From Lachnospiraceae bacterium (GTDB lineage: Bacteria; Bacillota; Clostridia; Lachnospirales; Lachnospiraceae): a stretch of 47,162 nt of DNA. Location of the stretch: contig JALFHZ010000127.1 of assembly GCA_022776445.1 (NCBI GenBank), positions 1 to 47,162 on the forward strand, in the 5' to 3' direction. Below are positions 1 through 47,162 of the stretch, in pieces. Made by a program: the position numbers and the translations under genes. Every line of letters begins with the position of its first letter. Positions within the stretch are counted from its first letter, which is position 1. Below the pieces are notes generated by a model that was not told the origin of the DNA, did not search any database, and saw only the letters and a program-made list of their open reading frames with translations.

Positions 1-7
1 GATAGAG

Positions 8-688
8 ATGCAGGTCCTTCAGCAGGTGGTGGAGCGGATCAGGAATTACTCTGAAGTGCTCATGGAGAACGGGTTTACGGAACTGTTCCATTCGATGATG
101 GAACTGCCCTGTGATAAGGAATCTCACAGGCCGCGCAGGACGGAGCAGAGTGCGTTTGCGCATATTATTAAGGATATGACAATAGAGAAGGCAGAAAAGG
201 AGAGACTGGCCAGCAAGGCATATCGGGATTCTCTGACCGGGATCAGGAACAGACTGTATTTTGAGGAGACGATGGCGCGGATTTTGTCAGAGAACATAGA
301 GTTCACGCTCTGCTATATTGATCTGGATCATTTAAAAATGGTCAATGACGAGTATGGACACCGGGCCGGGGATGCGTATATCTGCCGGTTTGCAGACCTG
401 ATTCGATCACAGATCCGGGATTACGACCTGTTTGCCAGAATCGGAGGAGATGAGTTCTGCGTGGTATTTCTGGAGTGTCGGGAGAAGGTGGCTGCGCAGA
501 AGATGGCGCGGATTCTGGAAGTGTTTCAGCAGGACAGAACATACGGCTGTGTCTCCAGCTTCAGCTATGGGCTGGTTGAAGCCGGGGAGCCATCAGAAAC
601 GTATACGCTGGACGAGATTCTGTCCCGGGCGGATGCGAAGATGTATGAGATGAAACGGAGACATAAGGCGGAAGCCGGGCGCGCGTAA
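8..688 (+). CDS. GGDEF-domain diguanylate cyclase (possibly 5'-truncated by window edge)
   Basis: Predicted to make cyclic di-GMP from two GTP. The C-terminal 160 residues are a GGDEF domain with the intact active-site signature GGDEF at residues 146-150. An RxxD motif (RDYD, residues 137-140) lies exactly five residues upstream, which is the product-binding inhibitory site of the family, so feedback inhibition is likely. The first 65 residues have no domain I recognise. The reading frame stays open to the left edge, so the true start and any sensor domain may lie outside the window. No membrane segment is visible. It converges with the next gene, with a GC-rich inverted repeat at 675-698 between them. 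Confidence 0.88.
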   Translation: MQVLQQVVERIRNYSEVLMENGFTELFHSMMELPCDKESHRPRRTEQSAFAHIIKDMTIEKAEKERLASKAYRDSLTGIRNRLYFEETMARILSENIEFTLCYIDLDHLKMVNDEYGHRAGDAYICRFADLIRSQIRDYDLFARIGGDEFCVVFLECREKVAAQKMARILEVFQQDRTYGCVSSFSYGLVEAGEPSETYTLDEILSRADAKMYEMKRRHKAEAGRA

Positions 689-698
689 GCGCGGCCGG

Positions 699-1364
699 TC
701 AGCCTTTCTTCTCGTGCTGACTGATGTAGCGGTACACGGTTGATTCGGAAAGCTGCAGCTGTTTGGCAATCTCGGCTACGGCGCCCTTCATGCGGGGAAT
801 ATCCTGATCGGTCAGATTCCAGACGATATGCATTTTTTCGTTTTTTGTCATACGCTCGGGGTTGATGCCGGATTCCAGGATTGTCCTGGAGATGATGGTC
901 TGGGTCAGGGATGCGATCGGGGCGTCCAGGCTTTCCTGTACGGTTCCGGTCTGCCCGGACTCATCCAGAAAAGCACCAAGGTTGGTTGCCTTCAGGAATT
1001 TCTTCATGGCTTCGGTAAAGGTCTGGGCAGCCTGAATGTCAGTATTGAGACAGAGCATACCGATCAGCTCACTGCCGTTTTTTATAAAATACGAGGAAGA
1101 CAGGTACTGTCTGCCTTTGGAGACGGCGCGGTAGTTTGTCATGTAGTTTTCCTGATCGTAACGGCGGCTGTCCTGAATATCAAGAACCAGATCAGTCACC
1201 GGGCTTCCGATCCTGCGGTCAGAATGAAAGCCGTGGGAAATCGCAATCACCGAGTGGTCGGGATGAGAAAGGTCATGAAGAAGAACTTCTGTGTTCTCTC
1301 CCATGATCTCGCCGAGAAAATCTACCAGCGGAATGAATAAATCGAAAATCTCTTTGTTGGTCAT
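699..1364 (-). CDS. YheO/DauR-type transcriptional regulator (PAS-like domain plus HTH)
   Basis: Predicted DNA-binding regulator. The N-terminal half (about residues 5-115) matches the YheO-like PAS family pattern, including the conserved LLHD and YxSSSxFIKN stretches. The C-terminal 60 residues carry a helix-turn-helix ending in LQLSESTVYRYI. Length (221 aa) is normal for the family. The start is an ATG preceded by GCAGGAGAACGG. Known relatives sense small amino-acid-derived ligands (DauR controls D-arginine use). It is transcribed divergently from the RidA gene, and the 200-bp gap holds promoters for both, so control of ridA and of itself is the natural inference. Confidence 0.85.
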   Translation of the reverse strand: MTNKEIFDLFIPLVDFLGEIMGENTEVLLHDLSHPDHSVIAISHGFHSDRRIGSPVTDLVLDIQDSRRYDQENYMTNYRAVSKGRQYLSSSYFIKNGSELIGMLCLNTDIQAAQTFTEAMKKFLKATNLGAFLDESGQTGTVQESLDAPIASLTQTIISRTILESGINPERMTKNEKMHIVWNLTDQDIPRMKGAVAEIAKQLQLSESTVYRYISQHEKKG

Positions 1365-1423
1365 AGCCGTTCTCCTGCAATAAGTGTATCGTAGAGGGCA
1401 AAATACCTTTTGACCCCAACACC

Positions 1424-1452
1424 ATTATATATTTGAATCCGCAGGAATACAA
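1424..1452 (-). promoter_or_regulatory. Promoter of the YheO-type regulator
   Basis: On the minus strand TTGTAT (1452-1447) is followed after 17 bp by a perfect TATAAT (1429-1424). This is a standard vegetative-sigma promoter about 60 bp upstream of the regulator start. Confidence 0.65.
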
Positions 1453-1497
1453 GAAAAAAGCAAAATGAAAATAAATTATTTTTTTGCGAAAAAATTC

Positions 1498-1526
1498 TTG
1501 CATTTTTGGGCGGGAGCGTGTATAGT
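1498..1526 (+). promoter_or_regulatory. Promoter of ridA
   Basis: TTGCAT (1498-1503), a 17-bp spacer and TATAGT (1521-1526) lie 38 bp upstream of the ridA ATG. The -35 boxes of this and the opposing promoter are about 45 bp apart, so one bound regulator could affect both. Confidence 0.7.
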
Positions 1527-1563
1527 AGAAGCATAAAACACACAGAAAGTGAGGATTAAACAC

Positions 1564-1932
1564 ATGACAGTTATCGAAACAAAGAATGCACCAGGCGCAA
1601 TCGGACCATACTCCCAGGGCTTTGAAGTGAATGGCTTTGTATATACTTCCGGTCAGATCCCGGTGAATCCGGAGAACGGCGCAGTGGAAGAGGGCATCGC
1701 TGCACAGGCTGAGCAGAGCTGCAAGAACGTAGGCGCGATTCTGGAAGCAGCAGGAAGCGGCTTTGATAAAGTGTTCAAGACCACCTGCTTCCTGGCAGAT
1801 ATGGGCGATTTCGCTGAGTTCAACAAGGTATATGAGAAATACTTCGTATCCAAACCGGCAAGAAGCTGCGTTGCAGTGAAGTCCCTGCCGAAGGGCGTTC
1901 TGTGTGAGATCGAGGCAATTGCTGTGAAATAA
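1564..1932 (+). CDS. ridA: RidA family enamine/imine deaminase
   Basis: RidA (YjgF/YER057c/UK114) proteins hydrolyse reactive enamine/imine intermediates such as 2-aminoacrylate released by PLP enzymes. The 122-residue product has the family pattern: N-terminal APGAIGPYSQG, central SGQIPVNPENG, and C-terminal RSCVAVKSLPKGVLCEIEAIA with the conserved arginine and glutamate of the substrate pocket. A GTG 15 bp upstream is in frame, but it overlaps the ribosome binding site (AAAGTGAGG), so the ATG at 1564 is chosen. It is a single-gene unit divergent from a YheO-type regulator. Confidence 0.93.
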   Translation: MTVIETKNAPGAIGPYSQGFEVNGFVYTSGQIPVNPENGAVEEGIAAQAEQSCKNVGAILEAAGSGFDKVFKTTCFLADMGDFAEFNKVYEKYFVSKPARSCVAVKSLPKGVLCEIEAIAVK

Positions 1933-1948
1933 CAGGACGGCAGAAGCG

Positions 1949-1989
1949 ATGCCGCAGACAGGTTCTCTGTTTGAACCGGTTTGCGGCAT
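1949..1989 (+). terminator. Hairpin after ridA, terminator-like
   Basis: ATGCCGCA (1949-1956) pairs with TGCGGCAT (1982-1989). An inner GGTTC/GAACC stem adds strength. No long T-run follows, so it could be a weak terminator or a structured leader for the downstream kinase gene. Confidence 0.45.
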
Positions 1990-2043
1990 TGTCGATTTCT
2001 GTCGAACAGTTTCTCTGCGCATATCAGAAAAAGCGCTTGTAAA

Positions 2044-3585
2044 ATGAAGGGAACTATATTAGAATGTGTTTACGGAGATGATACTGGACCGAAAGGAGGT
2101 GGAAGGATCGAAGCGGCCACTCTGTTTGGTAAGTATCAGATATGCCGGGAACTGGGGCGCGGACGAAGCGGGACAGTGTTTCTGGCGAAGCATCTGGATT
2201 TGGAAGAGTATCGGGCGATTAAGCGGGTACCCAAGTCCTGTGCGGATTATGAGCAGTTCCGGAAGGAGGCGCTCATTTTAAAGAGTATACGTCACCCGGG
2301 GATACCGATCGTGTATGATCTCATGGAGTCGGCGGATTACAGTTATATGATTCTGGAGTTCTTATCAGGGAATTCCATATATGCTCTTGTTTCTGACATG
2401 GGGCATTTATCAAAGGCAATGACGGTCCGATACGGGATTCAGATTTGCCGTCTGGTTTGTATCTTGCATTCAGCGAGACCAACCCCTATTTTGTATCTTG
2501 ATTTACAGCCGAAGAATCTTCTTGTGTGTTGTGATACGGTAAAACTGATTGATTTTGATCATTCTGTTCATTTGCATGAGGCGGAAAGCATGACGAAACG
2601 CTATGGGACGGTGGGATATGCCGCACCGGAGCAGTATACGGGAGAAGTTCTGGATGAACGGACGGATATCTATGCCATTGGTGCTGTCCTCTATTACATG
2701 CTGACAGGAACTTACCCGGATAAAAACTGGAATGGAACGGTGGATTTCCCGCGCGGACTGGTTGACAGGAGCATGGCAAACGTCATTCGAAGATGTCTGC
2801 GCAGCGATAAGGCAGGACGCTATCAGTCGGCGGAGCAGCTGTGTGATGCACTGGAGGAAATCCGGAGAAAGCTGGAGCGGGAAGAGCGGAGAATATGGGG
2901 AAGCGGCCAGATATCATCTCTGACGATTGCGGTAGCGGGTTCAGGTCCCGGTGCGGGAACGACGCATATTGCAATGGGATTGACTGCATATCTGAGAAAA
3001 TGCGGTCTGTCCGCGATGTATGAGGAACGGAATGAATCCGGTGCGGTCCGGCAGTTTGCATCCTGTATCAGTGCCGGGATGGATGAAGCCGGTATCTGTA
3101 TGATTCAGGGTATTCCCATGCTTCCGTTTTACGGAAATGCCGTAAAGCTGGAAGCAAATCCTTATCCGGTTGTGGTAAGAGATTACGGTTCCGACTGGCG
3201 GACGTGTTGTGGCGAACAGGCAGATGAGGCAGACGGATATCTGCTGATCTGCGGGGGAAAACCCTGGGAATGGAACAATACCAGGGAAGCTGTATCTGGT
3301 CTCGGAATTCATCCGGGACAGGCGATTATCTATAATCATTTTTGCAGGCAGCTCTATGGCAGACTGCCTGGTCCGGCAAGGGGAACGGACTGTTTCCTGA
3401 TGCCAGAGCATTCCAATCCATTGAGAAGCGGAAAAGAGGCGGAGAAAATTTATGAGGCGGTAATGGTGTCTCTGACAGGAAAAAGGACGGGGGGAATTTT
3501 ACGAAAACTGTTTGGAAAAATCGAAAGGCGGATGCGCAGTTTGCCCGGATGGATCCGGAAAAGGACTGGCGCACCCTTGGGATGA
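2044..3585 (+). CDS. Serine/threonine protein kinase fused to a C-terminal P-loop-like domain
   Basis: Numbered from the ATG at 2044, residues about 30-280 form a Hanks-type kinase: glycine loop GRGRSGTV near 38, ATP lysine K60 in AIKR, catalytic loop YLDLQPKN with D153 and N158, and a DFD metal motif (D170) in place of DFG. The APEQY and DIYAIG motifs follow. Residues about 293-490 resemble a MinD/CpaE-like NTPase fold. Its loop GSGPGAGTTH keeps the glycines and threonines but lacks the usual lysine. There is no membrane segment. The start is uncertain: the ATG at 2044 has no clear ribosome binding site, whereas a perfect AAAGGAGGT at 2092-2100 precedes an in-frame ATC at 2107. The last 37 bp overlap the next gene. 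Confidence 0.8.
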   Translation: MKGTILECVYGDDTGPKGGGRIEAATLFGKYQICRELGRGRSGTVFLAKHLDLEEYRAIKRVPKSCADYEQFRKEALILKSIRHPGIPIVYDLMESADYSYMILEFLSGNSIYALVSDMGHLSKAMTVRYGIQICRLVCILHSARPTPILYLDLQPKNLLVCCDTVKLIDFDHSVHLHEAESMTKRYGTVGYAAPEQYTGEVLDERTDIYAIGAVLYYMLTGTYPDKNWNGTVDFPRGLVDRSMANVIRRCLRSDKAGRYQSAEQLCDALEEIRRKLEREERRIWGSGQISSLTIAVAGSGPGAGTTHIAMGLTAYLRKCGLSAMYEERNESGAVRQFASCISAGMDEAGICMIQGIPMLPFYGNAVKLEANPYPVVVRDYGSDWRTCCGEQADEADGYLLICGGKPWEWNNTREAVSGLGIHPGQAIIYNHFCRQLYGRLPGPARGTDCFLMPEHSNPLRSGKEAEKIYEAVMVSLTGKRTGGILRKLFGKIERRMRSLPGWIRKRTGAPLG

Positions 3586-4139
3586 TCGGAGCAGGAAGAG
3601 GAACCGGAGTCACACACCTGTCTGTATGGACGGCGAATTATCTGACCGGAGTGCACAGGGAGCGGACAGCCGTTCTGGAGTGGAACCGTCATGGTGATTT
3701 TGCCGAAATGCGCCGGTTCTGCGGTGCACAGCTGTGCGGGGCGGGACTCAAAAGCTGCCGGATTCTGGATGCGGAATATTTCCCGGATGCCGGATCGGAG
3801 GAGCTGGCGTTCTGCATGAACGAAGATTATCGCCGCATTATTGTGGATTATGGGGAGATTTCCGGAGAGAACATTCTGGAATGTGCCCGGTGTGACAGAA
3901 AGGTGATTGTCGGCGCACTGAGCGAGTGGCAGGCAGAAGCATTTCTGGAAGAAGTAAAGAGAGCGGCGGAACGGGATCGAAGCTGGAGGTATGCGGCTGC
4001 GTTTGGCAGTGAGGAAACCAGAAAACAATTGGAAAAGACGTTTCGTGTGAGCTGTCTTCGGATTCCTGCTTCAGTGGATGCTTTTGCGGTGACACGTGCG
4101 GATATGAATTTTTTTACAGAGCTGTTAAAAGAAAAATGA
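3549..4139 (+). CDS. P-loop-like NTPase-fold protein, paralogue of the kinase C-terminal domain
   Basis: The function is unknown. The 196-residue protein opens directly into a glycine-rich loop, GAGRGTGVTH (about residues 14-23), followed by a helix ending in ANYL. Later comes IIVDYGEI, which resembles a Walker B strand. The same order (glycine loop ending TH, helix, hydrophobic strand ending DYG) occurs in the C-terminal domain of the preceding kinase, so the two look like tandem paralogues of the MinD/CpaE-like class. Both lack the canonical P-loop lysine. The gene begins inside the kinase reading frame with no strong ribosome binding site of its own, which suggests translational coupling. 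The frame is open further upstream but has no standard start there. Confidence 0.72.
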   Translation: MDPEKDWRTLGMIGAGRGTGVTHLSVWTANYLTGVHRERTAVLEWNRHGDFAEMRRFCGAQLCGAGLKSCRILDAEYFPDAGSEELAFCMNEDYRRIIVDYGEISGENILECARCDRKVIVGALSEWQAEAFLEEVKRAAERDRSWRYAAAFGSEETRKQLEKTFRVSCLRIPASVDAFAVTRADMNFFTELLKEK

Positions 4140-4233
4140 AAGAAGAGGGCTGCGGACAGGCAAAAAAGAGCATTTTGTGTCACGGCGAAGGACCTCCGGG
4201 GATGTGCCTTCCGCAGCTGCAAAAGGGGAACGT

Positions 4234-4701
4234 ATGGCATATGAATCGAGAAAACCGGTCAGAAACCGGTATGGTTCCAACAGAAGAAATATGGGCAGCA
4301 GGGAGATGGCAGGGCGCAGGGAAATGGCGGGACGGAGTCCGGTGATTGGAAAACGGTTGAGTCCGAAAGCGCGGGAGATTTTTCTAGAAGGATTAAAGCG
4401 GTATCAGGAACGAGGTGTGCGTATATTGCTGGACGGGAAGGAGGTGGATGTAAGCGGGCTGGAGGTGATTTTTGAAGAGAGAGAGGATGGAAGCTTTTAT
4501 ATGGGTGATTACATACTGGAAGATGAGGATGAGACAGCACTCCGGGAGCAGCAGGAGTGCTGCGGCATACTGGAACTGCATGAGAACCGGAGCCTGTATC
4601 AGACCCAGGGGGCATGCGGAGCATCGGAAACGGATGCGGATCGGAAAAACGGCGTGAAATGTCTGAAGGAAATCCGCTTCGATCGGGTGTATAACTGGTG
4701 A
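4234..4701 (+). CDS. Small charged protein of unknown function
   Basis: I do not recognise a family. From the ATG at 4234 (preceded by AAAAGGGGAA) the product has 155 residues. The first 45 are very basic and repetitive (repeated R, M and G, with MAGR occurring twice). A mixed central section includes SPKAREIFLEGLKRYQERG. An acidic stretch EDGSFYMGDYILEDEDE lies in the second half. There is no signal peptide or membrane segment. It lies about 95 bp behind the P-loop gene and probably shares its transcript. A basic N-terminus with an acidic C-terminus would suit a partner or substrate of the kinase, but this is only inference. Confidence 0.6.
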   Translation: MAYESRKPVRNRYGSNRRNMGSREMAGRREMAGRSPVIGKRLSPKAREIFLEGLKRYQERGVRILLDGKEVDVSGLEVIFEEREDGSFYMGDYILEDEDETALREQQECCGILELHENRSLYQTQGACGASETDADRKNGVKCLKEIRFDRVYNW

Positions 4702-4848
4702 CTGCAAAATAAGGAGGTACAGCCGGAGCGTCTTCCGGTGAAGTACAGACTAAGGGGCGGGGCTTTTGGAGAGAATCCCAATTCAGCCGGGGATGCAAAA
4801 AGCAGGGGCGGGAAAATAAAAAAAATTTAAGAGAAGAGATCAGGTATC

Positions 4849-4884
4849 TGTGGTATAATCAAGGCAGATTTTTATCATACCACA
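4849..4884 (+). promoter_or_regulatory. -10 box within an inverted repeat upstream of the GH18 gene
   Basis: TGTGGTAT (4849-4856) is repeated in inverted form as ATACCACA (4877-4884). A perfect TATAAT (4854-4859) overlaps the left arm and the ribosome binding site AGGAGG follows the right arm. The rest of the 195-bp gap shows no clear -35 and no gene. The repeat could be an operator or an RNA hairpin that hides the ribosome binding site. Confidence 0.45.
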
Positions 4885-4896
4885 GGAGGAAAGACA

Positions 4897-6582
4897 GTGA
4901 AGAAATTCTTGGTATCGCTGCTGACGGTTTTATTTACACTGGTACTGCTTGCAGCTGCGGGCGCCGGCTGGTTTGTTTACAGGAAATATTCTCCGTCGAA
5001 GGAGCCGGCAGATCAGAGTGCATGGTTTGGTGTATCCGGAGATGAGGTTGCCATTGTGTGGAATCAGGAACTGCAGGAGTCGGATGCGGCGAAGGGACGT
5101 TATATCGACAGCCAGGTCTATCTGCCGCTGAAATGGGTGAATGCCTGTCTGAATGATCGTTTCTACTGGGATGCGGCCAATCACCAACTGATCTATGCGC
5201 TGCCGGATTCCATTGTATATGCCGGTGCGGATTCGGTTGGAAGCACTGGAGCGCCGCTGTTCGTGGAACAGGGTGAGGAGGTCTGGGTTTTGACCGGGCT
5301 GGTGCAGACCTATACGGATATACGGACTGCCGTTTTTGCGGATTCGGATGTAAAGCGAGTTTTTATTGATTCCGGGCGGACTTCGGAAGATACGGCCGTG
5401 GTGAAGAAGAAAGAAGCGGTCCGGGAGCGCGGCGGGATCAAAAGTGATGTTTTGACAGAGGTGGATTCTGGTGCGAAAGTCGTGGTGCTGGAAGCCATGG
5501 ATAACTGGAGCCGTGTGCGTACGGCGGACGGTTATCTGGGCTATGTCCGGAACAAATATCTGGAGGAGACTCAGACGAAGGAAGTGAAAAGCACTTTTGA
5601 GGCACCGGTTTATACCAGTATCTCCATGGAAGAGCCGGTTTGTCTGGTGTGGCATCAGGTGACGTCAAAGCAGGCGAACTCCTCTATGGAGAAACTGATG
5701 GCCAATACCAAAGGGGTCAACGTCATTGCACCGACCTGGTTTATGCTGACAGATAATGAAGGAAGCTTTGAATCGCTGGCGGATCAGGATTACGTGAACC
5801 GGGCACATGCCATGGGACTTCAGGTCTGGGCGGTACTGGATAATTTTAACAAAGGCGCAAATGTACAGTCAGAAATACTGTTTGCGGATACAGATGCCAG
5901 AAAGAGACTGATCACCGGGTTGATGGAGGAAGTAAGATCGTTCGGTCTGGACGGGATCAATCTGGATATCGAGGGGATTAAGGCTTCTGCAGGAACGCAT
6001 TACATTCAGTTTATCCGGGAACTGTCCGTGGACTGCCGGCGGGAAGGAATCGTGTTGTCCGTAGATACCTATGTGCCGGCGGTTTATAATGCCTTTTATA
6101 ACTGGACGGAGCTGGGGTGTGTGACGGATTATGTGATTATTATGGGCTATGATGAGCATTATGCCGGCGGAGATGCCGGTTCCGTGGCATCACTGGGATA
6201 TGAACGCCGTGGTATCGAAGATGCGCTTGCTATGGTTCCGAGGGAAAAGCTGGTCAGCGGGATTCCGTTTTATACCCGTCTCTGGAAGGAAGATGACAGT
6301 GGAGTGACTTCGACAGCCATGGGGATTACGGAAGCGAAGCGCTGGGTAAAGGAACATGGGATGGAACTGTACTGGCAGGAGGAGCTGGGGCAGTATTACG
6401 GAGAGCTGGAAGCGGATGGCGGGAAATATCTTCTCTGGATGGAAGAGGAGACATCCATCAGCCGCAAGGTGGATCTTATCAGAGCTTATGATCTGGCGGG
6501 TGTGGCCTGCTGGAAGCTGGGATTTGAACCGGCGGAGATCTGGGATATTGTGAATCTGTCGGACAGCGTAAAGATACAGTAG
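4897..6582 (+). CDS. Membrane-anchored glycoside hydrolase family 18 protein with SH3 domain
   Basis: Likely a spore-cortex or cell-wall N-acetylglucosaminidase/chitinase-like enzyme outside the membrane. The start is GTG with AGGAGGA upstream. Residues 5-28 form an uncleaved signal anchor. Residues about 65-105 (VYLPLKWVNACLNDRFYWD) resemble a copper-amine-oxidase-N-type stalk domain. About 176-222 is a bacterial SH3 domain (NWSRVRTADGYLGYV). About 245-555 is a GH18 barrel. The catalytic motif is intact as DGINLDIE, with D352, D357 and proton-donor E359, and the IIMGYDEHYAGG strand is present. The architecture matches YaaH/SleL-like proteins of sporeformers, though those use LysM in place of SH3. 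It leads a run of envelope genes. Confidence 0.88.
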   Translation: MKKFLVSLLTVLFTLVLLAAAGAGWFVYRKYSPSKEPADQSAWFGVSGDEVAIVWNQELQESDAAKGRYIDSQVYLPLKWVNACLNDRFYWDAANHQLIYALPDSIVYAGADSVGSTGAPLFVEQGEEVWVLTGLVQTYTDIRTAVFADSDVKRVFIDSGRTSEDTAVVKKKEAVRERGGIKSDVLTEVDSGAKVVVLEAMDNWSRVRTADGYLGYVRNKYLEETQTKEVKSTFEAPVYTSISMEEPVCLVWHQVTSKQANSSMEKLMANTKGVNVIAPTWFMLTDNEGSFESLADQDYVNRAHAMGLQVWAVLDNFNKGANVQSEILFADTDARKRLITGLMEEVRSFGLDGINLDIEGIKASAGTHYIQFIRELSVDCRREGIVLSVDTYVPAVYNAFYNWTELGCVTDYVIIMGYDEHYAGGDAGSVASLGYERRGIEDALAMVPREKLVSGIPFYTRLWKEDDSGVTSTAMGITEAKRWVKEHGMELYWQEELGQYYGELEADGGKYLLWMEEETSISRKVDLIRAYDLAGVACWKLGFEPAEIWDIVNLSDSVKIQ

Positions 6583-6611
6583 AAAGAGAAATCAGACATC
6601 AAAGGAAGTGC

Positions 6612-8123
6612 ATGGAAATGAAGAAACAATGGAACAGAAAGACAGGCCGGGGCGTGGCAGTTCTGGCGGCAGCGGGATTTCTGATTGCAGGAATGGTATG
6701 CGGGTGCAGCAGGCAGACCGGTACGGAGCAGTCCTCCGGGGCGGTATCGACAGAAGAATCGACGATAGCTCCGTCGAAGCCGGAGACAAAGGAGAGCACG
6801 GAGTCGGAGAAACCGTCCCGGGAACCGGAGTCTACGATCGCATCGTTCCCCGGAGAGACGGAAGAGGAGCCGCAGGAAACAGAAACGGAGACGGAAGAAT
6901 TTCCGGAAGAGGAAGCGGAGGTTTCGATTCTGACTGCGACCGACATTCATTATCTTTCTCAGGAACTGACGGACGGCGGGAATCATTTCCAGTACATGGT
7001 AGAGCATGGTGACGGAAAGATAGTGACCTATATCGACCAGATTACCGACGCGTTTGTGGAAGAGACGATCCGCCGCAGTCCGGATGTGCTGATTCTCAGC
7101 GGGGATCTGACGCTGGACGGTGAGAAGCAGAGCCATCAGGAACTGGCCCGGAAGCTGGAGAAAATTGAAGAGAATGGTATCACGGTGCTGGTGGTTCCGG
7201 GCAATCATGATATCAACAATCACCATGCGGCAAGGTTTAAGGGGGATGAGCGCCTTCCGGCGGAATTTACCACACCGGAGGAATTCCGAGAAATCTACCG
7301 CCATTTTGGATACGACGAGGCAATCAGCGAGGATCCGACATCGCTCAGCTATGTCTATGAACTGGATGACGACACCTGGTTTCTGATGCTGGATTCCTGC
7401 CAGTACAAACAGAAGGCACTGGTAGGCGGCGCCATTTTGTCGGATACTTATGACTGGATTGAGAGGATGCTGGAGGAGGCCTGGGATACCGGTGCTGATG
7501 TGATACCGGTGGCGCATCACAACCTGCTGGATGAGAGCGAGATTTATGTGGATGACTGCACGATTGAACACTCGGAGCAGCTGGTGGAGATGCTGGAGGA
7601 GTGGGATGTTCCGTTATTTTTGAGCGGGCATCTTCATGTGCAGCATACGAAGCAGTCTGAGGATGGAAGGGGCATCTGGGAGATGGTGACCAGTTCCCTG
7701 GCAACACCGGCCTGCCAGTTTGGAATATTGTCCTATTGGCACGGCGGCAGTTTCGCTTACCGGACCGCACAGCTGGACGTGCAGGACTGGGCAAAGCGCC
7801 ATAACCGGAAAGAGCAGGATCTGCAGGAATTTGACCGTTTTAAGGGACCGTTTTTGAGGCGGGTATTTTATAATCAGTCTTACGATGCGCTGAGCAGGAT
7901 TGATACTTTGAGCGAGGATCAGCGGCTGCGGATGTCCAATCTGTATTCGGATCTGAATTACCATTATTATCAGGGAACCGCATACAAGATCCGGGATGCA
8001 GTGCTGAAAAATCCGGATTACCAGCTTTGGATGGGGGATGGATATTCCTCGATTCTGGCGGATTATGTGCAGTATATTATCCGTGATGCGGAGCGGGATT
8101 ACAACAAAGTGCGTGAAGATTAA
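6612..8123 (+). CDS. Metallophosphoesterase lipoprotein
   Basis: A predicted lipoprotein (signal segment then VCGC lipobox near residue 35) with an acidic Ser/Thr/Glu linker to about residue 105, then a calcineurin-like phosphoesterase domain. Metal-binding motifs appear in order: DIH (TATDIHYLS), GDLTLDGE, GNHD (VVPGNHDINNHH), a histidine in PVAHHNLL, and GHLHVQH. This is the complete two-metal site. A C-terminal helical region of about 120 residues follows. The substrate is unknown; related secreted enzymes cleave phosphodiesters or phosphomonoesters in the envelope. ATG 6612 is used; ATG 6618 is equally possible, because AAAGGAAG lies 4 and 10 bp upstream respectively. It sits 29 bp after the GH18 gene, so cotranscription is likely. 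Confidence 0.88.
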   Translation: MEMKKQWNRKTGRGVAVLAAAGFLIAGMVCGCSRQTGTEQSSGAVSTEESTIAPSKPETKESTESEKPSREPESTIASFPGETEEEPQETETETEEFPEEEAEVSILTATDIHYLSQELTDGGNHFQYMVEHGDGKIVTYIDQITDAFVEETIRRSPDVLILSGDLTLDGEKQSHQELARKLEKIEENGITVLVVPGNHDINNHHAARFKGDERLPAEFTTPEEFREIYRHFGYDEAISEDPTSLSYVYELDDDTWFLMLDSCQYKQKALVGGAILSDTYDWIERMLEEAWDTGADVIPVAHHNLLDESEIYVDDCTIEHSEQLVEMLEEWDVPLFLSGHLHVQHTKQSEDGRGIWEMVTSSLATPACQFGILSYWHGGSFAYRTAQLDVQDWAKRHNRKEQDLQEFDRFKGPFLRRVFYNQSYDALSRIDTLSEDQRLRMSNLYSDLNYHYYQGTAYKIRDAVLKNPDYQLWMGDGYSSILADYVQYIIRDAERDYNKVRED

Positions 8124-8194
8124 GACTGTCGGTTCTTTTCCGGCAGAATCCGTGATATACTGGATTATAATCTGGAAAACATGGATGGTGTCGG

Positions 8195-8905
8195 GTGGAG
8201 CATCGCAGGGCGGAAATGTGGATGGGAATCCTGCTTCTGGCTTTTGTATACCTGATTTCACGCCGGGCGGGCATGATGGTGTCGGGACAGCGTGTCATCG
8301 CCGCCGGTGAAAAACCGGTGATTGTCATAGACAGCGGGCACGGCGGGAATGATCCCGGTAAGATCGGAGTGGACGGAAGTCTGGAGAAGGATATTAATCT
8401 GCAGATTGCTAAAAAACTGAAAGCATATCTGGAGGCGTCGGATGTGCAGGTGGTGATGACCCGGGAAGATGACCGGGGATTGTATGAGAAAAGTGACAGC
8501 CATAAGAAAATGGCGGATATGAGAAACCGTTGTGAACGGATCAGTCGGGCGAAGCCGGTTCTGGTTGTGAGTATTCATCAGAACAGTTATCATGAAGAGG
8601 CGATTTCCGGGGGGCAGGTGTTCTATTATAAGGGCTCCGAAAAGGGAAAGCGTCTGGCGGAGATTCTGCAGAAGCGGTTTGATTTTGTGCTGGGGGAAAG
8701 GAACCGGAGACTGGCGAAGCCAAACGGCAATTATTACCTGCTTTTGCATGTGAAAGAACCGATTGTGATTGTGGAATGCGGTTTCCTCTCCAACCGGAAT
8801 GAGGCTGCATTGCTTGGGACGGAAAGCTATCAGGAGCGCATGGCGTGGACGATTCACATGGGGATCATGGAATATCTGAACAGTGACAGAAAAGAAGGAG
8901 ATTGA
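8195..8905 (+). CDS. cwlD: N-acetylmuramoyl-L-alanine amidase, CwlD-like
   Basis: An Amidase_3 family zinc enzyme. In sporeformers CwlD removes the peptide from muramic acid so that the spore cortex can form muramic-delta-lactam. Residues about 8-25 are an N-terminal membrane or signal segment. The catalytic domain starts at VIDSGHGGNDPG (zinc ligand H49), then GSLEKDINL with the glutamate ligand, VSIHQNS with the second histidine, and IVECGFLSN with the catalytic glutamate. The length (236 aa) is typical of CwlD. The start is GTG; an ATG at 8216 is an alternative. Together with cotJ it marks the organism as spore-forming. The gene runs with a -1 bp-type junction into the small gene behind it. 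Confidence 0.87.
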   Translation: MEHRRAEMWMGILLLAFVYLISRRAGMMVSGQRVIAAGEKPVIVIDSGHGGNDPGKIGVDGSLEKDINLQIAKKLKAYLEASDVQVVMTREDDRGLYEKSDSHKKMADMRNRCERISRAKPVLVVSIHQNSYHEEAISGGQVFYYKGSEKGKRLAEILQKRFDFVLGERNRRLAKPNGNYYLLLHVKEPIVIVECGFLSNRNEAALLGTESYQERMAWTIHMGIMEYLNSDRKEGD

Positions 8906-8906
8906 T

Positions 8907-9164
8907 ATGGACGAATTGTACAGAACAATTGAGGCAAAAATCAAGGCATCCGGTTATCCGGGCGAGGTAGACGGAGAAGAGCTTTACAATGAAATCTGCG
9001 ATGAGATGGATCAGAAAGAGAATGGAAGCTATTTGTTTATGATTAAGAAAACGGAAGATGTTTACTTTGAATGCAAAGTAGATATCATGGATGAGGAATT
9101 TGATCTTCCCTATATGGATATCCATGCGGGGGATCAGGTGTATCATGTGGATTTTGACGCATAG
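8907..9164 (+). CDS. Small acidic protein of unknown function
   Basis: An 85-residue, strongly acidic protein with no signal peptide, no membrane segment and no cysteine pair. It begins MDELYRTIEAKIKASG and ends with a short beta-rich part (DVYFECKVDIMDEEFDLP). The ATG at 8907 has GAAGGAG eight bases upstream; a GTG at 8883 would overlap cwlD and lacks a site. I do not recognise the family. It is one base behind the cwlD stop and ahead of a terminator, so it is the last gene of the envelope/spore unit. Confidence 0.75.
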   Translation: MDELYRTIEAKIKASGYPGEVDGEELYNEICDEMDQKENGSYLFMIKKTEDVYFECKVDIMDEEFDLPYMDIHAGDQVYHVDFDA

Positions 9165-9169
9165 AAAAA

Positions 9170-9207
9170 CGGGCTGCACACCGGTGAGAAGGTGGGCAGC
9201 CTGTTTT
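9170..9207. terminator. Rho-independent terminator
   Basis: GGCTGC (9172-9177) pairs with GCAGCC (9196-9201), and CACC/GGTG extends the stem inward. TTTT follows at 9204-9207 and AAAAA precedes the stem, so it can serve both the cwlD unit and the leftward phosphatase gene. Confidence 0.75.
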
Positions 9208-9220
9208 GCAAATTATTTGA

Positions 9221-9967
9221 TCAGGAAATACCATTGGTCGCCAGAATGGAGCATGGCTGATCCAGGGTAAACGGCTCGCCGTCGATGGTGGTCACCTTAC
9301 CGCCGGCCTCCTGACAGATCAGTGCGGCAGCAGCATAATCCCATGGGGAAAGCTTCAGTTCAAAGAAAAGCTCTGTGCGTCCGGCGGCAACGGAGCAGAT
9401 ATCGATAGCAGCAGAACCGCTTCTTCTCAAATCCATGGCCTGTTTGAAATAGTGGAACGCCAGTTCAAACGCTTTCTGATGGAGGTCTTCGTAATACGGA
9501 GAGGTTCCGAACATGATAATGCCCTGAGAAAGCGGTTTGTCGGATACGTGAATCGGACGGCCGTTTAAAAAGGCACCGTGCCCCTGTTCTGCTGTGTACA
9601 TTTCGTCCAGGTACGGGTTATAAACGACGCCGATCCAGGGCTCACCGTCTCTGGTCAGACCGACGGAGACACAGCTGGCGCGATAGTCTTTAATAAAATT
9701 GGTGGTTCCATCGATGGGGTCTACGATGAAAGCATGACCGTGTCGAATGGAAGCATGAATATCTTCTTCTTCGCCGACGAATGCGGCATCCGGAAGAATG
9801 CTCAGAAGCTGGTTCTGCAGCATGGTCTGGATTTTTTTGTCGTAAGTGGTCACGAAGTTTGCGTGTCCGGATTTTTCGTCAATCATGGAATCGTCCCGCC
9901 GGGCATCCAACATGACCTGACCGCAGGTGCGGACCACGGTGACGATCTGTTCTGTCAGTGTCTGCAT
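9221..9967 (-). CDS. Inositol monophosphatase family phosphatase
   Basis: Predicted Mg2+-dependent, lithium-sensitive-type sugar/inositol phosphate phosphatase. It has the three family signatures: GEE (residues about 66-68), DPIDGTTNFI (metal and phosphate site, near residue 84) and SPWDYAAAALICQEAGG (near residue 206). The length (248 aa) is normal. The ATG at 9967 has AAGGAG seven bases upstream, so the in-frame ATG 30 bp earlier, which overlaps the regulator stop, is rejected. It starts 22 bp after the LacI/SBP regulator gene and is probably in its operon. Its substrate may therefore be a phosphorylated compound imported by the neighbouring ABC transporter; this is inference. Confidence 0.9.
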   Translation of the reverse strand: MQTLTEQIVTVVRTCGQVMLDARRDDSMIDEKSGHANFVTTYDKKIQTMLQNQLLSILPDAAFVGEEEDIHASIRHGHAFIVDPIDGTTNFIKDYRASCVSVGLTRDGEPWIGVVYNPYLDEMYTAEQGHGAFLNGRPIHVSDKPLSQGIIMFGTSPYYEDLHQKAFELAFHYFKQAMDLRRSGSAAIDICSVAAGRTELFFELKLSPWDYAAAALICQEAGGKVTTIDGEPFTLDQPCSILATNGIS

Positions 9968-9989
9968 GGCAATACTCCTTGTTCTTTTA

Positions 9990-12206
9990 TTATACATATT
10001 TGCACTGGAAGTTTTGTTCCATCATTTCCTGAGCGTTTTTCAGCGCTTCCTCTGGCGTGATCACGCTGCTGTAGGCGTTTTTCACTGCCATACCCAGAAT
10101 GCCTAAAAATTTTCTTTCATCAAACGGAGTTCCGATGTGATCCGGAATACGTCTGCCCTGGACAAGCGGAAAGCATTTTTTGCACAGGCTCATCCATGGG
10201 AAGTTGTGCATCACTTCGTAGTTTTCGTATGTTTTCCGGCAGGGCGAGATGCTTCCGAGCAATGCGGCAGCGGAAGAAATCGGCTCGCTGCAGATCCAGC
10301 GGATAAAGGACAGCGCATCTTCCGGATGGGCAGAGTGTTTGGAGATACCAAGGCTGCCGCCGCCGATAATCGGATTGGCACCCGGCATCATAGTGAAGCC
10401 GATCTTGCCGATGATATTGGATGAGTGGCTTAAAAGGTCGCTGGCATAGTTGCTGTAGAGCGGAGCCATGGCAAATCCGCCGTCCGCGAAGTTCCTGGCG
10501 GTATTGATCCACCAGTTGCAGTAATTGGCAGCTGTATATTTCCGAATCTCGATCAGATCTTTTAATGCACGCAGAGCGGTATCGGAATCCAGATGGATTT
10601 CCAGATTGCTGTCATACAGATTTGCCTGATAACTGAACAGTCTGGAAAGATATTCAGAACCGGCAACACCCGTAGAACCCATGGTGATGGTCGTGCCGTA
10701 CTCGACCGGCGACAGGGGATTGATGGAACGGGTGAAGAAAGATGCAATGCGGTTGAACTCTTCGAAGGTCTTTGGCGGAACCAGCTCTGTGCGGAACTGT
10801 TCATAATACATCCGCTTGTAAATCGGGCTTTCAAACAGATCCTTGCGATAATACAGCAGTTGAACACTTGGGGTAGCCGGCAGCGTATAGATCTGACCGT
10901 GTACTCTGGCATAATACTGCGGCGTGCCTTCAATGAAACTGTCCAGCAGATTTTCAATATCCGGATCGATATCGGTCAGCGGCATCAGAAGCTTTTCCGC
11001 GAACCAGGAAAGCCAGGTCACATCCAGACGCAGTACATCAAAATGCCGGGATGCGGACAGGGAATTGTAGGCTTCGTAAATCTCATCATATGAGTAAATG
11101 CAGATATTGACATCTACATTGCTTTTTTGCGTGTACAGTTTGGAAAAACTTCGCATAATGTGTGCTTCCGGGCTGTCCAGCGTGATGACATTCAGGGTTT
11201 TTCGTCTCCCGGAGACAAGAATATTGGAATACCAGTTGCGAAAACCGTCGCTTTTCAGAATCTGGCAGGAAGGCTCTTCTTTCGAAGCAGCGGCCTGCCT
11301 GCGAATCAGGTATTCTGCGGCGATTTTGCCCAGCTGGCGGTAGTTCATCTCATATTTTGTAAAAACATTTTCCGGCAGGGTAAATACCGGGGAAACGGTA
11401 TAGATCCTCGGCAGGTGATCGCTTTGATAAAAGGTAGTGCAGAGATCCTTGACATTTTCCGCAAAAGCGTAATTGGAAATAAAAAACGCCTGGGGCATCG
11501 GTCCGTTGAATACCTGCATGATGTGCTGATATCTGCGGAACGGGTCTGTCTGGATGTGGGTAACCCGGCAGGCAGATGGATTCATAATATCCATGAAGCC
11601 GTGATAGAAATCGGATTCATTGGAATATTCCAGATTGGCTGTCAGGAGACATACGTGGCTGAGGTGTTGAGCCAGAGCTTTGCCTGCCATCTGCCGCCCG
11701 GCTTCTCTGTAGTCAAATCCGATGAAATCTGCCGGGAAACCCGGCTTACGATCGATGAACACCATGTGGGGCAGTTCGTCATAATGGCTGTTTTTCTGGT
11801 AAATGGCGCTTTCGTTGGAAGTTCCGGCCACAGCGGAGACGCATGCAATACCTTTTGCCTGCAGGGGACGGATTTCTGAAAGAGCGTCCTCCTCGCTGCC
11901 GGGTGTATTTTCATTGATCAGAAAACGGGTCGTCTTATATCCGTGATCGGAAGCATAGCTTTTGAAACTGAGATAGAAATCATCATATTGTCTGGCTCGG
12001 GAGTCCGGCATGATGACGACCAGAGAGTCACTGTACCCTTTGCGCAGCAGGGCCGCTTTCTCATTCGGCACATATCCCAGAGCATGAGCAGCGTCCAGTA
12101 CGCGCTTGATTTTCTCGCTGCTGACATTCCCCTTGTCGTTCAGTACATTGGAAACGGTTCCCTGTGCGACTCCGGCTAATTTTGCAATATCTTTGATTGT
12201 AACCAT
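9990..12206 (-). CDS. LacI-family regulator fused to a full ABC solute-binding-protein domain
   Basis: Residues 1-50 are a LacI helix-turn-helix (TIKDIAKLAGVAQGTVSNVL, then hinge VPNEKAALLRKG). About 60-320 is a LacI-type periplasmic-binding-like effector domain. About 337-738 is a second, unrelated ligand-binding domain resembling family 1 extracellular sugar-binding proteins, with the typical DVLRLDVTWL, YTLPATPSVQLLYYRKDLF and GGGSLGISKHSAHPEDAL features. There is no signal peptide, so this binding-protein domain must act in the cytoplasm. The total length of 738 residues is about twice a normal LacI protein. The ATG at 12206 follows AGGGG; an in-frame GTG at 12212 overlaps that site. It is divergent from an ABC binding-protein gene whose promoter carries a LacI-type palindrome. 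Confidence 0.9.
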   Translation of the reverse strand: MVTIKDIAKLAGVAQGTVSNVLNDKGNVSSEKIKRVLDAAHALGYVPNEKAALLRKGYSDSLVVIMPDSRARQYDDFYLSFKSYASDHGYKTTRFLINENTPGSEEDALSEIRPLQAKGIACVSAVAGTSNESAIYQKNSHYDELPHMVFIDRKPGFPADFIGFDYREAGRQMAGKALAQHLSHVCLLTANLEYSNESDFYHGFMDIMNPSACRVTHIQTDPFRRYQHIMQVFNGPMPQAFFISNYAFAENVKDLCTTFYQSDHLPRIYTVSPVFTLPENVFTKYEMNYRQLGKIAAEYLIRRQAAASKEEPSCQILKSDGFRNWYSNILVSGRRKTLNVITLDSPEAHIMRSFSKLYTQKSNVDVNICIYSYDEIYEAYNSLSASRHFDVLRLDVTWLSWFAEKLLMPLTDIDPDIENLLDSFIEGTPQYYARVHGQIYTLPATPSVQLLYYRKDLFESPIYKRMYYEQFRTELVPPKTFEEFNRIASFFTRSINPLSPVEYGTTITMGSTGVAGSEYLSRLFSYQANLYDSNLEIHLDSDTALRALKDLIEIRKYTAANYCNWWINTARNFADGGFAMAPLYSNYASDLLSHSSNIIGKIGFTMMPGANPIIGGGSLGISKHSAHPEDALSFIRWICSEPISSAAALLGSISPCRKTYENYEVMHNFPWMSLCKKCFPLVQGRRIPDHIGTPFDERKFLGILGMAVKNAYSSVITPEEALKNAQEMMEQNFQCKYV

Positions 12207-12238
12207 AAGCACCCCTGCTTTCTTGAATAGTTATTTGC

Positions 12239-12267
12239 ATTATAACACAGGGCAGCCAATTCGACAA
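12239..12267 (-). promoter_or_regulatory. Promoter of the LacI/SBP regulator
   Basis: On the minus strand TTGTCG (12267-12262), 17-bp spacer, TATAAT (12244-12239), 33 bp upstream of the regulator ATG. An imperfect TTGAA-N5-TTCAA palindrome at 12284-12298 lies just upstream and could be a secondary operator. Confidence 0.6.
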
Positions 12268-12393
12268 TTTATTTTTTTGATAATTGAAATGCATTCAATG
12301 GAATTCTGGAAAGAAAAAGAAGAATAATTGTAAAAAACGGGTAAAATTAAGCTTTATTAGAAATAAAATTGTATAAAATGCTCGTTTTAATAA

Positions 12394-12422
12394 TTGACAC
12401 GTTTCAAAATCGATGTTATAAT
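12394..12422 (+). promoter_or_regulatory. Consensus promoter of the ABC transporter operon with LacI-type operator
   Basis: TTGACA (12394-12399), 17-bp spacer, TATAAT (12417-12422): both boxes perfect. The operator-like palindrome TTGACACGTTTCAA (12394-12407) covers the -35 box. It is symmetric about a central CG except at one base pair, as expected for a LacI-family site. It fits the CcpA cre consensus poorly. A bound repressor would block the promoter. The obvious candidate is the divergent LacI/SBP fusion. Confidence 0.75.
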
Positions 12423-12466
12423 TTCAATATCCGATAAAGATCGACAAAGTTAAAAGGAGGAAACAT

Positions 12467-13843
12467 ATGAAAAAGAAAGTAGCATTAGCACTGGCATCCA
12501 CCATGATGGTATCAGCAGCAGTGAGCGGATGCGGTAACAGCGGCCGGGCAGTGGCCCCGGAAACCAAGGCACCGGAGAATCAGGCAGAGACGACGGCAGC
12601 TTCGGCGGCGACAGAAGCAGCAAGCAAAGATGCTTTGCATCTGACTTTCTATTACCCGGTTAACGTAGGCGGAGATGCGGCAAAGCTGATGGAGAAGATT
12701 TGCGCAGATTTCAACAAGGAGAATCCGGATATCGTGGTAGAGCCGGTTTACACTGGTAACTATGATGATACTGTAACAAAGATTCAGACAGCTATGCAGG
12801 GCGGAACTCCGCCGGATGTATTTGTAAGCCTGGCAACCCAGCGTTTCACCATGGCATCTACCGGTATGGCAATGCCGCTGGATGATCTGATCGCTGCTGA
12901 TGGGGACGAAGGAAAGGCATATATTGATGATTTCCTGGATGGGTTTATGGAAGATTCTTATGTAGACGGCAAGATTTATTCCATCCCGTTCCAGAGAAGT
13001 ACGGAGATTCTGTATTATAATAAGGATGCATTCAAGGAGGTTGGTCTGGATCCGGAGAAGGCACCGGAGTCCTGGGATGAACTGGTTGAGTATGGTCAGA
13101 AACTGACTAATGACAATCGCTATGGTGTAGGTATTGCACTGAACTCCGGTTCTGCACAGTGGACGTTCACCGGTTTCTGCTTACAGAACAGCGCCAACGG
13201 TGAGAACCTGGCGACGGAAGATGGCAAGACTGCTCTGTTCAACACTCCGGAGAACGTAGAGGCTCTGCAGTTTTGGCTGGATCTTCAGAATAAGTACAAA
13301 ATCATGGCTCCGGGTATCGTACAGTGGACCGATCTGCCGACGCAGTTCCTGGCAGGCGAGGTTGCTATGATATATCATACGACCGGTAACCTGGCAAATA
13401 TCAGCAAGAATGCTGATTTCGAGTTTGGTACCGCATTCCTTCCGGGAAACAAGAGAATGGCAGCTCCGACTGGCGGCGGAAATTTTTATATCTCCAACGG
13501 AATTTCAGAAGATCGTGTACAGGCTGCATGGAAATTTATTAAATTTGCAACGTCAACAGAGTGTGCGGCACAGTGGGCATTGGATACTGGTTATGTAGCA
13601 ACCAGAGAATCCTGCTTTGAGACAGATCTGCTTAAGAAATATTATGAGGATCTGCCGCAGGCAAAGACCGCTTATGAGCAGATTGCAGTTTCCAAACCGG
13701 AGCTGACCACTTACAATGCAGCAGAAATGTGGAGAATTTTGAATGATAATATTCAGGCAGCAGTGGTTGGTGACGCAACGGCAGAAGAAGCACTGGCGAA
13801 TGCCCAGGAAGAGGCTGATGCAGTTCTGGAAGAGTATCAGTAA
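12467..13843 (+). CDS. ABC transporter sugar-binding lipoprotein (family 1)
   Basis: A signal peptide with lipobox VSGC (cysteine at residue 22) anchors the protein outside the membrane. A Thr/Ala/Glu-rich linker follows, and from about residue 55 a family 1 solute-binding fold: LTFYYPVNVGGDAAKLMEKI, then GGTPPDVFVSL, YSIPFQRSTEILYYNKDAF, and the WDELVEYGQKL helix. The length (458 aa) fits binding proteins for sugars or glycerophosphodiester-like ligands. The ribosome binding site AAAGGAGG is strong. It is the first gene of the operon and is followed by a 12-bp hairpin that probably favours its higher expression. The ligand cannot be told from sequence. Confidence 0.93.
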   Translation: MKKKVALALASTMMVSAAVSGCGNSGRAVAPETKAPENQAETTAASAATEAASKDALHLTFYYPVNVGGDAAKLMEKICADFNKENPDIVVEPVYTGNYDDTVTKIQTAMQGGTPPDVFVSLATQRFTMASTGMAMPLDDLIAADGDEGKAYIDDFLDGFMEDSYVDGKIYSIPFQRSTEILYYNKDAFKEVGLDPEKAPESWDELVEYGQKLTNDNRYGVGIALNSGSAQWTFTGFCLQNSANGENLATEDGKTALFNTPENVEALQFWLDLQNKYKIMAPGIVQWTDLPTQFLAGEVAMIYHTTGNLANISKNADFEFGTAFLPGNKRMAAPTGGGNFYISNGISEDRVQAAWKFIKFATSTECAAQWALDTGYVATRESCFETDLLKKYYEDLPQAKTAYEQIAVSKPELTTYNAAEMWRILNDNIQAAVVGDATAEEALANAQEEADAVLEEYQ

Positions 13844-13872
13844 AGTTAGCAGAAAATCATATGAATCCAACG

Positions 13873-13900
13873 GGAAGGAACCTTTTATAAGGTTCTTTCC
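13873..13900 (+). terminator. Intercistronic hairpin after the binding-protein gene
   Basis: GGAAGGAACCTT (13873-13884), loop TTAT, AAGGTTCTTTCC (13889-13900) form a stem of 12 bp with one G-T pair. No T-run follows. Such hairpins between a binding protein and its permeases usually stabilise the upstream mRNA end or cause partial termination. Confidence 0.65.
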
Positions 13901-13917
13901 TGGCTGATAAGGGGTGA

Positions 13918-14823
13918 ATGAGGACTATGAAAACATATACAAAAGAGCAGCGGGCACGCAGACAGAATGTCACAGCATGGTTACTGGTTGCGCCGGCTTT
14001 GACTTTTATGCTGGTTTTTACCGTATACCCGATTTTTCGAAGCATTTATTTGAGCTTGACCAATTATAAACTTGGTATGCAGGCACCGGAGTTTGCCGGG
14101 CTTGCGAATTATACAAAATTGATGGGATCCAAATTGTTCTGGAAGGTCATGGGCAATACTCTTTATTTCGCATTGATCACCATTGTTCCGAGTATGATTG
14201 GCGGTCTGTTTCTGGCAGTACTGGTCAATCGTAAAAGCCGCGCGACCGGTTTCATTCGTACTTCTTTTTTCTATCCGGCAGTTATGCCGATGATTGCGAT
14301 TGCAAGTATCTGGATGTTTATTTATATGGCAAAGAACGGTCTGTTTGATCAGATGCTGATCAGTCTGGGTTTTGAACCCATGAACGTGCTTTCTAATAAG
14401 AAGACGGTTCTCCCGGCGATGGCTGTCATGTATGTGTGGAAGGAAGCAGGATATCTGATGGTATTTTTCCTGTCTGGTATTCAGGGTATTTCAGAAGACG
14501 TGATGGAGGCAGCAAGAATCGATGGAGCCAATGCCTGGACGGTATTCCGTAAGATTACGCTTCCGCTTCTGGCACCGACGTTCCTTTTCGTGTCAACAAT
14601 CGCGCTGACCAACAGCTTTAAACTGGTAGATCATGTGGTAATCATGACTGAGGGTGCACCGAGCAACGCATCAACACTTCTGTTGTATTATATTTATCAG
14701 CAGGGATTTACGAACTTTAACTATGGGCTTTCTTCTGCTTTGACGACAATTATGCTCGTTCTGCTTATGATTGTGGCACTTCCAAGATTCTTAAGTCAGG
14801 ATAAGAAGATTCATTACAATTAA
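13918..14823 (+). CDS. ABC sugar transporter permease (MalF/UgpA type)
   Basis: An integral membrane subunit with six predicted helices, the first at LLVAPALTFMLVFTVYPIF. The cytoplasmic EAA loop that contacts the ATPase is present as EAARIDGANAWTVFRKITLP (near residue 200). The length (301 aa) is normal. ATG 13918 is close to its AGGGG site, so the ATG at 13927 (MKTYTKEQ) may be the real start. It pairs with the next permease. No ATPase gene lies in the cluster, so a shared MsmK/UgpC-type ATPase encoded elsewhere is implied, as is common in Firmicutes. Confidence 0.92.
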   Translation: MRTMKTYTKEQRARRQNVTAWLLVAPALTFMLVFTVYPIFRSIYLSLTNYKLGMQAPEFAGLANYTKLMGSKLFWKVMGNTLYFALITIVPSMIGGLFLAVLVNRKSRATGFIRTSFFYPAVMPMIAIASIWMFIYMAKNGLFDQMLISLGFEPMNVLSNKKTVLPAMAVMYVWKEAGYLMVFFLSGIQGISEDVMEAARIDGANAWTVFRKITLPLLAPTFLFVSTIALTNSFKLVDHVVIMTEGAPSNASTLLLYYIYQQGFTNFNYGLSSALTTIMLVLLMIVALPRFLSQDKKIHYN

Positions 14824-14837
14824 GGAGGATGTGTAAG

Positions 14838-15656
14838 ATGAATAAGAAAATCCTGAATACCGGTATTACCGTATTTTCAATCCTTCTGGGATTGTTGTGG
14901 CTGATCCCTCTGGTATGGCTGATTGGGACGGCATTTTCCGTGCCGAGTTTTCACATGACGCTGTTTCCTACGACTGCGTTTACGCTGGATAATATTTACT
15001 ATGTCTGGAACGCGGTTCCGTTTGGAACCTATTATATCAATACGCTGACTCTGGTTATTGTTACCTTTGTCGTACAGTTTGTGACTTCCACGATGGCGGC
15101 TTATGCGCTGGCGGTGATGGATTTCAAAGGGGCGACGCTGGTATTCGCTGTGATCTTTATGCAGATTATCATTCCGAATGATGTACTGATCACACCGAAC
15201 TTCATGACTCTGGCAGATCTGAAGCTGGTAGACACCAAGCTGGGAATCATGCTTCCGTTTTTTGGAAGCGCTATGGCGATTTTCCTGCTTCGTCAGCATT
15301 TCAAGACGATTCCGAAGGCACTTGCGGAAGCGGCCAGAATTGACGGTGCAACGACCTGGCAGACGATCTGGAAGGTATATATGCCGCTGGCAAAGCCGGC
15401 GTATCTTTCCTTTGCCGTCATTTCTGTCAGCTATCACTGGAATAACTATCTGTGGCCGCTGATTGTTACCAATTCTCCGGAAAACCGTACACTGACGGTC
15501 GGGCTGGCGATTTTTGCCAAATCCAAAGAGGCCAATATGCAGTGGGCGAATGTCTGCGCGGCAGCGTTTATCATTATCCTTCCGCTTCTTCTGGCGTTCT
15601 TTGTGGCCCAGAAACAGTTTATGAGCAGCTTTGTAAGTGCAGGTGTCAAAGAGTAA
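14838..15656 (+). CDS. ABC sugar transporter permease (MalG/UgpE type)
   Basis: Second membrane subunit of the importer. It has about six helices and the EAA loop EAARIDGATTWQTIWKVYMP (near residue 185). The ATG at 14838 is nine bases after GGAGG; the ATG at 14829 abuts that site and is rejected. The length is 272 residues. It is 14 bp downstream of the first permease and 22 bp ahead of the hydrolase gene, so all belong to one transcript. Confidence 0.92.
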   Translation: MNKKILNTGITVFSILLGLLWLIPLVWLIGTAFSVPSFHMTLFPTTAFTLDNIYYVWNAVPFGTYYINTLTLVIVTFVVQFVTSTMAAYALAVMDFKGATLVFAVIFMQIIIPNDVLITPNFMTLADLKLVDTKLGIMLPFFGSAMAIFLLRQHFKTIPKALAEAARIDGATTWQTIWKVYMPLAKPAYLSFAVISVSYHWNNYLWPLIVTNSPENRTLTVGLAIFAKSKEANMQWANVCAAAFIIILPLLLAFFVAQKQFMSSFVSAGVKE

Positions 15657-15678
15657 AACAGGCTGGAGGTTTTTGCAT

Positions 15679-16368
15679 ATGAAATGGAACTTTCTGGGAA
15701 AAGGCTGTGCGTTTTATCCGCTGTACGGCAATACGTGCGCCTATTTCGTACATAATAGAGAATTATATATGCTGGACTGCGGGGAGTCTGCATTTGAACA
15801 GTTATACAAAAGAATTCATCTGGATGAGATAGAACGTGCATATGTGATCGTGACACATCTGCATGCGGATCATGTAGGGAGTCTGGGAACGCTGATTTCC
15901 TATTTCTACTGTGTACTGCATAAGCCGGTGTACGTGATTCATCCGGAGACTACCATTGTAGATCTGCTGACACTGGAAGGGATTGATAAGAAAGGGTATC
16001 AGTATTGTATGCTGCTCCCGGATAACGGTGCAGGCTTAAGTGCCGATCCGGTTCCGGTAACCCATGCGGAAGATATGAAATGTTATGGATATCTGCTTCG
16101 TGACCGTGAGGAATGTCTGTTCTACAGCGGCGATTCTTCTATGGTACCGGAGAAGGTGCGGGAGATGTTCCTTGCGGGTGAAGTGGATCGGATCTATCAT
16201 GATACATCGACCCATGATTCCGAGCATCCGTCTCATTGTTATTATGGAAAGCTGGAGCAGATCATTCCGCGGGAAAAACGCGGGCAGTTCTACTGCATGC
16301 ACCTGGACAGTCCGTGTGAGGAACTGTTGATGGAGAAGGGCTTCCGGGTGGTGGAAGTGGAGAAGTAG
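15679..16368 (+). CDS. Metallo-beta-lactamase-fold hydrolase linked to the ABC importer
   Basis: A 229-residue cytoplasmic protein with the zinc signature THLHADHVGS (H60, H62, D64, H65) and later metal ligands in YSGDSS and MHLD. The overall length and pattern resemble RNase Z/phosphodiesterase-like members rather than true beta-lactamases. GGAGG lies nine bases before ATG 15679; longer versions would overlap the permease. As the last gene of an ABC import operon, with a phosphatase linked to the regulator, it may cleave a phosphodiester or cyclic phosphate of the imported compound. That role is inference; the fold and metal site are seen. Confidence 0.85.
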   Translation: MKWNFLGKGCAFYPLYGNTCAYFVHNRELYMLDCGESAFEQLYKRIHLDEIERAYVIVTHLHADHVGSLGTLISYFYCVLHKPVYVIHPETTIVDLLTLEGIDKKGYQYCMLLPDNGAGLSADPVPVTHAEDMKCYGYLLRDREECLFYSGDSSMVPEKVREMFLAGEVDRIYHDTSTHDSEHPSHCYYGKLEQIIPREKRGQFYCMHLDSPCEELLMEKGFRVVEVEK

Positions 16369-16473
16369 GTTGAAACGTTTAAGCCGCTTTCCGTCAATCT
16401 ATTCCTGAAGAGTATGGAAGCATTTGAATGGAGAGAGCAGGTAGGATGCGTTCGTCTCTGTTTTGTGTTGAAA

Positions 16474-16502
16474 GGGGAATATCGTAATCAGTGATATTCC
16501 CC
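16474..16502. terminator. Bidirectional hairpin between convergent genes
   Basis: GGGGAATATC (16474-16483) and GATATTCCCC (16493-16502) form a perfect 10-bp stem with a 9-base loop. On the minus strand TTTC follows, suiting the leftward esterase. The rest of the 170-bp gap has no gene; an AAACGTTT palindrome at 16370-16383 is noted under findings. Confidence 0.6.
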
Positions 16503-16538
16503 GATGGCGATTATCCGTATAACTGATGGTTTAATAGA

Positions 16539-17339
16539 TTATTTTTTAAAGTCAAACAATTGATTTAGCCACTCGCATGACAATGAAAACCATGTTCCGG
16601 GATGTTTATCAACCTGAGCTCCTGGACGGCAAACTTCACCTGTACACATGGATAAACCATGAGCTCCTGAAGGATATATGTGCAGCTCAAACATCACTCC
16701 ATGTTCTATAAGCGAATCGACCAGAAGCATAGTATTCTGTACAGGAACTAATTCATCATCCAATGTATGCCAGATAAAACAAGGTGGCGTTTTTGAATTG
16801 ATTTTCTTTTCTAAGCTATACTTTTCCCATTTATCCTGATCTTTCCCACCTGTCAGATTTTCAAAGGATCCACAGTGAACAAATTTTCCGGCAGATACAA
16901 CAGGATAACATAAAATAAGAGCATCCGGACGATAATTAACGCCTTTAGGCAAAATGTCAGAGTCGTACATCGTCCCAAGGCTTAATGATAAATGTGCTCC
17001 GGCAGAGAATCCAAGTATAGCTAGTTTATCAGAATCAATTCCCCACTCAGTGGCATTACTTCTGATCGTACCGATCGCTTCTGCTACTTCTTTTAATGGT
17101 TGATCGTTAATGGCTTTTTCTGCAACAGAATAATGCATAACAAAGACTTGATAGCCTTGTGCAAGCCATTCTAATGAAACCGGGTCCATTTCTCGATCTG
17201 ACAAAAAGCCATATCCGCCGCCAGGGCATATTACAATACAAGGTCGATGATCATAAGATGGCCAACTTGAAGATTTTTCATGAAGAAAAGCCTCCAGTTT
17301 AGCTCCTAGATCACCTATTTTTATTTCAAAGTGTCTCAT
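16539..17339 (-). CDS. Alpha/beta-hydrolase esterase (acetyl-xylan/feruloyl esterase-like)
   Basis: A cytoplasmic 266-residue serine esterase of the BD-FAE/AXE type. It shows the oxyanion motif CPGGGYGFLS, the nucleophile elbow GFSAGAH, the acid in HTLDDELVP and the base in SGAHGLS. There is no signal peptide. The ATG at 17339 is preceded by AAAGGAGAGGAG; the ATG at 17360 lies inside an operator palindrome. Such enzymes remove acyl groups (acetate, ferulate) from sugars. It is divergent from the GntR regulator gene and carries the same double palindrome as the TRAP operon, so it is probably in the same regulon. Base composition is AT-rich, like the rest of this block. Confidence 0.85.
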   Translation of the reverse strand: MRHFEIKIGDLGAKLEAFLHEKSSSWPSYDHRPCIVICPGGGYGFLSDREMDPVSLEWLAQGYQVFVMHYSVAEKAINDQPLKEVAEAIGTIRSNATEWGIDSDKLAILGFSAGAHLSLSLGTMYDSDILPKGVNYRPDALILCYPVVSAGKFVHCGSFENLTGGKDQDKWEKYSLEKKINSKTPPCFIWHTLDDELVPVQNTMLLVDSLIEHGVMFELHIYPSGAHGLSMCTGEVCRPGAQVDKHPGTWFSLSCEWLNQLFDFKK

Positions 17340-17354
17340 ATCTCCTCTCCTTTG

Positions 17355-17377
17355 TAACATGTTAGAGTAACATGTTA
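17355..17377 (-). promoter_or_regulatory. Tandem palindromic operator at the esterase promoter
   Basis: Two perfect copies of TAACATGTTA (17355-17364 and 17368-17377) are separated by GAG, a 13-bp repeat. They begin four bases downstream of the esterase -10 box, overlapping the transcription start region. The same arrangement recurs at 18418-18440. The likely binder is the adjacent GntR protein. Confidence 0.75.
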
Positions 17378-17380
17378 ATA

Positions 17381-17409
17381 ATCATAACACCTATTTGGGT
17401 GTAAATCAA
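17381..17409 (-). promoter_or_regulatory. Promoter of the esterase gene
   Basis: On the minus strand TTGATT (17409-17404), 17-bp spacer, TATGAT (17386-17381). An ACACC/GGGTGT inverted repeat sits inside the spacer. Confidence 0.65.
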
Positions 17410-17458
17410 CTATTATTTTGTCTTTACCAATAGTTTACTGCAAAAAATTTCGAATATT

Positions 17459-17487
17459 TTGACTTCACGTTTCTTTGGTGGTAGTAT
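17459..17487 (+). promoter_or_regulatory. Promoter of the gntR-type gene
   Basis: TTGACT (17459-17464), 17-bp spacer, TAGTAT (17482-17487), 33 bp before the start codon. No TAACATGTTA copy overlaps this promoter; the nearest pair is about 80 bp away. Confidence 0.6.
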
Positions 17488-17519
17488 ATTAAGCAAGGAG
17501 AAAATTTTGGAGGTAAATC

Positions 17520-18233
17520 ATGATATCAGATCAGAGAGCTCCTGTAATTAAGGATTATCCAACACTTCAGGAAAATATATATGCAACCTTGAAGGGGCAG
17601 ATTTGCTTGTTAGAACGTGTACCAGGGACAATTATGAGTGCAACGGATATTGCTCAATCTATGGCACTTTTAATGCAGAGAACAGTAAGCAGAACTCCAG
17701 TGAGAGAAGCCTTTCTTCAGCTTGCAAAAGAAGGATTAGTAGAGTTAAGACCACAATTTGGCACAGTTGTGACAAAGATAGATAGAAATCGTGCTTTAGA
17801 AGAACGATATGTGAGATATACATTGGAACATGATAATTTAAAGGATTTCATGGATAAGGTAAACGAAGCTGACTACGAGGAATTTGAAGAGATAATAAGT
17901 AAACAAAAGGCAGCAAACGAAGACGGTAAAAATCTCCAATATATTGAATTGGATAATATATTCCACCATAAGCAGTTTTATATTAGCGGTCATGTTTTGT
18001 GTTTGGATATTATTACAACATATAATAGCCATTATGATCGTCTGAGAAACCTGACAACATGGGATAAGGGTAATGTGAAAAAATCTATTGCTCAGCATGA
18101 AGAATTGGTAAAAGCTTTTCGCAAAAAAGATTTAACTGGGGCACAGGAAATATTAAAAATCCATTTGGGCAAACTGCTTGATGAGGAGAAGGAATTATAT
18201 TTTAAATATCCCGAATATTTTTTAAATGAATAA
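17520..18233 (+). CDS. GntR-family regulator (FadR/FCD subfamily)
   Basis: A 237-residue DNA-binding protein. An N-terminal winged helix-turn-helix (residues about 15-85) has the characteristic VSRTPVREAFLQLAKEGLVEL and the wing PQFGTVV. It is followed by an all-helical FCD-type ligand domain with candidate metal ligands in ELDNIFHHKQFY, SIAQHEELVKAF and ILKIHL. FCD members usually bind carboxylates such as sugar acids and release DNA when bound. GGAGG lies six bases before the ATG. It is flanked by an esterase and a TRAP operon, and both promoters carry the TAACATGTTA pair, so it is the probable repressor of both. Confidence 0.88.
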   Translation: MISDQRAPVIKDYPTLQENIYATLKGQICLLERVPGTIMSATDIAQSMALLMQRTVSRTPVREAFLQLAKEGLVELRPQFGTVVTKIDRNRALEERYVRYTLEHDNLKDFMDKVNEADYEEFEEIISKQKAANEDGKNLQYIELDNIFHHKQFYISGHVLCLDIITTYNSHYDRLRNLTTWDKGNVKKSIAQHEELVKAFRKKDLTGAQEILKIHLGKLLDEEKELYFKYPEYFLNE

Positions 18234-18245
18234 TTGTTTTATTTC

Positions 18246-18285
18246 AAAGACTTGTAATTAGGTATTTTCTAGTTGCAAGTCTTTT
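18246..18285 (+). terminator. Terminator after the gntR-type gene
   Basis: AAAGACTTGTAATTA (18246-18260) pairs with TAGTTGCAAGTCTTT (18270-18284) with two G-T pairs, and ends in TTTT. Confidence 0.7.
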
Positions 18286-18384
18286 GTTGTATCGTGATTT
18301 GCTCTACAGGCATAGTTGTTTGTACATTATGAATATAATTTCTAATTAGAAACAGTGCAATATAACGAAATGAGTCCTTTGGTC

Positions 18385-18413
18385 TTGACATTGACACATC
18401 AATAAAGTATGCT
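18385..18413 (+). promoter_or_regulatory. Promoter of the TRAP transporter operon
   Basis: TTGACA (18385-18390), 17-bp spacer, TATGCT (18408-18413). A second TTGACA directly follows the first (18391-18396). The operator pair starts five bases after the -10 box, the same geometry as at the esterase promoter. Confidence 0.7.
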
Positions 18414-18417
18414 AATG

Positions 18418-18440
18418 TAACATGTTAATGAAACATGTCA
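18418..18440 (+). promoter_or_regulatory. Tandem palindromic operator at the TRAP promoter
   Basis: A perfect TAACATGTTA (18418-18427), a three-base spacer ATG, and a weaker copy AAACATGTCA (18431-18440). The spacing of 13 bp matches the pair at 17355-17377. Confidence 0.72.
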
Positions 18441-18500
18441 GATAATAAAAGGGCCCGATAATATCAAAATGAAATTAAGGTATGAAGGAAGGAAAAAATA

Positions 18501-19541
18501 ATGAGAAAATTTTTTATCAGCACAGTGGTAGCGCTTGGCTGCATTGCTTTAACTGCATGTGGAAATAGTAGTTCGTCAACTTCTGCTGATCAGTCAGCAA
18601 ACACAGGTAAACAGGAAGCGGCAGTCTCAAGTGAAAAAATAACTCTCAAGTTTGGAAATACCGCAGGGGAGGAGGATATTCAGACAATTGCGCTTAGAGA
18701 TGTAGCAGAGCGTCTCGAAAAGGAAAGTAACGGACGCATTGTTGCAGAGGTTTATCCAAGTTCTTCATTGGGAGATACGGATGATCTGACAGAACAGGCG
18801 ATGCAGGGTGCTGCTATTTTAACCGTTTCAGATCCCAGCCGTCTTGCATCGTTTGTAAATGATTATGGCATGCTTCAGATGCCATACATTTTTGATGACT
18901 ACTCTGGTTTGGATAAGGTTATGAAGACGGCTCTTTATGATGAGTGGAAAAAGCAATTTGCTGATCAGGGAATTTGGCTGATTACGTCTAACTGGTTTAG
19001 CGGAACAAGAAACTTTTGCTTAAATAAAGAAATAAAAAATCCAGAAGATCTGACAGGTCAGAGAATCAGAACAATAGGTAATGATCTCTGTACCAGTTCT
19101 GTAAATGCTATGGGAGCAGTTGCGACTCCTATGAGCTGGAGCGAGGTTTACACTTCCATTCAGCAAAAAGCGCTTGATGGTGCTGAAGTTCAGACCCCAT
19201 CTTTCTATGCTACTCGTTTGTGGGAGGTAACAAAGTACATCAATAAGACAGAGCATTTTCAGCTGATTGGTTCTGTAGTAACAGGTACAAAATTCCGTGA
19301 CAGCTTAAGTAAAGAAGATCAGGAGCTGGTTGAGCGTATCTTCAGAGAAGTAGGTACAGAGTATCAGGCTAAATGTATCGAGATGAGTGATAACTATGAG
19401 AAAGAGATGGTTGAAAAGTATGGAGTTATCATTAATAACGATGTGAATATTCAGGCATTTAAGGATGCAACTGCACCTGTATATGCACAGTTGGGATATG
19501 AAGATGTTAAAGAGGAACTGATGAAAGAAATGGCACAGTAA
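18501..19541 (+). CDS. dctP: TRAP transporter solute-binding lipoprotein (DctP family)
   Basis: Extracytoplasmic binding protein of a tripartite ATP-independent transporter. A signal peptide ends in lipobox LTAC (cysteine near residue 20). Then comes a Ser/Thr-rich linker and a DctP fold from about residue 45 (LKFGNTAGEEDIQTIALRDV). The carboxylate-binding arginine region is present in SGTRNFCLNKEIKNPEDL and GQRIRT, and the long hinge helix lies in MSWSEVYTSIQQKALDGAEV. TRAP systems import organic acids, including sugar acids and sialic acid, using an ion gradient. It is the first gene of dctPQM and is probably controlled by the neighbouring GntR protein. Confidence 0.93.
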   Translation: MRKFFISTVVALGCIALTACGNSSSSTSADQSANTGKQEAAVSSEKITLKFGNTAGEEDIQTIALRDVAERLEKESNGRIVAEVYPSSSLGDTDDLTEQAMQGAAILTVSDPSRLASFVNDYGMLQMPYIFDDYSGLDKVMKTALYDEWKKQFADQGIWLITSNWFSGTRNFCLNKEIKNPEDLTGQRIRTIGNDLCTSSVNAMGAVATPMSWSEVYTSIQQKALDGAEVQTPSFYATRLWEVTKYINKTEHFQLIGSVVTGTKFRDSLSKEDQELVERIFREVGTEYQAKCIEMSDNYEKEMVEKYGVIINNDVNIQAFKDATAPVYAQLGYEDVKEELMKEMAQ

Positions 19542-19573
19542 GATGGAGTGTTGGAATTAAAGGAGAGTTTATT

Positions 19574-20050
19574 ATGAAAACAGTTTACCGTAATTTTTGC
19601 AAATGGGAGGAATATTTATGTTGTACAATGTTTTTTTCCATGGTTGTATTGGTCCTCTGTTCTGCCATTGCTCGCTTGATAAACCATCCTTTGGCATGGA
19701 GCATTGATGTTGCTCAGTTATTACTTGCTTGGACTTGTTTTATAGGCGCAGATGTAGCATTTCGACGAGATAAATTAGTTGGTTTAGATTTATTTACGCG
19801 TAAATTGCCGCAAAAAGTTGCACAGATCATATCCTTAGTTATTAAGGTCATAATGCTTAGCGCACTGGTAATATTTATCGTTTATGGAGTAAGGTTGAGT
19901 GTTGAGAGCTGGAAACGATCTTTCCAGACCTTAACAATAAGTTATTCTTTTGTAACTTTAAGTTTGCCGGTTGCTTCTTTTCTAATGAGCATAACAGCAA
20001 TTATTAAAATTGTGGATTCAGTAAAAATGATTTTAAATATTGCTGAGTGA
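19574..20050 (+). CDS. dctQ: TRAP transporter small membrane subunit (DctQ family)
   Basis: A 158-residue protein with four predicted membrane helices. The family pattern ARLINHPLAWSIDVAQLLLAWTCFIGADVAFRRD is split across helices one and two, and the conserved W-C-F-GA and R residues are visible. It connects the binding protein with the large permease. AAAGGAG precedes the ATG. It lies 32 bp after dctP. Confidence 0.92.
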   Translation: MKTVYRNFCKWEEYLCCTMFFSMVVLVLCSAIARLINHPLAWSIDVAQLLLAWTCFIGADVAFRRDKLVGLDLFTRKLPQKVAQIISLVIKVIMLSALVIFIVYGVRLSVESWKRSFQTLTISYSFVTLSLPVASFLMSITAIIKIVDSVKMILNIAE

Positions 20051-20066
20051 TGCTGGGGGTATAAAA

Positions 20067-21359
20067 ATGAGCGTATTATTAATAACATTTGTAGTTTTAT
20101 TGGTTATCGGAATGCCGGTATCCTTTGTAATTGGGTTATCAGGACTGGCTTTTTTTGCGGTAACACCTGATATTCCATTTTCTATTACGGTACAGCGTAT
20201 TGTAGCACAGACACAGTCCTACTCATTTTTGGCAGTTCCATTTTTTATATTTGCAGGAAATCTGATGAATGAATCCGGAATTACAAAGAGATTGTTAGGA
20301 CTGGCATCCATACTAACTAGGAGAATGTATGGCGGTATGGCCCAGGTCTCTGTTGTTATGAGTACTTTAATGGGTGGAGTATCTGGATCTGCAACAGCAG
20401 ATGCTGCTATGGAAACTCGAATCTTAGGACCCGAAATGATGAAACGCGGATATACAAAAGGGTATATTACTGCGGTGAACTGTTTAACCGGTCTTATAAC
20501 AGCTACGATCCCTCCCAGCTTGGGGCTAATATTGTATGGATTTATCGGAGAAGTTTCGATTGGACGATTATTCTGTGCCGGAATGGTACCGGGTGTATTG
20601 ATGATGACTGTATTGATGCTTACAGTTAATATTACAAGCCGTGTCAGGGGGTTTGAGAAACCGAATTCTGAGATACCTAAAGTAACAGTATCTGAAATAA
20701 CTGAGAATCTTAAGGAGTCTATTTGGGCATTAATGTTCCCTGTGATATTAATTGTTGGAATTAGATTTGGTGTCTGTACACCGTCTGAGGCCGGTGCATT
20801 TGCAGTATTTTATGCTATAATTGTAGGAGCATTTGTATATCATGAGTTTTCTATTAAGGGATTTGTTGAAGCATTGAAGACTTCCATGATTGATACAGCT
20901 GCAGTCATGCTGATTGTAACATTATCAGGTCCTTTTAGTTACTCTGTGACATATGTCAATTTGCCACAGAAACTTTCAACCTTTATTTTCGGAATTACAA
21001 ACAATCCGCAGCTTTTGGTTATTATTATTCTGCTGTTCTTGTTTGTAATGGGAATGTTCTTGGACAGCAATGTGAATTTCCTGTTACTGACGCCAATTTT
21101 CCTTCCGATGGTCACAAAATTAGGAGTAGATCCAGTTCATTTCGGTGTTTTAATGGCGACCATTGTCACTATGGGAGTTATGACACCTCCGGTTGGTTCA
21201 GCACTTTACACTGTTTGCGGAATCCTGGAATGTCCAATTGAAGAATATACGAAGGAAGCTTTGCCATTTTTCCTTGCGATTCTGTTAGAAATGATTGTTT
21301 TGGTATTCTTGCCAGATATTGTATTGTTCCTGCCAAATCTTGTTTACGGAACTTATTAA
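20067..21359 (+). CDS. dctM: TRAP transporter large permease (DctM family)
   Basis: A 430-residue integral membrane transporter with about twelve helices. It has DctM signatures: GMPVSFVIGLSGLAFF at the N-terminus, PFFIFAGNLMNESGI, GGVSGSATADAAM, and TPPVGSALYTVCGI near the C-terminus. ATG 20067 follows a GGGGG stretch; the longer frame from 20040 overlaps dctQ and has no site. It is the last transporter gene of the TRAP operon and is followed by an esterase gene 50 bp later. Confidence 0.93.
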   Translation: MSVLLITFVVLLVIGMPVSFVIGLSGLAFFAVTPDIPFSITVQRIVAQTQSYSFLAVPFFIFAGNLMNESGITKRLLGLASILTRRMYGGMAQVSVVMSTLMGGVSGSATADAAMETRILGPEMMKRGYTKGYITAVNCLTGLITATIPPSLGLILYGFIGEVSIGRLFCAGMVPGVLMMTVLMLTVNITSRVRGFEKPNSEIPKVTVSEITENLKESIWALMFPVILIVGIRFGVCTPSEAGAFAVFYAIIVGAFVYHEFSIKGFVEALKTSMIDTAAVMLIVTLSGPFSYSVTYVNLPQKLSTFIFGITNNPQLLVIIILLFLFVMGMFLDSNVNFLLLTPIFLPMVTKLGVDPVHFGVLMATIVTMGVMTPPVGSALYTVCGILECPIEEYTKEALPFFLAILLEMIVLVFLPDIVLFLPNLVYGTY

Positions 21360-21409
21360 AACGAGGCTGTTGGAGCCTGACAAGCAACAAAAAATGTGGG
21401 TGAACAAAT

Positions 21410-22060
21410 ATGAAAACGATTATGTGTTATGGTGATTCCAATACTTTCGGGACAAATCCTCATGGAGGGCGTTGGCCGAGAGAGGTGAGATGGACCGGAA
21501 AACTTCAACAACTTTTGGGAGATCAATACTATGTAATCGAAGAGGGTTGTGGAGGAAGAACTACGGTATGGGATGATGATCTGGAACTTTTTAAGAATGG
21601 AAGAAAATCATTGCCGGTTGCTCTTGCTACTCATAAACCAATAGACTTGGTCATTATCATGCTGGGCACAAATGATTGTAAAACTCGTTTTCAGGCACTT
21701 CCCTGTGATATTGCGGAAGGGGTACGACAGTTAGCGGAGTTGGTTCAGACGTATCCATATGGTGAATGGTATGAGATTCCGGAAGTGTTGATTGTTTCTC
21801 CTATCCATATCGGAGATAATATCGAGAATAGTGTATTTACTGGATTTGATATGATCGCTTCGAAAAAAAGTCGCCAATTTTCCGCCGAAATGTTAAAGGT
21901 GGCAAAAGCACAAAAGTGTTATTTCTTAGATGCCTCAGAATATGCAGAACCAAGCACATATGATAGTTTGCACATGGAGAGCAATAGTCATGAAGCTCTT
22001 GCAATAGCGGTGTATGAGAAAGTAATCAGTATCATCGATAAGGAATGTACGAAGGGCTAA
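21410..22060 (+). CDS. SGNH/GDSL-type esterase
   Basis: A 216-residue cytoplasmic acyl-esterase. The four conserved blocks are seen: nucleophile in CYGDSNTFG (serine 10), oxyanion glycine in GCGGRT, asparagine in MLGTNDCK, and the DSLHM catalytic Asp-His pair near the C-terminus. It resembles arylesterase/acetylhydrolase members such as TesA-like or carbohydrate esterases. It lies at the end of the TRAP operon, ahead of a terminator. With the oppositely transcribed esterase, this suggests that the imported acid carries acyl groups that are removed inside the cell (inference). Confidence 0.88.
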   Translation: MKTIMCYGDSNTFGTNPHGGRWPREVRWTGKLQQLLGDQYYVIEEGCGGRTTVWDDDLELFKNGRKSLPVALATHKPIDLVIIMLGTNDCKTRFQALPCDIAEGVRQLAELVQTYPYGEWYEIPEVLIVSPIHIGDNIENSVFTGFDMIASKKSRQFSAEMLKVAKAQKCYFLDASEYAEPSTYDSLHMESNSHEALAIAVYEKVISIIDKECTKG

Positions 22061-22071
22061 AAATTGAAAAG

Positions 22072-22103
22072 GGGGCTGTCGGGAAATAGATAGCCCCTTT
22101 TTA
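22072..22103 (+). terminator. Rho-independent terminator of the TRAP operon
   Basis: GGGGCTGTC (22072-22080) pairs with GATAGCCCC (22089-22097), then TTTTT. AAAA precedes the stem, so it also reads on the other strand. Confidence 0.85.
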
Positions 22104-22281
22104 TTGTGTCACAGTAAAAATAAACCCCCTGCTATGCAGGGTAAACTAAAGTGAACCCATTTGTCAAGACACCGATACGTGCATCTCTGGGTGTCTCATA
22201 TGCATTTGGATACCTTCAACGTAATGTGCTGTGTGAAAATGTTGGATGATTCATTTTCATCTTTTAAGAAAGGATGATTCA
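22104..22281. other. Gene-free stretch with hairpins, possible insertion-element remnant
   Basis: No gene is seen. CCCTGC (22127-22132) and GCAGGG (22136-22141) form a hairpin followed on the minus strand by GGTTTATTTTT. On the minus strand TGTCTTGACAAATGGGTTC (22172-22154) resembles the ends I associate with IS3-type elements. GACACC/GGTGTC (22168-22173, 22190-22195) is a further inverted repeat. No transposase remnant is readable. Confidence 0.25.
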
Positions 22282-22507
22282 ATGAAGAAAAACCAATACG
22301 TAGTAAAGCATGGCAATAAATGGGCTGTAAAGGGCGAGGGTAATATGCGAGCAACAAAAGTTGTTCATACGCAAGCAGAAGCAATAAGTATTGCCAGAGA
22401 CGTTACAAAAAACAAACATTCAGAAATGAGAGTACAAGATCAGAAAGTTTCGAGTATGTAATAGCTATGGCAATGATCCATGCCCGCCAAAAGACAGAAA
22501 CTACTAA
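22282..22507 (+). pseudogene. DUF2188-type small protein, C-terminus frameshifted
   Basis: From ATG 22282 (AGAAAGGATG upstream) the first 52 residues match the DUF2188 pattern: KKNQYVVKHGNKWAVKGEG, then THTQAEA-like VHTQAEAISIARDVTKNK. The frame then stops at 22461 after MRVQDQKVSSM. In the neighbouring frame the sequence continues as KFRVCNSYGNDPCPPKD to a stop at 22507, which is the usual C-terminal ending of this family as I remember it. The break lies between about 22430 and 22445 and needs a loss of one base or a gain of two. The function of the family is unknown. Whether the shift is natural or an assembly error cannot be told. Confidence 0.7.
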
Positions 22508-22641
22508 AAGCAGCCGGAATAGGAATTTGGCAACTTGTATTATTACTTTTTGAGTTGAAAGGGGAGCTTCACGCGAAGTGGCAATGTGTTCTCCGGTAAG
22601 ACAAAAAGCATCAAATTACCCTGCAAAATCCTCACAAATAC

Positions 22642-22670
22642 TTGCAATGTTTCCCCCCATGTGTTATGCT
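22642..22670 (+). promoter_or_regulatory. Promoter of the riboswitch-ribU transcript
   Basis: TTGCAA (22642-22647), 17-bp spacer, TATGCT (22665-22670), about 20 bp before the riboswitch. Confidence 0.6.
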
Positions 22671-22689
22671 TCCTTATAGAAAACAACGT

Positions 22690-22810
22690 ATAAGTTCTTC
22701 GGGGCGGGGTGAGATTCCCCACCGGCGGTACAGTCCGCGACCTGTATGATGCAGCTGATCCGGTGAGATTCCGGAACCGACAGTATAGTCTGGATGAGAG
22801 AAGAAATTGT
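22690..22810 (+). ncRNA. FMN riboswitch (RFN element)
   Basis: The conserved RFN core is readable: AGTTCTTCGGGGC (22693 on), GGGTGAGATTCCCC, ACCGGCGGTACAGTCCGCGA, the central CCGGTGAGATTCCGG hairpin, then GACAGTATAGTCTGGATGAGAGAAG. The P1 helix pairs AAGTTCTTC with GAAGAAATT. FMN binding in this class represses riboflavin synthesis or uptake genes. The terminator at 22858-22890 and ribU downstream indicate transcriptional attenuation. Confidence 0.95.
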
Positions 22811-22857
22811 GTGGCAATCAGATTTTTTCTGATTACATCCATAAAGAATTCAAAAGC

Positions 22858-22890
22858 CCCGGATGATGCGTCATCCGGGATGTTTTATTT
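22858..22890 (+). terminator. Riboswitch-controlled terminator
   Basis: CCCGGATGA (22858-22866), loop TGCG, TCATCCGGG (22871-22879), then ATGTTTTATTT. This perfect 9-bp stem lies between the FMN aptamer and ribU. AATCAG-N7-CTGATT (22817-22835) just upstream may take part in the alternative fold. Confidence 0.85.
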
Positions 22891-22974
22891 AAAAGATTCT
22901 GTTGGGATGGTTCCGCACGATTCCTCTGAAAGATGAACTTACATGGAAAACATGAATTTCAGGAGGAAAAGAAG

Positions 22975-23610
22975 ATGAAGGAAAAGTTATTGACGACGAA
23001 AAATGTTGTGTTTATGGGCATGTTCAGCGCACTGGCAGCAGTTCTGATGCTGTTTGAGTTCCCGCTTCCTTTCATCGCACCGAGTTTTTATGGTCTGGAT
23101 CTTGCGGAAGTTCCGGTTCTGATTGGAACCTTTGCGATCGGTCCGGTGGCAGGCGCAGTGATGGAAGTGGTTAAGATTCTGATCAAGCTGGTGCTGAAGC
23201 CGACCAGCACCGGATTTGTCGGTGAGTTTGCGAATGTTGTTGTTGGCTGGGCGCTCGTCATTCCGGCAGGTCTGATTTACCGGTTCAAGAAAACCAAGAA
23301 AGGCGCGGTGATGGGCATGGTTGCCGGAACCGGCATCATGGCTGTGACAGGTGTCGTGATTAATGCATTGGTAATGCTGCCGTTTTATTCCAATTTCATG
23401 CCGTTGGAGAGCATTATTGCGGCAGGTGCGGCGATTAACCCGGCAGTCAGCAACGTCTGGACTTTTGCGATCATCTGTGTGGGACCGTTCAACATTATCA
23501 AAGGAATTGTGGTATCCCTGATTACGGCGCTGGTTTATAAGAGAGTCAGTGTGATTATACATGGTGTGAACACAGGAGTATCGGCAAAGAAAAACCATGC
23601 GAATGTGTAA
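22975..23610 (+). CDS. ribU: Riboflavin ECF transporter S-component
   Basis: A 211-residue membrane protein with about six helices, which binds riboflavin and works with a shared EcfAA'T energy module. It has RibU features: FMGMFSALAAVLMLFEFPLP at the start, FYGLDLAEVPVLIGTFAIGP, and KPTSTGFVGEFAN. The ATG at 22975 follows AGGAGGAAAAG; a longer frame from 22933 has no site. An FMN riboswitch with terminator directly upstream confirms the riboflavin assignment. A hairpin terminator follows. Confidence 0.95.
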   Translation: MKEKLLTTKNVVFMGMFSALAAVLMLFEFPLPFIAPSFYGLDLAEVPVLIGTFAIGPVAGAVMEVVKILIKLVLKPTSTGFVGEFANVVVGWALVIPAGLIYRFKKTKKGAVMGMVAGTGIMAVTGVVINALVMLPFYSNFMPLESIIAAGAAINPAVSNVWTFAIICVGPFNIIKGIVVSLITALVYKRVSVIIHGVNTGVSAKKNHANV

Positions 23611-23631
23611 GAATAGATGAAATAAAATGGA

Positions 23632-23669
23632 GATCTTCCGGAAATGTGTGAGGCCGGGGGATCTTTTTT
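23632..23669 (+). terminator. Terminator after ribU
   Basis: GATCTTCCGG (23632-23641) pairs with CCGGGGGATC (23654-23663), including two G-T pairs, then TTTTTT. Confidence 0.8.
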
Positions 23670-23734
23670 ATTGGGACCGACGCTGTTTGGTAAGGCAGCT
23701 TCATGAAATTGCTTCACCGGATAACCGGGATAAC

Positions 23735-23763
23735 TTGCACCCCATTCTGACTTGTGCTATGAT
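23735..23763 (+). promoter_or_regulatory. Promoter of the sua5-led operon
   Basis: TTGCAC (23735-23740), 17-bp spacer, TATGAT (23758-23763), 45 bp before the start codon. Confidence 0.65.
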
Positions 23764-23808
23764 AATCCAGAGAATGTCGTTGATTGGCAGTGAAAAGGAA
23801 GCAGCATA

Positions 23809-24864
23809 ATGGAAACAAAAGTAATTCGGATAGAAGATACAGATCATATTAAGGATGAGGAGCTTCGGGAAGCGGCACAGATTCTGCGTGCCGGCGGGCT
23901 GGTGGCATTTCCGACGGAGACGGTCTATGGACTGGGTGCCAATGCGCTGGACGAAGAAGCGGCAAAGAAAATCTATGCGGCGAAGGGGCGTCCGTCGGAC
24001 AATCCGCTGATTGCGCATATTTCCTGCATGAAGGAGCTGGAGCCGCTGGTGACCGAGATACCGGAGGCTGGTCGCAGGCTGGCGGAAGCTTACTGGCCGG
24101 GACCGCTTACGATGGTTTTTCCGAAGAGTGAGAAGGTTCCATATGGTACGACAGGAGGTCTGGATACAGTGGCTGTGCGGATGCCCAGCGATCCGGTGGC
24201 AAACCGCCTGATTGCGCTGGCCGGTGTGCCGGTGGCGGCACCGAGTGCAAATACCTCCGGGCGTCCAAGCCCGACGATGGCGGAGCATGTCTATCAGGAT
24301 ATGAATGGCAGGATTGAGATGATTATCGATGGAGGGCCGGTGGGGATCGGTCTGGAATCTACGATCGTGGATGTATCCGGCGAGGTGCCGACGCTTCTGC
24401 GTCCGGGAGCCGTGACGATGGAAATGCTGGAAGAAACGGTTGGTCATGTGGAGATTGATCCGGCGCTGCAGGGACCGCTGCGTGCCGATGTGCGTCCGAA
24501 GGCACCAGGCATGAAATATCGTCATTATGCCCCGAAAGCGGTGCTGACTCTGGTGGAAGGCGAGACGGAGGCTGTGATTGCCGAGATGAACCGCCTGGTA
24601 AAAGAGCATCTGGATGCTGGTGAACGGGTTGGTGTGATCTGTACCGAGGAGACCAGGGGACGTTATCCGGAGGGCGTCCTTCGATGCATCGGGGAGCGAA
24701 GCCATGAAGAGACGATCGCACACAATCTGTTTGCGGTGCTGAGAGAGTTTGACGATCTGCAGGTGGACTGTATTTTTTCAGAGAGTTTTTCAAAGGACCA
24801 TCTGGGGCAGGCGATCATGAACCGGCTGACGAAGGCGGCGGGATATCATATTATCAAAGTGTGA
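23809..24864 (+). CDS. tsaC: L-threonylcarbamoyladenylate synthase (Sua5 type)
   Basis: Makes threonylcarbamoyl-AMP from threonine, bicarbonate and ATP, the first step of t6A37 tRNA modification. The YrdC domain (residues about 15-205) has FPTETVYGLGANA, KIYAAKGRPSDNPLIAHI, and SANTSGRPSPT. A linker with RPGAVTMEMLEE and PGMKYRHYAPKA leads to the Sua5-specific C-terminal domain (about 240-350). The length (351 aa) shows it is the two-domain Sua5 form. AAGGAAG precedes the ATG. It heads a compact series: dCMP deaminase starts 16 bp later. Confidence 0.95.
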   Translation: METKVIRIEDTDHIKDEELREAAQILRAGGLVAFPTETVYGLGANALDEEAAKKIYAAKGRPSDNPLIAHISCMKELEPLVTEIPEAGRRLAEAYWPGPLTMVFPKSEKVPYGTTGGLDTVAVRMPSDPVANRLIALAGVPVAAPSANTSGRPSPTMAEHVYQDMNGRIEMIIDGGPVGIGLESTIVDVSGEVPTLLRPGAVTMEMLEETVGHVEIDPALQGPLRADVRPKAPGMKYRHYAPKAVLTLVEGETEAVIAEMNRLVKEHLDAGERVGVICTEETRGRYPEGVLRCIGERSHEETIAHNLFAVLREFDDLQVDCIFSESFSKDHLGQAIMNRLTKAAGYHIIKV

Positions 24865-24880
24865 CAAGGAGGAGCAGATC

Positions 24881-25393
24881 ATGGGTGATGCAGCAGCGGG
24901 AAACGGCAAGCGAAGAAATTATATTTCCTGGGATGAGTATTTTATGGGGGTTGCGGACCTGTCCGGAATGCGCTCCAAGGATCCGAATACGCAGGTAGGA
25001 GCGTGCATTGTCAGCGAAGACAACAAGATACTGTCCATGGGGTACAACGGATTCCCGAAGGGCTGTTCCGATGATGAATTTCCGTGGAGCAGGGAACAGA
25101 CCGGAGATGATCCATACAGCACCAAATACCTGTATGTAACTCACAGTGAGCTGAATGCGATCCTGAACTATCGCGGCGGCAGCCTGGAGGGAAGCAAGCT
25201 GTATGTGACACTGTTTCCGTGCAATGAGTGTGCCAAGGCGATCATTCAGGCGGGAATCAAGACGATTGTGTACAAAGAGGATAAGTACCCGGATTCTCCG
25301 TCGGTAAGGGCATCCAAGCGGATGCTGAATGCGGCCGGAGTCCGTTATTATCAGTATGACAAAACAGGCAGAAAGATTGAGATTGATGTGTAG
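24881..25393 (+). CDS. Deoxycytidylate (dCMP) deaminase
   Basis: Converts dCMP to dUMP for thymidylate synthesis. The 170-residue protein has the zinc site of the cytidine deaminase superfamily: HSELNAIL (histidine ligand and catalytic glutamate) and PCNECAKAI (two cysteine ligands). DPNTQVGACIV and the YNGFPKGCSD nucleotide-binding segment also match dCMP deaminases (ComEB/Dcd type). AAGGAGGAG precedes the ATG. It is three bases from the next gene, which indicates translational coupling. Confidence 0.93.
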   Translation: MGDAAAGNGKRRNYISWDEYFMGVADLSGMRSKDPNTQVGACIVSEDNKILSMGYNGFPKGCSDDEFPWSREQTGDDPYSTKYLYVTHSELNAILNYRGGSLEGSKLYVTLFPCNECAKAIIQAGIKTIVYKEDKYPDSPSVRASKRMLNAAGVRYYQYDKTGRKIEIDV

Positions 25394-25396
25394 ATT

Positions 25397-27217
25397 ATGA
25401 AGTTTTTACTGACAGCGATGAATGCGAAATATATCCACTCCAATCCCGGAGTGTACAGTCTGAAAACGTATGCGGAGCATCAGGGAGGCTTTTGTCCGGA
25501 GGGGCAGAGCCTCCCTTGTGTGCACGTGGAAATTGTGGAATATACAATTAATAATCAGATGGAGCAGATTCTGGAGGATGTTTATCAGAGAAAACCGGAT
25601 GTTCTTGGGATCTCCTGCTATATCTGGAATGTGCAGTATGCGCTGGAACTGGTGCATGATATACACAAGGTCATGCCCGATGCGGATATCTGGCTGGGCG
25701 GACCGGAGGTTTCTTTTGATGCGCCGGAGCTTCTGCGGCGGGAAACGGAAGTGCTCGGCGTGATGAAAGGAGAAGGAGAGGAGACGTTTGCCGCACTGCT
25801 TCATGCCTATGGGGCACTGGGCGGTACGGTAAGGCGGGTTGTGCGCGAAGCCTCCGTGCCGGAAGCGGGTGACACGGCGGTATCGGCACTGGAGGATTTC
25901 TGGCGGAAATTGGAGGGGATTGCCAATCTGACTTATCGTGTCTGCGGCATTGCGGGAGCAAAAGCAGACCCCGATATGGAAATCCGCGATCAGCCGCTCC
26001 GACCGGTTATGGATATGAGTCGGATTCCGTTTTTGTACCCGAATCTGAAGGGGTTTGAACATCGGATTGTGTATTATGAGAGCAGCCGGGGATGTCCGTT
26101 TTCCTGCAGCTACTGTCTGTCTTCCATTGACAAATCGGTTCGTTTCCGCAGTCTGGAGCTGGTAAAACAGGAACTGGATTTCTTTATCGAACGGAAGGTG
26201 CCGCAGGTAAAGTTTGTCGACCGGACGTTCAACTGCAGGAAAAGCCACGCAATGGCAATTTGGCAGTACATTCAGGAACATGACAATGGCGTGACGAATT
26301 TTCATTTTGAAGTTGCGGCGGATCTGATGGATCAGGCGGAGCTGGAGCTGATTCGACAGATGCGTCCGGGACTGATTCAGCTGGAGATCGGCGTGCAGAG
26401 TACGAATCCGGACACCATCCGGGAGATTCATCGAAAAATGGATCTGGACAAGGTTCGCCAGGTGGTGGCGCAGATCAATGACGGACACAATGTACATCAG
26501 CATCTGGATCTGATTGCAGGGCTTCCGTATGAGGATTATGAAAGCTTTCACCGTTCCTTTAATGATGTTTACGCGATGGAGCCGGAGCAGCTGCAGCTTG
26601 GATTTCTGAAGGTGCTGAAAGGTTCTTATATGTATGAAATGGCAGAAAAATACGATCTGGTCTGCCGGACACTGCCTCCGTATGAGGTGCTCTCCACACG
26701 ATGGCTTCCGTATGATGACGTGCTGAGGCTGAAAGGTGTGGAAGATATGGTGGAGGTTTATTATAACAGCCGCCAGTATACGAAGACACTGCAGCTTCTG
26801 ATCCGGGAATTTGCAGATGCATTTGCCATGTTTGAGCAGCTGGCCCGGTATTATAAAGCGCACGGCCTGGCCGGCCTCAATCACAGCCGGATGGCGCGGT
26901 ATGAGATCCTGCATGACTTTATCCGGGAGCAGACTGTGCCGGAGCGGATGGCGGAGTATGAGGATGCCCTGATCTGTGATGTCTATCTTCGGGAAAATGC
27001 AAAGAGCAGACCGGCGTTTGCAAGGGAACAGGCACCGTTTAAAAATCGCATTCGGGAACTGGTTCCGGAGCTGCGGGCTCTCGGTACGCAGGTGCATGTG
27101 GAGGTACTTCGGAACGGTGAGATCCTTCTGTTTGATTATCGGGAAAAAGATCCGCTGACAAGGAATGCAAAGCTGATGCGTATCGGTACGTTACAGACGG
27201 AAAACGGGGAGGTATGA
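25397..27217 (+). CDS. B12-binding-domain radical SAM protein (DUF4080 type)
   Basis: A 606-residue predicted radical SAM enzyme of unknown substrate. Residues about 30-135 form a cobalamin-binding-like Rossmann domain (VLGISCYIWNVQYAL, WLGGPEVSFD). The radical SAM domain from about 215 has the cluster motif CPFSCSYC (CxxxCxxC), then LIQLEIGVQSTN and HLDLIAGLPYED. A C-terminal region of about 180 residues matches the DUF4080 layout of such proteins. The cobalamin histidine motif DxHxxG is not evident, so real B12 binding is uncertain. It is the third gene in a tight series and ends one base before nth. Confidence 0.88.
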   Translation: MKFLLTAMNAKYIHSNPGVYSLKTYAEHQGGFCPEGQSLPCVHVEIVEYTINNQMEQILEDVYQRKPDVLGISCYIWNVQYALELVHDIHKVMPDADIWLGGPEVSFDAPELLRRETEVLGVMKGEGEETFAALLHAYGALGGTVRRVVREASVPEAGDTAVSALEDFWRKLEGIANLTYRVCGIAGAKADPDMEIRDQPLRPVMDMSRIPFLYPNLKGFEHRIVYYESSRGCPFSCSYCLSSIDKSVRFRSLELVKQELDFFIERKVPQVKFVDRTFNCRKSHAMAIWQYIQEHDNGVTNFHFEVAADLMDQAELELIRQMRPGLIQLEIGVQSTNPDTIREIHRKMDLDKVRQVVAQINDGHNVHQHLDLIAGLPYEDYESFHRSFNDVYAMEPEQLQLGFLKVLKGSYMYEMAEKYDLVCRTLPPYEVLSTRWLPYDDVLRLKGVEDMVEVYYNSRQYTKTLQLLIREFADAFAMFEQLARYYKAHGLAGLNHSRMARYEILHDFIREQTVPERMAEYEDALICDVYLRENAKSRPAFAREQAPFKNRIRELVPELRALGTQVHVEVLRNGEILLFDYREKDPLTRNAKLMRIGTLQTENGEV

Positions 27218-27218
27218 T

Positions 27219-27872
27219 ATGGCAAAACGGGAGACAAAAGCAGAGCTTTCCGCACGGATTGGCCGGATTCTGGCAGCGCTGGACCGGGAATATGGTACGG
27301 AATATCGCTGCTATCTGAATTATGAGACTCCATGGCAGCTGCTGATTGCGGTAATCATGAGTGCGCAGTGCACGGATGCACGGGTCAATATCGTGACGGC
27401 AGACTTGTTTCGAAAGTATGATACACTGGAAAAATTTGCAGATGCAGATTTGAAAGAGCTGGAGCAGGATATTCATTCAATCGGGTTTTATCATATGAAA
27501 GCAAAAAATATCATCGCCTGCTGCAAAAGGCTGGTGTATGAATTTCATGGTGAGCTGCCCCGCACGATGGAGGAGCTGACTTCTCTGGCGGGAGTGGGGC
27601 GCAAGACTGCCAATGTGATCCGGGGGAATATCTATCATGAACCGAGTATTGTGGTAGATACCCATGTAAAACGGATTTCACGCAAACTGGGTCTCACGAA
27701 AGAGGAGGATCCGGAAAAAATCGAGTATGCGCTGATGAAGGTGCTTCCGGAGGATCACTGGACACTCTGGAATATCCATATCATTACGCTGGGGCGGACG
27801 GTCTGTGTGGCTCGCAGTCCGAAATGTGCGGAATGCTTCCTTCGGGAAGAGTGTCCGTCGGCGGGTAAATGA
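27219..27872 (+). CDS. nth: Endonuclease III, DNA glycosylase/AP lyase
   Basis: Base-excision repair of oxidised pyrimidines. The 217-residue protein has the helix-hairpin-helix LAGVGRKTANVI with catalytic lysine K129, catalytic aspartate D147 in VVDTHVKR, and the [4Fe-4S] loop CVARSPKCAECFLREEC near the C-terminus (spacing 6-2-5). The length is standard. GGGGAGG precedes the ATG, overlapping the previous gene end. Its stop overlaps an ATG in the next reading frame. Confidence 0.97.
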   Translation: MAKRETKAELSARIGRILAALDREYGTEYRCYLNYETPWQLLIAVIMSAQCTDARVNIVTADLFRKYDTLEKFADADLKELEQDIHSIGFYHMKAKNIIACCKRLVYEFHGELPRTMEELTSLAGVGRKTANVIRGNIYHEPSIVVDTHVKRISRKLGLTKEEDPEKIEYALMKVLPEDHWTLWNIHIITLGRTVCVARSPKCAECFLREECPSAGK

Positions 27873-27892
27873 GAGACAGGAGACGAAAAACA

Positions 27893-28609
27893 ATGGAAAC
27901 GAACCGGAATTATCTTGCGGTGGATATCGAGACAACCGGGCTGGATCCGAAGAGCGATAGAATCATCGAGATCGGGGCGATTCGCGTGATCGACGGAATC
28001 GAGACCGCGCAGTTTCATACCATGGTAAACCCGCATCAGAATCTGGAGCAGCGGATCACGGATCTGACCGGAATTACGGATGAAATGGTGGAATCAGCAC
28101 CTGACATTGGGGATATCATCGGAGATTTTATTGAATTTTGTGGAGAACTTCCGATTCTTGGTCATCATGTGATCTTTGACTACAGTTTCCTGAAACGCGC
28201 GGCGGTCAACCAGCGGATGACGTTTGAACGGGAAGGAATGGATACGCTGAAACTGTGCCGCCTGATGATGCCGTCGGAAGAGAAGAAAAATCTGGCAGCG
28301 GCATGTTCTTTTTATGGAATTGAGCGGGAAGGGGCGCACCGGGCGCTGGGGGATGCGCGGGATGCCCATCATTTGTTTGAAAAATTGTTTTTTCTGGCAG
28401 ATGAACAGCAGAGAGCAGGTTTCGTGCCGAAACCTTTGATTTACAAGGTAAAACGGGAGCAGCCGGCTTCCAAAAAGCAAAAAGAGGACTTGCGGTATTT
28501 ATTAAAATATCATAAAATAGATTTACCTGTGCAGATTGACCATCTGAGCCGGAATGAGGTGTCCAGGATTACGGATCAGGTTATCTCACAGTATGGAAGA
28601 GTCAGGTGA
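27893..28609 (+). CDS. DnaQ-like 3'-5' exonuclease
   Basis: A DEDDh exonuclease of the PolC/epsilon type: motif I VDIETTGLD, motif II GHHVIFDYSFL, motif III HRALGDARDAHHL. These lie in the first 175 residues. The rest is a basic linker and a C-terminal helical segment (KKQKEDLRYLLKYHKIDL) that may bind a partner or DNA. ATG 27893 has CAGGAG ten bases upstream; an earlier ATG at 27869 overlaps the nth stop and is possible. It is likely cotranscribed with nth in a repair context. Confidence 0.9.
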   Translation: METNRNYLAVDIETTGLDPKSDRIIEIGAIRVIDGIETAQFHTMVNPHQNLEQRITDLTGITDEMVESAPDIGDIIGDFIEFCGELPILGHHVIFDYSFLKRAAVNQRMTFEREGMDTLKLCRLMMPSEEKKNLAAACSFYGIEREGAHRALGDARDAHHLFEKLFFLADEQQRAGFVPKPLIYKVKREQPASKKQKEDLRYLLKYHKIDLPVQIDHLSRNEVSRITDQVISQYGRVR

Positions 28610-28640
28610 AAGACAGGAATAAAGAGGGGTGAATGTTATT

Positions 28641-28745
28641 ATGATGAACATGAATGACAAGAAGACGAAGGCAGTTGTTGCAGTGATCGCGATTATTATG
28701 GTGGTTGCCATGGTAGTGCCGGTCGTGCTGGCAGCATTGATGTAA
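28641..28745 (+). CDS. Small single-span membrane protein (34 aa)
   Basis: The reading frame encodes MMNMNDKKTK followed by about 22 hydrophobic residues (AVVAVIAIIMVVAMVVPVVL) and a short tail. AGAGGGGTGA lies about ten bases upstream. It sits between the exonuclease and VanW genes with 20-30 bp gaps, so it is probably translated from the same mRNA. Short proteins of this shape are common in Firmicutes but I cannot name the family or function. Confidence 0.6.
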   Translation: MMNMNDKKTKAVVAVIAIIMVVAMVVPVVLAALM

Positions 28746-28765
28746 GAATTATTTGAGGAGCAATT

Positions 28766-30355
28766 ATGAAAAAATGTAACATATGGTTTCGCGCGGTGTT
28801 GACGGCAGCGGCTGCGATGCTGATGGCGATGCCGGCTTATGCGCAGGAAGCTGCTCTGCCGGAAGGCGTTTATATCGGTGATATCAGTCTGGGCGGACTG
28901 ACCGGCGAGGAGGCGAGGCAGGAGATTCAGACCCGTGTGGCACGCATGGCAGAACGTCAGGTTGTGATTGAGGTCGAGGAAAAGACTGCGGATACGACGG
29001 CACGGGAGCTTGGTTTTGCATGGATGAATCCGGAAGCAGTGGAGGAAGCGGCTGGGTATACTGCTCAGGGAAATCTGATTCAGCGGTATATGGCGCTGAA
29101 GGATCTGGAGAAGGAACCGGTTCATATTCCGCTTGAATTGTCTGTGGATCAGAATCTGGTCAGCGCATTTCTTGCGCAGGAGTGCCGGGATCTGCCGGGA
29201 GAGCCGAAGAATGCTTCCATTACCAGAGAGAACGGTGAATTTGTGATTACTCCGGGATCTGCCGGTATCGTGGTGGATGCGGAGGCGACCGGGAAAGCAC
29301 TGAACGAGGCGCTGGCGGATGCGGATACGGAAACGGTTACCGTGAAGGCGGCGGTGTCTGTGGCGGAGCCGAAGATTACCGAGGAGGATCTTGCCGGGAT
29401 TCAGGATGTGCTGGGAACTTTTTCCACGGATTTCAGCAGCAGCGGAGCCGCACGTTCCAAGAACCTTCAGGTGGGATCTTCCAAGATGAATGGCCATGTG
29501 CTGATGCCGGGTGAGACTTTGTCGGGATATGAATGCATGCATCCGTTTACGACGGAGAACGGATACTATACCGCGGCGGCGTATGAGAACGGACAGGTCG
29601 TGGACAGTGTGGGCGGCGGTGTCTGTCAGATTGCGACGACACTTTACAATGCGGCGCTTCACGCAGAACTGGAGATTACGCAGCGGCAGAACCATTCCAT
29701 GGTAGTCGGTTATGTACAGCCGTCCATGGATGCGGCGATTGCCGGTACTTATAAAGATATCAAGATTACGAACAATTACAGTACTCCGATCTATGTGGAG
29801 GGAGGAACCTCCGGAAGGACGCTGACCTTTACGATTTATGGAAAGGATACGCGGCCAGAGAATCGTAAAGTGACTTTTGAATCCAGGACATTGAGTGTGA
29901 CCGATCCGGGCGCACCGACAGAGCGTCTGGATGCGTCTATGGCACCGGGGACCAGAAAGCAGGTGCAGTCTGCGCACAGAGGACTCAAGTCCCAGCTGTG
30001 GAAGGTTGTGACGGTTGACGGGGCGGAGACGGAGCGTACGCTGCTCAACAGTGATACTTATACTGCGTCAAAAGCGATTGTTCTGGTCGGACCTCCGGCG
30101 CAGACACAGCCGAAGCAGACACAGCCGGAACAGCCGCAGGAGACAGAGGCGCAGCCGACACAGACAGAGACAACGGCGGCAGTCGTGGAAGGGGTCAGTG
30201 GCGGTCCGGGGGTTGTATCTGCACCGGAGAGTGCGGCACCGGAAGCAGCACCGGCTCCGGCACCAGAAACAGCTCCGGCACCAGAAACAGCACCGGCTCC
30301 GGCACCTGTGCCGGATGCAGTTCCGGTTCCGCAGCCTGCCGGGCCGGGAGCCTGA
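28766..30355 (+). CDS. VanW-family secreted protein with peptidoglycan-binding-like domain
   Basis: A 529-residue exported protein. The signal peptide ends at AYA-QE (residue about 27). Residues about 30-215 contain one or two PG_binding_4-like repeats (VYIGDISLGGLTGEEA). A VanW domain at about 225-365 includes SKNLQVGSSKMNGHVLMPG and the diagnostic SVGGGVCQIATTLYNAAL. Then comes a beta-rich stretch. The last 90 residues are low-complexity: Gln/Thr/Glu then Pro-Ala-Glu repeats (PAPAPETAPAPE type), a wall-spanning or flexible spacer. VanW proteins occur widely in sporeformers; the function is unproven but cell-wall related. No sortase motif is seen. Confidence 0.9.
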   Translation: MKKCNIWFRAVLTAAAAMLMAMPAYAQEAALPEGVYIGDISLGGLTGEEARQEIQTRVARMAERQVVIEVEEKTADTTARELGFAWMNPEAVEEAAGYTAQGNLIQRYMALKDLEKEPVHIPLELSVDQNLVSAFLAQECRDLPGEPKNASITRENGEFVITPGSAGIVVDAEATGKALNEALADADTETVTVKAAVSVAEPKITEEDLAGIQDVLGTFSTDFSSSGAARSKNLQVGSSKMNGHVLMPGETLSGYECMHPFTTENGYYTAAAYENGQVVDSVGGGVCQIATTLYNAALHAELEITQRQNHSMVVGYVQPSMDAAIAGTYKDIKITNNYSTPIYVEGGTSGRTLTFTIYGKDTRPENRKVTFESRTLSVTDPGAPTERLDASMAPGTRKQVQSAHRGLKSQLWKVVTVDGAETERTLLNSDTYTASKAIVLVGPPAQTQPKQTQPEQPQETEAQPTQTETTAAVVEGVSGGPGVVSAPESAAPEAAPAPAPETAPAPETAPAPAPVPDAVPVPQPAGPGA

Positions 30356-30379
30356 CCAAAAGAAGCAGGAGCGGAAGAT

Positions 30380-30988
30380 ATGATGCGCAGAATTGAACGG
30401 GAGAATACCGGATTATTAAGACCGGGGCAGGATCTGGTGGTGGCCGGCTTCTCCGGTCAGGCAGGGATCCGGGCGATTATGAATGCGAAGCGTCGGGAAC
30501 TGAGACAATGGTTTTCTGAGGAATATCTGGAACTGGCAGAGCACCGCGCATGTGTAAGCGGCGATCTGGGAATGGAGTTCTGGAGCATGTTCGGGGCAGC
30601 GGAGTGCGAACCGGCAGGTGAAGGCGGGATCCTCGCCGCTGTCTGGAATTTGTCGGGTGCCTATGAGACCGGCGTTGAATTTGTACTGCGCCGGATTCCT
30701 GTAACACAGGAGACAATTGAGATTTGTGAGCGGTTTGAGTTAAATCCATACCGCTTATACAGCAGCGGCTGTTATCTGCTTGCGGCAGAGAACGGAGGCC
30801 GTATGGTGCAGGAACTGGCCGGAAAGGAAATTCCTGCACAGGTGATTGGAAAAGTGAACCGCGGAATCAAGCGGGAAGTGATCCATGCGGAGAGCAGAGG
30901 ATTTCTGGATCGGCCGCAGAAGGATGAATTGCGGAAAGTCATCCCGGATTATTTCGGAGATACGGACGCATTTTCTATACAAAAATAA
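30380..30988 (+). CDS. AIR synthase C-terminal-like domain protein
   Basis: A 202-residue protein whose central part (about 80-165) matches the C-terminal half of the PurM/HypE/SelD superfamily: GGILAAVWNLSGAYETGVEF, IPVTQETIEICERFELNP, and YRLYSSGCYLLAA. The N-terminal ATP-binding half of such enzymes is absent, so it is unlikely to be a complete AIR synthase. GGAGCGGAAG precedes ATG 30380, with a second ATG directly after. It lies 24 bp behind vanW and 18 bp ahead of an Lrp-type regulator. A role as a partner subunit or regulator is possible, but nothing in the sequence decides it. Confidence 0.78.
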   Translation: MMRRIERENTGLLRPGQDLVVAGFSGQAGIRAIMNAKRRELRQWFSEEYLELAEHRACVSGDLGMEFWSMFGAAECEPAGEGGILAAVWNLSGAYETGVEFVLRRIPVTQETIEICERFELNPYRLYSSGCYLLAAENGGRMVQELAGKEIPAQVIGKVNRGIKREVIHAESRGFLDRPQKDELRKVIPDYFGDTDAFSIQK

Positions 30989-31006
30989 ACAAGGAGGCAA
31001 TCAGCA

Positions 31007-31489
31007 ATGAGAGAAAAAATTTTGGCAGTGATCGAAAAAAACAGCAGGATCGATATTCATGATCTGGCGATCCTTTTAGGAGAGAGTGAAATCGCGGTCG
31101 CCAATGAGATTGCCGAGATGGAGAAAGAGCACATTATCTGTGGTTATCATACATTGATCAATTGGGACAACACCAGTGACGAGAAAGTAGTTGCGCTGAT
31201 TGAAGTCAAGGTTACCCCGCAGCGGGGCATGGGCTTTGACAAGATTGCGGAACGCATTTATCAGTACAGCGAAGTAAACGCAGTGTATCTGATGTCCGGA
31301 GCATTTGACTTTACGGTGTTCATTGAGGGCAAGACGATGCGTCAGGTAGCACAGTTTGTGTCTGACAAGCTGGCTCCTCTGGACTCGGTGCTGAGTACGG
31401 CTACCCATTTCGTGCTGAAAAAATATAAGGACCACGGTACCATTCTCTGTGACGAGGTTCATGATGAAAGGATGCTGATTACACCGTGA
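31007..31489 (+). CDS. Lrp/AsnC family transcriptional regulator
   Basis: A 160-residue regulator: N-terminal helix-turn-helix (IEKNSRIDIHDLAILLGESE, then VANEIAEMEKEHIICGYHTLIN), followed by a RAM-type ligand/oligomerisation domain (VVALIEVKVTPQRGMGFDKI, AVYLMSGAFDFTVFIEGKTM). It has AGGAGG before the ATG. Its stop codon overlaps the start of the aminotransferase (GTGA), so the two are made together. Amino acid sensing and control of the aminotransferase is the usual relation for this pair. Confidence 0.92.
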   Translation: MREKILAVIEKNSRIDIHDLAILLGESEIAVANEIAEMEKEHIICGYHTLINWDNTSDEKVVALIEVKVTPQRGMGFDKIAERIYQYSEVNAVYLMSGAFDFTVFIEGKTMRQVAQFVSDKLAPLDSVLSTATHFVLKKYKDHGTILCDEVHDERMLITP

Positions 31490-32661
31490 GAAATCCGTTA
31501 AATGAAAAGATTGTTTCGATTCCGCCGTCCGGAATCCGTAAATTTTTTGATATTGTAAGTGAGATGAAGGATGCGATCTCTCTGGGTGTCGGTGAGCCGG
31601 ATTTTGATACGCCGTGGCACATCCGAGAAGAAGGTATTTATTCTCTGGAGAAGGGACGTACCTTTTATACGTCCAACGCAGGTCTGAAGGAACTGAAGAT
31701 CGAGATTCATAATTATCTGAGACGCCGCTGTGATGTGTCCTATGATCCGGATTCGGAGATTATGGTGACAGTGGGAGGCAGTGAGGCGATTGATGCGGCT
31801 ATGCGTGCCATGCTGGATCCGGGAGATGAAGTGCTGATCCCGCAGCCGAGCTACGTTTCTTATGTACCGTGCGCGGTGCTGGCGGATGGCGTTCCGGTGA
31901 TTATTGAGCTGGAGGAGAAAGATGAGTTTCGTCTGACACCGGAGAAGCTTCTTGAGAAGATTACGCCGAAGAGCAAGGTTCTCGTGCTTCCGTTCCCGAA
32001 CAATCCGACCGGAGCGGTGATGCGCCGCTCGGATCTGGAGAAGATTGCAAAGATCGTGGAAGAGAAGGATCTGTTTGTGATTTCCGATGAGATTTATTCG
32101 GAACTGACCTACGGAGACGAAGCACATGTATCCATTGCCTCTCTTCCGGGCATGAAGGAACGGACTGTCCTGATCAATGGTTTTTCCAAGGCCTATGCGA
32201 TGACCGGATGGAGACTGGGATATGCCTGCGCGCCGTCTCTGATTCTGAAGCAGATGCTGAAGATTCATCAGTATGCAATTATGTGCGCGCCGACCACCAG
32301 CCAGTATGCAGCGGTTACAGCACTGCGTGACGGTGACAGCGATGTGCAGTATATGCGGGAGTCTTATGATCAGAGAAGACGGTACCTGATCCATGCGTTT
32401 GAAGAGATGGGACTGGATTGTTTTGAGCCGCTGGGAGCATTTTATATGTTCCCGAGCATTAAGCGTTTTGGCATGACTTCGGATGAGTTTGCAACCAGGC
32501 TTCTGAAAGAAGAGAAGGTAGCTGTGGTTCCGGGCACCGCATTTGGCGAGTGCGGCGAAGGCTTCCTGCGCGTGTCCTATGCGTATTCGCTGAAGAGTCT
32601 GAAGGAGGCGCTTGGTCGTATCGAACATTTCGTGAAGCGGCTGGACGGCAAAGAGGAATAA
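31486..32661 (+). CDS. Class I pyridoxal-phosphate aminotransferase
   Basis: A 391-residue fold-type I aminotransferase, probably acting on aspartate or aromatic amino acids (PatA/AraT-like). The PLP lysine is K235 in NGFSKAYAMTGWRLGY. Other family marks are VTVGGSEAIDAAMRA, FPNNPTGAVM, ISDEIYSELTYG, and the substrate arginine in FLRVSYAYS. The start is GTG at 31486, overlapping the Lrp-type stop. The stop codon overlaps an ATG of the following trmL frame. Its substrate cannot be settled from sequence. Confidence 0.93.
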   Translation: MRNPLNEKIVSIPPSGIRKFFDIVSEMKDAISLGVGEPDFDTPWHIREEGIYSLEKGRTFYTSNAGLKELKIEIHNYLRRRCDVSYDPDSEIMVTVGGSEAIDAAMRAMLDPGDEVLIPQPSYVSYVPCAVLADGVPVIIELEEKDEFRLTPEKLLEKITPKSKVLVLPFPNNPTGAVMRRSDLEKIAKIVEEKDLFVISDEIYSELTYGDEAHVSIASLPGMKERTVLINGFSKAYAMTGWRLGYACAPSLILKQMLKIHQYAIMCAPTTSQYAAVTALRDGDSDVQYMRESYDQRRRYLIHAFEEMGLDCFEPLGAFYMFPSIKRFGMTSDEFATRLLKEEKVAVVPGTAFGECGEGFLRVSYAYSLKSLKEALGRIEHFVKRLDGKEE

Positions 32662-32666
32662 TGATC

Positions 32667-33161
32667 ATGAACATTGTATTGTATGAGCCGGAGATCCCTT
32701 TGAATACCGGCAATATCGGCAGAACCTGTGTGGCGACGAATACACGACTGCATCTGATTGAGCCGCTGGGGTTTCAGCTGAATGAAAAAGCAGTAAAACG
32801 GGCAGGGCTGGATTACTGGGATAAACTGGATGTGACGGTATATGTTGATTTTCAGGATTTTCTGGACCGTAATCCGGGAGCGAAGATTTATATGGCTACG
32901 ACCAAGGCGCCGAAGACTTACACGGATGTGTCCTATGAGCCGGACTGTTATATTATGTTCGGCAAGGAAAGTGCCGGAATCCCGGAAGAAATTCTGGTGG
33001 AGCATCAGGAGGACTGTGTGCGGATTCCGATGTGGGGAGATATCCGTTCTCTGAATCTGTCGAATTCTGTGGCGATCGTGCTGTATGAGGCGCTGCGCCA
33101 GAACGGGTTTGAGAAGATGACGTTGGAAGGACATCTGCATCGGTTGGAGTGGAAGAAATAA
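32667..33161 (+). CDS. trmL: tRNA (cytidine/uridine-34 2'-O)-methyltransferase
   Basis: A 164-residue SPOUT-fold methyltransferase that 2'-O-methylates the wobble base of leucine tRNAs using SAM. The family pattern is complete: NIVLYEPEIPLNTGNIGRTC at the start, YIMFGKESAGIPEEIL in the middle and SLNLSNSVAIVLYEALRQ in the trefoil knot. ATG 32667 has GAGGAA eight bases upstream; ATG 32661 overlaps the aminotransferase stop and is less well placed. A terminator follows. Confidence 0.95.
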   Translation: MNIVLYEPEIPLNTGNIGRTCVATNTRLHLIEPLGFQLNEKAVKRAGLDYWDKLDVTVYVDFQDFLDRNPGAKIYMATTKAPKTYTDVSYEPDCYIMFGKESAGIPEEILVEHQEDCVRIPMWGDIRSLNLSNSVAIVLYEALRQNGFEKMTLEGHLHRLEWKK

Positions 33162-33180
33162 AATAATGTTTTGATTTAAG

Positions 33181-33210
33181 AAGGGGCTGTCTTAGTGCGA
33201 CAGTCCCTTT
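33181..33210 (+). terminator. Terminator after trmL
   Basis: AAGGGGCTGTC (33181-33191) pairs with GACAGTCCCTT (33199-33209) with one G-T pair, followed by TTGTT. Confidence 0.8.
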
Positions 33211-33296
33211 GTTAAAATGGTTCCTCAGATGACCACAGCAGACTGTCGGCGCATCGTTTTACCATGCTGCCGACTGTTCCTGTTGCAATCGGAATG

Positions 33297-33325
33297 TTGA
33301 CTTGAATGCTCATCTCAAGTATAAT
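33297..33325 (+). promoter_or_regulatory. Promoter of the HxlR gene with inverted repeat
   Basis: TTGACT (33297-33302), 17-bp spacer, TATAAT (33320-33325). ACTTGA (33300-33305) and TCAAGT (33315-33320) form an inverted repeat with a 9-bp centre that fills the spacer. A dimeric HxlR protein bound here would block the promoter, so autorepression is likely. Confidence 0.7.
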
Positions 33326-33398
33326 GACATTATATAATTTCAGGATCAAAATCACAAGTACGATATTTTTTGATACTACATTCAGAAAGGATACTATT

Positions 33399-33742
33399 AT
33401 GGCAAAGAAAGAATTGTTTGGCTTATGTCCATATGTAACTTCTCAAAAAGTTCTGACTGGAAAATGGTCCATGTATATCTTATATATTCTGTCCCAAGAC
33501 GCACCTATCAGGTTTAATGAATTGCAGCGGAGGATGCCTGTTGAAATGACACATACTACTCTGTCTAGGCAATTAAAAACTTTAGAGGAGGAGGGACTGA
33601 TTCAACGGATTGAATATTCTCAGATCCCTCCCAAAGTAGAGTATTCATTGACCAACATCGGAAAAAATTTGAGAAAGTTCTCAATGCTCTCGGGGAGTGG
33701 GGAGAAGAATATATTGATTATCTAAATCAGAAAAACTGTTAG
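33399..33742 (+). pseudogene. HxlR-family regulator, reading frame shifted near the C-terminus
   Basis: The first 89 residues form a normal HxlR winged helix: FGLCPYVTSQKVLTGKWSMY, then FNELQRRMPVEMTHTTLSRQ and EYSLTNIGK. At a run of six A residues (33662-33667) the open frame leaves the family pattern and ends at 33725. In the -1 frame the sequence continues as FEKVLNALGEWGEEYIDYLN to a stop at 33742, which is the usual HxlR ending. One missing A, or -1 slippage on A AAA AAT, would restore a 113-residue protein. AAAGGA precedes ATG 33399. HxlR proteins often respond to aldehydes or redox stress, and the nearby aldo/keto reductase is a possible target. Confidence 0.75.
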
Positions 33743-33832
33743 ACAAATTATTTCTCCACTTATTTCCATGTTTATTGTTGTTCCGTCAATAGCAAGAACA
33801 TGGTATCTTGTAGCGTTCGGTCGCTGTGCCAG

Positions 33833-34870
33833 TTAGAAATTCGTCGGTGTCATAACCTTCCCTGCCAGAATTTCTTCATAATCTTTCAGATTACGCTGCA
33901 GAAGCTCCGGTGTATTCAGTCCGTAAGGGCATTTGCTCATACACCGGTTGCAGTGAAGACAGTCTTTGATTTTCATCATCTTTTCCTGCCCTTTTTCAGA
34001 AAGGTGAGAAGCAGACGGGGAACGGCGCAGCAGCAGGGACATGCGGGCACAGGTGTTGATCTCAATACCTGCCGGACATGGCATGCAGTAGCCGCAGCCA
34101 CGGCAGAAGCTGCCGTACAGCTGTTTCCGATCCTGCTCGATCAGCGCGCGGATTTCGTTGTTCATAGTCGGAGGTTCTTTGGAGAAGCTTAAGAATTCCT
34201 CCAGCTCATGTTCTTTCTGGATGCCCCAGATCGGAAGCAGGTTATCATACTGGGCGGCGAAAGCATATGCAGCGGCAGCATTGGTAATCAGGCCGCCGGA
34301 CAGCGATTTCATGGCGATAAAACCGATATTTTTCTTTTTGCAGGCGTCTGCCAGAGCCAGATCGGCATCACTGCAGAGATAGCAGAATGGGAACTGCAGG
34401 GTGTCATACAGGTCGGAGTCAATGGCTTCCTGTGCAACGGACAGACGGTGGTTGGTCAGTCCGATGAAACGGATCTTGCCCTGCTCCTGTGCTTTCAGAG
34501 CGGCATCATAAAGACCGGTGTCGTCTCCTGGCTTTGGACAGAAAGGCGGATTATGAAACTGGTAGATGTCGATATGATCCGTTTTGAGCAGTGTCAGGCT
34601 GGTTTCCAGATCCCTCCAGAAATCGTTAACATTTTTTGCATGGGTTTTGGTTGCGATGTAAATGTGGCTGCGAATATCGCTCAGTGCATAGCCGATTTTT
34701 TCTTCACTGTCTGTATAAGCACGTGCAGTGTCAAAAAAGGTGATGCCGCCCTGATAGGCGCGGCGGAGCAGGCCGGCTGCTTCTTCTTTGGAAATGCGCT
34801 GAATCGGCAGTGCGCCGAAACCGTTTTTGTCCGTGGTGATACCGGTTCTTCCAAGTGTAACTACAGGCAT
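33833..34870 (-). CDS. Aldo/keto reductase with C-terminal 2x[4Fe-4S] ferredoxin domain
   Basis: A 345-residue oxidoreductase. The N-terminal AKR barrel has GFGALPIQRI, the active-site FFDTARAYTDSEEKIG (Asp and Tyr) and a lysine in IATKTHAK. The C-terminal 90 residues hold two cysteine clusters, CRGCGYCMPCP and CLHCNRCMSKCP, typical of the Fe-S AKR subgroup in anaerobes. The ATG at 34870 has AGAGGAA upstream. The electron donor is likely ferredoxin or NAD(P)H; the substrate is unknown. It is a single-gene unit with its own promoter and two upstream palindromes. Confidence 0.92.
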   Translation of the reverse strand: MPVVTLGRTGITTDKNGFGALPIQRISKEEAAGLLRRAYQGGITFFDTARAYTDSEEKIGYALSDIRSHIYIATKTHAKNVNDFWRDLETSLTLLKTDHIDIYQFHNPPFCPKPGDDTGLYDAALKAQEQGKIRFIGLTNHRLSVAQEAIDSDLYDTLQFPFCYLCSDADLALADACKKKNIGFIAMKSLSGGLITNAAAAYAFAAQYDNLLPIWGIQKEHELEEFLSFSKEPPTMNNEIRALIEQDRKQLYGSFCRGCGYCMPCPAGIEINTCARMSLLLRRSPSASHLSEKGQEKMMKIKDCLHCNRCMSKCPYGLNTPELLQRNLKDYEEILAGKVMTPTNF

Positions 34871-34935
34871 GGCAGATTCCTCTTTTCGTAATAGTTGTAT
34901 TAGCGGTGATACAGAATTGATAAAGCGTTGCTTCA

Positions 34936-34964
34936 AGTGTAGCATTAATTACTATGCTTATCAA
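34936..34964 (-). promoter_or_regulatory. Promoter of the aldo/keto reductase gene
   Basis: On the minus strand TTGATA (34964-34959), 17-bp spacer, TACACT (34941-34936), about 66 bp before the start codon. Confidence 0.6.
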
Positions 34965-35009
34965 GAAATATTCTCAGAGAACAGCATCAGAAAAGCGTTG
35001 CATAAATGG

Positions 35010-35048
35010 TTAGCATATGCTAATATGTAGATGGTTAGTTAAAGCTAA
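35010..35048. promoter_or_regulatory. Two TTAG-N6-CTAA palindromes
   Basis: TTAGCATATGCTAA (35010-35023) is a perfect 14-bp palindrome. TTAGTTAAAGCTAA (35035-35048) shares the TTAG-N6-CTAA frame 25 bp further on. Both are preceded by GG. They lie about 45-85 bp upstream of the aldo/keto reductase -35 box, so an activator site or a distal operator is possible. The shape recalls MarR/SlyA-type sites. Confidence 0.55.
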
Positions 35049-35124
35049 CTACATGTGAATATTCTATACATTTCATTTGCTGCCTCTATCTGACCCGTAG
35101 AGGCAGGACTCAACTCCTATGTAT

Positions 35125-35160
35125 AACAGCCGCCCCGTATGTGCGAACGGGGCGGCTGTT
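35125..35160 (-). terminator. Terminator of the cotJ operon
   Basis: AACAGCCGCCCCGT (35125-35138) and ACGGGGCGGCTGTT (35147-35160) form a perfect 14-bp stem with an 8-base loop, directly after cotJC. Only a short T-rich tail follows on the minus strand. Confidence 0.75.
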
Positions 35161-35164
35161 GACG

Positions 35165-35782
35165 TTATAGCGGATGTTTTAACATGGCTTTGTCAAATTC
35201 CGGATTAAAATAATAGTAGTTTCTGGAATCAAGATCGGTTTTGATTTTTTCCAGTGCTTCTCCAAAACGCTGGAAATGAACAACTTCCCGCGCACGAAGA
35301 AATTTCAGCGGATCGCGTACCTCCGGGTACGGGATCAGTCGGATCAGATTATCGTAAGTGGTGCGGGCTTTCTGTTCTGCAGCGAGGTTTTCATGCAGAT
35401 CAGTGATGGCATCGCCCTTGGACTGGAATTCGCAGGCATTAAAAGGAATTCCGGCGGCAGCTGTCGGCCAGAGTGCGGCGGTGTGATCGATATAGTAAGC
35501 ATCAAAGCCTGCGGCTTTCGCATCTTCGATCTTCATGTTTTTTGTCAGCTGATAGATGATTGCGCATATGATTTCCAGATGAGCCAGCTCTTCTGTTCCG
35601 ATATCCGTCAGCAGTCCGCCAACCTCTTTGCATGGCATGGTATAGCGTTGGGAAAGATAACGCATAGAAGCGGCCAGTTCTCCGTCAGGCCCTCCGAACT
35701 GACTGATGATCAGAGATGCGGTTTTGGGGCAGGTCCTCGTAATATTGACAGGGTATTGCAGTCGTTTTTCATAAGTCCACAT
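35165..35782 (-). CDS. cotJC: Spore coat protein CotJC, manganese-catalase-like
   Basis: A 205-residue ferritin-like protein of the manganese catalase family, located in the spore coat in Bacillus. It begins MWTYEKRLQYPVNI and has metal-ligand helices with GPDGELAASMRYLSQRY, GTEELAHLEII (Glu and His), ENLAAEQKARTTYD and REVVHFQRFGEAL. All expected Glu/His ligands appear present. GGAGGTGCC precedes the ATG at 35782, three bases after cotJB. Operon order cotJA-cotJB-cotJC is conserved. Confidence 0.95.
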   Translation of the reverse strand: MWTYEKRLQYPVNITRTCPKTASLIISQFGGPDGELAASMRYLSQRYTMPCKEVGGLLTDIGTEELAHLEIICAIIYQLTKNMKIEDAKAAGFDAYYIDHTAALWPTAAAGIPFNACEFQSKGDAITDLHENLAAEQKARTTYDNLIRLIPYPEVRDPLKFLRAREVVHFQRFGEALEKIKTDLDSRNYYYFNPEFDKAMLKHPL

Positions 35783-35784
35783 AG

Positions 35785-36039
35785 TCAGGCACCTCCCTGG
35801 TTGTCCCATGGCAGTGGTCCGTCAGACCAGTTAAAATGTTTTTGGCAGACACAGTCGATGGTCAGCGGTTCGAAGTCCCGGGCATAATTTGCCATCAGTT
35901 CCCTGCGCTGAGCCTGTGCCTGGCTGAATGCGTCCAGTGCGTCCGTATCCAGTGGGTGAGTGTCCAGGTACAGCGTCAGATCATTGAGCGTAAAACTGAT
36001 TTCCTGGATTCGTTTTAAACGTGTGATTCGATCATCCAT
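35785..36039 (-). CDS. cotJB: Spore coat protein CotJB
   Basis: An 84-residue CotJB protein with the family pattern LTLYLDTHPLDTDAL, and CQKHFNWSDGPLPWDNQGG at the end. ATG 36039 has AAAGGAGG nine bases upstream; an in-frame GTG three codons earlier overlaps that site. It overlaps the end of cotJA by eight bases. The protein is needed for coat assembly with CotJA and CotJC. Confidence 0.94.
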   Translation of the reverse strand: MDDRITRLKRIQEISFTLNDLTLYLDTHPLDTDALDAFSQAQAQRRELMANYARDFEPLTIDCVCQKHFNWSDGPLPWDNQGGA

Positions 36040-36229
36040 GTGCGGCACCTCCTTTCATACCGCTGTCCTTCGGTCCGTCTGCAGTCACAAAAAACGGAAG
36101 ATCCAGACCTGGAAAGATGGTTCCCTGGCGCAGACCGGTGACAGAATCATACGGTGTTTCCCAACCCTGAACCGGGATGGATGCGATAGCCAGATGTGGT
36201 CTGGTCTTCGGTGATGGTGCATGTTCCAT
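36032..36229 (-). CDS. cotJA: Spore coat-associated protein CotJA
   Basis: A 65-residue protein with the CotJA features LAIASIPVQGWETPYDSVTG and LRQGTIFPGLDLPFF. ATG 36229 follows AAGGAGTGTTG. It is the first gene of the operon. Upstream on the minus strand CATACTAA (36268-36261) resembles a sigma-E -10 element (CATACANT); a matching -35 is not clear. Mother-cell expression during sporulation is expected from Bacillus knowledge. Confidence 0.92.
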   Translation of the reverse strand: MEHAPSPKTRPHLAIASIPVQGWETPYDSVTGLRQGTIFPGLDLPFFVTADGPKDSGMKGGAAHG

Positions 36230-36345
36230 GATCAACACTCCTTTCTCTCTGTATTCCTGATTAGTATGAACATTACAATTCTGATTTAAGATGAAACTTT
36301 TTTGAAAATATGGTGGATAGTAACGGTTCAGTAATTGTGAGACGC

Positions 36346-36374
36346 TTGTTTGCTATGAGAGAATCGTGTATAAT
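36346..36374 (+). promoter_or_regulatory. Promoter of the sensor kinase gene
   Basis: TTGTTT (36346-36351), 17-bp spacer, TATAAT (36369-36374), 36 bp before the start codon. Confidence 0.65.
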
Positions 36375-36409
36375 CATGATAAGATATTTGACATGAAGGC
36401 GGAAATAAC

Positions 36410-37816
36410 ATGAAACATTCACTTTATTATAAATTTATACTGGGATATCTGGTGTTCGGACTGCTTGGTTTTGCGGCGGTCGGAACCGTCTCTGACCGGA
36501 TGATGCGGGAACATCTGCTGGAGGAGAAAGCAGAAGCGCTGTATGATGAGGCGAATCTGATTGCTTCGTCCTACAGCGGATTTTATTCCGGGAAGAAGCA
36601 GGATCTGAATGCTGCGTACTCGCAGCTGCAGGCGGTCGCGGAGTTTCTCCGGGCGGAAATCTGGGTAGTCAACCGGCAGGGTGTCGTGATTGTGGAGAGC
36701 AGACAGTCCAATCGCTCCGGGCGTGTGATTGAAGGATTTGATCCTACGGCGACGGGAAACCGCTCCTACTGTGTCGGACGGTATTTTAATCAGTTCAATT
36801 ATGATGTTTTAAGTGTGTCTGCACCGATTACAGGAAATTATAATACTTACGGATATGTAGTGGTTCATCTGCCGATTCGCCAGATTCAGGAATCCAGCAA
36901 TCGGGCGCTGGATGTGGTTTATATTTCGACGGGGATTCTTTTTATATTATCTCTGATTATCTTGCTGATATTTACGAAAACGGTATATATTCCTCTGAAA
37001 AAGATTACCGAAGGGGCCAATGAATATGCGGCCGGCAATCTGGATTACCAGATTGATGTGAAAACGCACGATGAGATAGGATATCTGGCGGCAACCCTGA
37101 ATTATATGTCGGATGAACTGAATAAAATGGAGGACTATCAGAAGACATTCATTGCCAATGTTTCCCATGATTTCCGTTCTCCTCTGACGTCCATCAAGGG
37201 ATATCTGGAAGCAATTCTGGACGGAACGATTCCACCAGAGATGTATGAGAAATATCTGACCCGTGTGCTCTCGGAGACAGACCGTCTGACGAAGCTGACC
37301 CAGGGACTTCTGACGCTGAATACACTGGACAGCAAGGGGTATCTGTCCCGGTCCAATTTTGATATCAACCGGGTGATCAAGGATACCGCGGCTTCTTTTG
37401 AGGTGATATGTAATCAGAAAAACCTTACCTTTGATCTGACTTTTTCAGACAGTATTCAGATGGTTTATGCAGATCTGGGGAAGATTCAACAGGTGCTTTA
37501 TAACCTGATTGACAATGCGATCAAATTCAGCCACAATGATGCGACGATTTATATCCAGACTTCCATCCGATATGAAAAGGTTTTTATTTCAGTCAAGGAT
37601 ACCGGAATCGGTATTCCCAAGGACAGTGTGAAAAAGATCTGGGAGCGGTTTTACAAAACGGATCTGTCGCGCGGCAAGGATAAGCGGGGAACCGGTCTGG
37701 GCTTGTCGATCGTAAAAGAAATTATTCAGGCGCATGGTGAGAATATTGATGTGATCAGCACAGAAGGCGTGGGTTCGGAATTTATCTTTACACTGCCAAA
37801 GTCGACGAGTCTGTAG
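36410..37816 (+). CDS. Membrane sensor histidine kinase, orphan
   Basis: A 468-residue two-component kinase. Helix one at residues about 8-28 and helix two at about 168-190 enclose a 140-residue extracytoplasmic sensor (contains AEIWVVNRQGVVIVESRQ). A HAMP linker at about 190-242 (VYIPLKKITEGANEYAAGNL) follows. The HisKA domain has phospho-acceptor H253 in NVSHDFRSPLTSIKGY. The ATPase domain has N box LIDNAIKFS, G1 VKDTGIGIP and G2 GTGLGLSIV. All catalytic boxes are intact. No response regulator gene is adjacent on either side, so its partner lies elsewhere. It is followed 18 bp later by a secreted wall-binding protein gene, probably cotranscribed. Confidence 0.95.
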   Translation: MKHSLYYKFILGYLVFGLLGFAAVGTVSDRMMREHLLEEKAEALYDEANLIASSYSGFYSGKKQDLNAAYSQLQAVAEFLRAEIWVVNRQGVVIVESRQSNRSGRVIEGFDPTATGNRSYCVGRYFNQFNYDVLSVSAPITGNYNTYGYVVVHLPIRQIQESSNRALDVVYISTGILFILSLIILLIFTKTVYIPLKKITEGANEYAAGNLDYQIDVKTHDEIGYLAATLNYMSDELNKMEDYQKTFIANVSHDFRSPLTSIKGYLEAILDGTIPPEMYEKYLTRVLSETDRLTKLTQGLLTLNTLDSKGYLSRSNFDINRVIKDTAASFEVICNQKNLTFDLTFSDSIQMVYADLGKIQQVLYNLIDNAIKFSHNDATIYIQTSIRYEKVFISVKDTGIGIPKDSVKKIWERFYKTDLSRGKDKRGTGLGLSIVKEIIQAHGENIDVISTEGVGSEFIFTLPKSTSL

Positions 37817-37834
37817 ATGGGAGGAGAAATACAT

Positions 37835-38632
37835 ATGAGAATCCGATGGGGCATGGTGAAGCATTGTGCAGGAATTCTGCTGGCGGGCATTCTGACGTGC
37901 GGCAGTATGGTTTCGGTTTATGCGGAGACACAGACAGGACCGGCAAATGGAGATCTGACGGTGACAGGTGCTGTCTGGGATGAGTCAGACGGAACCGCAA
38001 AGTGGGATGAAAATCCGAATGCGCGATACTATCAGGTGAGATTGTATCGGGGAAGTTCTTCGGTGACCGGGACAAGAGAGACAAAAGAACATTATTATGA
38101 ATTTGAAGAAGACATTACCCGAAGAGGGGATTACCATTTTGAAGTTCGGGCGGTAGGAAACGGATCTGAGAAGGGGGATTGGACCAGCTCTTATAACTGG
38201 TATGTGACTTCTTCGGAAGCAGAAGATCTGGGCGGAGGATATTCGGGCGGTCCGGGCAGCGGTACCTGGGACAGCAATCACGGCCCGGGTGTTGTGGGAG
38301 GCGTTTATAGTCAAAGTTCCGGCAGCGGTCCGGGAGCCTCCGGCGGTGCGTATGGCTACAGCACGCCCGGGGTGACAACCGGAAGTGGTGGCCACTGGTG
38401 CCTGGATCCGTATGGCTGGTGGTATCAGTATGCAAATAACACTTACCCGCGCAACTGCTGGCAGTGCATTGACGGGCTTTGGTATTGCTTCAATGAATCC
38501 GGCTATATCCGGTATGGATGGATCCAGAAGGATAATAAATGGTATTACTGCGGATCGGACGGCGCACTGATGGCCAATACACGGACACCGGACGGGTATT
38601 ATGTCGGTGGGGATGGCGTGTGGATTCCATGA
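37835..38632 (+). CDS. Secreted protein with fibronectin-like domain and choline-binding-type repeats
   Basis: A 265-residue exported protein. The signal peptide ends near VYAETQ (about residue 30). Residues about 40-125 resemble a fibronectin type III fold (VTGAVWDESDGTAKWDENPN, YYQVRLYRG). A Gly/Ser-rich linker at about 130-185 follows. The C-terminal 75 residues hold aromatic repeats of the CW_binding (choline-binding) type: GWWYQYANN, GLWYCFNESGYIRYGWIQ, KWYYCGSDGALM, DGYYVGGDGVW. Likely attached to wall polymers. GGGAGGAG precedes ATG 37835. It follows the sensor kinase and ends at a strong terminator. Confidence 0.85.
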   Translation: MRIRWGMVKHCAGILLAGILTCGSMVSVYAETQTGPANGDLTVTGAVWDESDGTAKWDENPNARYYQVRLYRGSSSVTGTRETKEHYYEFEEDITRRGDYHFEVRAVGNGSEKGDWTSSYNWYVTSSEAEDLGGGYSGGPGSGTWDSNHGPGVVGGVYSQSSGSGPGASGGAYGYSTPGVTTGSGGHWCLDPYGWWYQYANNTYPRNCWQCIDGLWYCFNESGYIRYGWIQKDNKWYYCGSDGALMANTRTPDGYYVGGDGVWIP

Positions 38633-38637
38633 AAAAA

Positions 38638-38677
38638 CGAGAAGACTACCAATCTGGGGTTGTCTTCTCGTTTTTTT
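38638..38677. terminator. Bidirectional rho-independent terminator
   Basis: CGAGAAGAC (38638-38646) pairs with GTCTTCTCG (38662-38670), then TTTTTTT; AAAAAA precedes it. It serves the rightward wall protein gene and the leftward transporter gene, whose stop codon touches it. Confidence 0.9.
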
Positions 38678-39983
38678 AAATGATTCCAAAGTAGAAACAC
38701 ATCCATGCCGCAATCGTAGTACAGATTCCGGGAATATACGTATAAAGCATGTAAACCTTAATGCATTCCGAGTAGGGGAGCCGCAGTACCTGAGCGGCAT
38801 TGGAGATTCCTGCGTTATGAGGTGCAATGCTGGTGAAAGAAGTCAATGTCATCATCCGATGTGCATTTGCAGCAGAAAGACCGGCTTCTGTATACTTTTC
38901 CAGCATTTGCGGTCCGAACGAAGCTACCGGCGCAGCGGCGCTTGCCATAATAAAGGAAGCAAGCAGTCCGAGACCGCAGCCTTCCATCAGGGCAGGCATC
39001 CGGGCAAGTGCTGCCTCAATGAAAGAAAAGCCGGGAAGTGATTTCAGGGAAATTCCAATCGCGTAGGTTGCTGCAACGCTTAAGATCGGACTGTAGGAAG
39101 CCATGATACCGGCTGACAGACTCTTCTTGAAGCAGGGGCGAAGATTTTTCCAACCAACGAAGATGGTCAGAATACACCCAATGAAAAGCACAGGAATGAC
39201 ATTGATGTGAAAAACCGTACTGAGCAGCACAACGGCTATCATTGGAATCAGGCTTGGAATCAGGCCCGGCAAATCATGCTCAGGAAGTCCTTCGTCCAGA
39301 GATGCTGCCTGAATCCCGCTGCCGGAAGGCAGAAATCCTTCTCCCTTCTTTTCGATAGAATTGATGGTGATGCGCAGCAGAAGCAGGCTGACGGTCCAAA
39401 ATACAGTTACCATAATCAGAGAAAGAAGGAGCCCGGCTGTCGTTGTGGTCTGGCATACATCTGAGGCATAGATGTTGCAGGCAGAAAGGGAACCGACCAG
39501 GAAGGACTGGCTGATACTTTGAGCACCTGCAATACAGTAAAGCCGCCAGGGAGTGTCCGTTTGCCGGTACAGATCTTTTGCAATCGGAAGCACGGTAAAT
39601 ACAACGACAAACCCGGAAATTCCGACATAGCACAGAATAAAATACAAAATCGGAACCAGAAGCAGGCAATAGAAACGTTGTTCTCTTGCCTGTTTATTTT
39701 TTTGTATGATTCCAGCTAGCGAAAGGGCAATGCGTCTGGCAGTTCCTCCGTCGCTCATCAATTTCCCGAGGAGGGCGCTGAACAGGAAGAGCATAAAATA
39801 ATGCTGTACAAAATAGGCAAGCCCGGGCAGGAAGGTTTCCGTCAAGCCGGTCATGGGGGAGATGCCGGAAAACAGGAACATGATGCAGACGCTGCCGAAA
39901 GCGGAAAGAATCAGGTTAATGCCCCGAAAAGCCAACAGGACAAACAGTGTAAGTCCTATGAGGATTCCAATAAAGCTGATCAT
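38676..39983 (-). CDS. Integral membrane carboxylate/gluconate-type permease
   Basis: A 435-residue transporter with about twelve helices. Features recall the GntP/ion-transporter superfamily: FGSVCIMFLFSGISPMTG, FLFSALLGKLMSDGGTARRI, and the C-terminal SFTSIAPHNAGISNAAQVLR, where a short TxxPHN motif could form the substrate hairpin. I cannot assign a substrate. ATG 39983 has GGAGGG upstream and overlaps the stop of the flavin reductase gene (ATGA). It is divergent from the CoA-transferase operon, whose substrate it probably imports. Confidence 0.8.
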   Translation of the reverse strand: MISFIGILIGLTLFVLLAFRGINLILSAFGSVCIMFLFSGISPMTGLTETFLPGLAYFVQHYFMLFLFSALLGKLMSDGGTARRIALSLAGIIQKNKQAREQRFYCLLLVPILYFILCYVGISGFVVVFTVLPIAKDLYRQTDTPWRLYCIAGAQSISQSFLVGSLSACNIYASDVCQTTTTAGLLLSLIMVTVFWTVSLLLLRITINSIEKKGEGFLPSGSGIQAASLDEGLPEHDLPGLIPSLIPMIAVVLLSTVFHINVIPVLFIGCILTIFVGWKNLRPCFKKSLSAGIMASYSPILSVAATYAIGISLKSLPGFSFIEAALARMPALMEGCGLGLLASFIMASAAAPVASFGPQMLEKYTEAGLSAANAHRMMTLTSFTSIAPHNAGISNAAQVLRLPYSECIKVYMLYTYIPGICTTIAAWMCFYFGII

Positions 39984-40654
39984 GGTTTGCGTCCCTCCAT
40001 AGCTGCCATGCGGGTGTCGCTGACTCCGGGGACTTTCATGGAGAATGTTTTGTCCAGGACACCGTAATCCCAATATCCGGCTCGGCTCAAGAGCCTGAGA
40101 CTTTCATAGTCCAGTTTTCCGGTTGGGAGAATTGCGGTATCGGCAACATGGATTTCCACGACTTTTCCGATAATCAGATCGGTTGTTCCCTTGCCTCCGG
40201 CAATCGTTCCGGGGATTCGGATGGTCTGCAGATATTCACATTCAAATTGAATCGGGCTTTCGGCTACACGCGGAGCTGCTACACGGAGTGACTCTGCCTT
40301 ATGTAAACCGGCAATTTCAAATTCATCAATTTCGGGGGGATATCCGCAGGCTGTCAGATTCATGGAATCTTTCAGGTCGAAGGTGACAGCGTTATATACA
40401 AAACAGCCTGTGGTTTCTATGTTTTTGACAGTATCTTTGCGATAAACATTGTCTGGTTCATCACCGCCTTGATTAATAGCAATCATCACCATGGGAGGAT
40501 CGTACGAGAGATTCTGGAACTGGCTGAATGGTGCCAGATTGCAGATGCCTTCTTTGCTGATAGTAGAAATCCAGCCAATGGGGCGAGGAGCTACACAGGC
40601 TTTAAATGGATTGAATGTAAGTGGGCAGTTTTCAGTTTGCGGGCAGTAGTGCAT
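39980..40654 (-). CDS. Flavin-reductase-like domain protein
   Basis: A 224-residue FMN-binding split-barrel protein of the flavin reductase family. It shows PRPIGWISTISKEGICNLAPFSQFQNLS in two adjoining motifs, then PPMVMIAI, KDTVKNIETTGCFVYN and IPGTIAGGKGTTDLIIGKVV. AAAGGAG precedes the ATG at 40654. Such proteins reduce FMN or act directly as FMN oxidoreductases in anaerobes. It is the first gene of a leftward pair with the permease and shares a 194-bp divergent region with the CoA-transferase operon. Confidence 0.88.
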   Translation of the reverse strand: MHYCPQTENCPLTFNPFKACVAPRPIGWISTISKEGICNLAPFSQFQNLSYDPPMVMIAINQGGDEPDNVYRKDTVKNIETTGCFVYNAVTFDLKDSMNLTACGYPPEIDEFEIAGLHKAESLRVAAPRVAESPIQFECEYLQTIRIPGTIAGGKGTTDLIIGKVVEIHVADTAILPTGKLDYESLRLLSRAGYWDYGVLDKTFSMKVPGVSDTRMAAMEGRKP

Positions 40655-40848
40655 AAAATTCTCCTTTCATTGTACGTTGTCATTATTTATTATAAAAGGT
40701 CGCTTTTTCCGGCGAAACGGCATAAATAACGAATTTCTGAGAATGGCGATAAGAAATCTTTCGTAACGTTTGCCAATGATTTCACAAGGAGATCGTGTTA
40801 GTCTTAATACAGCGAATTATTTGTGATGAAATGAAGGAGGAAACAAGT

Positions 40849-42084
40849 ATGGAGCAGTATAAACCACTGCAGGGGATTAAAGTAGTAGAGCTTTCCATTC
40901 AGGTAGCGGCATCCAGCTGCGGAAGAATGATGGCAGACTGGGGTGCCGATGTAGTTAAGGTTGAAAATACAAAAGGAGGAGATACGTTCCGGAAGTGGCC
41001 GCTGGGAATCGGGGCACCGGCAGATGATGACTTTGATCCGCTGTTTGATAATCTGAATGCCAATAAACGGGCTATCAGTATTGATCTGAAAACGGAAGCC
41101 GGCCGTGAAGTGATGTATCGCCTTTTGGAAGGTGCGGATGTTTTTTTGACGAATAACCGCACGGAGGCATTGCAGCATATGGGGCTGGATTATCCGACCT
41201 TGAAAGAGAAATTTCCGCGTCTGGTTATGACTCAGCTGGACGGCTACGGAGAAAAGGGTGCAGAGGCGGGAAGACCGGGATATGACAATACTGCGTTTTG
41301 GGCAAGAGGCGGTTTCCTGTACAGTCAGGCGATTTACGACGATAATCCGGATGCCTATCCGGTGTATATGCCGATGGGATTTGGTGATGTAACCTGTGCA
41401 CTGGGACTGATGGCAGCGACAGTTTCTGCTGTACTTGCAGCACGTCAGACCGGGAAGGGCGACCGGGTTTCATTGAGCCTGTATGGAACAGCGATCTGGC
41501 TGGCGAATATTCTGGTAAGCGGTTCTCAGTATGGATTCAAGATGCCGAAACGCAGAGAAAATTCCAGTCCGTTCGGGGCTCCGTTCAAGTGTAAGGATGA
41601 TCGCTGGTTTATGCCGCAGGTGGTGAACTTCAACCGGGATGCTTCGGTTTATTACCGGCTGCTCGGCTGCGATGATATGGTGGATGATCCACGGTATGCG
41701 ACGCGGGCAAATTTCAATAAAGCGGAGATTGCAAAACCGGTGATTGAGCGTTTTGAAAAGATTTTCCGGACAAAAACAGCAGAAGAATGGCGAGATATCT
41801 TTAACGGGGCGAATCTTTCCTGTGAGATTCTGTACCGGTATGATGATATTTTGACGGATCCGCAGGCCCTCGCCAATGATTTCATCTACACGATGAAGTA
41901 TCCCAATGGAAAAGAAGCAAAGCTGGTTCGCAGCTGCCTGCGAAGCGAAAACATGGGGCTTCCGGAATTTAACCAGGGACCGATGCTTGGTGAACACACG
42001 GTTTCTATTATGAAAGATCTTGGGTACAGTGAGGAAGAGATTGATAAAATGCTGGCAGATGGTGTTGTAAAACAGCATGACTAG
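40849..42084 (+). CDS. Class III CoA-transferase (CaiB/BaiF family), FldA/HadA-like, copy 1
   Basis: A 411-residue enzyme that moves CoA between carboxylic acids through an aspartyl-CoA intermediate. It opens with LQGIKVVELSIQVAASSCGR and ADWGADVVKVEN. The catalytic aspartate D146 sits in GRPGYDNTAFWARGG, a pattern I associate with the FldA/HadA subgroup acting on aryl- or 2-hydroxy-acyl-CoA. The C-terminal part has GPMLGEHT. GGAGG lies eight bases before ATG 40849. It is most similar to the next gene, for example in FLTNN(R) and the PRL-Q--GYG segment. It opens a five-gene operon. Confidence 0.9.
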   Translation: MEQYKPLQGIKVVELSIQVAASSCGRMMADWGADVVKVENTKGGDTFRKWPLGIGAPADDDFDPLFDNLNANKRAISIDLKTEAGREVMYRLLEGADVFLTNNRTEALQHMGLDYPTLKEKFPRLVMTQLDGYGEKGAEAGRPGYDNTAFWARGGFLYSQAIYDDNPDAYPVYMPMGFGDVTCALGLMAATVSAVLAARQTGKGDRVSLSLYGTAIWLANILVSGSQYGFKMPKRRENSSPFGAPFKCKDDRWFMPQVVNFNRDASVYYRLLGCDDMVDDPRYATRANFNKAEIAKPVIERFEKIFRTKTAEEWRDIFNGANLSCEILYRYDDILTDPQALANDFIYTMKYPNGKEAKLVRSCLRSENMGLPEFNQGPMLGEHTVSIMKDLGYSEEEIDKMLADGVVKQHD

Positions 42085-42102
42085 ACAGGATGGGATTCGC
42101 TT

Positions 42103-43317
42103 ATGAGTATAACAAAACCACTGGAAGGGATTCGGGTGATTGAATTTGCCAATTTTGTGGCAGCCCCTGCAGCGGGAAGGCTGCTGACGGATTGGGGAGC
42201 CAGCGTGATTCGGGTGGAAAGCTTTGCCGGAGATTCCTGGCGTTTTTACGGAAGAAACTGCGGGGTTCCGGTGACCGAACAGGAAAATCCGTTGTTTGAT
42301 ATTTATAACGCAAATAAACGGGATATTCTGATAAACACAAAAATAGAAGAAGGACGGCAGGTACTGCTTCGGCTGTTGAAAGAGGCAGATGTTTTTTTGA
42401 CGAACAATCGTCAAAAAGCACTGGTAAAGGCGGGGCTTGACTATGATTCTCTGAAGGAGGAATTCCCGCGGCTGATCTATGCGCAGGTTACCGGCTACGG
42501 ACAGCAGGGACCGGATGTGGATGCACCCGGATATGATGGAGTAGCATTTTTTTCACGTTCCGGTTTGCTGGCAGATGTGGCAGAGCCTGGCGGTTATCCG
42601 GCTACAGCACCGGGATGTGTAGGGGACTGTATGACCGGTACAACTCTGTTTGGCGCGATTTGTGCGGCATTGTTTGCCCGTGAACGTACCGGGAAAGGAG
42701 ATATGGTGGAGGTCTCTTTGTTTGGCAGTGCTGTCTGGGCGTGTGCAGCAATGTCCACTTTTACGCAGTATGGGTATGAGTATCCCAAAAAGCGGGAAGT
42801 GATGAGCGCACTGTATACGTTTTATCAATGCAAAGACGGAGAATGGATTCAGCTGGCGATTACAGAGGGTGACCGTCACTGGAGAGCATTGGCAGAAGCT
42901 TTGGAGATCCCTGAGACTGCGGATGATCCGCGATTTTTAGATGCCGGGTTGATTTCAAAAAATCGGAGCGAACTGATTCCGATTCTGGAGAGAGCTTTTC
43001 GCAGATTTGATTCGAAAGAAATTGTGGATCGTCTTAGAAAAGCGGATATCGTTTTTGACCGTCTGCGCCATTACCGGGAAATCAGTCAGGATCCACAGGC
43101 GGAGGCGAATCAATATATTCGTGCATTTACGTTTGAAAACGGCAATCAGTATATGATGCCGATGACACCGATTCGTTCCCGCAATATCGGGGATATGCCC
43201 TGCGGGCGCGGACCGCATATGGGAGAACATACGGATCAGATTCTGAAGGAAAATGGATATGCCGATGCGGAAATTGCTGCATTAAAAAATGATGGAGCGG
43301 TGAGACAGCATCCATAA
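42103..43317 (+). CDS. Class III CoA-transferase (CaiB/BaiF family), FldA/HadA-like, copy 2
   Basis: A 404-residue paralogue of copy 1. Shared features include LEGIRVIEFANFVAAPAAGR, ADVFLTNNRQKAL and the catalytic D145 in DAPGYDGVAFFSRSG. The C-terminal GPHMGEHTDQIL matches copy 1. Copies 1 and 2 differ enough to be separate activities or two subunits of a heterodimer, since the family forms interlinked dimers. It starts 18 bp after copy 1; the ribosome binding site GGATGGGA is weak. Confidence 0.9.
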   Translation: MSITKPLEGIRVIEFANFVAAPAAGRLLTDWGASVIRVESFAGDSWRFYGRNCGVPVTEQENPLFDIYNANKRDILINTKIEEGRQVLLRLLKEADVFLTNNRQKALVKAGLDYDSLKEEFPRLIYAQVTGYGQQGPDVDAPGYDGVAFFSRSGLLADVAEPGGYPATAPGCVGDCMTGTTLFGAICAALFARERTGKGDMVEVSLFGSAVWACAAMSTFTQYGYEYPKKREVMSALYTFYQCKDGEWIQLAITEGDRHWRALAEALEIPETADDPRFLDAGLISKNRSELIPILERAFRRFDSKEIVDRLRKADIVFDRLRHYREISQDPQAEANQYIRAFTFENGNQYMMPMTPIRSRNIGDMPCGRGPHMGEHTDQILKENGYADAEIAALKNDGAVRQHP

Positions 43318-43356
43318 TCAGAAGATCAGATACAAACGATAACAGAAAGGGGAATT

Positions 43357-44340
43357 ATGATCATGAAAACAAGAATGACGGAACTGCTTGGAATTGAGTA
43401 TCCGATTATGCAGGGAGGTATGCAGCATCTGGGAGTACCGGAGCTGGCGGCAGCCGTATCGGAGGCTGGCGGTTTGGGAACGATCAATGTGACGATTTAT
43501 CCGAATCCGGAGGATCTGCGGAAAGCAATTCGTGCAGTGAAGGAAAAGACCAGCAAACCGTTTGCAGTCAATATTTCTTTGATTCCGAGTCTTCGGCCGG
43601 GCAAAGAACTGTTTGACCAGGTTGCGGTGATTCTGGAAGAAGGAGTTCCGGCTGTGGAAACTGCAGGAGCCAGCCCGCAGGAACTGGCAGATGTTCTGAA
43701 TGCGCATAAGGATCAGGTGAAATGGATTCACAAGGCTGCCTGCGTAAAGCATGCGAAAAAAGCAGAAAGCATGGGTGCAGATCTGATCACGATGGCAGGC
43801 TACGAGGTTGCCGGACATCCGCATACCGATGGGGTAGGAACGATGGTGCTGTCCAACCGCACAGCCAGAGAGGTGAAAGTCCCGGTACTTGCTGCCGGAG
43901 GCATTGCAGACGGCCGTGGACTTCTGGCAGCGCTCAGCCTTGGATGTGAAGGTATTGTAATGGGAACACGTTTTGTGGCAAGCAAAGAATGCTGGATTCA
44001 TCAGAATCATAAAGACTGGATTGTAAATGCGGCGGAGAATGAAACAACGCTCTGTCAGAAGAGCATACGCAATATGGTTCGTGTTGCAGATAATGATGCA
44101 GCTAAGAAATGTCTGGAAATGGAAGCAAAAGGGGCATCTCTGGAAGAACTGATGAGTGTCATTTCCGGAAAGAAAGGTAAAGCTGCGTATGAAAATGGTG
44201 ATGTAAACAGCGGTCTCTTTGCGGTTGGACCGGCATGCGGTCTGATTCATGAGATTCAGAGCTGCAAGGAGATCATCGATGGAATCATGGCAGAGGCAGA
44301 GCAGGAGCTGGCGCGTCTGAATGGAATTTACGCGAAATAG
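43357..44340 (+). CDS. Nitronate monooxygenase/FabK-like FMN oxidoreductase
   Basis: A 327-residue FMN-binding TIM-barrel protein. Motifs: YPIMQGGMQHLGVPELAAAV at the start, AGYEVAGHP near residue 150, VPVLAAGGIADGRGLLAAL and GCEGIVMGTRFVASKEC for phosphate binding. The family includes nitronate monooxygenases and enoyl-ACP/CoA reductases (FabK). In an operon of CoA-transferases and an acyl-CoA dehydrogenase, enoyl-CoA reduction or a related CoA-ester redox step is more plausible than nitronate oxidation (inference). AAAGGGGAA precedes two in-frame ATGs (43357, 43363); either could be used. Confidence 0.85.
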   Translation: MIMKTRMTELLGIEYPIMQGGMQHLGVPELAAAVSEAGGLGTINVTIYPNPEDLRKAIRAVKEKTSKPFAVNISLIPSLRPGKELFDQVAVILEEGVPAVETAGASPQELADVLNAHKDQVKWIHKAACVKHAKKAESMGADLITMAGYEVAGHPHTDGVGTMVLSNRTAREVKVPVLAAGGIADGRGLLAALSLGCEGIVMGTRFVASKECWIHQNHKDWIVNAAENETTLCQKSIRNMVRVADNDAAKKCLEMEAKGASLEELMSVISGKKGKAAYENGDVNSGLFAVGPACGLIHEIQSCKEIIDGIMAEAEQELARLNGIYAK

Positions 44341-44359
44341 GAAGAGGAGGAAGTGATTG

Positions 44360-45571
44360 ATGAGTAAGAAAGCACTGGAAGGAATTCGGGTCCTGGATTT
44401 TACGACCATGGCTGCCGGACCGACTGCCGGAGCTATGCTGGCAGATTATGGTGCCGAGGTCATTAAGATTGAACGGCCAGAACGCGGTGAGGATGGTCGT
44501 AAATTCCCGCCGATGATTGATGGAGAAAGTCTGAGCCACTGCTGGTTCAACAGAGGGAAAAAATCTCTGGCTGTGGATCTGCGGGATCCGGAAGGGTTGG
44601 AGATTGTGAAGAAACTGATCCCGACTGCTACCGTAATTCTGGAAAATTTCCGTCCGGGTACCATGAAAAAATACGGACTGGATTACGAAAGCGTATGTAA
44701 GATCAAACCGGATATTGTTTATGCATCTCTGACGACTTTCGGTCAGAAGGGAAAATATGTGTCAAAGCCCGGGTACGACATTATTGCACAGGCCATGTCC
44801 GGAATTATGAGTGTGACCGGTGAGGCTGACGGCGCTCCGCAGAAAAGCGGATTCCCATTGGGAGATCTGCTGGGTGGCCTGAATTTATTCACCGGAGTTA
44901 TGACAGCGCTGTATCACTGGAGAGATACCGGAGAAGGGCAATATGTGGATATTTCGCTGCTGCGTACGTTGATTTATATCAACACACCGCTGATTCACTG
45001 CAATTTGGGACCGGAGCGCATGAGCAAACGTCAGGGCAATCACCATCCGACAATGTGTCCTTATGGTGTATTTCACTGCAAAGATGGAGATATCGTTCTG
45101 GCTGCAGCGGGCAAACGAATCTGGGAAAGTTTGTGTGATCTGATGGGAAAACCGGAGTGGAAAGAGGATCCGGAATTTGTGGAGGTATCTGATCGTGCAC
45201 GGAACCAGAAGAAATTGATTGCGCTGATCAATGAATGGCTGATGGAGACTTATTCCGGTCAGGATGAGGCACTGGAGGCACTGGAGGCAGCGGGAGTTCC
45301 ATGCTGTAAGGTTTATAATGAATATCAGGTATGGAGTGATGAGGAATTCCGTGCCAATGGATGGCTGCAGGAGGCACCTGCTATGCCGAATATGCCGAGC
45401 ATGCCGACATTTGTTACCCGTACCGGCAACTGCGATATGTCAAAAACCCCGGCACAGTTCCATCGGGCACCGCTTCTTGGAGAGCAGAATGTGGAGCTGC
45501 TAAAGGAACTGGGATACAGTGATGAGAAAATTGCTGAACTGGAGGCGCGCTGGCCTCATCAGCATCTTTGA
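44360..45571 (+). CDS. Class III CoA-transferase (CaiB/BaiF family), copy 3
   Basis: A 403-residue enzyme, less like copies 1 and 2 and closer to the general formyl-CoA/succinyl-CoA transferase pattern: LEGIRVLDFTTMAAGPTAGA, DYGAEVIKIERPERGEDGRK, and VILENFRPGTMKKYGLDYE. The catalytic D140 is in KPGYDIIAQAMSGIMSVTG. The typical GDLLGGLNLFTGVMTALYHW and HRAPLLGEQN also appear. GAGGAGGAAG precedes ATG 44360. Having both subtypes in one operon suggests two CoA-transfer steps with different donors. Confidence 0.92.
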   Translation: MSKKALEGIRVLDFTTMAAGPTAGAMLADYGAEVIKIERPERGEDGRKFPPMIDGESLSHCWFNRGKKSLAVDLRDPEGLEIVKKLIPTATVILENFRPGTMKKYGLDYESVCKIKPDIVYASLTTFGQKGKYVSKPGYDIIAQAMSGIMSVTGEADGAPQKSGFPLGDLLGGLNLFTGVMTALYHWRDTGEGQYVDISLLRTLIYINTPLIHCNLGPERMSKRQGNHHPTMCPYGVFHCKDGDIVLAAAGKRIWESLCDLMGKPEWKEDPEFVEVSDRARNQKKLIALINEWLMETYSGQDEALEALEAAGVPCCKVYNEYQVWSDEEFRANGWLQEAPAMPNMPSMPTFVTRTGNCDMSKTPAQFHRAPLLGEQNVELLKELGYSDEKIAELEARWPHQHL

Positions 45572-45600
45572 TACAGACAAACGGAAGGGAGATCCATATC

Positions 45601-46740
45601 ATGAGTGGACTTTATCATATAACAGAAGATCAGCAGAGCCTGGTGGAGATGATTCGTGATTTTATGAATCGGGAAATCAAACCGCATGTGCTGGAATGGG
45701 AGAAGGAAGGTCATTATCCGCAGGAAGTGATTCAAAAAGGTATTGATATGGGACTGCATATGATGCAGGTTCCGGAAGAATATGGCGGAATGGGACTGGA
45801 TACGACGACCACAGCCATGATGATTGAAGAAGGTGCAAAGGTTGAGAGCACCTATATGGGCATGTTCAATGTGACCAGTATGGGCGGAAAAATTGTGATG
45901 GCGGCCGGAAGTGAGGAGCAGAAGCAGTACTATGCAAGCCTGCTGCAGAAGGGATACATCAGTTCGTTCTGTCTTACAGAGCCGGATGCAGGCTCTGACA
46001 GTGCAGCAGTCCGCACCAGTGCGGTTCGCAGGGGTGATTCTTATGTGATCAACGGAACTAAAATGTTTATTACGAATGCATCTCTGGCCAGTGTATTTCT
46101 GGTAGTGGCAACGCTGGATCCATCGAAAGGATCCAGAGGCCTTGCAACGTTTATTGTCGAGAGAGATCGCCCGGGCGTTACGGTCAGCAAGAAGATCGAA
46201 AAGTTTGGTATGCGTCTTTCCAATACGGCAGAGGTGGTATTTGAAGACGTGGAAATTCCGGCATCGAATCTGATCGGCACGGAAGAGAGCGGATTTGTCA
46301 ATGCCATGAAGGTGCTTACGGCATCAAGACCGATTATTGCGGCATCCAGCCTTGGTGCATGTCAGCTGGCAAGAGATCTGGCCGTACAGTATTCGAAGGA
46401 GCGTGTTGCGTTTGGCAAGCCAATCTGTGCAAAACAGATGATTCAGGAAAAACTGGCCAATATGGAAATGCTGATTCAGGCAAGCCGTGGGCTGGTATAC
46501 AATGCAACGATGCTGTTGGATCAGGGAAAAGCATGCAATGTAGAGGCTTCTGTAGCGAAATGCTTTGTAACGGAAGCTTATGGAAAAATTGTGGATGATG
46601 CAGTACAGATTTTCGGTGGTTACGGCCTTTGTGATGAGTATCTGATCTCCAAGTTATATCGTGATGCGAGAGTAAACCGGATTATTGAAGGAACGAATGA
46701 GATTCAGAGAGTTGTCATTTCCAAGGCAATGCTGCGATAG
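45601..46740 (+). CDS. Acyl-CoA dehydrogenase
   Basis: A 379-residue FAD enzyme introducing or removing a double bond next to the CoA ester. Family marks: YGGMGLDTTTTAMMIEEGAK, FCLTEPDAGSDSAAVRTSA (FAD contact), FGMRLSNTAEVVFEDV, QIFGGYGLCDEYLISKLYRD, and the catalytic base E363 in IIEGTNEIQR. The start 45601 follows GGAAGGGAG; the longer frame overlaps copy 3. No electron-transfer flavoprotein genes are in the window. It is the last gene of the operon, and a terminator follows. Confidence 0.95.
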   Translation: MSGLYHITEDQQSLVEMIRDFMNREIKPHVLEWEKEGHYPQEVIQKGIDMGLHMMQVPEEYGGMGLDTTTTAMMIEEGAKVESTYMGMFNVTSMGGKIVMAAGSEEQKQYYASLLQKGYISSFCLTEPDAGSDSAAVRTSAVRRGDSYVINGTKMFITNASLASVFLVVATLDPSKGSRGLATFIVERDRPGVTVSKKIEKFGMRLSNTAEVVFEDVEIPASNLIGTEESGFVNAMKVLTASRPIIAASSLGACQLARDLAVQYSKERVAFGKPICAKQMIQEKLANMEMLIQASRGLVYNATMLLDQGKACNVEASVAKCFVTEAYGKIVDDAVQIFGGYGLCDEYLISKLYRDARVNRIIEGTNEIQRVVISKAMLR

Positions 46741-46755
46741 TGGAAAAGTAAGAGA

Positions 46756-46789
46756 GGGGGCATCCCATATTGACCGATTGCCCCCTTTT
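46756..46789 (+). terminator. Terminator of the CoA-transferase operon
   Basis: GGGGGCA (46756-46762) pairs with TGCCCCC (46779-46785), then TTTT. Confidence 0.8.
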
Positions 46790-46869
46790 GGGTTGTATAA
46801 CCCTGAATATCCAATTCAAGGTTCCTTTGTGATTTTAGTATATGTAGAACCTGAAAAAATATTTTATAA

Positions 46870-46899
46870 TATAAAAAGGAGCTCATCCAGAACTCCTTT
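46870..46899 (-). terminator. Leftward terminator before the insertion element
   Basis: AAAGGAGCTC (46875-46884) pairs with GAACTCCTTT (46890-46899), with one G-T pair; read leftward it ends in TTTTTATATT. The 46790-47030 stretch is AT-rich and shows no other gene. Confidence 0.6.
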
Positions 46900-47031
46900 C
46901 CCTTGAAATAATATTATATAGTCTTCTTCGCTCCGGAAAAAGATTTCTTTGTACTTATATCATAGTCTTATTACTGCTGTTTGTCAAGATCGCTTTTGAG
47001 ATTTTCCAAAAAAATATAAGCCATTTATGAT

Positions 47032-47162
47032 AATGTCTCAGTATACCACATATGAAAATGTCCCAGATGTGGTAAAATATCCTCCATACGACTTATAACG
47101 AACAGGAGGAAATCATTATCAGAAAGGTATTACTCACAATGGACGAACAATTAAAATACGAA
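47032..47162 (+). mobile_element. Left end of an insertion sequence (partial)
   Basis: The right edge holds paired repeats AATGTCTCAG (47032-47041) and AATGTCCCAG (47057-47066), and an 8-bp inverted repeat TACCACAT (47044-47051) / ATGTGGTA (47067-47074), followed by a promoter-like AT-rich stretch and a transposase start. This looks like the terminal region of an ISNCY-type element as I remember it. The right part lies outside the window, so target duplication and full ends cannot be seen. Confidence 0.6.
47118..47162 (+). CDS. Transposase, N-terminal fragment cut by window edge
   Basis: The readable residues (I)RKVLLTMDEQLKYE match the start of DDE transposases common in Lachnospiraceae (ISNCY group, from memory). 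A strong AGGAGG at 47104-47109 is followed by in-frame ATT (47115) and ATC (47118), but the first ATG is only at 47139, inside the conserved start. A non-AUG start is therefore likely; 47118 is given as the best guess. The reading frame continues past the window. Confidence 0.6.
   Translation, partial: MRKVLLTMDEQLKYE

Follow-up and report, generated by a model that had tools for sequence, protein, structure and literature searches.

A widespread LacI-type protein with an appended complete solute-binding domain: a candidate cytoplasmic repressor of importer genes

LacI proteins prefer operators with a central CG, and LacI relatives such as CcpA, which works with a protein partner, can also activate transcription. 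Binding-protein sensor domains are carried by LysR-type and ModE-like regulators, and the docking face of solute-binding proteins (SBPs) normally meets permeases from outside the cell. For the Ugp importer, a published account describes UgpB proteins that bind glycerol 1- and 3-phosphate, with Tyr64, Ser143, Ser266 and Tyr342 as the phosphate contacts, and close UgpB relatives that bind glycerophosphocholine and a dinucleotide (PMC12718374). Here, we present a computational analysis of a protein from a Lachnospiraceae bacterium in which a LacI-type regulator continues into an SBP domain. We propose, with a probability of roughly 65%, that this protein is a cytoplasmic LacI repressor of the divergent importer and that its appended binding domain serves as the sensor of an imported phosphate-containing polyol.

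The gene lies in a stretch of 47,162 nt, referred to as the window (assembly GCA_022776445.1, contig JALFHZ010000127.1, positions 1-47,162 of the forward strand; Table 1). The original prediction of a LacI helix-turn-helix (HTH), a LacI effector domain and a signal-less SBP domain in one frame was confirmed by domain, profile and fold searches. A hinge-like segment, in which A51 and L54 are invariant in 77 rows, directly follows the HTH and extends to about residue 58. The HTH was found in all 46 rows compared and Peripla_BP_4 in 31 of them (E 0.001). The type I periplasmic-binding-like core gave a profile match of 3.6e-40 to CcpA and also matches LacI and PurR; among the solved LacI relatives, CcpA proteins come closest by profile, and strands and helices alternate in the core of the predicted structure. 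The core of the window protein alone fell below the Pfam cut-offs, and the fold search with the whole model returned binding-protein rows exclusively, with no row for the LacI core, which is consequently unconfirmed by fold search. The C-terminal half, for which a binding-protein fold had been predicted, matched the complete fold with 373-385 aligned residues against 5iai, MalE3 (6dtq), SmoF (7ofy) and a trehalose/maltose-binding protein (1eu8). A search of the fusion protein for an export signal or lipoprotein box gave none: the N-terminus is the HTH, and the maximal 19-residue hydropathy mean is 1.15. This absence supports the proposed cytoplasmic placement of the binding domain, and we infer that the whole protein resides in the cytoplasm.

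Table 1. Coordinates of the regulator, its domains, the predicted control region and adjacent genes in the window
Feature	Position	Strand	Remarks
LacI-SBP fusion regulator	9990..12206	-	738 residues, ATG through stop
LacI helix-turn-helix, residues 3-48	12063..12200	-	Pfam-type profile, 55 bits (cut-off 27)
Divergent LacI-type effector/dimer core, ~residues 59-320	11247..12032	-	Profile versus CcpA, LacI, PurR
Complete CUT1-type solute-binding domain, residues 331-738	9993..11216	-	Domain search and structure model
Inositol-monophosphatase-family enzyme	9221..9997	-	Start overlaps regulator gene end by 8 bases
Predicted operator TTGACACGTTTCAA	12394..12407	+	Overlaps -35 box
Promoter-like TTGACA-17-TATAAT	12394..12422	+	Importer operon, 12/12 consensus match
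UgpB-like solute-binding protein	12467..13843	+	Lipoprotein-like N-terminus (by eye); below NCBIfam UgpB cut-off
UgpA-like permease	13918..14823	+	Below NCBIfam cut-off
UgpE-like permease	14829..15656	+	Below NCBIfam cut-off
Metallo-beta-lactamase-fold (MBL) hydrolase	15637..16368	+	Weakly PhnP-like, 37 bits (cut-off 272)

The MBL gene may instead start at the ATG at 15679, from which two of three compared homologues align, the third aligning from 15637. Elsewhere in the window, positions 6612-8123 encode a calcineurin-like phosphoesterase whose C-terminal domain is of the cyclic-nucleotide phosphodiesterase type and whose start, as judged by eye, is signal-like. At 17520-21359, a regulator-like open reading frame (17520, by eye) adjoins a TRAP transporter set that includes DctP (18501) and DctM (20040).

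In a first search of 61 genomes, five genomes of the same genus had full-length copies (66-67% identical), while one further genome of this genus, another genus and other families had copies of lower identity (24-45% over the aligned rows). A scan of named genomes with an alignment of the binding domain then gave 476 relatives, of which 80 were kept as loci. The count of homologues with the same architecture that had been suggested with the original prediction came to 76 of these 80 loci, in which the LacI HTH and the complete layout are present; together with the complete plasmids described below, this conservation rules out an assembly artefact or a missed stop codon between the two halves. 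Fusion-carrying records include Clostridium citroniae, Hungatella hathewayi, Blautia, Lachnoanaerobaculum, Paenibacillus, Bacillus, Treponema, Breznakiella, Gilliamella and a Calditrichales bacterium. A search of plasmid records gave 51 matches at E 1e-20 (Escherichia 48, Proteus 2, Rhizobium 1), and 50 of them covered at least 80% of the protein. The Escherichia coli gene is present in 46 of 5426 complete genomes, on plasmids in 44 cases and on chromosomes in two. Its product is itself LacI plus SBP_bac_1 and is labelled 'extracellular solute-binding protein' in 19/20 and 15/15 cases among the matches listed. As a rough frequency, 29 of 299 genomes (298 genera) of the same family had the protein at E 1e-40, with up to six candidates scored per genome, and three of 398 genomes of the phylum at 1e-60, with up to four scored and with one of the three (G201, locus L144) unfused. 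The family is large, misleadingly labelled and partly mobile. We also observed a different LacI fusion (L042, 1946-3763; 606 residues) with an HTH and a Peripla_BP_3 core, whose C-terminal domain resembles glucosamine-6-phosphate isomerase. In a literature search whose scope left most subscription journals and all bioRxiv preprints outside, we found no paper on a LacI-SBP fusion. The earlier claim that no protein with this layout has been characterized agrees with this outcome; however, database records of the protein are far from rare. The combination of a LacI repressor and a complete extra binding protein is apparently undescribed, while binding-fold sensors on regulators are already known from the LysR type.

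The predicted operator TTGACACGTTTCAA is an imperfect palindrome with a central CG next to the putative importer promoter, as would be expected of a LacI/GalR operator. A promoter scan of the window gave only two sites in total, which is not above the shuffle mean of 1.5, and the weight of the promoter assignment therefore lies on its consensus match. In the 3.16-Mb assembly (87.6% complete), the operator pattern was found once, and a reversed control pattern is absent. Upstream of the fusion genes, the exact site was found in 17/77 cases and a looser form in 53/77, versus 1.5 in shuffles. The pattern TTGANACG[TA]NNNAA is present in 67/80 fusion loci, versus 0/20 loci of ordinary LacI genes and 1-10 of 80 in shuffles, although part of this motif is conserved for another reason because TTGACA is the -35 consensus. 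Three of the 13 loci that lack a site of this type are cut by contig ends. In a comparison by eye with the cre consensus, the half-site spacing differs from that of a CcpA cre site, and we reject this identity for the operator.

The strongest point for the operator is its position, which is linked to the transporter promoters. It lies at promoter spacing in 36/44 cases. Of the 39 loci with a divergent transporter, 33 have the looser site far from the regulator start, three of them with another one near it, and five have none in the stretch; of the 17 loci with a downstream transporter, 11 have the site near the regulator start, and six have none in the stretch. Upstream of the regulator, it was found in 4/11 convergent loci, 0/4 loci with a same-strand upstream transporter and 3/5 others. 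A check of 27 loci over their whole length revealed a TTGA-type site in 22, the five without one being L062, L067, L073, L075 and L084. In the convergent or same-strand loci L061, L064, L066, L078, L080, L085-L087, L089 and L090, the site precedes the gene for the transporter's binding protein, and in L098 and L100 it precedes a GDPD gene; in L060, L071 and L088, the TTGACA-oriented site received no gene assignment within a distance of 450 bases. L034, L035 and L036 also carry TTGA-type sites. The E. coli module, which was outside the motif discovery set, has TTGACACGTTCCAA between the regulator and the MBL gene, reading toward the latter, and the promoter scan of this module gave no match on the TTGACACGTTCCAA site. 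Altogether, a conserved predicted site overlaps the operon promoter, in support of the suggested link between the regulator and the divergent binding-protein/permease operon. The regulator could, in principle, be an activator or a dual regulator rather than a repressor, given that activation of the CcpA type occurs among LacI relatives and that some loci have two or three sites; however, in the window, the -35 box of a consensus promoter lies under the site, and the promoter spacing in the 36 cases is the usual geometry of repression, making this alternative improbable.

Next to the fusions, importers and phosphoesterases recur. We compared 47 fusion loci of at least 15 kb with 20 ordinary LacI genes from seven genomes of the same order or family, using neighbour profiles built from the fusion loci, with one representative per cluster named by Pfam and with related loci being non-independent. 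GDPD, MBL or metallophosphoesterase clusters were near 40/47 fusions versus 1/20 ordinary LacI genes, importer genes near 45/47 versus 10/20, and MgtC near 19/47 versus 0/20, the contrast being inflated to some degree because the profiles were made from the fusion loci. A Ugp-type binding protein alone was not enriched (22/47 versus 6/20, p 0.16). The transporter types near the fusions include Ugp-like systems, SBP_bac_6/8 proteins with two-part permeases, a type that we term Afu-like, an MFS nucleoside-type symporter and, in a few loci, tripartite TctAB; while these types vary, the fused domain stays one lineage. No phosphoesterase match was obtained in 19/80 loci; these include L096, L116 and L121 with tripartite transporters and L106, L108, L113, L117 and L119 with URO-D and BPD_transp_2 genes. 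The more distant LacI-SBP proteins L037-L041 (G036 and G037, four in G036 alone) mostly lie beside genes for URO-D-family proteins and BPD_transp_2 permeases, and they also have no phosphoesterase matches. L037-L041, L106, L108, L113, L117 and L119 likely have a second class of substrates.

MgtC-family genes recur in 25/80 fusion loci and were found near none of the 20 ordinary LacI genes. On an E. coli plasmid (NZ_AP027681.1; L146, 7849-13175), the fusion is divergent from genes for an MBL hydrolase, an MFS nucleoside-type symporter and MgtC, and the TTGACACGTTCCAA site is present. The MBL, MFS and MgtC families are also found near the Paenibacillus fusions L104, L105 and L107, and MBL and MFS near the Gilliamella fusion L112.

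Within the fusion protein, the LacI core is the fastest-diverging part: in 99.6% of 2926 pairs, its distance exceeds that of the binding-protein part, a comparison that is tilted to the binding-protein half, as two short patterns taken from this half had served to find the loci. The distances of the two parts are correlated over these pairs (r 0.91). Core position 200, placed by eye, presumably corresponds to the effector-binding Arg (RxxGF motif) that is usual in sugar-binding LacI regulators; it is Phe in 64/77 rows and Arg in none. The signature of a sugar-type effector pocket is thus missing, and a classical sugar input at the core appears less likely. The original prediction had suggested dual-input control, for example by the imported compound and its processed form. 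In such a regulator, the core and the SBP domain would each bind a ligand, e.g. the intact diester and its processed product, and full induction would need both. The retention of both modules in 76/80 loci, their correlated distances and the conserved core positions P67 and E105 (77/77 rows) are consistent with this idea; however, the core is the least conserved part and has no Arg at the classical effector position, and we consider dual-input control unlikely. Rather, because the core diverges fastest and this Arg is absent, a single sensor may be enough.

In the binding domain, W566 and G616 are conserved in 77 of 77 rows, D395 and Q449 in 75, S447 in 67 and Y373 in 58. The SBP domain might alternatively be a docking or oligomerization module that contacts a transporter subunit or an enzyme and reports the transport state by protein contact. 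The partner-dependent CcpA proteins being the closest solved relatives speaks for such a function; against it, the pocket-type residues D395, Q449, W566 and G616 hardly vary between loci that differ in transporter type, and the docking face of SBPs normally operates extracellularly. We therefore regard docking as quite unlikely and favour the sensor function. Using Phaeobacter UgpB numbering carried over by eye and two alignments via the operon protein, Tyr373 and Ser447 align with UgpB Tyr64 and Ser143. At the place of Tyr342 (residues 652-653), Tyr is found in at most 5/77 rows, and the counterpart of Ser266 is ambiguous, both as judged by eye; clear counterparts therefore exist for two of the four phosphate contacts. 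The counterparts of Tyr64 and Ser143 suggest that the fused domain may bind glycerol phosphate, but the lack of a clear one for Tyr342 speaks against it.

In a maximum-likelihood tree of 52 fused domains (that of the window and 51 of the 76), 25 Ugp-type binding proteins (that of the window and the first 24 of 28 rows over 380 residues) and four others, the fused domains are on one side of a branch (95/90), with one change in 94% of the bootstrap trees and with a long-branch warning. The binding proteins encoded in the neighbouring operons fall outside this clade, which rules out that the fused domain was copied from the binding protein of the local transporter. One clade and the correlated distances of the core and the SBP domain fit a single fusion event followed by joint inheritance. 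We give virtually no credence to a chance or assembly fusion, or a decaying remnant, without joint function: no point in its support was found, and the single clade and the same layout in the kept loci and on complete E. coli plasmids speak against it. Outside the clade of fused domains, the closest row is L144 (8173-9546; 224 bits) from another genome of the phylum. This unfused binding protein starts with a signal-peptide-like segment, and its gene neighbours look, by eye, like sugar metabolism genes, a point against the ligand class that we propose; it may be related to the protein from which the fused module came. Among the fusions, L106, L108 and L117 form the deepest branches.

In our model, a LacI-family repressor would have gained a C-terminal, complete SBP of the sugar/polyol type without an export signal. 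On TTGACACGTTTCAA, the regulator would cover the -35 box and keep the divergent importer operon, with genes for the UgpB-like protein, two permeases and the metallo-hydrolase, turned off. Once the imported compound enters the cytoplasm, the appended binding domain would close on it, and this closure would act through the LacI core to release the DNA. The ligand would most likely be a phosphate-containing polyol, for instance glycerol phosphate, a glycerophosphodiester or a cyclic phosphodiester. More tentatively, and at slightly less than even odds, we speculate that these proteins are widespread, horizontally moved one-component regulators in which the SBP module took over sensing and the LacI core is mainly a dimer scaffold, and that importers of several families (Ugp-type, Afu-type, MFS and perhaps tripartite), mostly for phosphate-containing compounds, are served by a single sensor lineage whose operators are closely related. 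If the model is correct, bacteria re-use whole nutrient-binding proteins as cytoplasmic sensors within a classical repressor. It would also predict an operator and a regulon for several bacterial groups, correct the misleading label and offer a natural template for biosensors, and the E. coli copy makes it directly testable in a laboratory strain.

Similarly to the LacI/GalR regulators CcpA, LacI and PurR, the fusion has an HTH, a hinge, a type I periplasmic-binding-like core and a predicted central-CG operator; unlike them, it adds a type II binding-protein domain of 400 residues, and its core is without the usual effector Arg of the RxxGF motif. With the CUT1 SBPs (5iai, 6dtq, 7ofy and 1eu8), it shares the full fold and conserved pocket-type residues; however, the fused domain has no export signal, is joined to a putative DNA-binding repressor and is not itself part of a transporter. 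The divergent operon in the window resembles the Ugp glycerol-phosphate importer, albeit below the NCBIfam cut-offs, and the fused domain resembles UgpB in the counterparts, aligned by eye, of Tyr64 and Ser143, but differs from it in belonging to a clade apart from the operons' binding proteins and in having no clear counterpart of Tyr342. Finally, as in LysR-type and ModE-like regulators, a type II binding-protein fold would act as a cytoplasmic sensor on a transcription factor; in contrast to these regulators, the DNA-binding family is a different one, and the type II domain comes in addition to the type I core of the regulator.
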